Shown piece after piece: positions 1 through 64,000 of a stretch of 64,000 nt of DNA; within the stretch, counting starts at the first letter, position 1; each line of letters opens with the position of its first letter. A model generated the notes under the pieces. That model was not told where the DNA came from and made no database searches. It saw only the letters and a list, made by a program, of their open reading frames with translations. The position numbers were made by a program, and so were the translations under genes. Origin of the DNA: Clostridia bacterium (GTDB lineage: Bacteria > Bacillota_A > Clostridia > UBA1212 > UBA1255); assembly GCA_017522515.1 (NCBI GenBank), contig JAFWZH010000133.1:62001-126000 (forward strand), written 5' to 3'.

Positions 1-975
1 AAAAAACAACTTTCCAGATTGGGTGACACGCCTTTTTATGCTTCGGAAATATCAGCAGACATTGATGATAATGTTTTTATTCCTGTCTCTGTTTTAAATT
101 CAATGCGAAGAGATTGTATTGCCGGTTTAATTGATTTAAGAAAGCAAAGAGATATTTCCGTAACGAACAACAACCATATATTCTCACAAGGCAAAATCTT
201 TACTCCAAAAAATACAGCAGGTGGTATTTCTCTGTTTTTCTATACTGCAGACAGCTTTTTAAGCTTTAAGGAAGAAGCTTTGCCGGAAATTTTGAGTCCG
301 TACAGTAAAGAGGAACGCACATATTACATTCCCGTAAATATTTTTTACAAACATATGCAACGCTCTGAAATATTTACTCGTACAGTCGAAAAAATACGCC
401 AAATTAAAAATGATAAAAATAAAATAATTGCTTATCTCCCTTTTATTTCTTTGGGGCAAGCTCTCAAACTAATCAAACAAAACATAGATTTTATTTGCGA
501 AAATTATTTAGACAAATATCTTGATGGTTTTCTATGTGAAAATTTAGGTGATATTGAACTCCTTAAAGGCACTGACGCAATTATCTGCTGTGATTACAGC
601 TTTAATACTGCAAACAAACACACACTTGATGTTTTGTCGCAAATAGGAATAAGCCGCGCTACACTTTCCGTAGAAGCAGTCAAAATACCTGAGTGCAACG
701 TAAATTGTGAAATAGTCATAGGTGGTCCTATTGTTTTGATGCGAAGTCGCCACTGTTATATTGACGAGGGCGAATGTAGCGGTAAATTGTTAAAATGCGA
801 AAAAGCCGCATATTCTCTAAAGGATTCTTTCGGTTGCGAATTTCGTATTTTGCCTCAAAAGGAAGATTGTTGCAGCATACTTCTCAGCCACAAGCCCGTT
901 TCGTACACAGATTCACAAGTAAAAAAAATACGCAGCGCAAACCCAAATGTCACGCTGCGAGTAAATATTCTGTAA
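1..975 (+). CDS. U32 family peptidase, C-terminal part (5' end outside window)
   Basis: The reading frame is open from the first base, so the gene begins upstream and only about 324 C-terminal residues are visible; the TTG at position 19 should not be taken as a start. The opening segment (LGDTPFY, then FIPVSVLNSMRRD about 25 residues on) matches the linker I know from long clostridial U32 collagenase-like peptidases, just after the peptidase barrel, where a DUF3656-type region follows. The remainder would be the C-terminal extension these long members carry. U32 proteins are linked to RNA hydroxylation (RlhA/TrhP) or proteolysis; which applies here cannot be told without the catalytic half. 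It ends 5 bp from the convergent M18 gene. Family call fairly sure, substrate unknown. Confidence 0.72.
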   Translation, partial: KKQLSRLGDTPFYASEISADIDDNVFIPVSVLNSMRRDCIAGLIDLRKQRDISVTNNNHIFSQGKIFTPKNTAGGISLFFYTADSFLSFKEEALPEILSPYSKEERTYYIPVNIFYKHMQRSEIFTRTVEKIRQIKNDKNKIIAYLPFISLGQALKLIKQNIDFICENYLDKYLDGFLCENLGDIELLKGTDAIICCDYSFNTANKHTLDVLSQIGISRATLSVEAVKIPECNVNCEIVIGGPIVLMRSRHCYIDEGECSGKLLKCEKAAYSLKDSFGCEFRILPQKEDCCSILLSHKPVSYTDSQVKKIRSANPNVTLRVNIL

Positions 976-980
976 TATTC

Positions 981-2264
981 TTACAAAAAAGCCTCAAAAA
1001 GTTTTTTCATATAATAAATATCTGTTGTGCCACCAAATTCCCGAACGGAATGCATTGCCAACATAGGGTTTCCGATGTCAACAGTCATCACGCCTCCCAG
1101 AGCAGAAAGCATCGGGCCGATTGTGCGTCCACCACGCATATTGCTCCTGTTTACAAATTCCTGATACGGAATTCCGTTTTCCTTGCACAGCTTTTTAAAG
1201 AACGCACTGCCCGCCGCCGAGGATGCATACGATTGATTTGAATTAATTTTCAGCACCGGACCCTTATTAAGATAAACAACCGTATTCGGGTCGCTTTTTT
1301 GCATATACGAAGGATGCGCCGCATGAGCCATATCTGCGGAGAAAACAACGCTTTTTGACATAATACGATAAAAATCTTCACGATCATATCCGCATTTGCG
1401 GCAAATTCTCTCTGTTATATCAGTAAAAATGCTGCTTTGCGCTCCTCTGTCGCTGGCAGAACCACACTCCTCATGATCGTATATAAAAATCACAAATGAA
1501 TTATCCGCAACTTCTCCTGAAGTGATTGCAGAAATCAATGTATAAGCCATTTCACAATCATCAAGACCGTTTGAAGAAATAAACTCTTCATTTATGCCGA
1601 TATATTCCGCAGGAGCAGCATCGTACAAAAGCATATCAAAGCTTAAAATATCTGCCTCATCTACGCCGGCATCATCCGCAACGTATCTCATAAATTCGCC
1701 ACAGCCTTCGTCAGGTTGTCCTACAAAGGGACGTATTTCCGTCTGCAAATCAAATTTAGCTCCCTCATTCACATCACTTACCACATGAATGGCAGCACTC
1801 GGAATAACAGCCACAGGTTTTTGTAAATCAAAATCAACGTAGTCAGTTCCTATAGCACTGTTATAATAAATTCTGCCGGCACAAGATAGCGGTCTGTCAA
1901 GCCAGCTGTGGTGAATTAACCCACCGTAAGGCTCTAAAGTCAAGCGCTCATATCCACCGTCAACCGTGGATACTGATGGTTTGATACGGAATCCCGGCAC
2001 GTCATGGTGTGCCGCCCCTATTCTAAAGCCCTTCTCCAAAGGCATATTCTCTGAACTTATACGAAATGCTGACAACAATGTGCCATTTCGTACAATATAG
2101 TAAAGTTGGTCCGGTTCAATTTCCCACTCCTGATCCTCGTACAGCCTTTGAGCACCTGCCTGCTCTAACAACTCAGAAAAGTAAGTTACACTATGATACG
2201 GTGTGTGACACCTGTCAATATACTCTATAAACCCGTCACATTCTCTTTTAACTTCATTTCTCAT
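981..2264 (-). CDS. M18 family (aspartyl-type) aminopeptidase
   Basis: A 427-residue cytosolic zinc aminopeptidase that removes N-terminal residues, by family preference acidic ones. The M18 landmarks occur in order: GAAHHDVPGF near residue 83 (His and Asp metal ligands), GGLIHHSWLDRPL near 114, DHEECGS near 265 (Glu-Glu pair with the general base), FSADMAHAAHP near 310 and a C-terminal AMHSVRE giving the last His ligand. Length is normal for the family. The ATG start has GGAGG ten bases upstream. It converges on the U32 peptidase on its right-hand end with only 5 bp between, so read-through between them is likely. Substrate specificity cannot be read from the sequence. Confidence 0.93.
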   Translation of the reverse strand: MRNEVKRECDGFIEYIDRCHTPYHSVTYFSELLEQAGAQRLYEDQEWEIEPDQLYYIVRNGTLLSAFRISSENMPLEKGFRIGAAHHDVPGFRIKPSVSTVDGGYERLTLEPYGGLIHHSWLDRPLSCAGRIYYNSAIGTDYVDFDLQKPVAVIPSAAIHVVSDVNEGAKFDLQTEIRPFVGQPDEGCGEFMRYVADDAGVDEADILSFDMLLYDAAPAEYIGINEEFISSNGLDDCEMAYTLISAITSGEVADNSFVIFIYDHEECGSASDRGAQSSIFTDITERICRKCGYDREDFYRIMSKSVVFSADMAHAAHPSYMQKSDPNTVVYLNKGPVLKINSNQSYASSAAGSAFFKKLCKENGIPYQEFVNRSNMRGGRTIGPMLSALGGVMTVDIGNPMLAMHSVREFGGTTDIYYMKKLFEAFL

Positions 2265-2292
2265 AACAATATCGCCTCCGCTATTTTTGTCA

Positions 2293-3999
2293 TTATATCA
2301 TATTGCGGCTTTCATGACAGCAAAAATATATTATTTGCCTGTCTGCCGATACAGCTTTTACTATTTTTGACATTTTTTCCAGATTTTCTCTATCTAAGCT
2401 CATAAAAGGATCATCAAGAACGACAAAAGGTTTTTCTTCCCCATATAAGCAGTCAATTAAAGCCATTCTAAAACAAAATGCCAATGCACTTTTTTGTCCT
2501 TGACTTAAATATCTGTAATTTTTCAGCTCCCCCGCTGTTTCAAAATATATATTTTTATCCTTGTCTATTATAATTTTTTCGCGTATTATTTCTTCAATTA
2601 TGGCAGCATATTTACTGAATGCTCTTTGCATCGGTACGGAATATTTGTTTTTTACACTTTCTTCTGCTATTAACAATGCCTCCTGTGCCGCCTCAATCTC
2701 AAAAAGTTTCTCTTTATATTCCGTCAAAATCTCTCGCGCTTTTGACAACACATTAAGTTTCTCTTCTAAACTTTCCGTTTGGGATTCTTCCAGAAAAATC
2801 TGCTTGTCTAAATTTATAAGTGTTTCTTTCTTCAAATCATAATCATCATATACAGTCCTAGATGTTTCGGCAAACTCTATTATTTCCTGCAAACAAAACT
2901 CATATCTTAAACTTAATTTTCGTCTTTCAATCTGTATATTTTCTGCAGTCTTAAGTTTTCTTGCGGACACACACAGATATACAGATAAAAAACCGGCAGC
3001 GGCAACTGTTATAACTGCCGCCAAAATCTGCTCTACCATTAAAAGAACAGCCGCTGTTATAATCATAAAAGCATTTACCGCTAATAAGAGTTTTTTTCTT
3101 TTGCCCTTTTTCAGTGCTTTTCCAGTTTCTTCACTTAAAGCTTTATCTTTTTCCTCTAACTTTTTAATTTCGTTAAAATAGCCGTCTATTCTGTCAAAAT
3201 CTTCTTCTGTAGGAGTACTTTTAACAATATTACCATTAAAAAGAGAATGTTTTTGCATCTCTTCACAAAGTCCGCTTTCCTTTAATTTTGTTTCAAAAAT
3301 AATTCCCTTCTTGAGCAAAACATCTTTTTTCGCCAATTCTCTTTTTATGTTTTCTTTTTTAACATAAAGCTCGTCAAGGTGTTCCCTAATACCTTGCAAT
3401 CTGTCTGTCTCTTCTTGTAATATTCTTATCTTTTCTTGCTGATTGGGAATTAATCCGTTTTTTCCACGCTGAGGCAAAAGTTTTTTCTTTTCCTCTTCAA
3501 GAATTTTTTTAGCTTCTTCTGCTTCATCTGCTTTATTTATTTTGGCTTCAATACTTGTAGGTGTGTATATTTCTGCGTCCTCTGCTGTAAAAAAAACAGT
3601 TTGTTCAAAAGCCTCAATATCCACTCCGAAAAAATATTTTTCTATATCTTCGCCATGCATATCTGTAAGTCCGCCGTCTTTATACACACGCACTTCATCC
3701 TTTGCAGAACTCTTCTTATCAAAAAATCTTTCTATTCTGTATTCTGCCCCATTATGCTCAAGTATAAGAGAGCCGCCAAACTTTCCGTCGCTAAAAGGGC
3801 AAAAGTGCAAACGGTCTGCAAAGCCTCTTGTGTTGGTTTTAAAAGATGGCAAACCGTAAAACATTGCTTTGATAAAAGAGGCCAATGTTGTTTTGCCGGC
3901 ACCGTTTTCCCACTCAAATACTGTAATACCGCTGTTAAATTGAAAATGCTTTTTGTTAAAACCACCGTAATTTTCTATATAACACGATTTTATTTTCAT
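2293..3999 (-). CDS. SbcC/YhaN-like AAA ATPase with a membrane hairpin
   Basis: A 568-residue SMC-like ATPase, much shorter than SbcC (about 1000). The N-terminal half has a P-loop (WENGAGKTT, residues 30-38), and the C-terminal half has the signature LSQGQKSA near 498 and Walker B VVLDDP near 526. Between them lie two short coiled coils and, at about 303-345, a strongly hydrophobic hairpin that looks like two membrane spans, as in YhaN-type proteins. The first P-loop glycine is Trp30; I recall related clostridial proteins with Glu there, so it may be a family trait. The ATG overlaps the TGA of the upstream nuclease gene (TGATG), so the two are translationally coupled and probably form a nuclease-ATPase complex at the membrane. 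Role in DNA-end processing is inferred. Confidence 0.8.
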   Translation of the reverse strand: MKIKSCYIENYGGFNKKHFQFNSGITVFEWENGAGKTTLASFIKAMFYGLPSFKTNTRGFADRLHFCPFSDGKFGGSLILEHNGAEYRIERFFDKKSSAKDEVRVYKDGGLTDMHGEDIEKYFFGVDIEAFEQTVFFTAEDAEIYTPTSIEAKINKADEAEEAKKILEEEKKKLLPQRGKNGLIPNQQEKIRILQEETDRLQGIREHLDELYVKKENIKRELAKKDVLLKKGIIFETKLKESGLCEEMQKHSLFNGNIVKSTPTEEDFDRIDGYFNEIKKLEEKDKALSEETGKALKKGKRKKLLLAVNAFMIITAAVLLMVEQILAAVITVAAAGFLSVYLCVSARKLKTAENIQIERRKLSLRYEFCLQEIIEFAETSRTVYDDYDLKKETLINLDKQIFLEESQTESLEEKLNVLSKAREILTEYKEKLFEIEAAQEALLIAEESVKNKYSVPMQRAFSKYAAIIEEIIREKIIIDKDKNIYFETAGELKNYRYLSQGQKSALAFCFRMALIDCLYGEEKPFVVLDDPFMSLDRENLEKMSKIVKAVSADRQIIYFCCHESRNMI

Positions 4000-5030
4000 C
4001 AAAGCACCCCCTGTCCGCGAAAAGCCTTTATGCCTACGGAAATTATCCGCTCTTTTTGCTTTTGTGTATACTGTCCGCTTGCAAGGACAGTCCGCACGAA
4101 CTCTCCTTTTAAGGAATTTTCTTTTGCAAGCTGTTCAAAATCACTTTTTTGTGTCGTTTCGTCTTTAACATACACAAAAAAATAATCATCGGACAAATAT
4201 TCTTCTATATCCGAAGCCAAATACTCCCCGTCAAAAAGAATTTCACCAAAAATCTTTATGTGACACAAATTTCGAGAATCTGTGTTAATTTCATTTTTTA
4301 TTATTTTATAAGCTTCATAAGAGTCTCGTGCTTTACTTACATCTATTGTGAAATTTTCTATAACTCGTATTGAATTGGGGATAAATTTATACGATATTTT
4401 GTCTGTATCTACTACAACAAAACCTTTGGTGCCCGCTTCATCAAATCCTCTTCCCTCCAGACAACCGCTATAAACACATTTACCCCTAATATTTGACTCG
4501 ATTTCTGCAAATGTGTGCAAATGGCCTAATGCCACATAATCCACATTTTCTTTAAGGACAGGCAGCTTATCGGGTTGACCGTGAAGCATTACAATATTTG
4601 TAGTGTCTGCAGGTAAATCCAACCGGAGTCCTGCATTTTTGTAATTATTCTCTGTCAGCTCTATACCTGAAATGCTTACATGCCCATAAGTATACGTTGT
4701 CCATTCATCAGAAAAAGTCTTTAAATTCTCCGGGATATTTTCCGAATAGCATTCTGAGCTGTCATGGTTGCCACGTAAGTAAATAAAATCTATATCAGGA
4801 TTATTTCTCACAACACTGTAAAAATAATCCTTGTCTTTCTTAAGAGGTACTCCGGAATCAAACAAATCACCTGATATCATGATGATTTTAATCTCATGTA
4901 GTGCAGCGTAGCTTACCATTTTATTAAAAGCCTGTCTGACTTCTGATTTTCTTATATCCGCCTTGTCTTTAGGTAGTTTCGCCTCAATCTTTGAGCCCAA
5001 ATGTATATCTGCCGAGTGAATAATTTTCAT
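3999..5030 (-). CDS. SbcD/YhaO-like metallophosphoesterase (DNA nuclease subunit)
   Basis: A 343-residue calcineurin-fold phosphoesterase of the Mre11/SbcD group. It has the metal-binding series HSADIHLG at the N-terminus, SGDLFDSG near 60, RGNHDS near 93, LHGQPD near 150 and LGHLHTF near 170. Length fits YhaO/SbcD. The ATG at 5030 is preferred over the GTG nine bases earlier because GAGG sits eight bases before it. It is the first gene of a two-gene operon with the SbcC/YhaN-like ATPase and overlaps it by one base; the pair should act on DNA ends or hairpins with manganese. Exact substrate unknown. Confidence 0.87.
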   Translation of the reverse strand: MKIIHSADIHLGSKIEAKLPKDKADIRKSEVRQAFNKMVSYAALHEIKIIMISGDLFDSGVPLKKDKDYFYSVVRNNPDIDFIYLRGNHDSSECYSENIPENLKTFSDEWTTYTYGHVSISGIELTENNYKNAGLRLDLPADTTNIVMLHGQPDKLPVLKENVDYVALGHLHTFAEIESNIRGKCVYSGCLEGRGFDEAGTKGFVVVDTDKISYKFIPNSIRVIENFTIDVSKARDSYEAYKIIKNEINTDSRNLCHIKIFGEILFDGEYLASDIEEYLSDDYFFVYVKDETTQKSDFEQLAKENSLKGEFVRTVLASGQYTQKQKERIISVGIKAFRGQGVL

Positions 5031-5065
5031 TTTATGCACCTCTTTTTCTTTAGAATTATTCTAAA

Positions 5066-5094
5066 AAAGGCATCTCCACAGAGGAAATGCCTTT
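5066..5094 (-). terminator. Rho-independent terminator of the zinc-ribbon protein gene
   Basis: The arms AAAGGCAT and ATGCCTTT enclose a loop with a further CTC/GAG pairing. Read on the minus strand the stem is followed by a run of T. It lies directly after the zinc-ribbon gene and before the SbcD-like gene. Confidence 0.8.
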
Positions 5095-5121
5095 AAAAAA
5101 CAACTAAAAATCACTGAAAAA

Positions 5122-5988
5122 TCAGCCAAACAAATCACCTAAGTCACCTAAATCACCTAAGTCACCAAGTGCATCACCTAAATCGCCAAGATCTTCAAGA
5201 GCTTTTGCAGCCTCTACCAATTCATGAATCTTTAATTCTCCGTTCTTGGAGCAAGGATACCAGTCACCGTCAATTTTTACAGCATAGATTGTTTCTTCTA
5301 ATTCGTCTTCATCATCGTCGCCTTCAACAACAATCTCCAACTCCAATTCAACAGCTTCGTCTACGTCTTTCTTGGCAATATCATAATGTGATTTAAGATA
5401 ATCTTTAATTTTATCTAAGTCAGATTCTCCAACCTCGTCTGTATCAACAATATCATAAGAGAAAGATACGTCCTTGCCAACCATTTCTTCGTACATTTCG
5501 ATTGAAGTGTCATAAAAATCTTCTATGCATTCTTCTACATCTTCAACGTCTACGCTTAACTCATCGTCTGCATATTCCCAATATGCCTCAGGAGCAAGGT
5601 CCTCAACTTTGCTTGCTTTGCCTTTGTATGCAACTTTAAAGTAATTATCAGCTGCATCCTCAGCACCGCCACCTGAAAGTGCTATAACAAGAACAAGTAT
5701 AACAACAAGTGCTAAAGCAACACCGCTAACGATAATAAGTGCATTTTTATCTTTGTTTTTAAGCTTTGCAATAAATCCGTTAACTGCACCTGCAAATCCG
5801 GCTTCTTGTGCTACGGGAGCCTCTTGCTGTGCGCAATCACCGTTGCACTCCGTACAATCACAAGCAGAAGCCTCTGCAGAAGCCTCAACCGGAGCTGTTT
5901 CCGGTGCTGCTGTGCTTGTACCGCAATTCTTACAAAAAGCTACTTCGTCTGCTAACTCAGTACCACAATTCTTACAAAATTTACTCAT
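5122..5988 (-). CDS. Zinc-ribbon single-span membrane protein with acidic extracellular domain
   Basis: A 288-residue protein of unknown function. Two CxxC pairs at residues 5-8 and 19-22 form an N-terminal zinc ribbon. A short Ala/Glu linker follows that contains a further CDCTECNGDC cluster, then one membrane span at about 81-106, then an acidic domain rich in Asp and Glu, and a C-terminus made of repeated LGD units (Gly-Asp-Leu repeats in the last 25 residues). The cysteine-rich part should be cytosolic and the acidic part outside. The start at 5988 is supported by GGAGG ten bases upstream; a longer frame to 6039 has no ribosome site. It is transcribed alone, with its own promoter and terminator. 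Zinc-ribbon/single-span proteins are common in Clostridia and mostly uncharacterised. Confidence 0.75.
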   Translation of the reverse strand: MSKFCKNCGTELADEVAFCKNCGTSTAAPETAPVEASAEASACDCTECNGDCAQQEAPVAQEAGFAGAVNGFIAKLKNKDKNALIIVSGVALALVVILVLVIALSGGGAEDAADNYFKVAYKGKASKVEDLAPEAYWEYADDELSVDVEDVEECIEDFYDTSIEMYEEMVGKDVSFSYDIVDTDEVGESDLDKIKDYLKSHYDIAKKDVDEAVELELEIVVEGDDDEDELEETIYAVKIDGDWYPCSKNGELKIHELVEAAKALEDLGDLGDALGDLGDLGDLGDLFG

Positions 5989-6029
5989 ATTCTTTCTACC
6001 TCCACTATGTAAACATAATTTACTCGCAT

Positions 6030-6058
6030 ATATTATCACAAAGTAAAAAATTTTACAA
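6030..6058 (-). promoter_or_regulatory. Probable promoter of the zinc-ribbon protein gene
   Basis: On the minus strand TTGTAA is followed after 17 bases by TAATAT. The spacer includes most of the palindrome GTAAAA-AA-TTTTAC (6043-6056), which could be a regulator site or simply AT-rich symmetry. Confidence 0.45.
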
Positions 6059-6089
6059 TAACAAATAGCCTTTTTAATACTGTATGTAT

Positions 6090-9000
6090 TTATTGTGTTA
6101 CATATGCATATGCAGAATCACCATACATCATCATCGCTTTTACCAATTCTACAAGTTCTGTGTTCGTCGAGCTTTGCATACTGTATGCGTATGATTCAAT
6201 ACTGTAAACGGCCGTACCGCCAAGTTCGTTTCCTTCGCTGTCACACACAGTAAAGCATACTGTTTTACTCATTTGGGAAACATCCAAATCCTCAAACAAA
6301 AATGTTTTAACCGGCGTTCCCTCAGGCCCTGTAACTTCTTCAAAAATATCTTCTGTAAGCGTTGCCAGTACATTGTTGTTTGTATCTGTTACTTTTACCA
6401 CAACACCTTCAGATTCGTCTACATCAAAATATCCGCGTATTGCCACCTTATTTTCAAGGAACAATGTCATCCCCACCCATTTAGCACTGTCTTCTTCTGC
6501 CTTCGACGGAATGCTCTTCACGGTTTTTAACTCTCGCAGTGCAGAAGTTCCCCAAGAAGCTTGCTCATCTGTGAGTTTACTATCGGCAAGATTATCAACA
6601 TTATGTTTCATATATACTTGTGCCGCTGCCCCGTAACGAAGCATATCAACAAGCAGCGTGCGGAATTCCGTATTAGCGGAACTGCCTAACATAGAATAAA
6701 TATATGAGGTTACTTTATATTCAAACACTTCTCCGGTATATGTAATTCCATCAATTTCTGCATACAAAGTAGCCGAAATAGTGTCATTCATCATTTGAGG
6801 AGCTATATCCTCAAATGCGAATGAATAGCATTGTGTTCCGTATAAAATTTCCTCCTTTGCTTCTAAAATTACAGTCTTTCCGGCAAAAACAGCAGTTATA
6901 TACGGTTTACTGTACCCTGCCGCATCAAATTCTGCTTTTTTAACGAGGAATTTAACCGTTATATCATTTTGCAAAGAAAGATTTGTTCCGTTTATGGCAA
7001 GTGGCGAAATTGTCTCTGAATCCTGACTCACAAAAGTAAGTACACCGTTTTCTGCTGCATACTGACTTGTTACATCTACTATTTCGCCCGTTTCTTCTGT
7101 GGAATAAATTTCTACAATTTCAAGCTTGAGTTCTGTAGAACCTACAGCATCTTCACTTACGTTAAAAGTAAGCTCTCCCATAACGCCTGATTTCGTAATA
7201 TTTTCTGCATTAGCCCAAGTCATTATATAAGGTTTTTTCGCAATGGTAGGACTAGCTGTAAATACAGCCTTTTCAAAAGCACTGCCGCTACACGTTTCTT
7301 TTAATGATAGATATGTTGTATCAAAAGCGACCTTTACCGCAATATAGCTTATACCCATATTATCCGGTATGGATAATGTTATTTTTTTCGTTCCTCCTGC
7401 AATTACAGAGGCATCATCAATACTGACAGCACTTTTTACCGTAGTGTATACAGAAAAAGCCACAGTATCACTATATTGTATGCTTTCCGTCCCGGAGGAG
7501 CCCATTAAAACTGCAAAATAATTGCCTACAGCAGATGGTGTCTTAAACTGCACTGTCAAAGCACATCCCATAGTAATTACGTCAACAGGTGCATCTGTTC
7601 CGGGTACTTTTCCTTCTCTGTAAATCTCAATTCTTTCATTTTTAATTGCTGTGTCATTATAATCCACGGTGGCTTGGATGTTTGTGCCGGCATCGTATTC
7701 TGTAGCATCAAGTGTAAGCAGGGCATTTTCCGAGCCTGTTGGTTCAAGGCAAACATTATCAATATAAATTGCTCTGCCACAAGTACCCATAGCCACTGCC
7801 TTCGTATATGAAACTAATGCGATTGACGTAGTTTTCTTTAAAATACCATCACCATCATAAATACTTGCCTGTCTGTAATATCTTTCTGAGTAGTCTGTTG
7901 CCTTTCCTGTAGGCACTTTATCTTTTGAATATGCAACAGAGGCAATCAATTTACTATCCAAATAAAACCTTATAACACCGCCGGCATTATCTACAGCCTT
8001 AAATGTATGAAAACCATCATTTATACTACTATCAAATTCAAAGCTCTCTGTAATTTGCGAGAGTATGCCTGTTTCTTCGTCAAGACATATAACATATATC
8101 TCCATATATGTAGGATAAATACTGACTCCTATACCGCTCTTTGCTACAGATGCATCACCATTTAATTTATTTGATGCAAAAAAAGTATTACTGCTACCGT
8201 CATTTTCATATCCAAAATTAAAAATAAATCCTGCAAAATGACTGGCGTTGTCCTTGGGCTGAATATCCGAGGAAAAAATGTATGGTACATTATTTGCATA
8301 TCTATTGTCATTTACTAAGCTGTCATTCATTAAATAAATATACTTACTGCTACCTGATACAATATACTTAGATTCGTTACTGCCTTCATTTGGTGTCCAT
8401 GTGGCTCTCAAAGGATTTCGTATACGTCCAAAACTTTTATATGATGTGTTTACAAGAGAAGAGTTATTTGTTACACGGCTGTCATTAAGATTGTAAAACT
8501 CTCTTGTGAGTGCACTAAGACACTCCGGCACAACCTCCAATTTAAAACTTGTCTCTACTGTAGTGTATATTTGACAAAACATTGCATCATAATTCTCTGC
8601 TTGTGCCAAATTATCAAAAATACCAACATACGCTATATCGACTGTACCGCTCTCAGTAGTAACACCACCAATTCTCAAGGATTTTATAGTAGCGCAAAGC
8701 TGTTCTTTTGTAGGTCCCGACTCATTCTCCCCCAAAAGCTCTGTGTAAATATCGTATGTCAGAAGGCGCCACTCACCATCACAAAGCATTTTATCTTTCT
8801 CTAAGAGACCTGCTCCCGACAAGGACCAACCTCCGGCTGTAGTCTCGGGATATATATAGGAATTAGCTATAGCAGAATCTGCCGACGCTCTGTATTTGAT
8901 TGCCAGTGTTTTACCGTTCCAAGTTACATCTGTCATGTCAATCGTAAAATACGGATCAGAAACATTCACTGTGGTAAATGTACTGTAATCTTCACCTTTT

Positions 9001-9176
9001 GTACAAGACACTCCGTTTGATAAATCCGGCGAAAAAGGAGCCGTCTCACCTGCCATAATTGTAACTCCGGAATACTCGTAAATGGAGTTTGCAGCTGCAG
9101 CGTTAATAGGCATTACAATAGGCAAAAATAAGCTTAATGCTATAAAAAATGCAATAAAATGCTTTGTATTTTTCAT
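6090..9176 (-). CDS. Large secreted multidomain surface protein with LamG-like, cohesin-like and repeated C-terminal modules
   Basis: A 1028-residue exported protein I cannot name. Residues 1-29 are a clear signal peptide. What follows looks like a beta-sandwich of carbohydrate-binding type (about 30-205), a laminin-G/ConA-like domain (about 240-480), an Ig-like stretch (about 485-577), a cohesin-like domain (about 580-716) and two copies of a roughly 130-residue module (about 726-860 and 899-1028). The module ends in a helix with the pattern YGxxAxxY (YGAAAQVY, YGDSAYAY). The same module occurs twice in the protein at 9767-11527. There is no LPxTG anchor or second membrane span, so it is either released or held by another protein. 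It has its own consensus promoter after the terminator of the 40-residue peptide gene. Function, perhaps glycan or surface binding, is inference. Confidence 0.72.
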   Translation of the reverse strand: MKNTKHFIAFFIALSLFLPIVMPINAAAANSIYEYSGVTIMAGETAPFSPDLSNGVSCTKGEDYSTFTTVNVSDPYFTIDMTDVTWNGKTLAIKYRASADSAIANSYIYPETTAGGWSLSGAGLLEKDKMLCDGEWRLLTYDIYTELLGENESGPTKEQLCATIKSLRIGGVTTESGTVDIAYVGIFDNLAQAENYDAMFCQIYTTVETSFKLEVVPECLSALTREFYNLNDSRVTNNSSLVNTSYKSFGRIRNPLRATWTPNEGSNESKYIVSGSSKYIYLMNDSLVNDNRYANNVPYIFSSDIQPKDNASHFAGFIFNFGYENDGSSNTFFASNKLNGDASVAKSGIGVSIYPTYMEIYVICLDEETGILSQITESFEFDSSINDGFHTFKAVDNAGGVIRFYLDSKLIASVAYSKDKVPTGKATDYSERYYRQASIYDGDGILKKTTSIALVSYTKAVAMGTCGRAIYIDNVCLEPTGSENALLTLDATEYDAGTNIQATVDYNDTAIKNERIEIYREGKVPGTDAPVDVITMGCALTVQFKTPSAVGNYFAVLMGSSGTESIQYSDTVAFSVYTTVKSAVSIDDASVIAGGTKKITLSIPDNMGISYIAVKVAFDTTYLSLKETCSGSAFEKAVFTASPTIAKKPYIMTWANAENITKSGVMGELTFNVSEDAVGSTELKLEIVEIYSTEETGEIVDVTSQYAAENGVLTFVSQDSETISPLAINGTNLSLQNDITVKFLVKKAEFDAAGYSKPYITAVFAGKTVILEAKEEILYGTQCYSFAFEDIAPQMMNDTISATLYAEIDGITYTGEVFEYKVTSYIYSMLGSSANTEFRTLLVDMLRYGAAAQVYMKHNVDNLADSKLTDEQASWGTSALRELKTVKSIPSKAEEDSAKWVGMTLFLENKVAIRGYFDVDESEGVVVKVTDTNNNVLATLTEDIFEEVTGPEGTPVKTFLFEDLDVSQMSKTVCFTVCDSEGNELGGTAVYSIESYAYSMQSSTNTELVELVKAMMMYGDSAYAYVTQ

Positions 9177-9205
9177 AAAACCGCTCCTAAGAAGAATCTT
9201 TTTTT

Positions 9206-9234
9206 AGTTTATATCATAATATCAATAAAGTCAA
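9206..9234 (-). promoter_or_regulatory. Promoter of the large secreted protein gene
   Basis: On the minus strand TTGACT and TAAACT are separated by 17 bases. It sits just after the T-tract of the preceding terminator, about 30 bases before the start codon, whose ribosome site is TAGGAG. Confidence 0.65.
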
Positions 9235-9241
9235 ACAAAAA

Positions 9242-9270
9242 AAAATGCAGCCTTAAAACGACTGCATTTT
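9242..9270 (-). terminator. Terminator after the 40-residue peptide gene
   Basis: Arms AAAATGCAG and CTGCATTTT with a short loop. On the minus strand the stem runs into a long T-tract. The sequence is nearly the same as the terminator at 9532-9555, which points to a duplicated gene-plus-terminator unit. Confidence 0.85.
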
Positions 9271-9289
9271 TTATCGAGTTGATTATTAA

Positions 9290-9412
9290 TCAAACCCAAT
9301 CCGGAGGAAGCTCGATTCCACCTTCGTTGGTACCGCCATTACCATTACTTGCGCAGATAACATCTTCACAAGCGAAAGCAATAACCTCAACAACAGGATT
9401 AATAAACTCCAT
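9290..9412 (-). CDS. Small peptide B (40 aa), twin of peptide A
   Basis: A 40-codon gene with ATG start, a purine-rich ribosome site (GAGAGGGG) about ten bases upstream and a stop just before a strong terminator. The peptide starts MEFINPVVEVIAF, has CEDVIC in the middle, then an Asn/Gly-rich stretch and the C-terminus GGIELPPDWV. It shares the PVVEV segment, the EDxIC(A/T)S segment and the last ten residues with peptide A. There is no signal peptide or membrane span. It has its own TTGACA/TAAAAT promoter. I recall short clostridial ORFs of the type KPxxExxxFxxEDxIxxSG in similar settings but know of no assigned function. The gene call rests on the conserved twin, the promoter and the terminator. 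Confidence 0.75.
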   Translation of the reverse strand: MEFINPVVEVIAFACEDVICASNGNGGTNEGGIELPPDWV

Positions 9413-9496
9413 ACGTTACACCCCTCTCGTATTTAATTTACACAAACCACCGATTTAAGTAATAACTTAGTTTTGATAGTCTATATACTCATTTTC

Positions 9497-9525
9497 ATTT
9501 TATATGTAAAGCATCTTTTTGTCAA
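9497..9525 (-). promoter_or_regulatory. Consensus promoter of small peptide B
   Basis: On the minus strand TTGACA, a 17-base spacer and TAAAAT. This is one of the best sigma-A-type promoters in the window. It begins directly downstream of the peptide A terminator and gives an 80-90 base leader before the peptide B start. Confidence 0.75.
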
Positions 9526-9531
9526 TAAAAA

Positions 9532-9555
9532 AATGCAGCCTTAAAAGGCTGCATT
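9532..9555 (-). terminator. Terminator after the 56-residue peptide gene
   Basis: Perfect nine-base arms AATGCAGCC and GGCTGCATT with a six-base loop, followed on the minus strand by a T-tract. It matches the terminator after peptide B closely, including flanking sequence. Confidence 0.88.
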
Positions 9556-9574
9556 CTTTTATCAAAGTAGTATA

Positions 9575-9745
9575 TTATACCCAATCCGGAGGAAGATCAA
9601 TTCCGCCACCGCCTGTGCCTACATTTGAAAGATCATCGTCTTCACCGAAGAATCCACCGGCACCACCAGTAGTACTTGTGCAGATAATGTCTTCAACTTG
9701 GAAGTTAACTACTTCTACAACGGGTAAACCAAAAATCTTTTTCAT
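9575..9745 (-). CDS. Small peptide A (56 aa), twin of peptide B
   Basis: A 56-codon gene starting 21 bases after the stop of the secreted protein at 9767-11527, with AAGGAG before its ATG, so it is co-transcribed with that gene. The peptide begins MKKIFGLPVVEVVNFQ, continues VEDIICTSTTGG, has a Gly-rich part with the acidic GEDDD, and ends GGIDLPPDWV. It aligns with peptide B at both ends and differs mainly by a longer Gly-rich middle. No signal peptide, no membrane span, one cysteine. The paired arrangement (secreted protein, peptide, terminator) suggests a role in secretion, anchoring or signalling, but that is a guess; a modified-peptide precursor is another possibility, although no maturation enzyme lies nearby. 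Confidence 0.78.
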   Translation of the reverse strand: MKKIFGLPVVEVVNFQVEDIICTSTTGGAGGFFGEDDDLSNVGTGGGGIDLPPDWV

Positions 9746-9766
9746 AGTATTCGTCTCCTTCCTATA

Positions 9767-11527
9767 TTATGCTACGTATGCAGCTGCTGAATCGCCGTAT
9801 ACCATTAATGCCTTAACCAATTTGCACATAGGATCTGTTGCTGTGTCTTTATTAGCAGCATAAGCGCCTATGCCGTAAGTAAGTGTACCACTGATTGCTA
9901 TGCCATTAGCGTTGCATGCAGTGAATTTTACTGCCTGTCTAAATTGGTGAGGTCCAATAACGTCAACAACTACTCTGTAGCCATTGTCAAGAGTCTCAAA
10001 CTCTGTGATGTCGTATGTTTTATTGCCAACAGTTACTTTAACAATCTCAGCTTCGCCTTCAAATCTAACTGCGAGGTTTACTGTATCTCCAAAGTATACT
10101 GTTCCTGCTTTCCATGATACTGTAGGATCTAAAACATCTGTTGTAATTGAAGGAACTGTTGAGTCAGCCACATAGTTGTATACACGATCCTTATCAGTAT
10201 CAGAAAGATCACTGTTTACGAGAGCATCAACATTATAATCTCTATAATCTTGTGCTGCTGCACCATAGTTAAGTAAATCCTTTAAGAGGTTTACAAGCTG
10301 TGCGCTTGAGCTAGCATCAGCCAACATTGCGTCGCAGTAAGTTTTTACACTGTAAACGCTCTCATCAACCTTAGCATCGTCAACATAAAGTTCAGCTGTG
10401 AACTCGTCGCCCATTTGCTGAGGTCCGAAGTTACCAAATGAATATACAAACTTGTCGCCATCAGCTACGCCTGTGATTTTCTCACCATCAACCATAACGT
10501 AAGCGTTTGCATCAACACCTTCTGCATAATAGTTAATTGCAATACCATCGCTCAATGTAAGAGAAGCACCGGCAAAAGCAGGATCAACTACTGCAGGAGC
10601 GAATCCTGTGTTAGTTCCCGGCAAAGGATTGTTAACTGTTGCATCGAATGTATAGCCAACAATACCATAGTTATCAACATGCAAACCACCTGTTGTTACA
10701 ATAGAACCATCTGAGTTAGCAGCAACACCGATGTTTACGTTAGCTTGCTTGCAAACAGAAACATTGCTTGCTGTAACTTGTGTTGCACCATAAGCATCTG
10801 CTACAGACATTGCTGTGTAGTAATTACCGCTTATTGAAGAAAGTGTAACTGTTGAAATCAATGTGTTATCATAGTAAACTTTCATTACACCAGCGTTGTT
10901 ATCAATAACCTGTACAGTCTTCCATGTGCTGAGTGAACCTTCAGCAAGATCAACTGTGTAGAATACTTGACCTGCTGTACCGTCATAAGCACCGATTTTG
11001 ATTGTGTCTTTTGTTGCATCTGCTACATCAAAAGCGATAGAAATACCTTTAGATGTATTAGAAACAGCTTGAGAACCAGTAGCACTTTCAAGACCTAAAC
11101 GCAAAGCTGCAAAATGACCTGCTACAAAAGCAGAATCCAATTTTACATCCATTGTTACATGGTATGAAGAACCGATGTAATAATCATGTACATGGTACGC
11201 ACCAGGGTTGAAATTCATGTAGTTGTGATACTTTGAATCACTGTCAACACCCCAGAAAGGTCCGTCACCATCATTACCTGTAATATGCTTAGGTGTACTA
11301 TGATCTCTCAAGTAACCAACATATGGTGCACCACGAAGATAACCATCATGTGAAACAGTTAAATCCTCAGCATCAAACCAGAAACCAGCTTTGTTTGCTG
11401 AATTCGCAACACCGGCATATGTGCTGAGAAGCTCTGTGCTATATGCAAAAGCAAACATACTGAAACTTGCAATAAGTAAAGCTACTGCAATGCAAAGAGC
11501 GAGAACTTTTGAAATTGTTCTTTTCAT
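9767..11527 (-). CDS. Secreted surface protein with LamG-like domain and two C-terminal YGxxAxxY modules
   Basis: A 586-residue exported protein. Residues 1-28 form a signal peptide (basic start, hydrophobic core, AFA end). A laminin-G/ConA-like domain spans about 110-260, including KVYYDNTLISTV, which resembles RFYLDSKLIASV in the neighbouring secreted protein. Two copies of the shared module follow at about 318-435 (ending YGAAAQDY) and 470-586 (ending YGDSAAAY). No sortase motif is present. The start at 11527 is set by GGAGG eight bases upstream; the ATG at 11542 lies on top of that ribosome site. Small peptide A follows in the same transcript. The close likeness to the second secreted protein indicates a paralogous pair. 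The role is not known. Confidence 0.74.
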   Translation of the reverse strand: MKRTISKVLALCIAVALLIASFSMFAFAYSTELLSTYAGVANSANKAGFWFDAEDLTVSHDGYLRGAPYVGYLRDHSTPKHITGNDGDGPFWGVDSDSKYHNYMNFNPGAYHVHDYYIGSSYHVTMDVKLDSAFVAGHFAALRLGLESATGSQAVSNTSKGISIAFDVADATKDTIKIGAYDGTAGQVFYTVDLAEGSLSTWKTVQVIDNNAGVMKVYYDNTLISTVTLSSISGNYYTAMSVADAYGATQVTASNVSVCKQANVNIGVAANSDGSIVTTGGLHVDNYGIVGYTFDATVNNPLPGTNTGFAPAVVDPAFAGASLTLSDGIAINYYAEGVDANAYVMVDGEKITGVADGDKFVYSFGNFGPQQMGDEFTAELYVDDAKVDESVYSVKTYCDAMLADASSSAQLVNLLKDLLNYGAAAQDYRDYNVDALVNSDLSDTDKDRVYNYVADSTVPSITTDVLDPTVSWKAGTVYFGDTVNLAVRFEGEAEIVKVTVGNKTYDITEFETLDNGYRVVVDVIGPHQFRQAVKFTACNANGIAISGTLTYGIGAYAANKDTATDPMCKLVKALMVYGDSAAAYVA

Positions 11528-11597
11528 TTTTTTTACCTCCACTAATTATTTTTCTAAACCCCCATGAAAAGGAAGGGATTCGCTTTAGCAATTTTAC

Positions 11598-11603
11598 ATT
11601 ATA
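11598..11603 (-). promoter_or_regulatory. Likely -10 element of the secreted protein / peptide A operon
   Basis: A perfect TATAAT on the minus strand about 70 bases before the start codon. There is no convincing -35 at 17 bases; the upstream DNA is A/T tracts, which could act as an UP-type element. Confidence 0.4.
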
Positions 11604-11666
11604 CAAAGCACTTTTGCAAGTATTTTTTTTAAAACACAAAAAACTAACAAAAAAAACACAAAAAAA

Positions 11667-12839
11667 TCAAAATTCTTTCCTTAATGCCGCAAAAGACTCC
11701 TTAGAATTTTTAATTGTATCCATGCTTACGCAGTATGCCAATCTAAAGTAACCCGGACATCCGAAGCCGGTACCGCTTACAAGAACAAGTCTGTGTTCAA
11801 GAGCTTTTTTGCAAAATACCACATCATCTTCTATAGGTGCTTTAGGGAATAAATAAAACGCACCTTGCGGTTTTTCACACTCATATCCTGTATCTATAAG
11901 TATCTCGTAAAGCGCATCTCTGCGTTCCTTATATGCCTCAAGCCCTGCAACATCATCAAGATGTTCTGCAACTACTTTCTGAAAAAGTCCCGGTGCATTA
12001 ACAAAACCAAGCGTTCTGTTGCAGAAAATCATTGCATCAGCAAGTATTGATGCACCCTCTATTGCAGGATTTATCGCCACATATCCGATTCTCTCTCCCG
12101 GCAGTGCCAAGGACTTACTAAAGGAATTTACTACTATCGAATTACTGAATATGGCACTGATTGCAGGAACTTTTACTCCGTCATAAACAATTTTAACGTA
12201 TGGCTCGTCAGAAACCACATATATTGTATGACTTTTTTCCTTTTCAACTTTCTCCAAAACTGCATTTAATGCTCTTAAACTCTCCTCTGTATATACAGCA
12301 CCACTTGGATTATTGGGAGAATTAAGTATAATCGCCTTTGTTTTGTCTGTAATTGCTTTTTCTATTGCTTCTACATCAAGTTGAAATGTCCCCGGGACAG
12401 AAGGCACCGGAACAATTTTACCGCCAAAATTTGAAACATATCCTCTGTATTCTCCAAAGAAGGGCGCAATAACAATAACTTCATCACCGGGATTCAGTAT
12501 AGAATCCATCGTAATTGAAAGTCCTGCCGCAGCTCCCGTTACCATGATTATATTATCTCCCGAGAAATCAACTCCTGTTTCTTTTTTCAAATAAGACGCT
12601 ATCTTTGCGCGCACATCGGGATAACCTGCATTTGCCATGTATTTATGTATGCCCGGTTCAGAGGCATATCTTTTTAAATCCTCAATTACCGATTGGGGCG
12701 GCTCCGGGTCAGGATTTCCGAGTGCAAAGTCATAAACATTCTCTGCACCGTATTTCTTTTTTAATATATTTCCTTGTTCAAACATAGCTCTAATTGCAGA
12801 GCCACCTGCCAAGCTGCCAACTATTCTGTCTGAAAACAT
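11667..12839 (-). CDS. Class I/II pyridoxal-phosphate aminotransferase (AspB-like)
   Basis: A 390-residue fold-type I transaminase. Visible landmarks are ALGNPDPEPP near the N-terminus, VTGAAAGLS (cofactor phosphate loop), NSPNNPSGAVY near 172, SDEPYVKIVYDG near 205 with the Asp that contacts the pyridine nitrogen and the Tyr, SFSKSLALPGERIGY near 237 with the Schiff-base lysine, and a C-terminal FRLAYC carrying the substrate-carboxylate arginine. Aspartate or another amino acid is likely the donor, but substrate cannot be fixed. Ribosome site GAGG precedes the ATG. It follows rpe and ends the priA-rpe housekeeping run. Confidence 0.9.
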   Translation of the reverse strand: MFSDRIVGSLAGGSAIRAMFEQGNILKKKYGAENVYDFALGNPDPEPPQSVIEDLKRYASEPGIHKYMANAGYPDVRAKIASYLKKETGVDFSGDNIIMVTGAAAGLSITMDSILNPGDEVIVIAPFFGEYRGYVSNFGGKIVPVPSVPGTFQLDVEAIEKAITDKTKAIILNSPNNPSGAVYTEESLRALNAVLEKVEKEKSHTIYVVSDEPYVKIVYDGVKVPAISAIFSNSIVVNSFSKSLALPGERIGYVAINPAIEGASILADAMIFCNRTLGFVNAPGLFQKVVAEHLDDVAGLEAYKERRDALYEILIDTGYECEKPQGAFYLFPKAPIEDDVVFCKKALEHRLVLVSGTGFGCPGYFRLAYCVSMDTIKNSKESFAALRKEF

Positions 12840-12859
12840 AACTTTTCCTCACTTACTGT

Positions 12860-13510
12860 TTAAGATTTTAAAATTTTTATTACTTCCGCAGGATCTTTTG
12901 CTCCGAAAACAGCACTTCCTGCTACCAAAACATTCGCGCCTGCCTCTCTTACTTCTTTATATGTTACTGTATCAACGCCGCCATCCACTTCAATATCAAG
13001 CTCTGTTAATCCCATATCGTTTGCCATTTTTCGCAAATCTGCAATTTTACGCGTAGTAGATTTGATATACGATTGACCTCCAAATCCGGGATTCACTGAC
13101 ATAAGAAGTACCATGTCAACTTCCGGCAAAATATATTCTAAAGTAGAAACAGGCGTTGCCGGATTTAATGCCACAGCTGCTTTTACTCCAAACTTTTTTA
13201 TAAGCTGAATTGTTCTGTGAAGATGTATGCAAGCTTCTTGATGTACAGAAATAATATCCGCACCGGATTTTACAAAATCCTCTATGTATTTATCGGGATT
13301 TTCAATCATAAGATGCACGTCAAATGGAAGTTTTGTTGTTTTTCTTGCACATTTGATAACCGGCATACCAAATGATATATTAGGAACAAAATGTCCGTCC
13401 ATAACATCAATATGCACCAAATCTGCACCTGCCGACTCAATCATTTGTATTCCTTTTCCCAATTCACTGAAATCAGCCGAAAGTATGGAAGGAGCTACTT
13501 GTATTTTCAT
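12860..13510 (-). CDS. rpe: Ribulose-phosphate 3-epimerase
   Basis: A 216-residue TIM-barrel enzyme that interconverts ribulose 5-phosphate and xylulose 5-phosphate in the pentose phosphate pathway. Signature segments are VAPSILSADF at the start, HIDVMDGHFVPNISFG near 34, DVHLMIENPD near 64, VNPGFGGQSY near 137 and DGGVDTVT near 171, which supply the metal-binding His/Asp set and the phosphate-binding end. The start at 13510 is preferred to the TTG at 13531, which covers the ribosome site AAAGGA. It lies directly after rsgA, as in many Bacillota. Confidence 0.96.
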   Translation of the reverse strand: MKIQVAPSILSADFSELGKGIQMIESAGADLVHIDVMDGHFVPNISFGMPVIKCARKTTKLPFDVHLMIENPDKYIEDFVKSGADIISVHQEACIHLHRTIQLIKKFGVKAAVALNPATPVSTLEYILPEVDMVLLMSVNPGFGGQSYIKSTTRKIADLRKMANDMGLTELDIEVDGGVDTVTYKEVREAGANVLVAGSAVFGAKDPAEVIKILKS

Positions 13511-13540
13511 TAAAATCAAATCCTTTCTCAACTATATTAA

Positions 13541-14446
13541 TCACTTATACCTGTTTTTATATTTTTCATTCAATTCTTTGTAAATTACAGAATATCTTTG
13601 AAGTCTTGCCGGGTGCATTTTACCCTCATCAATCAGCTTTCCCGCAAAACATCCCGGTTCTCCCGTGTGGCTGCAATCCTGAAATCTACATATACCCTCG
13701 TTATTATACATCTCGGGATAATAATTCTGCAAGTATCTCGGTTCAATGCTGTCCGCCTCCAACATACTGAATCCCGGAGAATCTATTATAAACGTCGTAT
13801 TCTTAAAACCTTTTGTAACTTTAAATAATTCAGAGTGTCTCGTAGTATGCCTTCCTCGTCCTGTTTTTTCGCTTAAGTTTCCTGTATCCATAATATTTTC
13901 ACCGGCAACAGCATTTATAAAAGTTGATTTACCGGCACCTGATTGTCCGGCAATAACAGACGTTGCCCCGTCAATATATTCGATAACAGGTTTAAAACTT
14001 TCAAGATTTTTTGCAGACGTAATAAAACACTTAACTGCAGGAGAATATTGTTCAACCATAGATTCTGCATATTCAGGTTCTTGATCCGACTTGCTTATCA
14101 TTAAGACAAACTCAACTTTAATTATTTGCGCCGAAATAAGCATCTTGTCCAAAAGTAACAGATCCGGTTTTGGATTAGACGAAGCCGCAACAAAAATCAG
14201 TTTATCAATATTAGCAACCGCCGGACGGCGGAGCTCACTCTTTCTGGGAGCAATTTCCACAATCGCAGCGGTTTTATTCTTGTCATCAATCTCACTCAAT
14301 GCAACCCTATCACCTATAAGCGGTTTTTTGGCATCCTTACGGAATATTCCTCTGGCGCTACATTGATATATTCTGCCCGCGCCTTCTGCCCATACACTAT
14401 ATATGCCACCAAGGCCTTTTAATATAACTCCGTTATCCATATACAT
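13541..14446 (-). CDS. rsgA: Small-subunit-dependent GTPase A (ribosome maturation)
   Basis: A 301-residue circularly permuted GTPase that checks late 30S maturation. An N-terminal OB-fold (about 1-70) is followed by the GTPase with motifs in permuted order: a G4-like SKSD near 118, then GQSGAGKSTFINA near 166 (P-loop), DSPGF near 218, and a C-terminal zinc site (CRFQDCSHTGEPGC). The gene overlaps the end of prkC; both ATG codons at 14446 and 14440 are possible and no clear ribosome site separates them, so translation may be coupled. It is part of the prpC-prkC-rsgA-rpe arrangement, where PrkC is known in other species to phosphorylate RsgA. Confidence 0.95.
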   Translation of the reverse strand: MYMDNGVILKGLGGIYSVWAEGAGRIYQCSARGIFRKDAKKPLIGDRVALSEIDDKNKTAAIVEIAPRKSELRRPAVANIDKLIFVAASSNPKPDLLLLDKMLISAQIIKVEFVLMISKSDQEPEYAESMVEQYSPAVKCFITSAKNLESFKPVIEYIDGATSVIAGQSGAGKSTFINAVAGENIMDTGNLSEKTGRGRHTTRHSELFKVTKGFKNTTFIIDSPGFSMLEADSIEPRYLQNYYPEMYNNEGICRFQDCSHTGEPGCFAGKLIDEGKMHPARLQRYSVIYKELNEKYKNRYK

Positions 14447-16835
14447 TAATCACTTTGTGGAGAGAAGGAGACTCTCCTACTTCTCCTATATAAATGTATA
14501 CCTTCGTCGGTGCGCCAGTCAAAGACAAGGGAACTTCGTATTTTATAGGGAACTTAAGTAAATCAAGGGAGGGAGACATGTATACAATTCTTCTTGTGTT
14601 GTTCATGCCGTCAACAAACGCCTCTATTCTAATAGAACAGGCATTTCCTTTAATTAAGCTATCCGGATTAATTGTTGGTCCAATTGTCTCATTCGGATCA
14701 AGCGTAGGTGTTGGAGTTAATGTAGCCGTAGGTGTCGGAGTCGGTGTTAACGTAGGCTCTGCAGTCGTTTCCTCTCCTGTAGGAGCTATCGTCGGCGTAG
14801 GAGTAGGAGTTGGTGTAACTGTAGGAAGTGCCATAGTAAGCTCTTTTTTAGGTAAAATATCACTCAAATCATAGAAGTAAATATTTACTGTTTCTCCAAT
14901 CATAAGCTGCGTACCAGCAGGAGGATACTGTGAGACGACTTTATCGTGTGCATATACATGCTGATCAGACGGCAAATTCCCATCGTCAGGCGTACCATCC
15001 GCAGGACCTTCTGTTTGGTCCGGTTTCGGTGTAACCTTTGAAGTTTCATTTCTTATGTCGGGAGTATTTTCTTCCTCTGTAAGAGGTACTATTTCATCAG
15101 ACGGAAAGCCCGTTTGTTCAGAGTCAGTAGCTTCCGGTGTATTAGTTGTTTCTGTAGGTTCTTTTGTAGGTTCCTCAGTAGGTTCCTCAGTAGGTGTAGG
15201 TGTTGGGAACAAGTGATCTATTTCAGCAGAAGGAGAAGGATATACCACTCCGACTTTCAAACCTACATCTTGTCTTGTAAGTGCCTGCTGAGCTTCTTCT
15301 AATGTCATTCCTTTGAGATTAGGTACTGTTACGGATTTATTAAGCTTTCCTGTGCTGTAATAAATAACAATCGTATCGCCCTTTTCTATTATACTTCCCA
15401 CTCCCGGAGAAGTTCTTATTATTTTACCATCTGCAAATTTGGCACTGTTAAGTTCTTTATATTCTACAATAATTTCTTGTGTTTCTAAAGTGGTGCCTAC
15501 ATGCTGAAATGATTGACCCGAAAAATCTTCTAATATAATTGATCCTTCTCTTGCCGCAACCGAAAGAGTAATAGATTCTCCTTGCAAGAGCTTTTTGCCT
15601 TCTTCAACTGACTGCTTAATAACAAATCCTGCAGGATAAACCTCATTAATAACTATTTCTTGTTTAACATCAATGCCGTTTTCGCTAAGTACTTGAGAAA
15701 CAGCCGAAGCTGACATTCCCACATAATTATTAACTTTATATTCAACTATATCATAATTTTTGAAATCGCCTTTTATTGAAGAAAACATACTAAATACAAA
15801 AAAGGCAACAAGAATAGATACAAGCACTGCCATCAAATACGTAACTGTCTGAGAAACAACATCACGCACCATAACGTTTTTTTCTTCTTGAATGCCGTAA
15901 TTTATTATTGCCGAACCGCCATTTTCTGTAAGAATGGTATCTTCTTCTATATCTTCTTCTAAGTCCAAGCTATAATCTGTATAATTCGCAAGGAAAGACA
16001 AATAAGGATTTTTCATTACTTTTATAAGCTGGTCGTACATTTCTCCGGCCGACTGGAATCTCTGGTTAGTTTCTTTCTTTGTGGCGAGAACTATTAAATC
16101 GCTTACTCCGTAAGGAATTTTGGGATCGACTTCACTTGGCGGCTTTATTTTACCGTCTATGTGCTTCATCGCAATCGAAACATGAGAATCTCCGTCATAG
16201 GGTACATTTCCGGTAATCATCTCATACATTGTTATACCAATGGAATATATATCAGAACGCTCGTCAACAAAACCTCCGCGAATTTGTTCCGGAGAAAGGT
16301 AATGTACAGAACCGGCACTGTCGTTCGCCGCTGATTTTGTAGCAGAAGATACTGCTCTGGCAATACCAAAATCCGTAAGTTTAACTTCACCTTCTGCTGT
16401 AATCATTACATTGAGAGGCTTAATGTCTCTGTGTATAATTTTATTTTTATGTGCATGGTCAACAGCCGAAAGAATTTGAGCAGAAATTTTTAAAGTATTT
16501 CTCCACGGCAGTCTTTTCTTAGCCTTAATAAGCTCATCCAAAGACAAACCATCGATATACTCCATTACAATATATTGAATATCCTCATCATTTCCCATAT
16601 CGTATATAGCTACAATATTGGGATGAGAAAGTTTTTGTGCTGCTGCCGCCTCATTTTTGAATCTGTTGATAAATTCTTCGTCATAACAAAATTCTTTTTT
16701 TAGAATCTTTAACGCAACTACGCTATCAGTCTGCAAATCCAAACCTTTATAGACAAAAGACATGCCACCTTCGCCTATCTTCTCATGAATCTCGTATCTG
16801 TCATTAAGTATATATCCTAAAGTCAAATCTTCCAT
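14433..16835 (-). CDS. prkC: PASTA-domain Ser/Thr protein kinase
   Basis: An 800-residue membrane kinase that senses cell-wall fragments. The kinase domain has GEGGMSFVYKG at 21-31, catalytic Lys43, HRDIKPLN at 135-142, and DFG at 155-157. One membrane span lies at about 327-352. Outside are PASTA repeats at about 363-428, 429-495 and a third starting at 502. The third is interrupted at about 539-625 by an insertion rich in Thr, Pro and Glu, then resumes (KVVSQYPPAGTQL). A second linker of Thr-Pro repeats (about 671-715) leads to a C-terminal beta-type domain. PrkC proteins are usually 600-670 residues, so this one is enlarged by its linkers. It lies next to its phosphatase prpC. Confidence 0.95.
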   Translation of the reverse strand: MEDLTLGYILNDRYEIHEKIGEGGMSFVYKGLDLQTDSVVALKILKKEFCYDEEFINRFKNEAAAAQKLSHPNIVAIYDMGNDEDIQYIVMEYIDGLSLDELIKAKKRLPWRNTLKISAQILSAVDHAHKNKIIHRDIKPLNVMITAEGEVKLTDFGIARAVSSATKSAANDSAGSVHYLSPEQIRGGFVDERSDIYSIGITMYEMITGNVPYDGDSHVSIAMKHIDGKIKPPSEVDPKIPYGVSDLIVLATKKETNQRFQSAGEMYDQLIKVMKNPYLSFLANYTDYSLDLEEDIEEDTILTENGGSAIINYGIQEEKNVMVRDVVSQTVTYLMAVLVSILVAFFVFSMFSSIKGDFKNYDIVEYKVNNYVGMSASAVSQVLSENGIDVKQEIVINEVYPAGFVIKQSVEEGKKLLQGESITLSVAAREGSIILEDFSGQSFQHVGTTLETQEIIVEYKELNSAKFADGKIIRTSPGVGSIIEKGDTIVIYYSTGKLNKSVTVPNLKGMTLEEAQQALTRQDVGLKVGVVYPSPSAEIDHLFPTPTPTEEPTEEPTKEPTETTNTPEATDSEQTGFPSDEIVPLTEEENTPDIRNETSKVTPKPDQTEGPADGTPDDGNLPSDQHVYAHDKVVSQYPPAGTQLMIGETVNIYFYDLSDILPKKELTMALPTVTPTPTPTPTIAPTGEETTAEPTLTPTPTPTATLTPTPTLDPNETIGPTINPDSLIKGNACSIRIEAFVDGMNNTRRIVYMSPSLDLLKFPIKYEVPLSLTGAPTKVYIYIGEVGESPSLHKVINVYG

Positions 16836-16858
16836 TTTATAACGTCCTTTTTTGTTTT

Positions 16859-17587
16859 TTAAAGAACTACTGCCAGTGCCGTAATGTTATCCATACCGCC
16901 CTCATCATTTGCCGCATCAATAAGCTGTTGGCACAAGTCTTTAGGTTCTTTTTCTTTGAGGACAATCTCTAATATCTTAGAGTCCTCAACCATTTTATCC
17001 AATCCGTCTGAACACAGCAGTAAAACATCTCCTGCTTTATATTCTATCTCAAACATATCCGGCTCAAAATAGCTTTCTATGCCCAGGGCTCTTGTAATCT
17101 CATTTCTTCTGGGATGAACCCTTGCTTCTTCTTCTTTGATACTTCCCGCTTTAAGCAACTGCCCCACATAAGAATGATCCTCTGTTATTTGCTTTATTTT
17201 ATATCCCGAAATAAAATAAGCTCTGCTGTCACCCAAATTACCTATTATAATTTTATCATCTGCCACAACAGCCGCTACAGCTGTAGTTCCCATGCCTATT
17301 TTTGTAACATCTGCAGCTGCTTTATATAAGATTATATCGTTAGCTCTGCGAAATGTGTTTCTTATAAATTCTGCAGCTTTCTCTATCGTTTTAATACCGT
17401 GGTTATTCTCTGCACCTTTTACAAATGCATCTACCGCGACAGCACTTGCAACCTCACCTGCATTGTGACCGCCCATTCCGTCTGCAACAATAAAAAAGCC
17501 CAACCCTGAATCAGCTACGAAACCTCCGTAACTGTCCTGATTGATCTTCCTTACTTTTCCTTTATCGCTTACAGCAAAAAAGTTCAT
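16859..17587 (-). CDS. prpC: PP2C-type Ser/Thr phosphatase
   Basis: A 242-residue metal-dependent phosphatase that reverses phosphorylation by PrkC. The PP2C motifs are present: INQDSYGG near 15 (metal Asp), VADGMGGHNAGEVAS near 35, GNLGDSRAYF near 115, LLCSDGLDKMV near 190 and DNITALAV at the C-terminus. The ATG has GGAGG eight bases upstream. It lies between rlmN and prkC with short gaps in the same direction, the usual bacterial order. No membrane segment, so cytosolic. Confidence 0.96.
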   Translation of the reverse strand: MNFFAVSDKGKVRKINQDSYGGFVADSGLGFFIVADGMGGHNAGEVASAVAVDAFVKGAENNHGIKTIEKAAEFIRNTFRRANDIILYKAAADVTKIGMGTTAVAAVVADDKIIIGNLGDSRAYFISGYKIKQITEDHSYVGQLLKAGSIKEEEARVHPRRNEITRALGIESYFEPDMFEIEYKAGDVLLLCSDGLDKMVEDSKILEIVLKEKEPKDLCQQLIDAANDEGGMDNITALAVVL

Positions 17588-17620
17588 TTTACATGCCTCC
17601 GAAATGTATTAGCTTGCTGA

Positions 17621-18661
17621 TTAAATCTTATTCTCATTTGCAGCTCTTCTGAGCTGTCCGCAAGCCGCCTCTATATCCTGTCCCAACGTACGTCGTACAG
17701 TGGCATTTACTCCGCCTTTTTCCAACATTTCCTGAAATGCTGCTATATTTTTTTTGGAAGCCTTCTCATAACCCGTTCCCTCTACTTTATTTACGGGAAT
17801 CAGATTTACGTGACAAAGCTTGCCTTTTAATAACGATATGAGACGTGCGGCGTGCTCCTTCGTATCATTTACACCCTCAATCAAGGCATATTCGTAGGTT
17901 ATACGCCTACCCGTACTCAGAGTATAAATATTACACGCATCAAGCAATTTGTCAAGCGGATATTTCCTATTAACAGGCATCATCTCCGACCTTTGGCTGT
18001 CAAAAGGAGAGTGAAGCGATATAGAAAGAGTGATTGGCAGTTTTTCTTCTGAAAGTTGAATTACTTTTTCTGCCAAGCCACAAGTTGACAAAGAAATGTT
18101 TCTATAGCTAATACCTAAACCTTTTTCATTTTGTGCTTTTCGTAAAAAATCCAACACATTATCGTAATTATCCAAAGGCTCACCTATTCCCATCAGCACC
18201 ACATGTCCGATACGAATATCCATATCTGCATTCATAGAAACAATCTGACCTAATATTTCTCCCGATGTTAAGTTTCTCACAAAGCCGGCCTTTGTTGAAG
18301 CGCAAAACGTACAGCCCATTTTGCAGCCAACCTGCGTAGATACGCAAGCTGAATACCCATACTTATATTTCATAAGTACGCTTTCTACCAAATTACCGTC
18401 TCCTAAGTCAAAAAGGTACTTTACGGTTTCATCAACTTTCGAACACAGTTTTGCTTTTATCCCCAATCTGCCGGCGCGATATTTTTCTGAAAGCGTCGTT
18501 CTGAAGCTTTCAGGCAGATTTGTCATATCGCTAAAATCCGCACCTTTATACAACCATTCCCACAACTGTTTTGTACGGAATTTCGGCTGTCCCATATCTT
18601 TTACTGCTTCTTCCAGTTGTTCAATATTAAAATCAAGTAAGTTTTGTAATTTTGTGCCCAT
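17621..18661 (-). CDS. rlmN: 23S rRNA (A2503-C2)/tRNA (A37-C2) methyltransferase, radical SAM
   Basis: A 346-residue radical-SAM enzyme methylating adenine C2 in 23S rRNA and some tRNAs. The cluster motif is CKMGCTFC near residue 115. GIGEPLDNYDNV near 160 binds SAM, and CGQL at the C-terminus supplies the catalytic Cys region. An N-terminal helical domain (QPKFRTKQLWEWLY) binds RNA. The ATG at 18661 has GGAG nine bases before it; the ATG at 18667 is only three bases from it and is less likely. It overlaps the end of fmt. Confidence 0.96.
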   Translation of the reverse strand: MGTKLQNLLDFNIEQLEEAVKDMGQPKFRTKQLWEWLYKGADFSDMTNLPESFRTTLSEKYRAGRLGIKAKLCSKVDETVKYLFDLGDGNLVESVLMKYKYGYSACVSTQVGCKMGCTFCASTKAGFVRNLTSGEILGQIVSMNADMDIRIGHVVLMGIGEPLDNYDNVLDFLRKAQNEKGLGISYRNISLSTCGLAEKVIQLSEEKLPITLSISLHSPFDSQRSEMMPVNRKYPLDKLLDACNIYTLSTGRRITYEYALIEGVNDTKEHAARLISLLKGKLCHVNLIPVNKVEGTGYEKASKKNIAAFQEMLEKGGVNATVRRTLGQDIEAACGQLRRAANENKI

Positions 18662-19568
18662 TGACATAATCTCCGGCTTTCATTCTTTTTCCCGATGGTC
18701 CTTGAAGCTCTGTTATTTTAATAACTCCATCTCCGGTTGCCACGTATATTCCATCTGCCGATGCCTCTATTACATCACCGGCTTCTTTACTGCTTGGTTT
18801 TTTTATATTGGTAAGTAAAGTGCTCCATATTTTTATTCGCTCGCCTTCTTCGTCAAACGAATAGCTTACAGGAAAAGGATTTGTTCCTCTTACAAGATTG
18901 TGTATTTCTAAAGAGGAGCGCGTCCAATCTATTTTTCCCGTTTCTCTGCTTACCATTGGTGAATATGTTGCCTCGTTGTGATTTTGAGGTGTTCTCGTAA
19001 GAGTTCCTGCTTCTAACTGCTCCAGGGTTTTTCTCAAAGTTTCTGCGCCCATCTCCGAAAGTTTGTCGTGAAGCTCTCCCATAGTCATATTTTCACTTAT
19101 TTCACACTTATCAGCAATAAGAATATCTCCCGTATCCATACCCACATCTGTCATCATTGTGGTAATTCCGGATTCTTTTTCACCGTTTATAACTGCATGC
19201 CAAAGCGGCGCAGCGCCTCTGTATTTCGGCAGAAGGCTTGCATGTACATTTATGCATCCCTTTGCAGGAATAGAAAGAACTGATTCTGTAAGTATTTTAC
19301 CATAGGCAACTGTAACGAACAAATCCGGCTTAAAAGAAACGAGTTCCTCATAAAACTCCTGAGTCTTTACATTTTGCGGTTGCAAAACAGGTATTCCCGC
19401 CTTAACTGCAACATCCTTTATCGGCGGTGGTGTTAACTGAAGTTTTCTGCCTTTTGGCATGTCGGGTTTTGTTACAACGCACACTACTTGATACTTTTGC
19501 GATTCTGACAACAGCATTTCAAGACAAGGCACTGCAAACTCCGGTGTGCCCATAAAAACTATACGCAT
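18633..19568 (-). CDS. fmt: Methionyl-tRNA formyltransferase
   Basis: A 311-residue enzyme that formylates initiator methionyl-tRNA using 10-formyl-tetrahydrofolate. N-terminal MRIVFMGTPEFAVP and the catalytic segment INVHASLLPKYRGAAP near 107 (Asn, His) with a conserved Asp in MDTGDIL near 142 identify it. The C-terminal OB domain binds tRNA. GGAGG lies nine bases before the ATG. It follows def, which removes the formyl group after translation starts. Confidence 0.97.
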   Translation of the reverse strand: MRIVFMGTPEFAVPCLEMLLSESQKYQVVCVVTKPDMPKGRKLQLTPPPIKDVAVKAGIPVLQPQNVKTQEFYEELVSFKPDLFVTVAYGKILTESVLSIPAKGCINVHASLLPKYRGAAPLWHAVINGEKESGITTMMTDVGMDTGDILIADKCEISENMTMGELHDKLSEMGAETLRKTLEQLEAGTLTRTPQNHNEATYSPMVSRETGKIDWTRSSLEIHNLVRGTNPFPVSYSFDEEGERIKIWSTLLTNIKKPSSKEAGDVIEASADGIYVATGDGVIKITELQGPSGKRMKAGDYVNGHKITKLT

Positions 19569-19604
19569 TCCTTTTGTCCTCCATAAGCTTTAAATTTACC
19601 ACCG

Positions 19605-20078
19605 TCACTCTTGTTCTGCAGGCGGTATCATTTCGTAAACTGTGGCTTTGTCTTTGTACAGAATGCCGGACAGGTGGTCTATCTCATGACACATAATAAC
19701 AGCTAAAAAGCCCTCTGCTTCTATTGTGTATTCCTTGCCATCCGGAAAAGTAGCTTCTACAGTGACTTTCTCAGGTCTGATTACATTACCTCTGTATCCG
19801 GGCAAACTAAGACAGCCTTCGCAACTTTCTTGTTCCCCTTCGGTCTTTACTATTTTAGGGTTAATTAATGCAAACTCGCCTCCATCTCTATCATCAATTA
19901 CGACTATTTGCTTCACGATACCTATTTGAGGAGCAGCAAGACCGACTCCGTCTGCTTCATACATCGTTTCGAACATATCGTCAATAAGACGAAGAACACC
20001 TTCTGTTATTTCTTTTACAGGTTTGCACTTTACGCGCAATACCTCGTCTCCCTCTTTCCTGATATTTCTTACAGCCAT
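19605..20078 (-). CDS. def: Peptide deformylase
   Basis: A 157-residue metallo-enzyme removing the formyl group from new proteins. All three motifs are present: GVGLAAPQIG near 45, EGCLSLPG near 90 (Cys ligand) and HEIDHLSG near 131 (two His ligands and catalytic Glu). GGAGG precedes the ATG. It sits between priA and fmt as in most Bacillota. Confidence 0.97.
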   Translation of the reverse strand: MAVRNIRKEGDEVLRVKCKPVKEITEGVLRLIDDMFETMYEADGVGLAAPQIGIVKQIVVIDDRDGGEFALINPKIVKTEGEQESCEGCLSLPGYRGNVIRPEKVTVEATFPDGKEYTIEAEGFLAVIMCHEIDHLSGILYKDKATVYEMIPPAEQE

Positions 20079-20114
20079 TTTTTGCCTCCTTGCTAAAACT
20101 ACCGGTTCATTAAA

Positions 20115-22358
20115 CTACCGTCCGTGAAAACTTATGGATTTTGCAACTTTACCTGTTGTTTTTAATATGTCTTTTTCTTGTGATGCTTTACGCAAAAAAC
20201 GTGTTAATAATTCTCTGCTACAACTTTTTAAAGTTACAACCCATCTGTATTTATTGTTTACTTTGGGAATATCTGCTCTCGCAGGCCCCAATATTTCTAC
20301 TGAAGCTTCCTTTAACTCTCTCATTTTACCACAAACTGCATTTGCAATGCCATATGTTTCCTTGTCATTTTCTCCCATAAATCTTATGATACATATTGAA
20401 GAAAACGGTGGATAATACAAAGCCTCCCTGACCACTATTTCATTCTTGTAAAACTCATCATAATCATGATTACTTGCTGCGGTTATAGCATAATCATCCA
20501 CGCTGTACGCTTGAATGATTACCTTTCCCGGCACATCTCCCCTACCTGCTCTGCCTGCCATTTGAGTAAACAATTGGAAAGCTCGCTCTTGCGCCCTGTA
20601 ATCCGGCATATTTATCAGACTGTCAGCAGATATTATACCTGCAAGTGTCACATTTGGAAAATCATGTCCCTTGGCAATCATCTGTGTGCCCACCATAAAT
20701 TGTGCCTCTCCTGAAGCAAACTGTGCAAGAAGCTTTTCATGTCCATCCTTTACAGAAGTAGTATCTGTGTCCATTCTGACAATATTTGCATCGGGAAAAA
20801 TCCTTTTCAATTCATCTGCTACACGTTGTGTGCCTATTCCACGCTTTTCAAAAGCATTACTTCCGCAAGCGGGACATATTTTCGGAGCAGGAGTTGTTCT
20901 GCCGCAATGATGACAAATCAATCTGTCGCCTTTTTCGTGGTATGTCATCGGCATGTTACATCTGCCGCATTTCATAGTACTGCCGCAACTTTCACAAAGC
21001 AGTTGCTTTGAATATCCTCTTCTGTGAACAAAAAGCATCGTCTGCTTGCCATTTTTGTAATTGTTTGTCATATCTGTTTTAAGCTGTCTGCTGAATATTC
21101 CGGAGCGGTCTATTCCGCCTGATTCTCTTTCTTCTTTCAGGTCGACTATTTCAACATCAGGTAAGGGTGCTTTGTTGGCTCTGTTCTTTAAAGACAGATA
21201 GTGTATTTCTTTATCTATCGCTCTGTAATAAGTCTCCACTCTCGGTGTTGCCGAACCGTAAACGACTGTTGCACCTTTTATTTTTGCTATCGTTTCTGCT
21301 ATTTCTGCAGCATGATATCGGGGTGCGGCATCTTCTGATCTGTATGAGGCCTCATGTTCCTCATCTAATATTATAAGTCGTAAATTTTCAAACGGTGCAA
21401 AAACAGCCGACCTTGCTCCTATAGCAATCGATACTTCTCCGTTTTTTATTTTGTTCCAATGTATGTTTCTTTCTCTGTCACTGAGTCGACTATGAAGAAC
21501 AGCCACATTATCTCCAAATCTGTTTTTAAAATGAGCTGTCATTTGTGGCGTAAGAGATATTTCCGGCACTAACAAAAGGGCCGCGCCACCTTCAGCTACG
21601 GTTTGTGAAATAAGTTGCAAATAAAGCTCGGTTTTTCCGCTGCCGGTAACGCCGTGAAGAAGGCATTCGGCAAACTCCCGCTTTTCTATAAGCCTCCATA
21701 AATAGTCATACGCCTTTTGTTGTTCATTATTTAGCGTATGTTTGTTGTAGGTATTGAGCTGTTTTGAATAAGAGCTTTCTATTTCATGCTTCTCTTCAAA
21801 AAAATCCTTCTCAATTGACACATACCCTCTTTTAGCCAAAGTATTAAAAACAGCTATAGTGCAACCGATTTCTTTAGCAAGGTCAGACACTCGTCTTCTG
21901 CCCTCTTTGAGGTTCTCTAAAATACGGATATGAACAATGTTTTTTAGCTGTCCGCTCGTTGCAAGCTCATCAACCATCTCAGGGGTTATGCAAAGCTTTG
22001 CATAGTTGACTTGTCTTCCTTTTGGGGCTTCAGGTGGTACCAAACATTTCACGCAAGAACTTATAGGGCAAAAATAAAGTCTGCTCATTTCCTCTGCCAG
22101 CAACATTTCTTCCTCTGTAAGAGGAGGTCTGACTTTACTGACTCCGGAAATTTCCTTTAATCTTATACTTTTATCTGCTTCTTTGTTCAAATTCCAAACA
22201 ACGGCTGTCTGCAATTGTTTTCTTACACCAAAAGGAACATCGACAAAACTACCTCGTACAATTTCACCACTTTCAACAAGGGTGTCTTCTACGAGGTAGG
22301 TGTATTCGATGTCAAATGTCGCATTACTTTGTAATAAATGGACTCCGACTTGCTTCAT
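20115..22358 (-). CDS. priA: Primosomal protein N' (replication-restart helicase)
   Basis: A 747-residue superfamily 2 helicase that reloads the replisome at stalled forks. The N-terminal DNA-binding region is followed by Walker A GVTGSGKTELY near 240, Walker B DEEHEASY near 334, a zinc-binding block with paired cysteines (CESCG, CGRC, CHHCG, CPACG) at about 450-500 and helicase motifs GTQMIAKGHDFPNV and AGRAGRG. Length is normal. It begins ten bases after the small P-loop gene, with a weak ribosome site, so the two are probably co-transcribed. def follows. Confidence 0.97.
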   Translation of the reverse strand: MKQVGVHLLQSNATFDIEYTYLVEDTLVESGEIVRGSFVDVPFGVRKQLQTAVVWNLNKEADKSIRLKEISGVSKVRPPLTEEEMLLAEEMSRLYFCPISSCVKCLVPPEAPKGRQVNYAKLCITPEMVDELATSGQLKNIVHIRILENLKEGRRRVSDLAKEIGCTIAVFNTLAKRGYVSIEKDFFEEKHEIESSYSKQLNTYNKHTLNNEQQKAYDYLWRLIEKREFAECLLHGVTGSGKTELYLQLISQTVAEGGAALLLVPEISLTPQMTAHFKNRFGDNVAVLHSRLSDRERNIHWNKIKNGEVSIAIGARSAVFAPFENLRLIILDEEHEASYRSEDAAPRYHAAEIAETIAKIKGATVVYGSATPRVETYYRAIDKEIHYLSLKNRANKAPLPDVEIVDLKEERESGGIDRSGIFSRQLKTDMTNNYKNGKQTMLFVHRRGYSKQLLCESCGSTMKCGRCNMPMTYHEKGDRLICHHCGRTTPAPKICPACGSNAFEKRGIGTQRVADELKRIFPDANIVRMDTDTTSVKDGHEKLLAQFASGEAQFMVGTQMIAKGHDFPNVTLAGIISADSLINMPDYRAQERAFQLFTQMAGRAGRGDVPGKVIIQAYSVDDYAITAASNHDYDEFYKNEIVVREALYYPPFSSICIIRFMGENDKETYGIANAVCGKMRELKEASVEILGPARADIPKVNNKYRWVVTLKSCSRELLTRFLRKASQEKDILKTTGKVAKSISFHGR

Positions 22359-22367
22359 GTATTTTTC

Positions 22368-22775
22368 TTATACGTATTTTTGGATAAAATCAGGAATTGC
22401 GTTCTCATCACCATTAATACTAATGTAAAAACGAACGTTGTTATTCTCCGAAATTCTCTCAAGACCTTCAAAAAACTCTTTCAATGATTCGGGTGTCTGG
22501 TGAATAATATATGTCAAACCATCTATAAAAATTGTTTCAATGTCATAATTTTGAGATGCCACACCGCAAATGAAAGCAAGGAAAGGCTCTGCTCCGTAAA
22601 CAGGATAATCCTTAATGTTAACGAAACGAATTTTATGAGATAACTTAACGCTCAGCTCACTGCTGTCATCTATATAAACAACATTACCATTGCTACCGTT
22701 CACGATGTTGTTGGCGTTCTCCAACATCTGTTTAGTTTTTCCCATGCCTTTTTTACCGTAAAATACTTTAATCAT
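22368..22775 (-). CDS. Small P-loop protein of unknown function
   Basis: A 135-residue protein with a Walker A motif at the very N-terminus (GKKGMGKT, residues 8-15) and hydrophobic beta-strands such as VVYIDDSSEL near 33 and TIFIDGLTYI near 80, where the Asp could be Walker B. This is a minimal P-loop fold without helicase motifs or a membrane segment. I do not recognise the family. It leads into priA, only nine bases away, and has its own promoter and GGAGG site, so it may act in the same transcript as a nucleotide-dependent switch. Beyond nucleotide binding nothing can be claimed. Confidence 0.65.
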   Translation of the reverse strand: MIKVFYGKKGMGKTKQMLENANNIVNGSNGNVVYIDDSSELSVKLSHKIRFVNIKDYPVYGAEPFLAFICGVASQNYDIETIFIDGLTYIIHQTPESLKEFFEGLERISENNNVRFYISINGDENAIPDFIQKYV

Positions 22776-22805
22776 ATTTATCGCCTCCGTTTATTTTATA
22801 TTTAT

Positions 22806-22834
22806 ACTATACTATACATTAATTTAAAATTCAA
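22806..22834 (-). promoter_or_regulatory. Promoter of the P-loop gene and the priA run
   Basis: On the minus strand TTGAAT, a 17-base spacer and TATAGT. The -10 is inside a tandem TATAGTATAGTATA stretch, so a shifted -10 is also possible. Confidence 0.55.
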
Positions 22835-22866
22835 GATTAATTTGTATTTTTTTACCTCTGTCCCAA

Positions 22867-23736
22867 TCAATCTTTTTCTTCATAAACCTCGCCGTCCTCA
22901 TGCTTTGCAGTAGGCGAAAAATGCTTTTTGTGAAGAACTTTTATTTCATCTACAGGATATACCACAAGGTCTGTTTCTGTCTCTCTGTCAAGTCTGATTT
23001 TTACCGTTTCCCTTAAAAGATTTACTTCTGTGATAACACCTTGTCCCTCCGGAGTTTCTACAACGGAACCTACTCCGGGCAACCTGTGAATGGCGTCTTC
23101 ATAAGCTTCTTGCTCATATTTCAAACAGCACATCAATCTGCCGCATGTTCCGGAAATTTTTGTAGGGCTAAGGGACAAGCTTTGCTCCTTTGCCATTTTG
23201 ATTGACACGGGCTGAAACTCACCGGTCGCCGAAGCACAACATATTACTCTGCCGCAAATACCAAGTCCTCCTACTGCTTTTGCTTGATCTCTTACACCCA
23301 CCTGGCGCAATTCAATTCTTGTTTTAAAAACAGCAGCCAAGTCCTTTACAAGCTCTCTGAAATCAATCCTTGTATCTGCTACGAAATAGAATAATATTTT
23401 ATTGCCGTCAAAAGTATATTCTACATCTATAAGCTTCATTTGCAATTCGTGTTTAGCTATTTTTTCATTGCAAATATCAAAAGCCATTTTTTCTTTTTCT
23501 ATATTGCTGTTATGAGTCTGCACATCCTCCTCGGTTGCAATTCTGATAACATCCTTAAGGGGCAATATAGCCTCCTCTTCATCTATTTCCTTAATGTCGG
23601 AAACTGCCTCTCCGAATTCTACTCCCCTTGCAGTTTCGACAATTACATTCATGCCGTTTTTAATTTCAAATCCGTTAGGATTGAAATAATACATTTTTCC
23701 CGTATTTTTAAAACGGACTCCTATTACTTTAACCAT
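22867..23736 (-). CDS. ricT: RicT/YaaT (PSP1-domain) regulator
   Basis: A 289-residue protein of the PSP1 family. In B. subtilis RicT works with RicA and RicF as a [4Fe-4S] complex that directs RNase Y in RNA processing. Visible hallmarks are GVRFKNTGKMYYF at the start, VGVRDQAKAVGGLGICGRVICC near 147-168 and SGTCGRLMCCLKYEQEAYE near 196-214, supplying the conserved cysteines. The gene overlaps holB by eight bases and its ribosome site AGGAGG lies in holB. RicA and RicF are not in the window. The darA-holB-ricT order matches the B. subtilis yaaQ-holB-yaaT region. Confidence 0.92.
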   Translation of the reverse strand: MVKVIGVRFKNTGKMYYFNPNGFEIKNGMNVIVETARGVEFGEAVSDIKEIDEEEAILPLKDVIRIATEEDVQTHNSNIEKEKMAFDICNEKIAKHELQMKLIDVEYTFDGNKILFYFVADTRIDFRELVKDLAAVFKTRIELRQVGVRDQAKAVGGLGICGRVICCASATGEFQPVSIKMAKEQSLSLSPTKISGTCGRLMCCLKYEQEAYEDAIHRLPGVGSVVETPEGQGVITEVNLLRETVKIRLDRETETDLVVYPVDEIKVLHKKHFSPTAKHEDGEVYEEKD

Positions 23737-24721
23737 AAAAAACCTCCTGTATGCGAATTGTCAACGCATCCGCCATCAGTTTATAATTAACATTTTGCCC
23801 TGCCATACGCCACGACTTATTTACATGTTCAAGGCACCTTACTGCCTTATGATATCCCACGCAATCGCTTATTGCGTATATCTTATCTGCTATCTGTGCA
23901 TTTTGTAATGATACTTTTCTCCCATATGCCGCAGCAACGGAAATATCACGCAAAATCGAATATAGCGTAAAGAAGAACAATTCTTTTTTCTCAGAATATT
24001 CGACGAATAAATTTTGGAAATTGCACAACGCGCGTCCACTGCCGCCACTGAGCTCTTTAAGCCCGTCGACAATCCTATCACAAATTTTACCGTATTCGTC
24101 AGAACTTGCCATCGACAGTGCTCTGCCTATGATGCCGTCAGCATACTCGCAAAGTAACCTGCTGTCTATGTTTTCCGAGCTTTTTCTCGTATATGCTTCC
24201 AGTATTTCACTGTTCGTATATCTTTTAAAATCCACCTTTGTTGATCTTGATTTAACTGTGTCCAATATTTGAGAATTATTAGACGAAATCAAAATCATCA
24301 CCACATACGAAGGTGGCTCTTCTAAAGTTTTAAGCAGTGCGTTTTGCGCCTGCACTGTCATTTTTTCAGCATTTTCAAATATAAGCACCTTATATTTACC
24401 GAATTGCGGTGCAGTAGATACCTCTTCTTGTACAAGGCGAACTTCCTCCACACCTATAGAAGCCTTGCCCTCTTGTTTGCGTATGTGTATCACGTCCGGA
24501 TTTGTGCCGCTTTTAAGTAAAACACATCCTTGACATTGCCCGCAGGGAATAACTCCGCCGGCACTGCAAACAAGTGCACCCGCAAAACATTCTGCCATCG
24601 TTCTGCGTCCAATACCCTCCGGACCACAAAACATGTAGGCATGTCCTATTCTTTCTGTTTGTATGCTTTCAATCAACAGCTGTTTAACTTGCTCCTGACC
24701 AATTAAGTCCTGAAATGTCAT
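23729..24721 (-). CDS. holB: DNA polymerase III delta' subunit
   Basis: A 330-residue clamp-loader subunit. It has the AAA+ fold with GPEGIGRRTMAE near 33 in place of a functional P-loop, zinc-site cysteines (CSAGG, CGQCQGC, residues about 52-66), KVLIFENAEKMTVQAQNALLKTLEEPP near 105-131 including the SRC-like region ILDTVKSRST, and a helical C-terminal domain. The degenerate P-loop is normal for delta'. It follows darA by three bases. Confidence 0.93.
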   Translation of the reverse strand: MTFQDLIGQEQVKQLLIESIQTERIGHAYMFCGPEGIGRRTMAECFAGALVCSAGGVIPCGQCQGCVLLKSGTNPDVIHIRKQEGKASIGVEEVRLVQEEVSTAPQFGKYKVLIFENAEKMTVQAQNALLKTLEEPPSYVVMILISSNNSQILDTVKSRSTKVDFKRYTNSEILEAYTRKSSENIDSRLLCEYADGIIGRALSMASSDEYGKICDRIVDGLKELSGGSGRALCNFQNLFVEYSEKKELFFFTLYSILRDISVAAAYGRKVSLQNAQIADKIYAISDCVGYHKAVRCLEHVNKSWRMAGQNVNYKLMADALTIRIQEVFYG

Positions 24722-24724
24722 AAA

Positions 24725-25060
24725 TCAGAATTTCTCAAAACGATCCACATCAACAACAAATACAGTTGCACCTCCTACGGTTACCTCTATCGGATATGAC
24801 ATATATCCCATTGTACCTGCAGAGGTCATTGCGGAATTTACCGTTTCCTTTCTTGCTTTTGATTTTAATTCTATTACAGATAATACTTTATCTACTCCTT
24901 CTTCATCTACACCAACCATAAGCGTAGTGTTTCCGGCTTTTAAAAAGCCTCCTGAAGAGCACATACGTGTCACACGAAAACCTTGCTTATTAAGCTCTTT
25001 TACTACTTTCGTTGCATCGTCGTCATGTACTATCGCGATAATTAATTTCATACCGTTCAT
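24725..25060 (-). CDS. darA: Cyclic-di-AMP receptor (DarA/PstA)
   Basis: A 111-residue PII-like trimeric protein that binds cyclic-di-AMP. The N-terminus KLIIAIVHDDDATKVVKEL, the RMCSSGGFLKAGNTTLMVGV segment near 34-53 (the TSSGGFLK-type ligand-binding loop) and the spacing fit YaaQ/PstA well. The ATG at 25060 has GGAGG seven bases upstream. It leads darA-holB-ricT and has its own promoter. The downstream partner of DarA is not known in most species. Confidence 0.95.
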   Translation of the reverse strand: MNGMKLIIAIVHDDDATKVVKELNKQGFRVTRMCSSGGFLKAGNTTLMVGVDEEGVDKVLSVIELKSKARKETVNSAMTSAGTMGYMSYPIEVTVGGATVFVVDVDRFEKF

Positions 25061-25107
25061 ACAGATTCCTCCCGTCTGATATTTGAAATTTAATATTTCT
25101 TAAAGAC

Positions 25108-25136
25108 AGTATAGCGAATTTTTTAAAATTAATCAA
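25108..25136 (-). promoter_or_regulatory. Promoter of darA-holB-ricT
   Basis: On the minus strand TTGATT, 17 bases and TATACT. The -35 lies across the stop codon of the upstream aldo/keto reductase gene, so this operon is transcribed separately. Confidence 0.65.
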
Positions 25137-26112
25137 CAAATTCCTCTATTTGGAATTCTTCGCCGTTACACCATTTTATAGACTCCATACTGTTTTTTAA
25201 TTGTTCTGTTGATTTGCAGCCAATTATCGGAAACACAGGAAAAGGTGCATAAGTAAGCCACGCCAAGGCCGCCTGCATAGATGTCATTCCGTATTTTTCA
25301 CAAATCGGCAAAAGACTTTCATAACTTTTTATGTTTTGCTCGTTGAAATACCGTGCCCCTGCTTTCCCCTCCGGCTTTATATATTCGTCTCCGTTCTTTT
25401 TTAGTTTTGCAAAAAATCCTTTTGCTTGTGAAGAAAATGCGAAAACCGAATAATTTCTCTCTTTATAAAAATCGTATTCTGAAGGCTCCATCTCTACAAG
25501 AGTATCGTCCTCTCTTTTATCTTTCTCTGTTATCGCCAAACTCCACCTTATTTGCGAGGCTACCGGCTGCGCAAAGCCATTCCGTATTGATACTTCTGTT
25601 AATTCTCCTATCCTTTGTGAAGTCCAGTTGGAAACGCCATAACTTTTTATTTTGCCTGTTTTTACAAATTCATCCATCCAACCGGCTATTTCTTCTGCCG
25701 GTATGTTTTTGTTATCTCTGTGAAGCCAATACAAATCAACAGCGTCTACTTGAAGGCATTCAAGGCTTTCTTCTAAATCGCTTTTTACTTCTCGGTATGA
25801 CAATCTCGATGCGTGCATATCCCCAACCACAGGAAATCCGCCTTTTGTGGCAATATAGAGATTTTTTCCCAATTCTTTTTTCTTGCCGCTTTTATTAAGC
25901 CACCTGCCGATAACTTTTTCGCTCATGTGCTTTTCACCGGGCAGATAATCCGAATATACGTGTGCTGTGTCGAGCAAATTGCCGCCTTTTTCACAGAATA
26001 CTTCCATCAACTCATATGCGGTACTTTCGGGGATAGTTTTACCGTAATAATCCGTCCCTAAAACCAACGGGCACGCCTCAATGTGCGTGCCTTTAATTTG
26101 ATTATATTTCAT
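25129..26112 (-). CDS. Aldo/keto reductase
   Basis: A 327-residue TIM-barrel oxidoreductase using NAD(P)H. The catalytic tetrad is readable: Asp in LLDTAHVY near 49, Tyr in the same segment, Lys in YIATKGGF near 90, His in VDLYWLHRDN near 124. SNWTSQRI near 160 and the C-terminal FPIIGCKSTEQL contact the cofactor. Length is standard. Substrate cannot be predicted. Ribosome site AAGGGA precedes the ATG. Confidence 0.9.
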   Translation of the reverse strand: MKYNQIKGTHIEACPLVLGTDYYGKTIPESTAYELMEVFCEKGGNLLDTAHVYSDYLPGEKHMSEKVIGRWLNKSGKKKELGKNLYIATKGGFPVVGDMHASRLSYREVKSDLEESLECLQVDAVDLYWLHRDNKNIPAEEIAGWMDEFVKTGKIKSYGVSNWTSQRIGELTEVSIRNGFAQPVASQIRWSLAITEKDKREDDTLVEMEPSEYDFYKERNYSVFAFSSQAKGFFAKLKKNGDEYIKPEGKAGARYFNEQNIKSYESLLPICEKYGMTSMQAALAWLTYAPFPVFPIIGCKSTEQLKNSMESIKWCNGEEFQIEEFVD

Positions 26113-26130
26113 ATGTTTGTTCCCTTAATT

Positions 26131-26571
26131 TTACAGACCGAGCTTAAGAGCTCCGATTTCACGTATTTCAAGCTCTATTTCTTTCTCTATTCTCTTCATA
26201 TCCTGATGTATATCTTCAACAGTCTCTTCAGGCTTTACATCACGGATTTTTTCTCTTCGATTGTTACGGAAATTATTCTGCTGCTTTTCAGGGCGCTCTG
26301 TTCTCTCAACGCGCTCTGTTCTTTCTGCATTTTCTGTTTTCTCCACAAAATCCGCTTTCTCGGGTTTTTTATAATTTTGTTTTTCCTGTTGATGATTTAC
26401 CTTAGCGGCAGACGGTGAACTGTTTTTGTTGCCATTTTCACGATTATCGTGATGTTTATTGTATCTCGGTTTGTTATATCCGTACCGTTTATTGTTATGC
26501 GGTTTATTGTTCCCGCCGTTGTTATTTACATTATTGTTGTTTGTTTGAGTTGCACCATTTTCTTGTGCCAT
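26131..26571 (-). CDS. Low-complexity, Asn- and charge-rich protein of unknown function
   Basis: A 146-residue protein with no family I recognise. The first third is Asn/Gly/His/Lys-rich (TNNNNVNNNGGNNKPHNNK, then YNKPRYNKHHDN), the middle is rich in Lys and Glu with a repeated ERTERVERTERP pattern, and the C-terminal 40 residues (about 105-146) look like a short charged helix that could be the only folded part. The ATG at 26571 is preceded by AAAGGA. It lies between an aldo/keto reductase and another unknown gene on the same strand. Composition suggests a disordered, nucleic-acid-binding or adaptor protein, as inference only. Confidence 0.6.
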   Translation of the reverse strand: MAQENGATQTNNNNVNNNGGNNKPHNNKRYGYNKPRYNKHHDNRENGNKNSSPSAAKVNHQQEKQNYKKPEKADFVEKTENAERTERVERTERPEKQQNNFRNNRREKIRDVKPEETVEDIHQDMKRIEKEIELEIREIGALKLGL

Positions 26572-26597
26572 AAAACGCATCCTTTCTCTACTGAATA

Positions 26598-27203
26598 TCA
26601 GTTCTTATCACTATTAAACTTTGTTCTTACAATTGCAATAACCTCTGAGGATTTTTTGTCAATAAAAGCTGCAAATTCATCATTAAACTGCACCGTATAT
26701 TCTCCCGAAGCGGCCTTCATGTTATAGTATGCATTAAGCGCCACATCCTTAAAGCTTTGAACAAGATCATCAGTCTTGTAAAAAAGACTGTCCCTGTACA
26801 ATTGTTCAGAAGATTGATATAAAATCGGTTCGTCAAGGTCTGGGTTGTACCTTTCTATCATCTCCGGAAGTACCGTGCACGAAATAAGACAGCAAGGTTT
26901 CCTATACTTACCTAATTTATACTGATTTACCGGAATTATGCTTTTATTGTATAACTCTCCAAGTTCTCCCAACAAAGAATTATCTGCCACATACGCCCGA
27001 CCTTCAGGTACGGTAATTTTTACCATTACATCGTCAGGATTAAGACTTATACCGTCACGAGGATGAAGATATGCCTCAAAACATTGAATTGGGCCGCCTT
27101 GAAGCTCTATTGTCTTTGTCAATCTGCTATTTAGTTTTAAGCCACACTCAATTACTTCCTCTGCCTCGCAAGCCGGAATAAAGCAATACACTTTCACACG
27201 CAT
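26598..27203 (-). CDS. Hypothetical protein, 201 aa
   Basis: A 201-residue soluble protein I do not recognise. It starts MRVKVYCFIPACEAEEV, has mixed alpha/beta character, and includes YLHPRDGISLNPDDVMVKITVP near 45-67 and KPCCLISCTVLPEMIERYNPD near 102-122. There is no signal peptide, membrane span or catalytic motif I can point to. A GTG two codons in (27197) has better spacing from the GGAG ribosome site than the ATG, so the true start may be there. It has its own consensus promoter and is followed by the low-complexity gene. Confidence 0.6.
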   Translation of the reverse strand: MRVKVYCFIPACEAEEVIECGLKLNSRLTKTIELQGGPIQCFEAYLHPRDGISLNPDDVMVKITVPEGRAYVADNSLLGELGELYNKSIIPVNQYKLGKYRKPCCLISCTVLPEMIERYNPDLDEPILYQSSEQLYRDSLFYKTDDLVQSFKDVALNAYYNMKAASGEYTVQFNDEFAAFIDKKSSEVIAIVRTKFNSDKN

Positions 27204-27237
27204 TTCTCCGTTTCAGAATAACTTGTCTTTCCACTGC

Positions 27238-27266
27238 ATTATATATGCTTTTTTTTAAAAAAGCAA
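27238..27266 (-). promoter_or_regulatory. Promoter of the two hypothetical genes at 26131-27203
   Basis: On the minus strand TTGCTT, 17 bases and a perfect TATAAT about 35 bases before the start codon. It diverges from the ferredoxin promoter at 27292-27320. Confidence 0.65.
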
Positions 27267-27291
27267 CTTAAACAAGTTACACATTATCTAA

Positions 27292-27320
27292 TTGACAGTC
27301 AATATTATTTGATGTAAAAT
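27292..27320 (+). promoter_or_regulatory. Strong consensus promoter of the ferredoxin gene
   Basis: TTGACA, exactly 17 bases, TAAAAT. The start codon of the ferredoxin follows 33 bases after the -10, with GGAGG nine bases before it. Confidence 0.8.
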
Positions 27321-27353
27321 GCGTCTGTACAATTGGATTGGAGGTGCTTTTAG

Positions 27354-27524
27354 ATGGCATATATTATTAATGACGAATGTATCGGTTGCGGTGCTTGCGC
27401 AGGAGCTTGTCCTGTAGAGGCAATCGCAGAAGGCGATGGTAAATATGTTATCGATGCTGACACTTGCATCGAGTGCGGAGCTTGCGCAGACGCTTGTCCT
27501 GTAAGCGCTCCTCAAGCAGAATAA
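27354..27524 (+). CDS. 2[4Fe-4S] ferredoxin
   Basis: A 56-residue clostridial-type ferredoxin. Two CxxCxxCxxxCP motifs are visible: CIGCGACAGACP at residues 9-20 and CIECGACADACP at 38-49, binding two [4Fe-4S] clusters that carry low-potential electrons for anaerobic metabolism. GGAGG is nine bases before the ATG. It is monocistronic, framed by a near-perfect promoter and a strong terminator, so it is probably highly expressed. Confidence 0.97.
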   Translation: MAYIINDECIGCGACAGACPVEAIAEGDGKYVIDADTCIECGACADACPVSAPQAE

Positions 27525-27553
27525 TTTACTGCTGTTTTATACTTAACAAAAGA

Positions 27554-27579
27554 AGTTTGCTTATACGCAAACTTTTTTT
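27554..27579 (+). terminator. Terminator of the ferredoxin gene
   Basis: Arms AGTTTGC and GCAAACT, loop of six bases, followed by a T-tract. It lies 30 bases after the ferredoxin stop and just before the methyltransferase gene. Confidence 0.9.
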
Positions 27580-27598
27580 ATTTTAAGGCATTTTGCTT

Positions 27599-28312
27599 AT
27601 GTGTGAATTTTTACTAAACGACGACGAACAAATCGACAATCTTTTCTTAAAAGACTTAAAGATAATTCAAAAAAAAGGTTGCTTCCGCTACGGTACAGAC
27701 GCGGTGGTTTTGTCTGATTTTGCGGCAAAATATATAAAAAAGGGCGCCAATGTTCTTGATATAGGTACAGGTACAGGCATCCTACCCATTTTGCTGAGTG
27801 CCAAGACCGAGGCAAAGAATCTAACCGGTCTGGAAATACAAGAAGAAATGGCAGAACTGGCAAAGCGTTCCGTAGAAATGAACGAGCTTGCCGGCTCACT
27901 TGCAAAAGACCGCATCTCAATAATAAACGGTGACATAATGAAAGCTACGGAATATTTCAGCAGCCGCTGTTTTGACGCCATTGTGACTAACCCACCATAC
28001 AAACGCAGGGGTGCGGGAATTTTAAACGACAGCAGTCGTCTTAATATTGCAAGGCATGAAATTTCTTGCACTTTGAGCGATATTATAGAAAAAGCTTCAT
28101 ATTTACTAAAAAACGGCGGCGATTTTATGATGGTCAACCATACAGAGCGTCTTGCAGATGCCATAGAAGAAATGAGAAAACATAGAATTGAGCCAAAAAA
28201 TTTGCAATTTGTTTTTTCTGACATTACCGCAAAACCCGTATTGTTTTTGGTTCACGGAGTATTGTTTGGCGGTAAAAATCTAATAATCGAAAAAGGAATC
28301 GAGGTTAAATAA
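27599..28312 (+). CDS. TrmN6/YfiC-like N6-adenine methyltransferase
   Basis: A 237-residue class I SAM-dependent methyltransferase of the tRNA1(Val) A37 N6 type (YabB in B. subtilis). SAM motif VLDIGTGTGILPILL near 46, GLEIQEEM near 73, and the catalytic NPPY near 133 show N6-adenine activity. The N-terminal GCFRYGTDAVVLSDF is typical for this family. The ATG at 27599 is chosen over the TTG six bases earlier. The stop codon touches the start of rsmI, the same order as yabB-rsmI in B. subtilis. RNA target is inferred from the family. Confidence 0.88.
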   Translation: MCEFLLNDDEQIDNLFLKDLKIIQKKGCFRYGTDAVVLSDFAAKYIKKGANVLDIGTGTGILPILLSAKTEAKNLTGLEIQEEMAELAKRSVEMNELAGSLAKDRISIINGDIMKATEYFSSRCFDAIVTNPPYKRRGAGILNDSSRLNIARHEISCTLSDIIEKASYLLKNGGDFMMVNHTERLADAIEEMRKHRIEPKNLQFVFSDITAKPVLFLVHGVLFGGKNLIIEKGIEVK

Positions 28313-29185
28313 ATGCTTTACGTTGTTGCTACACCAATCGGTAATCTTGGTGATATTTCTCAAAGAGCTTTGGAAATTCTGGAAAATTGTGACATTGTTG
28401 CTGCCGAGGATACTCGTCACACCCAGAAGCTTCTTTCTCATTTCAATATAAAAAAACCTCTTATTTCCTATTATGAGCATAATAAAGTAGCTCGAGAGCC
28501 GCTGCTTATAGAAAAACTTACAAACGGTGAAAACATTGCACTCGTTTCCGATGCAGGCACTCCCGGCATTTCTGATCCGGGCGCCGATTTAATAAAAGCT
28601 GCGACAGATGCCGGTATCGAAGTTTCTATGATTCCCGGTCCGGTTGCCGGAATTATGGCTCTTGTTCTTTCCGGCTTGCCTACAGACAAATTTGTTTTTG
28701 AAGGTTTTATAGGTACAGATAACAAAAAGCGTCAAGAATTTGCCGATATGATTGTGGCAGAAACGCGCACCGTTATTATTTACGAAGCGCCTCACAGACT
28801 TTTAAAAACATTGGAATTTTTAGAAAAAAATGTATGTAACAGAAAAATCGCTGTATGTCGCGAGCTCACAAAAACTCACGAAGAAGTTCTTCGCGGCACA
28901 GCAGCTGAACATATAATTCACTTCACCGAAAACGAACCAAGAGGTGAGTTTGTTTTGGTAATTGAGGGTGCCGATAAAAATGCAAGCCGCACGGAGGCGG
29001 CTATCGTTACTGCTCAAGATGTTTATGACAAATTTAACGAAATTTCAAAAGACAGCTTAAACAAAGGTCTTCGCCGCAAGAAAAACGATATTATAAAGGA
29101 AGTGGCGGCGAGCTTTAATATTCCGAAGAACCAAGCCTATGATATGTACGAGGAAATCAATCTGCAAACTCGGGGCGACCTGTAA
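28313..29185 (+). CDS. rsmI: 16S rRNA (cytidine-1402 2'-O)-methyltransferase
   Basis: A 290-residue tetrapyrrole-methylase-fold enzyme acting on C1402 of 16S rRNA. Motifs: VVATPIGNLGDIS at the start, AAEDTRHTQKLL near 31, LVSDAGTPGISDPG near 77, IPGPVAG near 105 and YEAPHRLLKTLE near 158. The ATG follows the methyltransferase stop without a gap, so translation is coupled. The 3' end overlaps the convergent trmL gene by 29 bases. Confidence 0.96.
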   Translation: MLYVVATPIGNLGDISQRALEILENCDIVAAEDTRHTQKLLSHFNIKKPLISYYEHNKVAREPLLIEKLTNGENIALVSDAGTPGISDPGADLIKAATDAGIEVSMIPGPVAGIMALVLSGLPTDKFVFEGFIGTDNKKRQEFADMIVAETRTVIIYEAPHRLLKTLEFLEKNVCNRKIAVCRELTKTHEEVLRGTAAEHIIHFTENEPRGEFVLVIEGADKNASRTEAAIVTAQDVYDKFNEISKDSLNKGLRRKKNDIIKEVAASFNIPKNQAYDMYEEINLQTRGDL

Positions 29186-29681
29186 GATGTCCAACATCTT
29201 CCATTCCGTCAAAATCCAATTGTCTCATAGCTTCAAATGCTACAACTGCAACGGCATTGCTTAAATTTAGCGAGCGAAAATCAGGTCTCATCGGTATGCG
29301 AATACATTCTTCGTAATGCTCTGCCAAAAGATTTTCGGGAAGGCCTCTGCTTTCTTTGCCGAAAACAATAAAATCGCCGTCTTTAAATTGTACTTGTGTA
29401 TGGCGGCGTGCGCCTTTTGTGGTGCAATAATAAAAATTATGGTCTTGCGAAAATTTATCTAACAACTGTTTAAAATTATCATAATAGCTAATGTCCACCA
29501 AATGCCAATAGTCAAGACCGGCGCGCTTTAAGTGCTTGTCTGTGACCTCAAATCCCAATGGTCTTACAAGATGTAAGTGTGCGCCTATACCACCGCAGGT
29601 ACGAACAATATTCCCCGTATTCTGAGGAATTTCCGGTTCTACAAGAACTATATTAATGCCTTTTATGTTTTTATTTTCCAT
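29157..29681 (-). CDS. trmL: tRNA (cytidine/uridine-34 2'-O)-methyltransferase
   Basis: A 174-residue SPOUT (trefoil-knot) enzyme that 2'-O-methylates the wobble base of tRNA-Leu isoacceptors. The family motifs are EPEIPQNTGNIVRTC near 16, FGKESRGLP near 107, IPMRPDFRSLNLSNAVAVV near 129-147. The C-terminus is about 15 residues longer than the usual knot end and lies in the 29-base overlap with convergent rsmI. Confidence 0.95.
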   Translation of the reverse strand: MENKNIKGINIVLVEPEIPQNTGNIVRTCGGIGAHLHLVRPLGFEVTDKHLKRAGLDYWHLVDISYYDNFKQLLDKFSQDHNFYYCTTKGARRHTQVQFKDGDFIVFGKESRGLPENLLAEHYEECIRIPMRPDFRSLNLSNAVAVVAFEAMRQLDFDGMEDVGHLTGRPEFAD

Positions 29682-29708
29682 TTATTTTTACCTTCTTTTT
29701 ATATGACT

Positions 29709-30875
29709 TTATTTGCTGTTTTTATTTCTTACGACAATTTTGTTAAGCCATGGCTTTTTAATTTTTACTGCTTTAAATAAGCAAACCTCTTGGCAACAGT
29801 AACATCGTATACAACCTTTTAAATTAACCTTTGCAAATTTCTTTTTGCCGTCGTTTTCTAATGTTATTACTTTTGCCGGACAACAATTTACACATTCATT
29901 GCAAGCTCGACACTTGCTCTTATTAAAAACAGGTCTCGGACGCATTGAATATGACATGATTTTACCTAAAATCCCATCAGAAAAGTGTAGTCTTGTTAAA
30001 TCATCATTATATTTGACAATAAAATCTTCAACCGTAATCAATTGTCCATTTACTGTGCCATCTCCGATAGCGTCAATTTTTTCACAGTTTTGTTCTGCAA
30101 GACCTCTCTCCACGGCGCGCTTTAAAACAGGCACCCGCATGGCGTCAACATTTATCATTGAAGTTGCAACCACATCAAGTTCAAAAGCATCGGGTGAAGC
30201 TAAAATTTTCTTCAGCTCATACGGCTCTCCTGCTGTGGGGCCTTCTTTGTGCATACCCACAACTGCATCAATTATGTTAAAAACAGGCGCATTTGCCAAA
30301 AAAATATCAATAATACAATCAGCAAACTCATCATAATCAGATAATTGAAAGTGATATTGCGTCTTTTCTAAACCTGCAACAGAGCCAAAAAGATTTTTAA
30401 CAGCCCCTGTATACACCATCATTCCGTGGGTTTTCAACTTGGCAATATTGATAATTTTATCAGCTTTTGCCAAAGGTGTTAAAATTTTTATTTTCTTTAA
30501 ATATTTGCCTCTTGGATTTTCAACTTCTGTTACTGTTGTATCAAAATTTAACGTTGCTCCCGAATCTTTTGCGGCCTGTTCAATACCTGTAATTTTATAT
30601 AAAGATTTTAAAAGTCCCGGCTCATAAAAGCCGCTTGGGCTTTCCGCAATTACAACCTCTGCACCGGCCTCTTTTAAAAGTTTGCAGACTGCCCAAACTA
30701 CAGCAGGATGTGTGGTAGCTGCACTTTCCGGCGCTTTTTTACATACAAGATTTGGTTTTACCGCAATATTCAATCCCGAAATATCTTTTAGGACACCATA
30801 CTGTTCAAAAATTTCTCGTATACATTCAAGAACAGTATCTCTATCATACGTCTCACAACTTTTAACGTAAACCAT
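29709..30875 (-). CDS. DUF362 protein with C-terminal 2[4Fe-4S] ferredoxin domain
   Basis: A 388-residue protein. The DUF362 domain fills about 1-310 (IAVKPNLVCKK near 40, KLKTHGMMVYTGAVKNLFG near 145-163, VVGMHKEGPTAGEP near 205), and two iron-sulfur motifs follow (CRACNECVNCCP and CIRCYCCQEVC). The family is widespread in anaerobes and its reaction is not established; an electron-transfer role is likely from the clusters. A basic C-terminal tail follows. It overlaps rdgB by 14 bases and is near the end of the lepB-rdgB run. Confidence 0.85.
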   Translation of the reverse strand: MVYVKSCETYDRDTVLECIREIFEQYGVLKDISGLNIAVKPNLVCKKAPESAATTHPAVVWAVCKLLKEAGAEVVIAESPSGFYEPGLLKSLYKITGIEQAAKDSGATLNFDTTVTEVENPRGKYLKKIKILTPLAKADKIINIAKLKTHGMMVYTGAVKNLFGSVAGLEKTQYHFQLSDYDEFADCIIDIFLANAPVFNIIDAVVGMHKEGPTAGEPYELKKILASPDAFELDVVATSMINVDAMRVPVLKRAVERGLAEQNCEKIDAIGDGTVNGQLITVEDFIVKYNDDLTRLHFSDGILGKIMSYSMRPRPVFNKSKCRACNECVNCCPAKVITLENDGKKKFAKVNLKGCIRCYCCQEVCLFKAVKIKKPWLNKIVVRNKNSK

Positions 30876-31548
30876 AATATCCTTCTGCCAACCTTCTTAA
30901 AGCCTGTCCTCTGTGACTTATGGTATTTTTCTCCTCCGGAGTAAGCTCCGCGACACATTTGCCGTATTCAGGCAAAAAGAGCACCGGATCATATCCAAAC
31001 CCATTATCTCCGTGTGTTTCCCTTGCAATCACACCCGGCATATTTCCCTCTGCCGTAAGCAAAATATACTCCGGCAAGTTCGGCTTTATCAGTATTCCCG
31101 CAACAGCGCAGACGAAGGCGGCCTGCCTCTTTTCGTCAGGGATATTTTCCATCTCGTGAAGAAGTTTTTCTACATTATCGCTGTCTGTAGCGTTTTCGCC
31201 ATTTTCAGAAGCGTATCTGGCTGAATACACTCCGGGCGCACCACCTAATGCCGACACACACAAACCTGAATCATCTGCGACAATTAAAATGTCGCTGTCT
31301 TGTTTTGCTCTCAAAGCATCTCCCAAAAAGTCATATAAAGCGGCTGCTTTAATAAAGGCATTTGCCGCAAAAGTTGTACCAGTTTCTTCCGGATCGCCGT
31401 ATAAGGATTTTCCGTCAGAAAAGTTTTTCACAGCATCTGTCAGCGCCAAGACTTGAGCATTTCCGTCAGCCGCACTTGAGAAAATCTCTTTGAATTCAAC
31501 GAGTTTATGTTTATTGTTTGTTGCCGCAATAATTAAAAGTTTGCTCAT
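30862..31548 (-). CDS. rdgB: XTP/dITP diphosphatase (house-cleaning NTPase)
   Basis: A 228-residue enzyme hydrolysing non-canonical purine triphosphates (XTP, ITP) to monophosphates, preventing their use in DNA and RNA. Motifs: IAATNNKHKLVEF at the start, FAANAFIKA near 62, VADDSGLCVSALGGAPGVYSARY near 90, GDNGFGYDPVLFLPE near 177 and SHRGQALRRL at the C-terminus. It carries a short insertion near 75-85 (GDALRAKQDSD). The ATG at 31548 overlaps the context of the lepB stop codon. Confidence 0.96.
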   Translation of the reverse strand: MSKLLIIAATNNKHKLVEFKEIFSSAADGNAQVLALTDAVKNFSDGKSLYGDPEETGTTFAANAFIKAAALYDFLGDALRAKQDSDILIVADDSGLCVSALGGAPGVYSARYASENGENATDSDNVEKLLHEMENIPDEKRQAAFVCAVAGILIKPNLPEYILLTAEGNMPGVIARETHGDNGFGYDPVLFLPEYGKCVAELTPEEKNTISHRGQALRRLAEGYYGLR

Positions 31549-31550
31549 AA

Positions 31551-32324
31551 TCAAGTTCCTATAACCTTACCTATAACACTGTGCTCAGGTACGCATCCTA
31601 ATACTCTGCTATCGTCGCTGTGATTTCTGTTGTCTCCCATCACAAAAATATAATCATCCGGCACCGTTATGCCATTTTTAAGTGCTTCTGACACATTTGT
31701 GTAAATCGGTGCTTCTTCATTATTAATGTACTGCTCATTAAGAAGCTTGCCGTTTACATATACGCCATCTTCTTTTATCTGAATCGTATCTCCTGCAACA
31801 GCAATAACCCTTTTAATATAATAACGATTTGGCTGCTCCATATCGAAAAGCTTGTAGGAGATTGCGTTATACATGAGAGCTTCTTTAACATCTGTAAAGA
31901 AACTTCTCTCTTTAAAGTCAGAGTCAAAAATAACAATTTCATTCCTTTCTATACCGCCGAAAATATGAGGCAAACGAGTAAGGTATACAACATCTTTATC
32001 GTGGTATGTTTGCTCCATCGAGTGACCGGAAACCTTGCTTATTCTAAAGAAATAAGTATTAATCACAATTGCAATAACAACTGCCAATAACAGAGTAACA
32101 ACCCAGCTCACTATTTCCCTCACAATTTTATTTTTGATTAAATACTTTTTCTCCGGCTTGTTTTCTTCTACGGAACACTCTTCGCACTCTTCACAAGCAT
32201 CGCAAGAACTTTCTTCTGCTTGCTCCTCTGCAAGTTCTGCTGCTTCTTCTACGACTTCTGTTGTTTCAACATTTTCAACATTTTCAATAATTTCTTCTTT
32301 GATTTCTAAATTCTCATTATCCAT
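31551..32324 (-). CDS. lepB: Signal peptidase I with acidic, cysteine-rich N-terminal extension
   Basis: A 257-residue membrane protease that removes signal peptides outside the membrane. Catalytic Ser102 is in SGHSMEQ and Lys171 in YYIKRVIAVAGD; MGDNRNHSDDSR near 233 is box E. One membrane span lies at about 67-90. The first 60 residues form a cytosolic extension made mostly of Glu, ending in CDACEECEEC with cysteines at 41, 44, 47 and 50, unusual for the family. It should process the secreted proteins at 6-11 kb. Box sequences leave no doubt on the function; the role of the extension is unknown. Confidence 0.95.
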   Translation of the reverse strand: MDNENLEIKEEIIENVENVETTEVVEEAAELAEEQAEESSCDACEECEECSVEENKPEKKYLIKNKIVREIVSWVVTLLLAVVIAIVINTYFFRISKVSGHSMEQTYHDKDVVYLTRLPHIFGGIERNEIVIFDSDFKERSFFTDVKEALMYNAISYKLFDMEQPNRYYIKRVIAVAGDTIQIKEDGVYVNGKLLNEQYINNEEAPIYTNVSEALKNGITVPDDYIFVMGDNRNHSDDSRVLGCVPEHSVIGKVIGT

Positions 32325-32330
32325 TGCACA

Positions 32331-32855
32331 TCATTCTCCATATAAAGATTTAATACAGCCGCAATATTTCTGTCTGTAAATGCCAAGTTCTCGTGCTTGC
32401 TGCTGTCCTTCACGAAAACCCTTTCTAAAATCCCTGTAAAGGAATTTAATCCCGTATTTTTTGCCTGTTTCCTCAAATATTTCCTTCATCAAATCATGTT
32501 GCTGATAAGGACTTACAAAAAGAGTACTGGTGTAATATTCAAAACCAAGTTCCGCTGCTTTTTTTGCAGTCATTTCTGCTCTTACAGTATAGCACATTCT
32601 GCATCTTTCTGCACGAGAACTTTCCCAAGCTTTCCACTGTTGTATATTATAGAAATCTTCTGCTATAAGCGGAATATTTTTGGCTTTGCAAGCTGAAATC
32701 GTAGAACCTCTTCTTCTCATGAGTTCTTCATAAGGATGTATGTTGGGATTTGCGTAATAACCTGTTACTTCCAACGATGTATTTTGCTTCAAATCATCTA
32801 TACAATAAAGACTGCACGGACCGCAACAAATATGCAATAAAATATTATCCGACAT
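32331..32855 (-). CDS. queH: Epoxyqueuosine reductase QueH
   Basis: A 174-residue iron-sulfur enzyme that performs the last step of queuosine synthesis, epoxyqueuosine to queuosine in tRNA, as the non-QueG version used by many anaerobes. The cysteine pairs appear as HICCGPCSLYC near residue 8 and CRMCYTVRAEM near 83, with a C-terminal YCGCIKSLYG. The start at 32855 has AAAGGA upstream; the longer frame to 32897 runs into ruvC. tgt and queA, which act earlier in the pathway, are at 40626-42881. Confidence 0.94.
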   Translation of the reverse strand: MSDNILLHICCGPCSLYCIDDLKQNTSLEVTGYYANPNIHPYEELMRRRGSTISACKAKNIPLIAEDFYNIQQWKAWESSRAERCRMCYTVRAEMTAKKAAELGFEYYTSTLFVSPYQQHDLMKEIFEETGKKYGIKFLYRDFRKGFREGQQQARELGIYRQKYCGCIKSLYGE

Positions 32856-32857
32856 AG

Positions 32858-33343
32858 TTAAATCCTTTCTGCAAATCTGCAAGAAAACGCATGGCACACA
32901 GCAATGGCCGCCGCATCGGCAGCATCGTCAGGCTTTATAATTTTATCCATATGAAATATGGTTTTTACCATTTGTTGGACTTGATTCTTGTCTGCTCTGC
33001 CATATCCTGCTACTGCTTGTTTCACTTGAAGAGGTGTATATTCGTAAACGGGTATTCCGCTTTTTACTGCCGCCATAATTGCCACTCCTCTGCCCTGTGC
33101 TGCGGCAATGGCAGTTTTCGCATTGTTATTAAAAAAGAGTTCTTCTATTGCAAAGGCATCCGGCCTATATTTTTGCATTATTTCTCTAAGCTTCTCATCT
33201 ATTTGCAATAGACGCCATGTGAAAAGTTCGCCTGCTTTTGTGCTTACTGCGCCTACATCGAGAAGCTTTAATTTATTGTTTTCGTATTCAACTACGCTGT
33301 AACCCGTTATAGCAAAGCCCGGGTCCACACCCATAATAATCAT
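32858..33343 (-). CDS. ruvC: Holliday junction endonuclease RuvC
   Basis: A 161-residue RNase-H-fold resolvase that cuts four-way DNA junctions. The acidic catalytic residues are in [11 protein letters not shown] (Asp6), FAIEELFFN (Glu pair near 67) and [15 protein letters not shown] near 138 (two Asp). It is the last of ruvA-ruvB-ruvC in transcription order and is followed by queH after two bases. Confidence 0.96.
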
Positions 33344-33358
33344 ATTCCACCGCCAAAT

Positions 33359-34432
33359 TTATTCTATGTTATCAAAAAGCGTAGGGCGTTCTTCTGATTT
33401 TATATCACTACTGTCGTTACCGCAATTGTTAAGCAAATGAGAAAGTCCCAAATGGTTATAAGCTAAAGGCATCGCAATCCTTCCTCTGGGCGTTTTACTT
33501 ATAAAGCCAAGCTGTATAAGATAAGGTTCGTATACATCTTCGATAGTAGTATGCTCTTCACCTGTTGCGGCAGCAAGCGTATCAAGTCCAACAGGGCCAC
33601 CGGCAAATTTTACAATAATAGTCGTCAGCAGCGTCCTGTCTATGTTATCAAGACCTAATTTATCAACTTCCAATGCATCGAGTGCAATTTTTGCAATATC
33701 TCCTGTAATTCTGCCGTCTCCCTTAACTTGCGCGAAATCACGCACTCTTTTTAAAAGTCTGTTGGCAATTCTCGGCGTTCCCCTTGAGCGCAATGCTATT
33801 TCGCGGGCACCTTTTTCGTCTATTTCAGCCTGTAATATATTTGCAGAGCGTTTTACAATTCTTCCCAGTTCTTCGGGATTGTACATTTCTAATCTGCTGA
33901 TTACTCCAAAGCGGTCTCTCAACGGTGCTGTGAGCAAACCGGCTCTTGTGGTCGCGCCTACTAATGTAAATTTTGGCAAATCAAGCCTTAAAGATCTGGC
34001 TGCAGGTCCTTTTCCCATAATAATATCAAAAGCAAAATCCTCCATAGCAGGGTAAAGTATTTCCTCAACTGCTCTGTTAAGTCTGTGTATCTCGTCTATA
34101 AATAAGACATCATTATCATTTAGATTAGTAAGTAAGCCTGCCAAGTCGGCAGCTTTTTCTATTGCAGGCCCCGTAGTAATTCGCAAGTTAACACCCATTT
34201 CCGAAGCGATAATTCCTGCTAAGGTTGTTTTTCCCAATCCGGGAGGCCCGTATAAAAGCACGTGGTCTAAAGGTTCTCCGCGACCTTTTGCAGCCTCAAT
34301 AAAAACAGATAAATTACTGCGTACTTTTTCCTGTCCTATATATTCTTCGAATCTTTTCGGTCTTAAGCTGAGCTCTTCTATATCTTCAAGAGACACGGCT
34401 CCTGTTACCAAACGGTTATCCTCATAATCCAT
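33359..34432 (-). CDS. ruvB: Holliday junction branch-migration motor RuvB
   Basis: A 357-residue AAA+ ATPase forming the hexameric ring that pulls DNA through the RuvA-junction complex. [16 protein letters not shown] near 24, Walker [12 protein letters not shown] near 65, Walker [10 protein letters not shown] near 112, sensor 1 [10 protein letters not shown] near 158 and the winged-helix [16 protein letters not shown] near 313 are all present. AAGGTG precedes the ATG. It lies between ruvA and ruvC. Confidence 0.97.
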
Positions 34433-34456
34433 AATATCACCTTAATAATTTGCTAA

Positions 34457-35056
34457 TTAAAATGCCTGTTTTAATGCTTGACGCACTGTTTCTTCTAATG
34501 TCATACCATCCTTATAAACCTTCGACACTAATTTTGCTGCTTCTTTTGAGCTATATCCCAGAACCATCAATGCCGACACTGCATCATTGCTTATATATCC
34601 TGTGGGCACCGGTTCCAAAATATCCTCTTTTGCCTGCTCCTGCGACTTTATATCTTTGCTGATTTTGTCTTTAAGCTCGAGTACAATTCTTTGAGCCAAT
34701 TTTGGTCCGACACCTTTGCTTTTGCTGATTGCTTTAAAATCTCCCGTAGCAACAGCAAGACTGAATTCTGACGGAGACATGGCGGCAAGCACTGCTATGC
34801 CCATTTTAGGTCCAACACCGCTTACGCTTATCAGCATATTAAAAACGGAAAGCTCTTCTCTGGAGGCAAAACCGAATAATGATATCTCATCTTCTTTAAC
34901 ATTCATGTATGTATAAAGTGTAACTGTGTTACCGCTATCACCTATACCGGCTACCGTTATGTGAGATGTATAAATTTTAAACCCCACCCCGTTTACGTCT
35001 ATTACACAAAAGTCTGTGCCTTTATATTGTAAAATGCCTCTTATATACTCGAACAT
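34457..35056 (-). CDS. ruvA: Holliday junction-binding protein RuvA
   Basis: A 199-residue protein that forms the tetramer holding the four-way junction. An N-terminal OB domain starts MFEYIRGILQYKG, followed by two helix-hairpin-helix motifs (ISVSGVGPKMGIAVLAA near 79 and SKGVGPKLAQRIVLELKD near 113) and a C-terminal RuvB-contact domain (LMVLGYSSKEAAK). ATG at 35056 overlaps the U32 gene stop (TGATG), with GGAGG seven bases before it. Confidence 0.96.
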   Translation of the reverse strand: MFEYIRGILQYKGTDFCVIDVNGVGFKIYTSHITVAGIGDSGNTVTLYTYMNVKEDEISLFGFASREELSVFNMLISVSGVGPKMGIAVLAAMSPSEFSLAVATGDFKAISKSKGVGPKLAQRIVLELKDKISKDIKSQEQAKEDILEPVPTGYISNDAVSALMVLGYSSKEAAKLVSKVYKDGMTLEETVRQALKQAF

Positions 35057-36312
35057 CACTTTACCTCCGGTTTTCTGCGCCTAATTACAGTGCCTTTTGC
35101 CACATTAAACGGCACTTGCATTATTACTTTCATCATTGCATGAGGCGCTCTTTCGATTTTTTCTCCTTCGGAATTTTTCATTTCCTCTACAGTGTATTTT
35201 TTTACTGCTCCTTCTGCCGGTACAAATTCTAATTCTTCTCCCACGGAAAAAGTTCCTCTTTGTGTCATTACCAGCGTATAGTTACCGTTTTTTGTTTCTT
35301 CCTCTGCAGCTTCGCAAGAATCTACTGTCCCTATAAAGTCTGTTTCCCTTTTATATGAAGATGTTTCGTAAATTTGACTTCCTCTTTCTCCCATATAAAA
35401 TCCTGTGCAATAGTCTCTGTGACTTACACTGCATACTTCGGCAAGAAGCTTTTGGAGAGTTTCTTCGTTTATTTCTTCTCCTTTTTCTATCAAATCTATT
35501 GCGGTGCGGTAAGCTCTTACAGTTACCGCAACATAGAATTCACTCTTCATACGTCCTTCTATTTTAAAAGATGAAACACCGGCATCTTTAAACTCTTTTA
35601 ACTGTTTAAGCATGCAGAGATCCTTTGAATTGAACAAAAATGTGCCTCTGTCATTTTCTTCTATATCAAGAATTTCTTCCGGTCTTGTGGTTTCGATTAT
35701 TTTGTAATTCCATCTGCAAGGTTGAGCGCAATCACCTCTGTTCGAGGAACGATTAACAAAATAATCACTCAGCATGCATCTTCCTGAAAAAGACATGCAC
35801 ATAGCTCCGTGGACGAAGGCTTCTAATTCAAGCTGACAATTTCTTTCATCCAGATTTTTTCTTATTTCTGCAATCTCTGCCAACGTAAGTTCTCTTGCAA
35901 GATTTACACGCACAGCTCCCATTTTTTGCCAAAACTCACATGTGCGCCAATTTAAGTTGTTTGCTTGTGTGCTTACATGAATAGGCAGCTCCGGTGCAGC
36001 TTCTTTTACAGTCAAAAAGGCTCCCGGGTCCGAAATAATCACTCCATGAACACCTGCCTGTGATAACTCTCTTGCATATTTTGCCATATCAGGCAAATCT
36101 CGGTTTCTGGCAATGATATTCATTGTAACGTATATTTTTTTGTGTATACTATCAGCATACTCTACACTTTCTGCAATCTCATCTAAAGTAAAATTATCGG
36201 CATTTGCTCTTAAACCGAAAACATCGCCTCCAATATACACAGCGTCTGCTCCGTAATCAAAGGCTGTTTTCATTTTTACTTTATTGCCGCCGGGTGCTAA
36301 AAGCTCAATCAT
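35056..36312 (-). CDS. U32 family peptidase-like tRNA hydroxylation protein (TrhP type)
   Basis: A 418-residue single-barrel U32 protein. It starts MIELLAPGGNKVKMKTAFDYGADAVY and carries the U32 signature ELEAFVHGAMCMSFSGRCMLS near 178-198, with cysteines in NRGDCAQPCRWNY that bind an iron-sulfur cluster in RlhA/TrhP homologues. The C-terminal domain is beta-rich. TrhP acts in prephenate-dependent hydroxylation of U34 in tRNA; the tRNA-modification neighbours make that more likely than proteolysis. GGAGA sits seven bases before the ATG. ruvA overlaps its end. Confidence 0.87.
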   Translation of the reverse strand: MIELLAPGGNKVKMKTAFDYGADAVYIGGDVFGLRANADNFTLDEIAESVEYADSIHKKIYVTMNIIARNRDLPDMAKYARELSQAGVHGVIISDPGAFLTVKEAAPELPIHVSTQANNLNWRTCEFWQKMGAVRVNLARELTLAEIAEIRKNLDERNCQLELEAFVHGAMCMSFSGRCMLSDYFVNRSSNRGDCAQPCRWNYKIIETTRPEEILDIEENDRGTFLFNSKDLCMLKQLKEFKDAGVSSFKIEGRMKSEFYVAVTVRAYRTAIDLIEKGEEINEETLQKLLAEVCSVSHRDYCTGFYMGERGSQIYETSSYKRETDFIGTVDSCEAAEEETKNGNYTLVMTQRGTFSVGEELEFVPAEGAVKKYTVEEMKNSEGEKIERAPHAMMKVIMQVPFNVAKGTVIRRRKPEVK

Positions 36313-36341
36313 TTCTTCTCTCCTATTCAAAAATACATACC

Positions 36342-36977
36342 TCAAAACTTCTTGCAAGCAACTGCCATTCCGTCTCCCACGTCAAGCAAAGATGCCTCCA
36401 AACGCCCGTCTGCCATCATTCTTTCCAAAAAAGCTCTCATATTTGTAACAATTGTGCGATGCTTGTGGTTTGTCTCTTCAGGTTTGTCCAAAACCTTACC
36501 GTAAAATATACAATTGTCACAAAGTAGTAGTCCGCCTTCTTTCAAGAGCCGCAATACATCGTCATAAAGATAAATATACTGTCCCTTTGCTGCATCCATA
36601 AAAATCATATCGTACGGCTTGGTTAAAGCAGCTAAAACTTCATTGCCATCTCCTGCAATTACTCTGATTTGGTTCTCCTTACCTGCTTTTTTAATATTTT
36701 GCCTTGCCAACACTACCGAATCCATATCAATCTCCACAGTATCTATATGACTAAGCGGAGCTGCATGGCTCATTATCAAGGCTGAATATCCTATTGCCGT
36801 ACCAACCTCAAGTATACGCATAGGTTTTTTTATGCTTACTATTGTGCGTAAAAAAGCAGCAGCATCACGCCTCAAAATGGGCACGCGATACTCTTTTGCA
36901 TAATTTCTTAATTCTTGTTCAATTCCATTTTCTGCCGGCAGCAGACTTTCTATAAAAATTCTTGTTCTATCATCCAT
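36342..36977 (-). CDS. SAM-dependent O-methyltransferase
   Basis: A 211-residue class I methyltransferase of the catechol/caffeoyl-CoA O-methyltransferase-like family; the clostridial homologue TrmR makes 5-methoxyuridine at the tRNA wobble base. SAM motif LEVGTAIGYSALIM near 63, VEIDMDSVVLA near 89 and FMDAAKGQYIYLYDDVLRLLKEGGLLL near 132-158 (metal-binding Asp) are present. The ATG overlaps the mltG end by eight bases. The next gene is the U32 tRNA-hydroxylase-like protein, which makes 5-hydroxyuridine, the substrate of TrmR; I infer the two work in sequence. Confidence 0.85.
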   Translation of the reverse strand: MDDRTRIFIESLLPAENGIEQELRNYAKEYRVPILRRDAAAFLRTIVSIKKPMRILEVGTAIGYSALIMSHAAPLSHIDTVEIDMDSVVLARQNIKKAGKENQIRVIAGDGNEVLAALTKPYDMIFMDAAKGQYIYLYDDVLRLLKEGGLLLCDNCIFYGKVLDKPEETNHKHRTIVTNMRAFLERMMADGRLEASLLDVGDGMAVACKKF

Positions 36978-38250
36978 ATTGATTCTTTGCTTGCAGATGT
37001 TCCTGATAAGTTTTTGAGAAAATATGTGAGCCCACACCATCTTTTGCATTTAGCACAAAGAAATAATAATCACAACGCTCGTAATTAAGCACTGATTTTA
37101 TAGACTCAATTCCGGGATTACAAATAGCTCCCGGTGTCAATCCGCGATACATATACGTATTATACGGATCGTCCTCTTTCTCATGTTCTTCTGTTATGTT
37201 TATTATGTCTTCGTTATATAATTTTTTATAAACATATCTTATTGTGGCGCAAGATTGAAGCTTATTGAGATTTTCGTCCTTGCTGTTAAGACGGTTAATA
37301 AAAACTCCTGCAATTCTCGCCTTTTCTGATTTGAGTTTAGCTTCACGCTCAACAATAGAAGCCAACACAACCACATCATCTACTGAAAGGCCCGCCTCGG
37401 TGGCTTTTTCGTAATAAGCAGGGAGATAAAGCTCATTAAATCTGTTAAGCATTTTATAAATAACATCTTCTACATTTGCTTTAACGTCAAACTCATATGT
37501 GTCCGGGAATAAATATCCGTCAAGTCTATGGTCGCGAGTCTTACCTGTTATACCGCTTAAAAATGGATAAGAAGATACATCTATTGTTTCTACTGCTTTC
37601 AAAAAGTCTTTTGCGGAAACTACATTATTTGCCTCAAGACGTGCCGCTATTTGTTCTGTTGTAAATCCCTCAGGGAATGTAACCTTAACAGTCTCCGGCT
37701 CACCTGCAAGTATAGTCATTACTTCATCATAAGTAAGGTCATCGCAAAGAGTATAAGTGCCTATCTTGTACTGTCCGTCAAAACCATTAAACTTCGACAA
37801 AAACCTATACATTGTCTTATTTTCTATAAGTCCCATATCAAACAGATTATCTGCAATCTCTTTTGTTGTCATACCTTTGTCAATTCTGAATTTCACAGAG
37901 GTTCCTTCGTCAAGATAAATAGATTCTATCGTAACGGGGTTTTCATATTTATCAACAAGATACGTATAAGACAAAAAAGCACTAAGAATTACAACTCCTA
38001 TTAAAACGAACACAAAAAAAATCACAAGAGGTACTTTATATCTCTTATTTTTCATTTTCTTCGCTTTTTCACTTGTTTTTTTAACAGGTTTCTCCGTAGT
38101 GTTGACCATAGAAGAAGGTCTTCGCACACCGCGAGAATTGCCTCCGGCAGCATAACGCGAAGCAGGTACAGAAGAAGTCCTCTGCCTCTGCTCTTGTGAA
38201 GTGTTATTCGGTTTACGCGCTCCACCCGGCTTTCTTATACCACTGCTCAA
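36970..38250 (-). CDS. mltG: Endolytic murein transglycosylase MltG
   Basis: A 426-residue membrane enzyme that cuts nascent glycan strands and sets their length. A disordered basic N-terminus (residues 1-70, Ser/Arg/Lys-rich) is followed by one membrane span (about 74-98), a LysM-like domain (VKFRIDKGMTTKEIADNL) and the YceG catalytic domain with LASIVEREAKL near 297 (catalytic Glu) and YNTYMYRGLTPGAICNPG near 368. Translation appears to start at TTG, with AAAGGGGTGAT ending four bases before it. Confidence 0.95.
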   Translation of the reverse strand: MSSGIRKPGGARKPNNTSQEQRQRTSSVPASRYAAGGNSRGVRRPSSMVNTTEKPVKKTSEKAKKMKNKRYKVPLVIFFVFVLIGVVILSAFLSYTYLVDKYENPVTIESIYLDEGTSVKFRIDKGMTTKEIADNLFDMGLIENKTMYRFLSKFNGFDGQYKIGTYTLCDDLTYDEVMTILAGEPETVKVTFPEGFTTEQIAARLEANNVVSAKDFLKAVETIDVSSYPFLSGITGKTRDHRLDGYLFPDTYEFDVKANVEDVIYKMLNRFNELYLPAYYEKATEAGLSVDDVVVLASIVEREAKLKSEKARIAGVFINRLNSKDENLNKLQSCATIRYVYKKLYNEDIINITEEHEKEDDPYNTYMYRGLTPGAICNPGIESIKSVLNYERCDYYFFVLNAKDGVGSHIFSKTYQEHLQAKNQYG

Positions 38251-38254
38251 GGAA

Positions 38255-40084
38255 TCACCCCTTTGCTCTTACCTTTGCTCTTTGCTCCGTATTAAGAATT
38301 TTCTTTCTTAAACGTATTGTCTTCGGCGTAATCTCTACAAGCTCATCGTCAGAAATAAACTCAAGTGCTTGCTCAAGACTCAAAAGAACGGGAGGTGTTA
38401 ATTTTAAAGCCTCATCCGATCCCGACGCACGAATATTTGTAATGTGTTTACGCTTACAAACGTTTATTACCAAGTCTTCATTTCGTGCACATTCGCCAAC
38501 AATCATTCCTTCATAAACCTTTTCTCCGGGTCCTATAAACAATTTTCCTCTTTCTTGTGCATTAAACAAGCCGTATGTTACCGTTTCACCTTGTTCCCAT
38601 GCTATTAAAGAGCCATGCTGCCTTGCATCTATATCTCCCTTATAAGGCTCGAACCCATCAAATATATGGTTCATTATACCATTTCCTCTTGTATCCGTCA
38701 AAAATTCTGACCTGTAGCCTATAAGTCCACGAGACGGAATTTTAAAATCTAACCTGACATAATTTTCCAAGGCAGGATGCATATTTATCATTTCGCCTTT
38801 TCTTCTGCCGATTTTCTCTATAACAACACCAACAGACTCCTCTGGAGTGTCAATCGTCAACCTCTCCATAGGCTCGTGAAGGACACCGTCTACTTCCTTA
38901 TAAATTACCCTCGGACGTGACACTTGAAATTCATATCCTTGTCTTCTCATTGTCTCAATCAAAATCGACAAGTGAAGTTCTCCTCTTCCCGAAACCTTAA
39001 GCGTATCAGGTGAATCTGTATCTTCTATTCTCATACTTACATTAGTTTCCAATTCCTTCATAAGTCTTTCGCGGATATGCCTTGAAGTAACAAAAGTTCC
39101 TTCTTGTCCTGCAAAAGGACTGTTGTTAACAGAGAAATTCATAGAAATTGTGGGTTCATCGATATTTACAAAGGGAATAGGCTCAACAGCATCATGGCTA
39201 CATATAGTATCACCTATATTTATCTCGGGAATGCCTGCAAGTACAATAATATCCCCGCCTAATGCTTCCTGAGTTTCAACTCTTTTAAGTCCTTTAAATT
39301 TATACAAATACGTAATTCTGGCATTTTTCTTGCTGCCGTCCTTGCTGTTGCAAACAACTACAGGCTGGCCTATTGTTACCTTTCCTCTGTCAACGCGAGC
39401 GACAGCTATACGTCCTACATATTCATCCATGGTCACATTTGAAACCAAGGTACGGAAAGGTGCTTCTACATCTGCTCTTGGCGCCGGAATTTCTTTAATG
39501 ATTGTTTCAAAAAGCGGTTGAAGATTCTTTTTTTCTCCTCCGTCAGGCTCCAAAGATGCATATCCGTCACGAGAAGAAGCATAAACAACAGGGAAATTCA
39601 GTTGACTGTCATCGGCACCCAAGTCCATAAACAGCTCCAATACCTCGTCAAGAACCTCTAAAGGTCTTGCCCCGTCTCTGTCAATTTTATTAATAACTAC
39701 AATCGGCTTTAAATTCATAGAAAGAGCCTTTGAAAGCACAAATCTTGTTTGGGGCATCGCTCCTTCGAAAGCATCCACCAAAAGAAGAACACCATCAACC
39801 ATTCCCAGAACACGCTCTACTTCTCCGCCAAAATCAGCATGTCCCGGAGTGTCTACTACATTAATAGTGTAACCGTTATAATCAAGAGCTGTGTTTTTCG
39901 ACAAAATTGTAATTCCACGCTCTCTTTCCAAGTCGTTAGAGTCCATAACTCTTTCCTGAACTGCCTCATTTTCTCTGAAAGTACCGCTCTGTCTTAAAAG
40001 TCCGTCTACCAAAGTAGTTTTACCGTGGTCAACATGTGCAATAATTGCTATATTTCTGATATCCTCTCTGAAATTTTCTGCCAT
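38255..40084 (-). CDS. typA: Ribosome-associated GTPase TypA/BipA
   Basis: A 609-residue translational GTPase that aids 50S assembly and growth under stress. G1 [10 protein letters not shown] near 16, G2 ERERGITI near 51, G3 [12 protein letters not shown] near 76, G4 NKID near 130 and the family-specific C-terminal domain ([24 protein letters not shown] near 480-503) are clear. It lies after a strong hairpin separating it from yajC and four bases before mltG. Confidence 0.97.
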
Positions 40085-40133
40085 AATAATCCATCTCTTC
40101 CCAATTTTTACAACTTCTTAATAAACCCAAAGA

Positions 40134-40171
40134 GTCCGCCAATACCCGATATTTTCTCGGGTACGGCGGAC
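40134..40171 (-). terminator. Long hairpin between yajC and typA
   Basis: GTCCGCC and TACCCGA pair with TCGGGTA and GGCGGAC to make a GC-rich stem of about 14 base pairs with a small internal loop. On the minus strand it is followed by CTCTTTGGGTTT, only a weak T-tract, so it may be an imperfect terminator or an RNA-processing or stability element rather than a full stop. Confidence 0.55.
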
Positions 40172-40194
40172 AGCATAATGTATCTTTTTATTAA

Positions 40195-41789
<1,595 letters not shown>

Positions 41790-42881
41790 TTAATTAATCA
41801 GCATTGCATCTCCAAAGGAGAAAAATCTGTATTTTTCATTTACTGCTTCTTCGTATGCTTTTATAATATTCTCTCTGCCGGCCAAACTGCTTACAAGCAT
41901 AAGCAAAGTAGACTCAGGCAGATGGAAATTTGTAATTAACGAATCTACAACCTTAAACTTATACCCGGGGTATATAAAAATACCTGTCCAGCCCGATTCT
42001 TCCTCCATAAATCCGTTTTCTTCTGCTACGGATTCAAGCACTCTGCAAGAAGTTGTTCCTACTGCAAAAACCTTGCCTCCGTTTTGTTTTGTGCTATTTA
42101 TAACATCACACGTACTTTGTGTTATTGTGTAATATTCATAGTGCATTACATGGTCTTCAACCTTTTCTTCTTTTACGGGACGGAATGTTCCCAGCCCTAC
42201 ATGAAGTGTAACAAAAGCAACACTCACTCCCATTTCTCTTATTTCATCAAGGAGTTCCTTGGTGAAATGAAGTCCTGCTGTAGGCGCGGCCGCAGAACCT
42301 TTTTCTCTCGCATAGACAGTCTGATATCTTTCAGGGTCTTCAAGCTTTGCTTTTATATACGGTGGCAGCGGCATTATGCCGATTTTGTCAAGAATTTCTT
42401 CAAAAACGCCGTCGAAAGTAAAACGCACATAGCGATTTCCACCTTCAACAACACAAAGTATTTCTGCCTTTAAAATTCCTTCTCCAAAAGAAAATACTGC
42501 TCCCGGCTTAGCCCTTTTTCCCGGTCTCAGCAGGACTTCCCAATAACAGCAATTTTTCCCGTTGCACAAATCATTTTGTGACGGAATCTCAGATATTTCC
42601 TTCTTGATGTCCTCTTCTTTTATATTCTTGAGCAGAACAAACTCTATTGGTCCTCCTGTATTCTCTTTAATACCGAAAAGACGCGCCGGAATAACTCTCG
42701 TGTCATTTAAAATCAAACAGTCTCCCGGCTTTAAATAATTCTTAATATTCTTAAAGCTACTATGGGTTATTTCTCCGGATGTTTTGTTCAACACAAGAAG
42801 TCTGGAAGAATCCCTGTCTGCAAGCGGAGTCTGTGCAATCAATTCCTCCGGTAAATCATAATAGAAATCTTTTACGTTCAC
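41790..42881 (-). CDS. queA: tRNA preQ1(34) S-adenosylmethionine ribosyltransferase-isomerase
   Basis: A 363-residue enzyme that adds the epoxycyclopentane part to preQ1 in tRNA. Sequence marks: [23 protein letters not shown] at the start, [13 protein letters not shown] near 56, [13 protein letters not shown] near 195, [13 protein letters not shown] near 225 and [14 protein letters not shown] near 322. GTG at 42881 is the start: GGAGG lies seven bases upstream and the GTGA overlaps the stop of the upstream foldase gene. Works between tgt and queH. Confidence 0.96.
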
Positions 42882-43978
42882 TTGCTTTCCTCCCATATTG
42901 TTTCCCAATACGTGTATGCTTCTTGCAGTACAGAACTTAAATCGATCGACTCATATACAGCCTTTTCAACCTTGTACTCATATTTGTCAGAAGACACCAT
43001 ATCAGCAACTGTTTTGTTTACATAAAAAGTTCTTGTCCAATCCAAAAGCGTTTCAGTATTTTTTAACTTTTCATAATCTTTAATATCATCAAGTCTTAAA
43101 ACATATATAGCATAATCTGTTTTTGCTATGCCGATTTCTCCTTTTTCACTCGTTCGTACAAAATCATATATCTCGCTTGATTCTGTTTTATATATAGGAT
43201 AAAACTCTTTTATTCCGTTTGATGCAATTAAAGATTCATTTTTACAGTTTTCTTTTAACAGCTTAACAAAATCTTCTCCTTGTTTCAGTGCGTTTACAAT
43301 ACTTTCTGCTTTTTTTGTGACCTCTTCTTTGGGATTGTCTTCATCTATTTCAAGCTCAATAACAAAGATCGTATACGAATATAAGTAATCATAGTATTCC
43401 TCAAAAGCAAGTAGTTGCGATTCTTCGCTTAAGTCCGCATCTTTTTCCAACAAACTTGTATGTTTATCTATTATGTACCAGTTTTCCCAGAATTCTTTAT
43501 ACATTTTCTCGCTTATGCCATAATAATAAACATAAAAATCCTCTGTGCTGAGAACCTTTGAATCTACCTCTTTGTTATTCTCATAATCTTCGTTAAACTG
43601 CTTTTCTAAATTTGTTATTTCTTCCTGCGAAAGCTTTATTCCCTGACTCTTTGCTTCTGCAACACGCACTAAATACTCATGCACAAAATTAGATGTGTAC
43701 TTTTTTAACTCATCTTTATCGGAAATCCCTGTTGATGTATATAAAGTACGTACTGTCTCTTCTTCTTGATTTAAAATTAGTTTTGCAAAGAATTCAAATT
43801 GACTTTCTGTGACCTTTAAATCTCCCATTTGAGCCACAATCTTTTCTTTACTCGTCTCTTCATTACTGTTTTTTTTGCCCGACAATGATATCGCCATGCA
43901 AACAGCCGCCGTAATTACGCAGACAACACAACAACATAAAACAATAATACTCTGGCGAGTTTTATTTTCTGAATGCAT
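42878..43978 (-). CDS. Extracytoplasmic foldase of the PrsA/SurA type
   Basis: A 366-residue membrane-anchored protein. The N-terminus has a single hydrophobic segment (about 11-30), probably an uncleaved anchor as there is no lipobox. A SurA/PrsA-like N-terminal chaperone region follows ([21 protein letters not shown] near 47), with a long helical middle and a parvulin-like part ([20 protein letters not shown], then [21 protein letters not shown] near 287). The peptidyl-prolyl isomerase core looks reduced, so catalysis is doubtful. It should help exported proteins fold. queA starts on its stop codon. Confidence 0.78.
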
Positions 43979-44012
43979 AAAACACCGTTCCTTTTCTTTT
44001 GTACAAAATCAA

Positions 44013-45014
44013 TTACGGTTCAAATGAATCGTCATAATCGTCGTTTTCTGTATCACTTGTTTCTTCTTTTAAAGGTTCCGTTTCTTCTTTTACGATTCTT
44101 TGTTGCGGAACTCGTGCAATATGCTTCTTCGGCTCCGGAATATCTTCTTTATAATCCGGATACAGATCGTCACGCATAGCAATGAATGTTGTAAAAACAA
44201 AATAGAAATATACATAATATAAGAACGATCGTAATATTGCTGTAATCGCTAACAAAATCAAACTCAATGCAACAGAACTGTGTCCATAATGAATAACAAA
44301 CAGCAATACTCTTATAAGTGCTGCAACAAATAAAAACAAAGCTGTTTTAGGCAATAAGTACCATGCGTACATATTTGTCATTTTTATGCCTGAGTGAGCA
44401 GTTTTTCTCCTTAATCCTGCAATAGACGGTAAAACATAAGAGAAATACATTCCATAAAAAAGTATTGCAAACAAAACAACAATTACGGTAAGCAGTGCCA
44501 TAAGAAGCATAGTAAATATAACACCCGTATCTCCGTCTAACAAAAGCTTTATCATGAACACTGTAGGAATAGCAGAATACAAAATCATAAACGCAAAAGG
44601 TATTGTCATAACTATTGCTGTAAATATGTATAAAAAGGTTTTTAAAAAGTTTCTTTTTATTCCTGTAACAAACTCGCCTTTTGTCTTTGCTTTATCTTCA
44701 ACGGAAGCAATAAAAACATTGACATACCCTGATAAAAAAACGGCAACAAGTGCTGAAAAAGCCAGAATCCCCAAAATACCCAACAATATAAAGACAAAGG
44801 CTTTGCCGTCATCAAAAAAAGCGCCTATTTTTGAAGTCCATCCTGAAAGAGTTTCTATATAATTATAATTTAATATATGCTTAAATGAACCGAATTTTCT
44901 GATTACCGGATTATACGCTTCTATAGCACTTAATACAAGTGACAGTAATAACATCCCCGTATATACAAAGGGTCTGATTCTTATTCTTTTAAAAAACTCT
45001 TGCATTGAATTCAT
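44013..45014 (-). CDS. Multispan membrane protein of unknown function
   Basis: A 333-residue protein with about six hydrophobic spans (near 17-35, 70-100, 115-150, 155-190, 215-240 and 250-280), short loops and an acidic cytosolic tail from about 295 (DPXYK-type start, many Glu/Asp/Lys). I do not recognise the family. A conserved-looking YGMYFSYVLPSIAG lies in the middle. The ATG at 45014 has GGGAGA upstream. It is the first gene of the run membrane protein-foldase-queA-tgt-yajC and has a good promoter. A role in envelope or export is suggested by its neighbours only. Confidence 0.65.
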   Translation of the reverse strand: MNSMQEFFKRIRIRPFVYTGMLLLSLVLSAIEAYNPVIRKFGSFKHILNYNYIETLSGWTSKIGAFFDDGKAFVFILLGILGILAFSALVAVFLSGYVNVFIASVEDKAKTKGEFVTGIKRNFLKTFLYIFTAIVMTIPFAFMILYSAIPTVFMIKLLLDGDTGVIFTMLLMALLTVIVVLFAILFYGMYFSYVLPSIAGLRRKTAHSGIKMTNMYAWYLLPKTALFLFVAALIRVLLFVIHYGHSSVALSLILLAITAILRSFLYYVYFYFVFTTFIAMRDDLYPDYKEDIPEPKKHIARVPQQRIVKEETEPLKEETSDTENDDYDDSFEP

Positions 45015-45049
45015 ATTTATTTCTCCCAATACAAATTTAATTCGAGATG

Positions 45050-45078
45050 ATTATACCATTGTAAATCAAATCATGCAA
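45050..45078 (-). promoter_or_regulatory. Promoter of the membrane protein-foldase-queA-tgt-yajC run
   Basis: On the minus strand TTGCAT, 17 bases and a perfect TATAAT about 35 bases before the start codon. Confidence 0.7.
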
Positions 45079-45138
45079 TTGTCCAAATTGTTTTTACTTA
45101 TTTATAATCAAAAACAAATAGAAATTACATCCTGTATG

Positions 45139-45147
45139 TGTTATACT
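45139..45147 (+). promoter_or_regulatory. Extended -10 promoter of murC
   Basis: TG-T-TATACT about 50 bases before the murC start, with no clear -35. The extended TGn motif can make up for that. Confidence 0.5.
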
Positions 45148-45194
45148 TTAGTCTCACTACAGCATATTCTTTACTGTGAGGAGTAGATTTTCGT

Positions 45195-46571
45195 ATGAAC
45201 AATGAAAAAAAAGGACATATACATTTCATAGGAATCGGCGGTTCAAGCATGAGCGGTATAGCAGAACTGGCTTTTAAACAAGGTTATACCGTAAGCGGTT
45301 CCGATAGAACAGATTCAGACAAACTAACTCATTTACAAGAAAAAGGAATAACTGTCTATCCATTCCATTCGGCACAGAATATTTCCGAAGATGTAACACT
45401 TGTCGTTTATACTCTTGCTGTTCCTCAGGACAATCCGGAGCTCATAGAAGCAGCTCGAAGAAATATACCGATAATGGAGCGTGGTGTTTACCTTGGAAAA
45501 ATATGCTCTCATTATAAGTATTCCGTAGCTGTAGCCGGTACTCACGGTAAAACATCAACAACATCAATGCTAAGTTCTATTTTACTTTCCGCTAACATAA
45601 ATCCCAGTATTCACATCGGCGGTGTTTTCCCTCGAATCGGCAGTAATGTGCTTGCAAATGACAGTGACTATTTCGTCACAGAAGCATGTGAATACCATGC
45701 CAACTTTCTTAATCTTCGTCCTTTTGGCGAAATAATCCTTAATATAGAAGAAGAACATTTAGATTATTATAAAGACCTTAATCATATAATCGGTTGCTTC
45801 TCCGAATTCGTTTCTTATTGTCCCGACGATGGTTTTCTTGTTGTATGTGCAGATGACCAAAATGCCATGAAAGTGTCACAAAAAGCTTCAACAAAAATTG
45901 TAACCTATAGTATAAAAAATACTTCCGGCGATTTTTATGCAGGAAATATTTCCCGTCGCCAACCCGGTGTCATCGGTACCAAATACACACTTTATAATAA
46001 GAATATTCCTATTACAGACATAGTTTTAAACGTTCCCGGTTTACATAACGTTTCTAACTCTGTAGCAGCAGCTGCTGCAGCCGTACAACTGGGTTGCTCC
46101 ACAGAAAGTATCAAAGCCGGTCTTGAGGCCTTTTACGGTACAGGAAGACGCTTTGAAAATAAAGGCGAAATCAATGGTGCTCTTGTTATAGATGACTATG
46201 CGCATCATCCTACAGAAATACAAGCAACTCTTTCAGCTGCAAGAGAAGTAGCAGGAAACAATAAAATATATGCAGTATTTCAAGCACACACATATTCACG
46301 TGCACTTGCTTTTATTAATGATTTTGCAGAAGCTTTAAAAGAAGCTGATTTTGTGGTTGTTACCGATATTTTCCCTGCAAGAGAAAAAGATCCCGGAACT
46401 ATTTCCGGGGAATCCATGTCAGAATATTTTATTAATAAAGGCATAAACTCAAAATACATATCAGATTTCAGCGAAACAGCCGCCCTATTACGCTATGTTG
46501 CAAAAAAAGGAGATGTAATAATAACCTTAGGTGCCGGTGATGTAAACAAAGTAATTTCTAAGCTTATTTAA
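45195..46571 (+). CDS. murC: UDP-N-acetylmuramate-L-alanine ligase
   Basis: A 458-residue ATP-dependent ligase adding the first amino acid of the peptidoglycan stem. HFIGIGGSSMSGIAELA near 10 (UDP-sugar binding), GTHGKTSTTSML near 115 (P-loop), EACEYHANFLNLRP near 158 and DDYAHHPTEIQATL near 333 are typical. Length normal. It is transcribed alone on plus, with AGGAG before the ATG, and converges on mreB with 16 bases between. Confidence 0.97.
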   Translation: MNNEKKGHIHFIGIGGSSMSGIAELAFKQGYTVSGSDRTDSDKLTHLQEKGITVYPFHSAQNISEDVTLVVYTLAVPQDNPELIEAARRNIPIMERGVYLGKICSHYKYSVAVAGTHGKTSTTSMLSSILLSANINPSIHIGGVFPRIGSNVLANDSDYFVTEACEYHANFLNLRPFGEIILNIEEEHLDYYKDLNHIIGCFSEFVSYCPDDGFLVVCADDQNAMKVSQKASTKIVTYSIKNTSGDFYAGNISRRQPGVIGTKYTLYNKNIPITDIVLNVPGLHNVSNSVAAAAAAVQLGCSTESIKAGLEAFYGTGRRFENKGEINGALVIDDYAHHPTEIQATLSAAREVAGNNKIYAVFQAHTYSRALAFINDFAEALKEADFVVVTDIFPAREKDPGTISGESMSEYFINKGINSKYISDFSETAALLRYVAKKGDVIITLGAGDVNKVISKLI

Positions 46572-46583
46572 ACCCTTTTAAAA

Positions 46584-46602
46584 GCAATTATCGTGTAATT
46601 GC
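46584..46602 (-). terminator. Hairpin at the end of mreB
   Basis: GCAATTA and TAATTGC with a five-base loop, overlapping the last codons of mreB. Four T follow on the minus strand. The murC stop is close by, so it may serve both directions weakly. Confidence 0.45.
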
Positions 46603-47610
46603 ATAACGTCGCTTCTTATCGCTGTCCATGTCATTGAGGATGTTTATACAACCTTGTACAACACAGTACTGCGGATTTTCTGCAAGCATAACATCAACGC
46701 CGGTACTCTTTCTGATAAGTTCATCAAATCCGGCAATCTGAGCCCCGCCACCTGTCATAACAATTCCCTTGCAATAAATATCTGCCGCAAGCTCAGGAGG
46801 CGTTTCCTCCAAAACTGCATGAATACCATCCAGAATCGGAACCGCAGTATCAATAAGTGGCTCAAGAATCTCCTCAGAAGTAATAATTCTTTCACTTGGG
46901 AGTCCTGTTATTAAGTCACTTCCTCTGATTTCTATTGAACTCTTTTTTGCTCCATGGTAGAGACAGCCGACTTCTATTTTTATCTCTTCAGCTGTACTGT
47001 CACCAATCATAAGGTTATGTTTTTTCTTTAAATAACTCTTTATTGTATCATCAAAGGTTTCTCCCGCAACACGGACACTTTTACTGTTTACAATGCCCTC
47101 GTACGAGATAACAGCTATATCTGTTGTACCTCCTCCGATATCTATTATCATATTTCCCGTAGGCCTAGAAATATCCAAACCTGCACCTACCGCAGCAGCC
47201 AAAGGCTCCTCAACAAGAAAAACGCGTCCTGCTCCGGCGCCGATAGCGGCTTGATATACAGCCCTTTTTTCTACATTAGTTGTCTTACTCGGTATACAAA
47301 TAAGAACATCCGGCTTGAATTTTCTGGAAAGGGGATTAGAAATTGCTTTATTCAGATAATAAGCAATCATTTTTCTTGTTATAGTGTAACTTGATATAAC
47401 ACCATTTTGTACAGGACGTACCGTTTTAATATCAAAAGGGGTTCTTCCCATCATAAGCCTGGCTTCTTCGCCTATTGCTATAACTTCATTTGTACCGTCC
47501 TTCACCGCTACAATTGAAGGCTCTTTTATAACGACACCTTTGCCGCCGACACTAACAAGGACAGTTGCTGTTCCTAAATCTATTGCTATGTTTTGTTTAA
47601 AAAAGCCCAT
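46588..47610 (-). CDS. mreB: Rod-shape actin homologue MreB/Mbl
   Basis: A 340-residue bacterial actin that guides lateral wall synthesis. Actin-fold motifs: NIAIDLGTATVLV near 6 (phosphate 1), VRPVQNGVISSY near 70, LVEEPLAAAVGAGLDI near 128, NMIIDIGGGTTDIAVIS near 148 (phosphate 2) and IVMTGGGAQIAGFDELI near 282. The start at 47610 is given by GGGGTG upstream. It has a promoter of its own inside the end of the FHA gene. Confidence 0.95.
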   Translation of the reverse strand: MGFFKQNIAIDLGTATVLVSVGGKGVVIKEPSIVAVKDGTNEVIAIGEEARLMMGRTPFDIKTVRPVQNGVISSYTITRKMIAYYLNKAISNPLSRKFKPDVLICIPSKTTNVEKRAVYQAAIGAGAGRVFLVEEPLAAAVGAGLDISRPTGNMIIDIGGGTTDIAVISYEGIVNSKSVRVAGETFDDTIKSYLKKKHNLMIGDSTAEEIKIEVGCLYHGAKKSSIEIRGSDLITGLPSERIITSEEILEPLIDTAVPILDGIHAVLEETPPELAADIYCKGIVMTGGGAQIAGFDELIRKSTGVDVMLAENPQYCVVQGCINILNDMDSDKKRRYAITR

Positions 47611-47648
47611 CTGTAAACACCCCAAATTCAATCAATCTACACCGTTAA

Positions 47649-47677
47649 ATATTACCATAAGCTGTTTTTTAGGGCAA
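47649..47677 (-). promoter_or_regulatory. Promoter of mreB
   Basis: On the minus strand TTGCCC, 17 bases and TAATAT. The -35 overlaps the 3' end of the FHA-protein gene. Confidence 0.5.
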
Positions 47678-48652
47678 GCAGAAAATAAGCCTTGATTCAG
47701 GAGTGCCAAATCCTATTTCATAGCCGTCATTTAAAGAAAAAGGCCTTTCCGAAGCAATTCTTGTACCGTTGACAAAGGTGCCATTTTTAGAATTTAAATC
47801 TTTAATAAACCATGTATCTTTTTCTTTATATATTTTAGCATGTTTTCGGCTTACATATATTATGTCAACAGCCACATCCGCCCATTCTTCATCGCGCCCA
47901 ATATTAATACATTCCGGTATATTGCCATTCAATACGTATTTTATATCTTTTAAAAGCATTTCACCATTTAATCTCATTCCGCAATCTCCTTCATCAACAT
48001 TAAATTTTTTTATGAAGCAATTAAATAATTCACAAAAAGTATTCTTTAAGTATTTTCCTACGCGGAATTGTGTGCTTGCCGCCTCTATTAATGGTGATAA
48101 TTCTTCTACAGGAAAAGTATCAACGTTTGGCTGTTTCTCCCATTCAGACAAAATTGTCAATGCTTGCAAAACATCTTTTTCATTTTTCAAACTTTGTTCT
48201 GAGTTGTTATATTCAATATAAAGCGCAACAATTGATACCATATCACTGCATTTATTATATGCTATTACTCCATCTTTATACGTTTCACTATCCGGAGCAT
48301 ATATAAATTCCGGTTGAGTAACAGATTCTCCAACAAAAATACATTCATAATCAAATACAAATTCATGAGGATCAATATTGTTTTCTTTAGCGTTTTTAAA
48401 TAAAGATGCAATACTTTTAATAAACAAGAAAAATTCTTCTTTTGTTATGCCATTTTCACATACATACTCCTTCAATGATTGCCTATGACTAATATAAAAA
48501 GAATAATTCACCCCCTCCCAACTTACATCAGACGGAACAAACACGTCATTCATGTATTCTGCCACGATATTCATTTTTTCTTTTAATTCTTTTTGAGAAT
48601 ATAAAGAGCTGACCGTCAGGCCGCGTCCCGTTCTATCTTTGTTTAATTTCAT
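47669..48652 (-). CDS. FHA-domain protein with DUF6382-type N-terminus
   Basis: A 327-residue protein. The C-terminal 90 residues form a forkhead-associated domain (CINIGRDEEWADV, VSRKHAKIY, KDLNSKNGTFVNG), which binds phospho-threonine. The N-terminal 200 residues match the DUF6382 type often found with it in clostridial Tad loci. No membrane span. It is the last gene of the cpaF-tadB-tadC-flp run and might couple pilus or envelope assembly to the PrkC kinase at 14.4-16.8 kb; this link is inference. GGGAGG precedes the ATG at 48652. Confidence 0.8.
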   Translation of the reverse strand: MKLNKDRTGRGLTVSSLYSQKELKEKMNIVAEYMNDVFVPSDVSWEGVNYSFYISHRQSLKEYVCENGITKEEFFLFIKSIASLFKNAKENNIDPHEFVFDYECIFVGESVTQPEFIYAPDSETYKDGVIAYNKCSDMVSIVALYIEYNNSEQSLKNEKDVLQALTILSEWEKQPNVDTFPVEELSPLIEAASTQFRVGKYLKNTFCELFNCFIKKFNVDEGDCGMRLNGEMLLKDIKYVLNGNIPECINIGRDEEWADVAVDIIYVSRKHAKIYKEKDTWFIKDLNSKNGTFVNGTRIASERPFSLNDGYEIGFGTPESRLIFCLP

Positions 48653-48677
48653 ATTGGCCTCCCACAAAATTAATATT

Positions 48678-48884
48678 CTAAAGCGAGTTTATTGTGGCAT
48701 CTGTTTTTGCTTTTATTTTGTCAAAAATCATCCCGGCCATATCCATAATAAAATTTCTAAACACCAGTGCAAGAGCAACTAAAACAGCAATAATAATTAT
48801 CACTTCGATAGTACCCATCCCCGATTCGCCTTTTATTAACTTGTCAAAAAAGGCTTTCATTTTCAAATAAAAAAGAACACTCAC
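48678..48884 (-). CDS. Flp-like type IVb prepilin
   Basis: A 68-residue small pilin. A basic start of about 20 residues precedes GESG|MGTIEV, where cleavage after Gly would put Glu at +5, followed by a hydrophobic helix IIIIAVLVALALVF. The mature peptide is about 45 residues. Start is GTG at 48884 with GGAGG nine bases before it; the internal ATG (48860) has no ribosome site. It follows tadC and is the only pilin gene seen. Confidence 0.83.
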   Translation of the reverse strand: MSVLFYLKMKAFFDKLIKGESGMGTIEVIIIIAVLVALALVFRNFIMDMAGMIFDKIKAKTDATINSL

Positions 48885-48916
48885 AATAAAATACCTCCCA
48901 ATATATAAACTTTTAA

Positions 48917-49543
48917 TTAAAACCCATTAAACAGCTCCATTATTGCAGGAGCAAGAAGCATCACTATCAATGCCAACAGCACAAGAGTCGATGGTATCAG
49001 CAATAAGGTTGCAGCTTCATCTGCCAATTTGCCGGCTATTCTTCTTCTTTCATTTCTGTATAATTGCGCCTGTGCAGTAAACAAGTTACTGATTTCACCG
49101 CTTCCTTTTCGCATATTTTGTATAATTGTTGTGCAGAAATTGCTTAAAGCAGGTGATTTTCTGACTTTTGCCAATTCCTCCAAACCTGTAATAAAATCTT
49201 TTGTTGCTCCTTTCCTTACTTTTTCAAAAACAGATGTTAAATCAATATATAACGGTTTACTTTGAACGCCTGCTCTTGTTGCCCTTTCTATTGCATCCTG
49301 TAAACCAAGTCCGGCTTCTGTAAACATCGCAATATGAATCATAATGTCCGGTAAATCCATTTCATAACTTCTGTTCCTGTTTTTTATTTTTTTCTGCTCT
49401 GTTACTCTGATTGTCACAAAGCTTAAAACACCTGCGACACCACCTATAACAACACAAAAAAGTATGCTCTCGCCCATCAGTAGTGCAATGCAAAAAAAAG
49501 CGACACCACAGATGAAATAAATTAATTTACTTTTTATTTTCAC
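48917..49543 (-). CDS. TadC-like type II secretion F-family membrane protein
   Basis: A 208-residue protein with two N-terminal spans (about 8-45), a cytosolic T2SSF domain (LPDIMIHIAMFTEAGLGLQDAI near 66, GSGEISNLFTAQAQLYRNERRR near 147) and a C-terminal span. It forms the inner-membrane platform with the TadB-like protein. Start is GTG with GGAGG five bases before it. Confidence 0.85.
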   Translation of the reverse strand: MKIKSKLIYFICGVAFFCIALLMGESILFCVVIGGVAGVLSFVTIRVTEQKKIKNRNRSYEMDLPDIMIHIAMFTEAGLGLQDAIERATRAGVQSKPLYIDLTSVFEKVRKGATKDFITGLEELAKVRKSPALSNFCTTIIQNMRKGSGEISNLFTAQAQLYRNERRRIAGKLADEAATLLLIPSTLVLLALIVMLLAPAIMELFNGF

Positions 49544-49560
49544 TTTATCCTCCCGAAAAA

Positions 49561-50283
49561 CTAATACTCTATTTCACCAAGCTTACTGCCAAACCACCAA
49601 GAGAACAGAATAATCAACAAAACGCCTATCATAACAATCCTGCCTGTACCATAATAAAGCGGAGCCATATAATACGGAGCAATTTGTTTGAATAACACTA
49701 TACATACAACAGGCATGGCTAATATAATACGATTGTTGAATTTCGGTGCATTTAAAATCCTTACTATTTCACTTTCTGCATCAAAACGCATTCTATATGC
49801 AGAAGCAAGCCACCTCATTAAAGCGGCCAAATTAATTCCCGCCGGCACACCCACTGATAATATCTCAGAAAAAGTCTTAATTGCCATATTTCCTGTTCTT
49901 TTATATAAAGTGAAAAAAGCAACCTCCGGCGAGTAGTTATTTTGCAACATTCTGTAAATACTCTCAATCTCCGCATTTAATAATCTGTATTCTCTTTTGC
50001 CTGTAACCACAGCTTCTTTCAAACTGTTCTCTAATGACATTCCTGATGACATAGACAAAGAAATGCTACTTAACAGTTGATAAAATTCTGCTTCTATTTG
50101 TATTTGTCTTTTTTGAGAGAGATACTTTTTGAGTTTTTTTATAACCATCGGTAAACCGAAAAGCATTAATGCTATACTTACCCACCAGCTGTCAAACATA
50201 GCATTGAAAACAAAAACAGAACAAAGTAAATATATAAAAATATAACTAAACAACTCGTTCCAATATAATTTTTTCTTTTTCAC
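49561..50283 (-). CDS. TadB-like type II secretion F-family membrane protein
   Basis: A 240-residue partner of the TadC-like protein: two N-terminal spans (about 14-52), a T2SSF domain (AEFYQLLSSISLSMSSGMSLENSL near 70-93) and C-terminal spans. The GTG start at 50283 has AGAGG nine bases before it and lies inside the end of cpaF, overlapping it by 38 bases; the frame extends further to 50358 without ribosome site. Confidence 0.8.
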   Translation of the reverse strand: MKKKKLYWNELFSYIFIYLLCSVFVFNAMFDSWWVSIALMLFGLPMVIKKLKKYLSQKRQIQIEAEFYQLLSSISLSMSSGMSLENSLKEAVVTGKREYRLLNAEIESIYRMLQNNYSPEVAFFTLYKRTGNMAIKTFSEILSVGVPAGINLAALMRWLASAYRMRFDAESEIVRILNAPKFNNRIILAMPVVCIVLFKQIAPYYMAPLYYGTGRIVMIGVLLIILFSWWFGSKLGEIEY

Positions 50284-51337
50284 TTTTATCAACCTCTGCA
50301 ATCTCTTTAACACGTCTGCCTTTTTTATTTCTCTCAAGGAAAACAACTGTATCCACACCGGAAATAATCATTCTTTTTATTGCTTCGGAATGAACGTGTC
50401 CCTCCCATAAAGCCATAGTTTCAAGCCTTACAAGCGTATCTTCCGCGGAATTTGCATGTATTGTTGACATAGAACCGCTATGTCCCGTACACATTGCAGT
50501 AAGCAATTCTAATGCACTCTCATCTCTTACCTCTCCAATCAAAAGCCTATCCGGTCTCATTCTTAACGCTGCCTTTATTAATGCTCGCATTTTAATCTCG
50601 CCATATCCCTCTGTATTGGCATTTCTGGTCTCCATTCTTACAATATTTCTGTGTCGTATATTTAACTCTGCAGAATCCTCTATTGTAATAATTCTTTCTT
50701 CTGTCGGTATAAAGGAAGTAAGCATATTTAAAAAAGTTGTTTTGCCCGAAGACGTACTTCCCGAAATGATTATGCTTTTGCCTGAAACGACAGATTTTTT
50801 CAAGTATTCTGCCATTTTTTCTGTCAATGTGCCGTTTTGTATAAAATCTTCAATTGTGTATTGTTGTTTTGTGAATTTTCTGATAGTAACAATGGGCCCG
50901 TTGATTGCCAAAGGATTTAAAACTACATTTATTCGCGCTCCACTTGCTAATGTTGCATCTACAATAGGTGTGCTCTCATTTACAGTTCTGTTACTTTGAA
51001 AGAGCATTGTTTGGATGTTATGAAAAAGTTCTTCTTTACTGTCATAGCGAACTCCCGAATCAATAAGTTCGCCATTAACTTCTATAAAAATACCGTCTGT
51101 GCCGTTTATCATTATTTCATTTACTGCAGTATCTTCTAAAAAAGGCTGTATTATGCCCATACGCCGTCTGCTATTAAAAACCTCTGCTGCAAGTTGCTTT
51201 GTGTCTACTTCTGAATTCGGAAGCCTCATAACAAGTTCTTCTAAGCAACTGTCAATCAATCGTTTAAGCTCAGCATCACTGTATTCTCTGGACATATCCA
51301 TTTTACCTGCCAATTTTCTTTCTGCTATTTCAATCAA
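50246..51337 (-). CDS. cpaF: CpaF/TadA pilus-assembly ATPase
   Basis: A 363-residue hexameric secretion ATPase. Walker A ISGSTSSGKTTFLNML near 195, Walker B RLLIGEVRDESALELL near 262 and His box TGHSGSMSTIHANS near 281 are clear. It powers Tad/Flp pilus extension or a related export. The start is uncertain: the first usual codon in frame is TTG at 51337, while a perfect AAAGGAGGTGAT site lies over 20 bases upstream and is best spaced for an ATA at 51352 or for an out-of-frame four-codon ORF that ends on the TTG (see finding). Confidence 0.92.
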   Translation of the reverse strand: MIEIAERKLAGKMDMSREYSDAELKRLIDSCLEELVMRLPNSEVDTKQLAAEVFNSRRRMGIIQPFLEDTAVNEIMINGTDGIFIEVNGELIDSGVRYDSKEELFHNIQTMLFQSNRTVNESTPIVDATLASGARINVVLNPLAINGPIVTIRKFTKQQYTIEDFIQNGTLTEKMAEYLKKSVVSGKSIIISGSTSSGKTTFLNMLTSFIPTEERIITIEDSAELNIRHRNIVRMETRNANTEGYGEIKMRALIKAALRMRPDRLLIGEVRDESALELLTAMCTGHSGSMSTIHANSAEDTLVRLETMALWEGHVHSEAIKRMIISGVDTVVFLERNKKGRRVKEIAEVDKSEKEKIILERVV

Positions 51338-51348
51338 GTATTTGCCAT
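51334..51348 (-). promoter_or_regulatory. Possible four-codon leader ORF coupled to cpaF
   Basis: ATG GCA AAT ACT TGA follows the strong ribosome site at 51356-51367 by about eleven bases. Its TGA overlaps the cpaF TTG start (TTGA), the usual form of termination-reinitiation. Speculative. Confidence 0.35.
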
Positions 51349-51355
51349 CTATGAA

Positions 51356-51367
51356 ATCACCTCCTTT
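51356..51367 (-). promoter_or_regulatory. Perfect Shine-Dalgarno sequence before cpaF
   Basis: AAAGGAGGTGAT on the minus strand is a full 12-base complement to the 16S rRNA 3' tail, longer than any other ribosome site in the window. Confidence 0.8.
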
Positions 51368-51383
51368 TGTTTTGGTGGGTTAT

Positions 51384-51412
51384 AATATATTCCATTTACC
51401 TTTGCAAAGCAA
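51384..51412 (-). promoter_or_regulatory. Promoter of the cpaF (Tad) operon
   Basis: On the minus strand TTGCTT, 17 bases, TATATT. It would give a very short leader before the ribosome site; a -10 shifted downstream (TATAAC, with TTGCAA) is an alternative. Confidence 0.5.
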
Positions 51413-51474
51413 GAACTTTCGTTCGTCTTTTTTTGCCACCTTTCGACCAAATTCGACTCTGTCAACACAAACAA

Positions 51475-51503
51475 TTGACACATCCTTATTCTTCGTTTAA
51501 ACT
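51475..51503 (+). promoter_or_regulatory. Promoter of the dihydrouridine synthase gene
   Basis: TTGACA, 17 bases, TAAACT, about 30 bases before the ATG at 51535, diverging from the cpaF promoter. Confidence 0.65.
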
Positions 51504-51534
51504 TGTGTACAGTTTTCAAACACGAGGTTACTTT

Positions 51535-52590
51535 ATGAATTTTGAACGAAACGGCGAAATAAAAAACAACACAACTACGCAAAACCTTGAAGCTCTGAGC
51601 AAATTGCAAAAACACATTCACCCCATTACGCTTCAAGGCAAAGAAACGCGTCTCGAAGTCCAAAACAACGTGTGGCTTGCTCCCCTTGCCGGTGTTACAG
51701 ATCTTCCTTTTCGCCTTGTTTGTAAAAATTCTCCATATTCACCGGGATTGGTTTTTTCTGAAATGATTAGTGCAAAAGGTGTCCATTACAAGGGCAACAA
51801 CAGCCTTGCGCTGGCAGATTCCGACGACAAAGAAGCGCCTTTGAGCGTGCAAATTTTCGGAAGCGAACCAGATATAATGGCAGAATGCGCCGCAATTTTC
51901 CGTAATAGAGGTGTAGTCTCCATTGACATAAACATGGGTTGTCCCATGCAAAAAGTCACATCTAATGGTGAGGGTAGCGCACTGTTAAAGAATCCTCTTT
52001 TAATTGAAAAAATCGTGAAAAGTGTATCAAATGCCTGTGGATTACCGGTTACCGTAAAGATTCGCAGAGGATATGAAATTGGCAATGAGTTATGCGTAGA
52101 AGCTGCTCTTGCTGCGGAATCCGGCGGTGCTGCTGCGGTTACGGTACACGGAAGATTCCGCGATGAATATTATTCCGGCAACTGCAATACAGATGCCATA
52201 AAAAAAGTGGTAAATGCGTTAAAAATTCCCGTTATTGGCAACGGTGATATTGTTTGTGCAGAATCCGCACTGAATATGTTTGAAACCACCGGTTGCAGCG
52301 GCATTATGATTGGACGTGGTGCTCTTGGCAAACCGTGGCTTTTCAGGGAACTTTTGACACCTGCGGAAAATCCTTACACACCATCAAAAGAAGATATAAT
52401 ATCAATAATCAACAATCACACAGAGCTTGCCGTTCGCTTAAAGGGCGAAAGTCACGGCATTACCGAAATGCGTAAACACTTAGCTTGGTATACAAAAGGG
52501 GCTAAGGGTGCTGCCTCTGTGCGTGACCGTATTTTCAAAGCTCGCACACTTGATGAAGCTTGTTCTTTAATAAATGAAATTTTTAAATGA
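51535..52590 (+). CDS. dusB: tRNA-dihydrouridine synthase
   Basis: A 351-residue FMN enzyme that reduces uridines in the tRNA D-arm. WLAPLAGVTDLPFRLVC near 43, DINMGCPMQKVTSNGEGSALL near 136 (catalytic Cys), AVTVHGRFRDEYY near 202, IGNGDIV near 236 and IMIGRGALGKPWLF near 258 identify it. The reading frame runs upstream to 51367, but the promoter at 51475-51503 and GAGG seven bases before 51535 set the start. Specificity (DusB type) is by similarity. Confidence 0.94.
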   Translation: MNFERNGEIKNNTTTQNLEALSKLQKHIHPITLQGKETRLEVQNNVWLAPLAGVTDLPFRLVCKNSPYSPGLVFSEMISAKGVHYKGNNSLALADSDDKEAPLSVQIFGSEPDIMAECAAIFRNRGVVSIDINMGCPMQKVTSNGEGSALLKNPLLIEKIVKSVSNACGLPVTVKIRRGYEIGNELCVEAALAAESGGAAAVTVHGRFRDEYYSGNCNTDAIKKVVNALKIPVIGNGDIVCAESALNMFETTGCSGIMIGRGALGKPWLFRELLTPAENPYTPSKEDIISIINNHTELAVRLKGESHGITEMRKHLAWYTKGAKGAASVRDRIFKARTLDEACSLINEIFK

Positions 52591-54025
52591 GCTTTAATTT
52601 TCTCTGTGCCATCTCTTCGCTTCGCTTCATATAATCTTCTACACTTTTTACATTAAAGGAACGGATTATATCATTTTGGCAAACTTTGGTTACACCACCT
52701 GCGCCGAAAGCAAAAATAGTCTGATCTTCTTCCATAATATGTATATTATACGGGCTTTCGCAACCGGGGCGGCAGTAGGAAACATTTTCGTGGTTTCCCA
52801 GCATGTTTTTTTGTCTGTACATATAAAAAGGTATCATTCCCATAGAAGATGCACACTTTTGTGATTCAATAAGCATTTTTCCTGTAATATCATGGCGTAA
52901 AAGCTCTGCTTTAGCATCTCTTTTAAGGTCTGCCGCGCGTTTAACGCTTAATGTATGTACCGTAAGTCCATCCGGCTTAAGTTGTGCTATTTTTTCTAAG
53001 GTATATTCAAAATGCGACAAATCCTCTCCCGGAAGTCCTGCAATAATATCCATATTTATATTGTCAAAATTTTCCATTCTTGCCATTTCAAAAGCTTTAA
53101 TAACTTCCTCTGCACTATGGCGACGACCTATTAATTCTAACGTGGCATTGTTCATTGTCTGTGGATTTACACTTATTCTCGTAACTCCCGACTTTTTTGC
53201 AATGCGTAATTTCTCCGTTGTAATACTGTCCGGTCTGCCTGCCTCCAAAGAAAATTCTTTTAAATTTACAGGATTTACAATATCTGTAACAAAACCCATA
53301 AAATTTTCAAAAGATATCTCTGATAATGATGTGGGTGTTCCTCCTCCAATATATAAAGATTCGATATTGTACCCTTTTTGCAACAAAACAGGCACAACTG
53401 TGCGTAATTCCGCTTCCAATAGTTCTAAGTATTTATCTACAATTTTATTGTATTTTCCTATGGGATGTGATGTAAAAGAGCAGTACAAACATCTTGTAGG
53501 GCAAAATGGAATTCCCACATATATGGCAATGTTTTTAGGATTTTCTATTTGTTCCTTCAAGAAACCTTCTTGATTGCATGCAGTTTTTACAGCCAATTCT
53601 GCCTTTTCGCTCCTTGCCATGTAAAATTTTTCTAATTCTTCCAATGCTTCTTGATATGTTGCTCCCGAATTAAAAAGTCCATTGACAATTTTTGCAGGTC
53701 GTACCCCTGTCATACACCCCCAAGGAGAGGTATACCCTGTAAAATCACTCATTATTCTATATATTTCGCGTTTTTGCAGCTTGTGTTCAAGCTTTTCATT
53801 TTCTTCGCCAAAAAACGGAATATCGTACCTAACCTCACCCTTTTGCAGCCATATTCCGCTATTTTTATCCGTTTTAATGCCACTATTAGGTACAAGCTCC
53901 GGAAATCCACCGCAATCGTTAAATATCTGCACTGCCTCGTATGCGTAATGAGGCGGCAGTTCTTCAGGGAAGCCCATATAAATTTTACTTTCTTTATAGG
54001 TATTCATTTCCGATAAATCACTCAT
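52583..54025 (-). CDS. hemZ: Oxygen-independent coproporphyrinogen dehydrogenase HemZ
   Basis: A 480-residue radical-SAM protein of the HemN family. The N-terminal HemZ-specific part (RYDIPFFGEENEKLEHKL near 68, SPWGCMTGVRPAKIV near 98) is followed by the cluster motif PFCPTRCLYC near 172 and YIGGGTPTSL near 215. HemZ is placed in anaerobic haem synthesis, though many homologues are uncharacterised. Its end overlaps the convergent dus gene by eight bases. Belongs to the recJ-relA-MBL-hemZ run. Confidence 0.9.
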   Translation of the reverse strand: MSDLSEMNTYKESKIYMGFPEELPPHYAYEAVQIFNDCGGFPELVPNSGIKTDKNSGIWLQKGEVRYDIPFFGEENEKLEHKLQKREIYRIMSDFTGYTSPWGCMTGVRPAKIVNGLFNSGATYQEALEELEKFYMARSEKAELAVKTACNQEGFLKEQIENPKNIAIYVGIPFCPTRCLYCSFTSHPIGKYNKIVDKYLELLEAELRTVVPVLLQKGYNIESLYIGGGTPTSLSEISFENFMGFVTDIVNPVNLKEFSLEAGRPDSITTEKLRIAKKSGVTRISVNPQTMNNATLELIGRRHSAEEVIKAFEMARMENFDNINMDIIAGLPGEDLSHFEYTLEKIAQLKPDGLTVHTLSVKRAADLKRDAKAELLRHDITGKMLIESQKCASSMGMIPFYMYRQKNMLGNHENVSYCRPGCESPYNIHIMEEDQTIFAFGAGGVTKVCQNDIIRSFNVKSVEDYMKRSEEMAQRKLKLI

Positions 54026-54040
54026 ATAATAAAACTCTCA

Positions 54041-54667
54041 TCAAAAATACAGATACGGATTTTCTTCTCTTTCTCTGCCAATTGTCGTTTTCGTCCCATG
54101 ACCGGGATAAACCTCAATATCTCCGTCCAGAGAATAAAGCTTTTCTATGGATTTAGCCATCAAGGCAACATCTCCCGCCCCTAAATCTGTTCTTCCAAAA
54201 CCCGAATAAAACAATGTGTCTCCGGAGAACATTATTTTATCAATTAAAATGCAAATTCCTCCCGGTGTGTGTCCCGGAGTAGAAATTATTTTCAATATAT
54301 TTTCTCCTAAGTTAAGCTCATCTTCGTCAACTACGGTGATATCCGCTTTGTCGTATACGTGAGCCGAACCAAAAAGGAGAGAAGCATTCAGTCGCGGATT
54401 CTCAAGCAGTAAATTATCGTCCTGATGAATTACGACTTTTGCCATAGGAAAAGTTTCCTTAAATTTCGGCAAATAATGAATATGGTCAAAGTGTGCATGC
54501 GTTAAAATAATATATTTAAGCGACAGCTTTTCTTTATCTATTATTTCTTTTACTGCCGTGTCAGAATTTCCTGTGTCTATAACAGCAGCTTCAAATGATT
54601 TTTCGTCCCATACAACATAAGTATTAGAGCCAAGTAAGCCTTGGGTAAATCGCTTGATTTTTATCAT
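54041..54667 (-). CDS. MBL-fold hydrolase (glyoxalase II-like)
   Basis: A 208-residue metallo-beta-lactamase-fold protein. Metal site THAHFDHIHY near 56, STPGHTPGGI near 130, FSGDTLFYSGFGRTDL near 148 and YPGHGTKTTIG near 188 are present. The family includes hydroxyacylglutathione hydrolase-like enzymes acting on thioesters; substrate not known. AAAGGAG precedes the ATG. It follows relA as in many Bacillota. Confidence 0.9.
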   Translation of the reverse strand: MIKIKRFTQGLLGSNTYVVWDEKSFEAAVIDTGNSDTAVKEIIDKEKLSLKYIILTHAHFDHIHYLPKFKETFPMAKVVIHQDDNLLLENPRLNASLLFGSAHVYDKADITVVDEDELNLGENILKIISTPGHTPGGICILIDKIMFSGDTLFYSGFGRTDLGAGDVALMAKSIEKLYSLDGDIEVYPGHGTKTTIGREREENPYLYF

Positions 54668-54693
54668 AAAAACTCCTTTATTGCCAAAACCTT

Positions 54694-56904
54694 TTATTTT
54701 ACAGTTCTGCTTACATCTAACACATTTTCAAGACCACTGATTTTTTTCACAAGCCTATCAAGTTCGCTTCTATCTGTAATCTCAATTGTAAGATCTATAA
54801 GTTCATAATTATCTCTTGTTGTTCTTGCATTTATAGCTTTCATGGGAAGTTTTAATTCAGCAATGAGTTTTGCTATTTGCAAAAGCAAATTACTGTTGTC
54901 AACAGCTTGAATTGAAATATCAACAATATATGTGCTTCTGCCTTTGCCTGCCCAGCGAACATCAATTATACGATTCTCCGTCTCACTCATGGATACCACG
55001 TTAGGACAGTCTGTTCTATGAACCGAAACACCTCTTCCTCGTGTAATATATCCTACAATTGAATCTCCCGGCACCGGATTACAACATCTCGAAAGACGTA
55101 CAAGACAGTTGTTTTGACCGTTGACAATAATACCATTATCAGAGGTATGTTTATGCTTTTCTTTTTTGTTTTTAGAGCTGTCAATCTTAGCTAACAGTTC
55201 TTCTTCTTTGCTGCCGCTTACGGACTTAATATATTCTTCTCTGAGAATATTAATGATTTTCTGAGCGCTTATTTCACCGAAGCCTATAACATTCAACAAA
55301 TCTTCATACGAAGAAAACCTGTATTTCTTTAAAATCGGCTCCAACCACTCGTTTCTTATAAGCTGTTCATACTTGTAGCCTTGTTTCTTAAGCTCTCGGT
55401 CAATAATTTCACGTCCGCGTTCAATATTTTCATCGCGACACTCTTTTTTAAACCACTGCCTAATCTTACTCTTTGCTTCTGAACTTTTAACTATACTTAG
55501 CCAATCTCTGCTGGGTCCGTGATTTTGTGACTGAGAAGTAATAATCTCCACAAAATCTCCTGTTCTGAGCTTGTGGTTAAGAGGTTTTATCTCTCCGTTT
55601 ACTCTTGCTCCAACCATCCTGTTACCCACCGCACTGTGAATAGCATACGCAAAGTCAATTGGTGTAGAGCCCTTAGGCAAACACTTTACATCTCCTTTTG
55701 GCGTGAAAACAAAAACCTCATCAGTGAAAAGGTCCATTTTAAATGTCTGTGCAAACTCATTTGGATCCTCAATCTCTTTTTGATTATCAAGAAGATTGCG
55801 CACCCACTCCAGTTTACCATCGTATTCTGAAGTTTTCTCGTTGCCACCGCGTCCGCTGCTGCCTTTTTCTTTATATTTCCAATGTGCAGCAATACCGATT
55901 TCCGCTGTCTTGTGCATTTCCCAAGTACGAATCTGCGCCTCAAAAGGCTGTCCGTCAGGACCTATAAGCGTAGTATGAAGTGACTGATACATATTTGGTT
56001 TAGGCATTGCAATATAATCTTTGAATCTTCCCGGCATGGGAGTATACATTTCGTGAATTATACCTAAAACGGTATAACATTCTTGCACCGTATCTACAAT
56101 AACTCTTATTGCCAACAAATCATAAATTTGATTAAGCGCTTTATTTTGAGCTATCATTTTCTTATGGATACTGTAGAAATGCTTCGGCCTGCCATCCAAA
56201 AAAGCTTTAATATTTACCTCATCAAGTCTGCCGCGAATAGCATCTAAGACCTTTTTTATATATGCCTCTTGCTGATCTCTCCTTTGTGTTATCTGTGCCA
56301 CAAGGCTGTTATAATACTCAGGTTCAAGATATTTAAAGCATAAATCCTCAAGTTCCCATTTAATTTTTGTCATTCCAAGACGGTGTGCCAATGGCGTATA
56401 AATCTCCAGAGTTTCTCTTGCCTTGGTAATCTGAGAATCCGTATTCATATATTGAAGCGTTCTCATATTGTGAAGTCTGTCCACTAATTTTATTACAATT
56501 ACGCGTATATCCGAAGCCATCGAGAGAAACATTTTGCGCAAATTCTCTGCTTGCAATTCTTCCTTGGTAGAAGTGGGAATTCTCTTAAGCTTTGTTACAC
56601 CATCCACGAGATACGTAATCTCTTGCCCGAACATTTCTTTCATTTCTTCTGTTGTAACAGAGGTATCTTCTATAACATCGTGAAGCATACCCGCAACAAT
56701 AGAGGGCATATCCATGTCCATTTCCGCAAGCATCGTAGCAACAGCAACCGGGTGAATAATAAAAGGCTCTCCGGATTTTCTTTTCTGCTCCTGATGCATA
56801 CTATCTGCAAGCTCAAAAGCTTTTTCCAGGATAGAAATGTCATTATCTGCATTTTTTTCTTTTAAATATTTTTTTAAATTTTCAAATTGGGCTACATACT
56901 CCAC
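54694..56904 (-). CDS. relA: (p)ppGpp synthetase/hydrolase, RelA/SpoT family
   Basis: A 736-residue bifunctional alarmone enzyme. HD hydrolase domain (HPVAVATMLAEMDMD, LLHDVIEDT), synthetase domain (GRPKHFYSIHKKMI, IRVIVDT, YIAMPKPNMYQSLHTTL), TGS (VFTPKGDVKCLPKGSTPIDFAYAIH), zinc-finger/CC region and C-terminal ACT domain are in order. The synthesis and hydrolysis motifs both look intact. Start is GTG at 56904, with GGAGG ten bases before it and lying just after recJ; the longer frame to 57090 is inside recJ and not supported. Confidence 0.96.
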   Translation of the reverse strand: MEYVAQFENLKKYLKEKNADNDISILEKAFELADSMHQEQKRKSGEPFIIHPVAVATMLAEMDMDMPSIVAGMLHDVIEDTSVTTEEMKEMFGQEITYLVDGVTKLKRIPTSTKEELQAENLRKMFLSMASDIRVIVIKLVDRLHNMRTLQYMNTDSQITKARETLEIYTPLAHRLGMTKIKWELEDLCFKYLEPEYYNSLVAQITQRRDQQEAYIKKVLDAIRGRLDEVNIKAFLDGRPKHFYSIHKKMIAQNKALNQIYDLLAIRVIVDTVQECYTVLGIIHEMYTPMPGRFKDYIAMPKPNMYQSLHTTLIGPDGQPFEAQIRTWEMHKTAEIGIAAHWKYKEKGSSGRGGNEKTSEYDGKLEWVRNLLDNQKEIEDPNEFAQTFKMDLFTDEVFVFTPKGDVKCLPKGSTPIDFAYAIHSAVGNRMVGARVNGEIKPLNHKLRTGDFVEIITSQSQNHGPSRDWLSIVKSSEAKSKIRQWFKKECRDENIERGREIIDRELKKQGYKYEQLIRNEWLEPILKKYRFSSYEDLLNVIGFGEISAQKIINILREEYIKSVSGSKEEELLAKIDSSKNKKEKHKHTSDNGIIVNGQNNCLVRLSRCCNPVPGDSIVGYITRGRGVSVHRTDCPNVVSMSETENRIIDVRWAGKGRSTYIVDISIQAVDNSNLLLQIAKLIAELKLPMKAINARTTRDNYELIDLTIEITDRSELDRLVKKISGLENVLDVSRTVK

Positions 56905-56909
56905 GCAAT

Positions 56910-58970
56910 CTACACCTCCACCTGTGCCATTCTGTAAATTTGAGATGTTTCCAGCTCTACTTTCTCCGAAACTTTCTCGATACAGAAATTTTGTTTGTCT
57001 TTTCTCGCAATTAATCCCAATTCTGTAAAAATATCCAAACCGCTGCGTATTTCGTACCATGTACAAGGAATACCGCTTTTTCTCACACAATCTCGTATGC
57101 GAAACAAGTCATTAAACTTAAAAGAATCTCCGTATTGGACAAAACATTTATACATTGCAGCCAGCGTTTTTCTCTTCGGAACAAACCCTCTGCCGGTAAT
57201 GTAATCGCTATTATACACACATTTTAAAAGGTTATCAATATTATAATCTCCATCGTGTATGTCAGAAATAACCAAGGAAACACTTTTTCTTCCTTGCCAT
57301 TGATTAATTTCGGCTCTGCAAACAACACAGCATACATTTCCGATGCTTTTTATCATATTCTCGTATGGTCCTTGTGAAAAAGCAATTCCTTCTACGGAAA
57401 ACCTTCCGCCCTCCGGTCTTTCATAAGAAAAAGCAAGCCTTAAATGTTTGCCACCTTCACCAACTTTGCTGCAACCGACGAGAGTTAAATTTCTGACACA
57501 TATCATCGGTTGACTGTTTCCCTGACCGTAAGGCTCTAACTCTTCAAGTCTTTCGACAGACTTAACCGTAAGCTCGTAAGGCGAAACCACTGCATCTATC
57601 TGCAAGTTTGACGGCTCTTGATATTGGTTATTTTTCTCTGCATACGCATTCATGCTTTCTATAAATTGAGGAATGTTTTTCGTCGGAATACTTAGGCCCG
57701 CCGCCATTTCATGACCGCCAAACTTTTCAAGCAGAGAGGCACATTCCGTCAAAGCTTTATGTAAATTAAAACCCTTCACAGAGCGAGCCGAACCTCTCGC
57801 AATATCATTTTTTCCTTCGCTGTCTTTTTCTATTGAAAGTACAAAAGAGGGCTTTTTGTACTTTTCGGTAAGCCGCGAAGCTACAATACCAATAACTCCG
57901 TGATGCCAATTTTCTCCCATTGCCAATACTATACCGTCCTTATCTGTCGTTTTGAGGCTGTCCTCTTTCATGGCTTTTTCTGCTATTTCTGCCTCAGTTG
58001 CCTGCCTTTTTGTATTTTCTGCTATTAACTCCTCGGCGAGACGTGCCGCTTCGTTTATTTCTTCACAAACTAAAAGTTCAAAAGCTCGCATCGCATTACC
58101 TAATCTGCCTGCAGCATTAAGTTTTGGAACAAGTTGATACGATATAAACATAGAGGAAATTTTTTGCTGTGATGATTTACCCTCTGTAATTTTGGATATC
58201 AAGCTTTCCAATCCTATCCATCCGAAATCGCAAAGCTTTTCCATGCCGTATTTCACTATAACTCTGTTATCGCCTGTCAATGGCACGACATCGCCCAGCG
58301 TTCCTATCATCACAATCGGAATATATCTGTTTATTTCTTCATAAACACCTATTTCGTCAGCCAACGCTCTTATAAGCGTAAATGCAACACCTGCACCACA
58401 CAAATTATTTAGCGGTGTTTCTTCTTTTAATATACACGGATCTACCACAGCACAACATTCCGGCAACACATCTGCGCACTTGTGATGGTCTGTAACTACT
58501 ACATCTATACCTAATTCGGCTGCGTGAGCTATCTGGTCGAAAGCGACAATACCGTTATCAACCGTAACAATTAAGGTAACACCTGCATCACCGAGCGTAT
58601 CAACGGCTGCAACGGATATTCCGTATCCCTCTGTAAGGCGATCAGGAATATAACTGATAACATTGGCTTCTGCAATATTTTGCAGAAAATGGTATAAAAC
58701 TGCTGTTGCAGTCACTCCGTCTGCATCGTAATCACCGAAAACTGCAATTTTTTCGCCATCCTCCACTGCTGTTAGTATCCTGTCAACAGCTCTGGCCATA
58801 TCCGGCAAAATATACGGATCAGATAAAGTATCAACACCTCCGGTTTTGCCTTCGATGCCTCGTTTAAACATAATTTCGTCGACAAATGATGTCTCCAATC
58901 CGTTAGCATTGCAAAATTCCAAATAATCCTTATGCTGTTTTATGTTGAAAATCCATTGTTTGTCAAACAT
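56910..58970 (-). CDS. recJ: Single-stranded-DNA exonuclease RecJ
   Basis: A 686-residue 5'-3' nuclease of the DHH family for recombination and repair. FGDYDADGVTATAVL near 80, VTDHHKCADVLP near 157 (DHH), GTLGDVVPLTGDNR near 221 and the DHHA1 motif FGGHEMAAGLSI near 433 are present, followed by an OB domain and an extra C-terminal region. Start at 58970 rather than 59066, which overlaps the histidine-kinase gene. Ribosome site GGCGG. relA follows after five bases. Confidence 0.95.
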   Translation of the reverse strand: MFDKQWIFNIKQHKDYLEFCNANGLETSFVDEIMFKRGIEGKTGGVDTLSDPYILPDMARAVDRILTAVEDGEKIAVFGDYDADGVTATAVLYHFLQNIAEANVISYIPDRLTEGYGISVAAVDTLGDAGVTLIVTVDNGIVAFDQIAHAAELGIDVVVTDHHKCADVLPECCAVVDPCILKEETPLNNLCGAGVAFTLIRALADEIGVYEEINRYIPIVMIGTLGDVVPLTGDNRVIVKYGMEKLCDFGWIGLESLISKITEGKSSQQKISSMFISYQLVPKLNAAGRLGNAMRAFELLVCEEINEAARLAEELIAENTKRQATEAEIAEKAMKEDSLKTTDKDGIVLAMGENWHHGVIGIVASRLTEKYKKPSFVLSIEKDSEGKNDIARGSARSVKGFNLHKALTECASLLEKFGGHEMAAGLSIPTKNIPQFIESMNAYAEKNNQYQEPSNLQIDAVVSPYELTVKSVERLEELEPYGQGNSQPMICVRNLTLVGCSKVGEGGKHLRLAFSYERPEGGRFSVEGIAFSQGPYENMIKSIGNVCCVVCRAEINQWQGRKSVSLVISDIHDGDYNIDNLLKCVYNSDYITGRGFVPKRKTLAAMYKCFVQYGDSFKFNDLFRIRDCVRKSGIPCTWYEIRSGLDIFTELGLIARKDKQNFCIEKVSEKVELETSQIYRMAQVEV

Positions 58971-59013
58971 AAAGTACCGCCATTTCAATTTAAAAATAAC
59001 AGTATTTACAATA

Positions 59014-60540
59014 TCATATTTTATTGGGAAATACAAATTTAAATGTTGTTTCCCCGCCCTCAACACTGCTCACGGAAATGCCAACGCTATGCCTTGATGC
59101 TATCTGTTTTGCTATAGCCAAACCAAGCCCTGTACCATTCTTATTTTTTTCTGAACGCGATTTATTAAATCTTTCAAAAATCATAGGAAGCTCCTCTGAT
59201 TTTATACCAACACCTGTATTTGTGATGCTTATACAGCCTTCCTTCATATCTACGACAACACTGTTTTCGTTATTGTCTGTAAATTTGACGGCATTATCAA
59301 TTATAATGAGAAGCATTTGTCTTACGCGGTCATAATCGCCATTTACAATATAAATGCAATTATCATAATTAAACTCTATGTTTATTCCCTTTTCTGTTGC
59401 TATTCTTCTGCCGCTTCTTACGGCATCGCTTACACAATCATATAGATTAAATTCTGTAATATTTATACTGAAATCCGGATTCTGCAACCTTGAAAGATCA
59501 AGTAAATCATTTACCAACCTTTGCATATAGATGCTCTCGCCCAAAAGCTGCCTGTGATATTCCGTAACCTTATCCGAGTCTGTAACTATGCCATCGCAAA
59601 GGGCCTCTAAAGAGCCTCTTATAACCGTAACCGGTGTGCGCAACTCGTGAGAAATGTTTGCAACAAAATCTTGCCTCATTTTTTCTAACTTTTCACTCTC
59701 GACCTCAGCTTTACGCAATTTTTCTCCCATTTCATCCATGGTCTGCGCCAGTTCGCCTATTTCATCATTGCTTCGGACTTCTGTTTTGACGGAATATTCA
59801 CCATCAGAAATCATCATCGCCGCTACGTTTATTTTTTTCAATGGTTTTGCGATTGTTCTTGATATAATAATCGAAATAAGCATTCCTATAGCAAAGGCCA
59901 TTATTAGACTCATCAGCAAAATAAAGAAACCATTCTCAATTGCCTCTGTCATCTGTCCTTTTGGCGTATGCAGAATAACTGCTCCGGTCACTTCTCCTCT
60001 GCGAGTGTATATGGGAACGCCTACTGTCATGCAGTTTTCTCCAAGAACATCCGAGAAACTTTCTCCAAAAACTTCATAACCCTTATCTTGGTAAATTTTA
60101 AGTATAAAACGCTGCGTTTCTCCCGGTAATTCTCTGAAAATATATCTTGAGCTGTATTCTGTTTCTGAATCTTGTGAAGTTGTTAAAATTGTATATTTAG
60201 AATCTATCAGCCACACGTCTGCCTCAGTGATTTCTTTAACAAGACGTATAAGTCTCGGCCCGTCAATATAAACGGCTCCCGGCGGCTTTCTGTTCTCTCC
60301 TTTTTCCGAAAAAGCCTCCCACAATGTACTGCCTTCATCTTCACGAATGACACTCTCCATTATTTTGGAAATGGAACTTGCTGTCTGTTTCATGTTCTCG
60401 CGATATATCTCCTCAGTATGTTCGCGAAACAGCAAAGCAAACACAGTACCTATTACTATCGCAAACAATAGAATAGATATTGTAAAATACAACGTTAACT
60501 TAGCCGATATTTTGAATTTCCTTGTTTTTTTACAGCTCAT
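59014..60540 (-). CDS. Sensor histidine kinase
   Basis: A 508-residue membrane kinase. Two spans (about 13-36 and 203-225) enclose an extracytoplasmic sensor domain of about 165 residues, followed by HAMP (SRTIAKPLKKINVAAMMI), HisKA (FVANISHELRTPVTVIRGS, His near 298) and HATPase (IIIDNAVKFT, GTGLGLAIAKQ). Sensor resembles the PhoR/VanS/ResE group. It is downstream of the response regulator by 21 bases. Signal unknown. Confidence 0.93.
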   Translation of the reverse strand: MSCKKTRKFKISAKLTLYFTISILLFAIVIGTVFALLFREHTEEIYRENMKQTASSISKIMESVIREDEGSTLWEAFSEKGENRKPPGAVYIDGPRLIRLVKEITEADVWLIDSKYTILTTSQDSETEYSSRYIFRELPGETQRFILKIYQDKGYEVFGESFSDVLGENCMTVGVPIYTRRGEVTGAVILHTPKGQMTEAIENGFFILLMSLIMAFAIGMLISIIISRTIAKPLKKINVAAMMISDGEYSVKTEVRSNDEIGELAQTMDEMGEKLRKAEVESEKLEKMRQDFVANISHELRTPVTVIRGSLEALCDGIVTDSDKVTEYHRQLLGESIYMQRLVNDLLDLSRLQNPDFSINITEFNLYDCVSDAVRSGRRIATEKGINIEFNYDNCIYIVNGDYDRVRQMLLIIIDNAVKFTDNNENSVVVDMKEGCISITNTGVGIKSEELPMIFERFNKSRSEKNKNGTGLGLAIAKQIASRHSVGISVSSVEGGETTFKFVFPNKI

Positions 60541-60561
60541 ATTTGTGTAATATCTTTTTTA

Positions 60562-61248
60562 TTATTCTTGCTTTATTGCAAATTTATATCCTACGCCCCA
60601 AATTGTTTCTATTTCCCAACCTTCGTGTGGGAATTCATCTAATTTTGCTCTGAGTCTTTTTATATGTGAATCAACTGTTCTGCTGTCTCCGTAAAAGTCA
60701 AAGCCCCACAACTTATCTAAAAGTGAATCTCTCGAAAAAACTTTATTTGCATTTGATGCCAAAGTCCACAATAATTCTATTTCTTTTTTTGTGAGTCTGA
60801 TAGGTTCGTTTCCGATTTGAACAACATAATTCTCAAGATTTACGGAAAGATTTCCACACGTGAAAAGCTTGCTGTTATCTGTACTTATACTTAATCTTCG
60901 AAGAATCGCTCTGACACGTGCCATTACCTCTCCGCAAGAAAAAGGCTTTACAATATAATCATCTGCACCGATATCCAAGCCCATGATTTTTTCGAAATCT
61001 TCGCCTCTTGCTGTTATCATTATAATCGGCACGTTTGATTCTCTCCTGATATCACGGCAAACTTCAAAGCCGTCCATACGCGGCATCATAACGTCAAGCA
61101 ATATTAAATCGGGACAAAAACTTTTGAATTTTTCTAAAGCCTCTACACCATCAGTTGCTATCTCTACGGAATACCCTTCTTTCTTTGCATATTCCGTCAG
61201 CACCGATGTAATCTGTTTATTATCGTCAGCAATCAGTATTTTAGCCAT
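60562..61248 (-). CDS. OmpR-family response regulator
   Basis: A 228-residue DNA-binding regulator paired with the histidine kinase. Receiver domain: ILIADDNK (acidic pocket), LILLDVMMPRMDG (phospho-Asp near 52), MITARGED and YIVKPFS (Lys near 104). Winged-helix domain: LTKKEIELLWTLA, RTVDSHIKRLRAKL, WGVGYKF. The ATGs at 61248 and 61251 are both within reach of GGAGA. Targets unknown. Confidence 0.94.
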   Translation of the reverse strand: MAKILIADDNKQITSVLTEYAKKEGYSVEIATDGVEALEKFKSFCPDLILLDVMMPRMDGFEVCRDIRRESNVPIIMITARGEDFEKIMGLDIGADDYIVKPFSCGEVMARVRAILRRLSISTDNSKLFTCGNLSVNLENYVVQIGNEPIRLTKKEIELLWTLASNANKVFSRDSLLDKLWGFDFYGDSRTVDSHIKRLRAKLDEFPHEGWEIETIWGVGYKFAIKQE

Positions 61249-61361
61249 CATAATCTCTCCAACACGTATTTATTTTTTATATTGTAACATAAAAATATGG
61301 CATTTTAATGTCGTTTTGGTATGCATTTTTCGTGTAACCCAGCACATATTTTACCTTACCA

Positions 61362-62654
61362 TTAACAAGGCAACTTTTTATACTTTGTATTTTTTCCTTT
61401 GCCATACTGAGTTAATATTCCGTTTTCTGTCATTCTTTTTAATATTCGGTAAGCTGTAGTAGTACCAACTTCCAGCATTTTCTCAACCTCGGACCGAGTA
61501 ATTATTTCGTTTTGCTTCAAATAATCAAGTATAACATGTTCTTCCGAATTTTCTTTTTCTATTTGCAAGTAATTACTATTCGGCAAAATTATTTTAAACG
61601 CGTTGTCCGACGTCTCAATACGAGGTGTCTTTTTACAGCATTTGTATGCATTCATAATTTTTTGTATTCCCGTGCCATATGCTTCAATCAACTGTAAACG
61701 ATAGAAAACATTTGCTAAATTAGGATTTCTGCAAATTGACATGCCAAGCAATACATCATTTAGAGCAATACCGGGCAACAGGCCACCAACAGATATAAAT
61801 TCAATTCTATCGGTAAAAATGCTGATAAAAGAGCTTGAACGGAAAGAATAATCCCTGTGCACCAACAAATTAAGCAATGCTTCACGCAAAGCAATTTCAG
61901 GATAATCTCTTGTATCAACTCTGTAAAGTTTATCAAAAGTAGATTTTGTTTGATTATGAAAATCTATATAAGTATACACTTCGTTCATTTGTTGAATAAG
62001 AGAACCTGCAAATTCACGACGATCTTTAAATGCACTTTGGTCTGTTCCTTGAAAAACAGCAACCTTAATTGTATGCACACATTGTTCCGACAAAAGCAAC
62101 CCAAGATTTGTATAAACACCATCTGACGTCAACAATTTAAGAGTTTGCTTTTGAGGCTGTTCAAAAAGGATATGTCGACTTAAAAACTCATCGCTTGTTG
62201 CTTTAAACGTCAATTCTTGATTCAAAGAACGCATTTCCTCAAAGCTTTCACCATCGGTTTCCTTTATCATTTGTCGTATAGCTGTATCGGTTGCCGGCAC
62301 AGCAGAATTTCCTTGGCGCACATATACTCCTTCAGGTCTCAAGCCTTTTTTTGCAATATAGTACGGCCTGTTTGTGCCCATTTGAACATCAATTTCAATA
62401 ATTTTCGAGCCGATAACGTCCAGTGTTTTATAATGAACAAACATAGTTACATCCGGCTTGATATTATCTCGAATCATATTGCTGATTTGCTGTATTGCAG
62501 CATCTTCATCATCAACGCCAATTATCTCCCCTTCATCATCAACGCCTACATAAATCTTCCCTCCCCTGCAATTTGCAAAAGCGATTACTTCTTTCTTTAT
62601 ATCATCAACGACGACTTCTTTTAATTCCACGGTTTCACTTTCTCGAAAAATCAT
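61362..62654 (-). CDS. AlbA_2-domain transcriptional regulator (divergent RecG-like ATP-binding type)
   Basis: A 430-residue protein. N-terminal AlbA_2 (Schlafen AAA_4) domain: ESETVELKE at 5, IAFANCRGGKIYVGVDDEGEIIGV near 26-49. A middle RecG-C-terminal-like HATPase domain: ALREALLNLLVHRDYS and SIFTDRIEFISVGGLLPG. A C-terminal winged helix (RSEVEKMLEVGTTTAYRILKRM) should bind DNA. The family is usually regulatory and sometimes linked to defence islands. Its promoter is covered by direct and inverted repeats, so it may control itself. Confidence 0.86.
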   Translation of the reverse strand: MIFRESETVELKEVVVDDIKKEVIAFANCRGGKIYVGVDDEGEIIGVDDEDAAIQQISNMIRDNIKPDVTMFVHYKTLDVIGSKIIEIDVQMGTNRPYYIAKKGLRPEGVYVRQGNSAVPATDTAIRQMIKETDGESFEEMRSLNQELTFKATSDEFLSRHILFEQPQKQTLKLLTSDGVYTNLGLLLSEQCVHTIKVAVFQGTDQSAFKDRREFAGSLIQQMNEVYTYIDFHNQTKSTFDKLYRVDTRDYPEIALREALLNLLVHRDYSFRSSSFISIFTDRIEFISVGGLLPGIALNDVLLGMSICRNPNLANVFYRLQLIEAYGTGIQKIMNAYKCCKKTPRIETSDNAFKIILPNSNYLQIEKENSEEHVILDYLKQNEIITRSEVEKMLEVGTTTAYRILKRMTENGILTQYGKGKNTKYKKLPC

Positions 62655-62688
62655 TATACTAACCTCTTTAGAAAATGTATTTTTTCAT

Positions 62689-62717
62689 AGTATACACTTT
62701 CTTTTCAATCTTTTCAA
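62689..62717 (-). promoter_or_regulatory. Promoter of the AlbA_2 regulator gene
   Basis: On the minus strand TTGAAA, exactly 17 bases, TATACT. The -35 lies in the repeat array at 62701-62750. AGAGG precedes the start codon. Confidence 0.7.
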
Positions 62718-62750
62718 CATGTTTTTGAACCGATTGGAAAGATTGGAAAG
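62701..62750. repeat. Operator-like repeat array: two direct repeats facing two inverted copies
   Basis: On plus, CTTTTCAATC and TTTTCAAC (62701-62718) face GATTGGAAA and GATTGGAAAG (62732-62750), about 13 bases apart. All four share a GATTG(G/A)AAA-like core, two on each strand. The array covers the -35 of the AlbA_2 regulator promoter. Confidence 0.6.
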
Positions 62751-62821
62751 AATAATGTGGATTTCATTAATTTATCTCTCCTCATTTATTTATATTCGAA
62801 CAACATTCTACCCCCGAAAAA

Positions 62822-62867
62822 TTGACTTTTTCAAATAATTGATATTAAATCAATATTGTGTTATTAT
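62822..62867 (+). promoter_or_regulatory. Overlapping promoters and dyad upstream of asnS
   Basis: TTGACT-17-TTAAAT (62822-62850) and TTGATA-17-TATTAT (62839-62867) overlap. The dyad ATTGAT-ATTAA-ATCAAT at 62838-62854 sits in the first spacer and second -35, where a regulator could choose between them. No T-box-like leader was seen. Confidence 0.45.
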
Positions 62868-62936
62868 AAAAGGAAAGTGCATTAACGCACAATTTTATAT
62901 TAATGACTTTTGAATTATTTGAAAGGAATGATAAAA

Positions 62937-64000
62937 ATGCAAAGAACAGAAATTGCTAAAATTTACGGTTCACCGGAAACCTTTGCAGAAAAAAGAATCA
63001 CTGTTTGCGGATGGGTTCGCACAATACGTGACTCTAAAGCTCTTGGCTTTATCGACTTAAATGACGGTAGCTATTTTAAAGGCATACAGATTGTTTTTGA
63101 AGAACAGGCAATAAATAATTTCACCGAAATAGCAAAACAAAACGTAGGTACTGCTTTGGCTGTTACAGGAACTTTAGTTCTCACTCCCGAAGCAAAACAA
63201 CCTTTCGAAATAAAAGCAGAAGAAATTGTCGTAGAAGGTACATCCTCTCCTGAGTATCCGCTTCAAAAGAAACGCCACTCAATGGAGTATTTGAGAACTA
63301 TTGCACATCTTCGTCCTCGTGCAAATACGTTTAGTGCCGCTTTTCGTATTCGTTCTGCTGCTGCTTTTGCAATTCATCAATTTTTTAATTCAAATGGTTT
63401 TGTTTACGCCCATACTCCTTTAATCTCTTGCAGTGACTGCGAAGGAGCAGGAGAGATGTTTCGTGTTACAACACTTGACGTAGACAACCCTCCTAAAAAC
63501 GATGATGGTTCTGTAGATTACACACAGGATTTCTTTGGCAAGAGCGCCTATCTTACAGTTTCAGGACAGCTTCAAGGAGAGGCAATGGCTATGGCTTTCG
63601 GTAAGATATATACTTTTGGCCCTACTTTCCGCGCAGAACAGTCGTACACAGCTCGACATGCTGCTGAGTTTTGGATGATTGAACCGGAAATAGCTTTTGC
63701 TGACTTAGCCGATGATATGAAGCTTGCAGAAGAAATGATAAAATACGTTCTTAATTACATTCTCAAAAGTTGTCCTGCCGATTTGGAGTTTTTAAATCAA
63801 TTTTATGACAAAGAATTAATTGAACGTCTTAATTTTGTTGCATCATCTGATTTCGGCCATGTAACATATACAGAGGCAATTAAGCTTCTTGAACCTTATA
63901 ACGAACAATTTGAATATAAAGTTTTCTGGGGTTGCGATTTACAAACAGAACATGAACGTTGCCTTACAGAGAAAATCTTTAAAAAACCTGTTTTCGTTAC
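62937..64000 (+). CDS. asnS: Asparagine-tRNA ligase (3' end outside window)
   Basis: The first 354 residues of a class II synthetase that charges tRNA-Asn. The N-terminal OB anticodon-binding domain includes [23 protein letters not shown], and the catalytic part shows motif 2 [25 protein letters not shown] near 223-247. The gene runs off the window, so motif 3 is not visible. AAAGGA precedes the ATG. AsnS and AspS are distinguished by the residues in motif 2 and I take it as AsnS from the overall pattern. Confidence 0.95.

Follow-up and report, generated by a model that had tools for sequence, protein, structure and literature searches.

The locus raises the question of what two genes of 56 and 40 codons, lying in tandem between genes for two paralogous secreted-type proteins of 591 and 1028 aa, do for the cell that carries them, a bacterium akin to gut Clostridia. 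The whole stretch of 64 000 nucleotides that was analysed is referred to as the window, and its relevant features are collected in table 1. Both ORFs were found on the minus strand where the first-pass annotation had placed them, and the segments that it had described as common to the two peptides (PVVEV, ED(I/V)IC(A/T)S and GGI(D/E)LPPDWV) were present, as were similar terminators behind both genes and the near-consensus promoter of the 40-aa gene. The claimed base-level match of the 3′ flanks held from the final codons through the hairpin, reaching little beyond the latter. In the stretch 9100–9800, two terminator-like hairpins were found against a mean of 0.4 in shuffled sequences, and six promoter-like sites against 2.9 expected; one such site, at 9234–9206, belongs to the 1028-aa gene. 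The 56-aa gene starts 21 nt past the stop codon of the 591-aa gene and is preceded by AAGGAG. The listed start of the 591-aa gene is GTG, with an ATG five codons further in, and the 1028-aa protein was likewise judged by eye to have a signal-peptide-like N-terminus.

Table 1. Features of the window around the two peptide genes.
Feature	Position	Strand	Remarks
56-aa precursor-like peptide gene	9575..9745	-	leader-like residues 1–24, tail GGIDLPPDWV
40-aa paralogue, precursor-like	9290..9412	-	leader-like residues 1–22, tail GGIELPPDWV
Leader-like part, 56-aa peptide	9674..9745	-	F5xxP8, D19, I20, S24
Leader-like part, 40-aa peptide	9347..9412	-	F3xxP6, D17, V18, S22; same register
C-terminal tail GGIDLPPDWV, 56-aa peptide	9578..9607	-	sequence; motif like lipoprotein ends in relatives
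C-terminal tail GGIELPPDWV, 40-aa peptide	9293..9322	-	sequence
591-aa secreted-type protein	9767..11542	-	signal-peptide-like N-terminal stretch (by eye), partner-type C-terminal domain
1028-aa paralogous secreted-type protein	6090..9176	-	C-terminal domain as in the 591-aa protein; downstream of the 40-aa gene
Sigma-70-like promoter, 40-aa gene	9497..9525	-	TTGACA-17-TAAAAT, 11/12 matches
Terminator-like hairpin after the 56-aa gene	9532..9555	-	symmetrical; minus-strand T run
Terminator-like hairpin after the 40-aa gene	9240..9272	-	hairpin scan

Coding constraint, for which a check had been proposed, was assessed against the nearest genome compared (G001), which shares 24% of the sampled 31-mers of the window. 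dN/dS was 0.28 for the 56-aa gene (Sd 6 and Nd 6 over 39 and 129 sites, respectively) and 0.39 for the 40-aa gene (Sd 2 and Nd 3 over 25 and 92 sites); these counts of changes are small, and the wide peptide family described below is the stronger support for constraint. The 162-nt spacer between the two genes (9413–9574) was 99% identical to that of G001, above the level of the surrounding synonymous sites (dS 0.08–0.20), which suggests regulatory constraint or a recent exchange; no Rfam family was found over threshold in the spacer.

A first search returned eight close relatives of the window peptides, and a profile built from 15 sequences then matched 130 small proteins at E ≤ 10, the window's own included, among 5.8 billion proteins; the 120 matches listed of these 130 had lengths of 32–73 aa and E ≤ 0.037. 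Scanning of both window peptides and seven relatives gave no meaningful Pfam or NCBIfam match. The best-kept part of the family was the N-terminus, (F/Y)xxP..EV..F..ED(I/V)xxxS, and the remainder was variable and often acidic. The C-terminus, which had been taken for the constrained end, fared less well: many members do have a GGI(E/V)LPxxW tail, but it is the leader that is kept, and the tail may vanish in distant members. Peptide genes were scattered round the genomes, many of them beside surface proteins, with up to 11 hits per genome in the order (E ≤ 1) and up to 19 in one genome of the class (E ≤ 0.01).

Division into a leader and a core was indicated by comparison of paralogues. Leader identity was 0.46 among the nine peptides of G007 and 0.48 among the six of G024 (0.23 and 0.22, respectively, after shuffling), and core identity was 0.37 against 0.29 shuffled and 0.33 against 0.31 shuffled; the leader is thus clearly conserved and the core less so, as is characteristic of the short ORF of a RiPP precursor. 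The cores of these peptides were acidic in 15/15 (net charge −2 to −6) and as short as 8–13 aa. A D-x4-S pattern was found in 166 of 181 unique sequences and was missing from 15. Counted from the anchoring Ser as +3, the 162 unique sequences with enough N-terminus had F/Y at −17 (i.e. −19 from the Ser) in 151, P at −14 (−16 from the Ser) in 113 and I/V at −2 (−4 from the Ser) in 157, and V/M/I/L occupied −12, the Leu place of YxxPxL, in about 91%. The Ser was near-invariant and was preceded at a distance of two residues by T, C or A in about 89%. Many tails (GGGGIELPDHEW) are devoid of Ser and Thr, so that any phosphorylation would fall on a leader-proximal Ser/Thr. The motif F5xxP8 of the 56-aa peptide resembles known RRE-binding motifs. 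Two peptides combine a similar leader with an unusual core, longer or Cys-rich, namely a 117-aa peptide of Kandleria vitulina (L205:6441-6794, recognised by eye) and L103:9938-10138 in G027; they suggest that one leader type serves diverse cores.

The enzymes that might act on such precursors were sought in the same genomes. The first-pass annotation had stated that no modification enzyme lies nearby, which is true of the 64-kb window, where profiles of the four cassette proteins gave no match while both peptides and both domain proteins were recovered, and untrue of G001, where the cassette is present; it is shown in relatives only, G001 being the nearest of them. Peptide genes of G027 have as neighbours a P-loop kinase gene, a PqqD gene (PF05402, 5e-13) and a gene for a signal-peptidase-like protein; the same run occurs in relatives, where it also includes an NTP_transf_5 nucleotidyltransferase, encoded separately or as part of a fusion. 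G001 encodes an HprK-like kinase, a PqqD leader-binding protein, an S26-like peptidase and NTP_transf_5, the last two fused. A second PqqD match to PF05402 had an E-value of 1.3e-13, and the NTP_transf_5 matches ranged from 2.7e-34 to 1.6e-42. The match to S26-type signal peptidases reached 5.7e-8 at best, below the family cut-off; all 12 aligned S26-like sequences had the GxSMxPxL Ser motif and VLHR, the His of which we equate with that of Ser-His signal peptidases. The AF2 model of the kinase (pLDDT 94.4) matched PEPCK at 1.7e-7 with a TM of 0.56 and HprK/P (1kkm) at 3.2e-5 with a TM of 0.36–0.47, and G, K, T and H were invariant in its GK(S/T)TH P-loop; as modelled, the cassette kinase has a PEPCK/HprK fold with a P-loop.

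Neighbouring genes were tabulated for the best 80 of 574 kinase loci, from which all named kinase loci are taken. Among these 80, a PqqD ORF lay within 1.8 kb of the kinase in 67, an S26-like ORF within 3.5 kb in 47 and both in 44, leaving 36 in which the recognised pair was missing beside the kinase; NTP_transf_5 was found within 6 kb in 31 and an ABC protein within 6 kb in 22. A peptide was recognised in 24 of the same 80 loci; in 20 of these it shared the strand of the kinase and lay within 1.7 kb of it. The gene order in G109 and G220 was secreted protein, peptide, kinase, PqqD, S26-like, ABC exporter and NTP_transf_5, and the ABC protein of G109 (L270) matched ABC_membrane (4e-33) and ABC_tran. 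According to record titles, kinase carriers belong to Oscillospiraceae, Lachnospiraceae, Kandleria, Solobacterium, Bacteroidales, Synergistaceae and Atopobiaceae; peptide and cassette occur together also in MAGs of Bacteroidales, Solobacterium and Synergistaceae, and no peptide was seen in the Atopobiaceae kinase locus. In a Synergistaceae MAG, four tandem peptide genes (L231:715-1336) directly precede kinase, PqqD, S26 and NTP_transf_5.

Co-occurrence of peptide and kinase was then counted. Among 31 genomes of the order (peptide E ≤ 0.05, kinase E < 1e-20; peptide profile seeded from nine of the 31 and kinase query from one), both were found in 17, the peptide only in none, the kinase only in three (G013, G019 and G030) and neither in 11, and all 17 peptide genomes had a PF05402 match, as is expected where an RRE protein serves a RiPP precursor. 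Among 393 genomes of the class with at least 90% completeness, 48 had the peptide and the cassette-type kinase, two the peptide only, nine the kinase only and 334 neither, with a full-length kinase cut-off (E < 1e-62) that was chosen after viewing a two-peaked list; the entries just past it (5e-62 and 1.5e-61) aligned to the model from position 66 or 72 onwards only. At a looser kinase threshold (E ≤ 1e-5), the peptide was found in 48/103 genomes with and in 2/290 without the kinase, and the 46 genomes with only other kinase hits gave no peptide hit. Kinship was allowed for by genus count only, which gave 32 genera with both, one with the peptide only, four with the kinase only and 182 with neither; in two genera some members carry both and others neither. 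When the order from which the kinase profile was built is left out, 38 genomes had both, two the peptide only and eight the kinase only.

The exceptions were inspected individually. G250 (97% complete) has four peptides, three of them directly behind domain proteins (L255–L258), and neither kinase nor PqqD was found in it, though its congeners G307 and G363 have both; G273 has a single weak peptide hit (E 0.006) and neither kinase nor PqqD. Among the kinase-only genomes, no peptide was detected in G019 and G123, which carry PqqD and S26 along with the kinase, and G041 has one lone kinase and another with S26. No PqqD or S26 was seen beside the kinase in G144, G262, G275 and G347, nor in G165 and G199, where the kinase ORF itself is hidden by the ORF filter; a PF05402 match was present somewhere in all nine kinase-only genomes of the class.

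Both peptides are probably precursors of an unnamed RiPP-type system in which a shared cassette would act in trans on scattered precursors. They are likely to be precursors because the family is nearly confined to genomes with the cassette kinase and often stands behind genes for large secreted proteins. Of the roles that had been considered for the pair, a modified-peptide precursor is favoured over a secretion or anchoring tag and a toxin/immunity element, since the family tracks the cassette kinase and often adjoins its gene.

The closest known systems are the phosphorylated and phosphoglycosylated lasso systems (paeninodin, pseudomycoidin and BsfA), which have in common with the cassette an HPr-kinase-like enzyme, a PqqD-type B1, a nucleotidyltransferase and sometimes an ABC protein. 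PMC10368454 describes the leader of the lasso precursor BsfA as having Y-17, P-14, L-12 and I-2, and BsfK, a distant relative of HPr kinase (under 35% identity), as phosphorylating BsfA Ser3 with the help of the PqqD-type BsfB1. The family has a YxxP-type leader with equal spacing to the Ser (−17/−14/−2/+3), and the combination of YxxPxL leader and PqqD-type B1 that marks lasso systems was found. PMC12710340 describes PqqD-type RREs that bind W/Y/LxxP/L/I as spread across RiPP classes. The system differs from lasso systems in that no B2 transglutaminase-like protease was over cut-off in the order and no cyclase-type match lay on the cassette contigs, an S26-like peptidase being present instead; the cores are short and Gly-rich/acidic, and the precursors are scattered, many of them paired with a secreted protein. 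HPr-rel-A (NCBIfam TIGR04353 etc.) and SynChlorMet (TIGR04249 ScmC) likewise pair an HprK-related protein with one of the PqqD family, but the cassette proteins of G007, G021 and G001 scored 26.2 against a curated cut-off of 125 bits and 20.1 against one of 35 bits. The NiSOD maturation protease (TIGR02754), which cuts a leader, and type I signal peptidases resemble the small S26-like protein with its GxSMxPxL; the cassette protein scored 20.4 against the NiSOD protease cut-off of 63 bits, and the partner genes differ. Judged by anatomy, the predicted system is of RiPP type and falls outside the defining lasso features and the HPr-rel-A and SynChlorMet cut-offs; no description of this peptide–cassette system was found in open-access papers.

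On the proposed mechanism, the PqqD-type protein would bind the F/YxxP leader motif and present the peptide to the HprK-like kinase, which would phosphorylate the near-invariant Ser (S24 or S22). That phosphate may receive a sugar from the NTP_transf_5 enzyme, on the model of pseudomycoidin, in which a nucleotidyltransferase puts a hexose on a phosphorylated peptide (PMC8498205), and the small S26-like peptidase, in place of the lasso B2 peptidase, would remove the leader near the conserved Ser. These steps are deduced from the BsfA spacing, the RRE motif and the pseudomycoidin precedent. The tail peptide would leave the cell, using the ABC exporter in those cassettes that include one; export is likewise a deduction, because an ABC protein is found in just 22 of the 80 loci and that of L206 (285 aa, without ABC_membrane) is not of the fused exporter type. 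At the surface, it may act with the neighbouring secreted protein.

The evidence for such a partnership lies in gene position and shared tails. The C-terminal partner domain was found in 82 proteins of the order and in 16 of its 31 genomes, among them 14 of the 17 with peptides. The association with secreted proteins that had been noticed in the window proved real and general: 32 of the 62 peptide hits of the order lay directly behind a domain protein, at 19–189 nt as measured between the ends of the profile hits, where 0.03 would be expected from uniform placement. Fifty of the 82 domain proteins had no recognised peptide behind them, including most of those in G001–G003 (one of ten paired in G001). 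In the best 80 of the 574 kinase loci, 8 of 29 peptides stood directly behind a domain protein, and several other peptides of the named loci follow proteins with a different C-terminal end. A second such end, roughly Y..Y.d..G...TvYgd by eye, precedes peptides in L052, L057, L217, L220, L238, L270 and L271 and is perhaps a sister domain type.

Tails were shared with lipoproteins. In L207 the peptide tail ELPFVPAE has its counterpart in the lipoprotein tail IELPFVPAF, and in L211 IELPVIPID has its counterpart in IELPVIPIG. The tail motif ended 13/47 lipobox ORFs near the cassette and 7/146 elsewhere in the loci, counted from crude ORF lists that contain spurious ORFs and with three of the 13 stemming from genomes fetched twice; one of the seven distant ORFs is an apparent true lipoprotein of G021 with the end GIVLPDDVW. 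Because cassette-encoded lipoproteins often end in the same motif as the peptides, the tail is still notable, and IxLPxxW may be a docking tag. A surface function with the secreted protein is what gene position and shared tails would suggest. We tentatively propose, as a possibility open to considerable doubt, a trans phospho-RiPP machine with a repertoire of peptides, each dedicated to one secreted protein and docking with its tail on the C-terminal Ig-like domain of that protein, a lipoprotein with the same tail standing at the membrane, so that the peptides would decide which surface proteins are tethered.

Other explanations were weighed against the same data. With the machinery unchanged, the register could be a different one, with the leader cut after the Ser, which would then be a cleavage-site residue and not a phospho-acceptor, the kinase modifying something else. 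Type I signal peptidases require small residues at −3 and −1, and the T, C or A two residues ahead of a near-invariant Ser would supply them; at low score, the cassette S26-like enzymes also show likeness to signal peptidases and to the NiSOD maturation protease. This is nevertheless rather unlikely, as the −17/−14/−2/+3 spacing fits BsfA, in which the +3 Ser is phosphorylated (PMC10368454). Retention of the lasso fold, with a diverged or unlinked cyclase and B2 protease, appears most improbable. The leader motif is alike, and an HPr-kinase-like enzyme, PqqD and nucleotidyltransferase are described for lasso clusters (PMC8498205), but the B2 peptidase family PF13471 was over cut-off in 0/31 genomes of the order, where a single hit below threshold fell within a 735-aa frame of G009, and each of the 20 kinase-carrying genomes of the order lacked an Asn_synthase (PF00733) match on its cassette-kinase contig, these contigs being short. 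Some PF00733 match exists in 27 of the 31 genomes; of the three closest to the window, G002 has none and G001 and G003 have only 40-residue matches. Cores of 8–13 aa leave scant room for a ring and a threaded tail.

Two readings place the function elsewhere. The unprocessed peptide might be a cytoplasmic helper that binds its secreted partner co- or post-translationally and maintains its competence for export, with no RiPP chemistry; short gaps such as the 21 nt in the window fit translational coupling, as does the place of the genes behind secreted proteins, and G250 has peptide–secreted protein pairs without the cassette. Such a role is quite unlikely, as it leaves the co-occurrence with the cassette-type kinase (48/2/9/334) unexplained, peptides adjoin cassettes in loci that have no secreted domain protein, the four in L231 for example, and most domain proteins have no peptide. 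It is very unlikely that the mature tail is a secreted pheromone or bacteriocin-like product with the secreted proteins as incidental neighbours or receptors. The RiPP-like cassette, the exporter-type ABC protein of some loci and the variable cores of paralogues would suit it, but up to 11 scattered hits per genome, many beside surface proteins, would not; no recurrent immunity or sensor gene was seen by eye among the loci listed, and uniformly acidic cores are unusual for pore-forming bacteriocins.

Gut Clostridia have many short ‘hypothetical’ ORFs of this kind, and those scanned here belong to no Pfam or NCBIfam family; their tie to a cassette of kinase, RRE protein, peptidase and nucleotidyltransferase gives them a testable biochemical role. 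This tie also provides probable substrates for gene sets of the kind that lie outside lasso clusters, and it suggests a possible use of RiPP machinery in housekeeping at the surface rather than in warfare. Should the pairing with secreted proteins prove functional, gut bacteria would have a new means of controlling which surface proteins they display, and if the docking reading is true, a surface-assembly system built from RiPPs would be common in gut Clostridia.

A subgroup with Cys-containing cores (DIIFAS...C) was also observed, at L250:11473-11613, L212:5017 and L216:11506; its genes sit about 1.5 kb after the kinase start, inside the cassette run.
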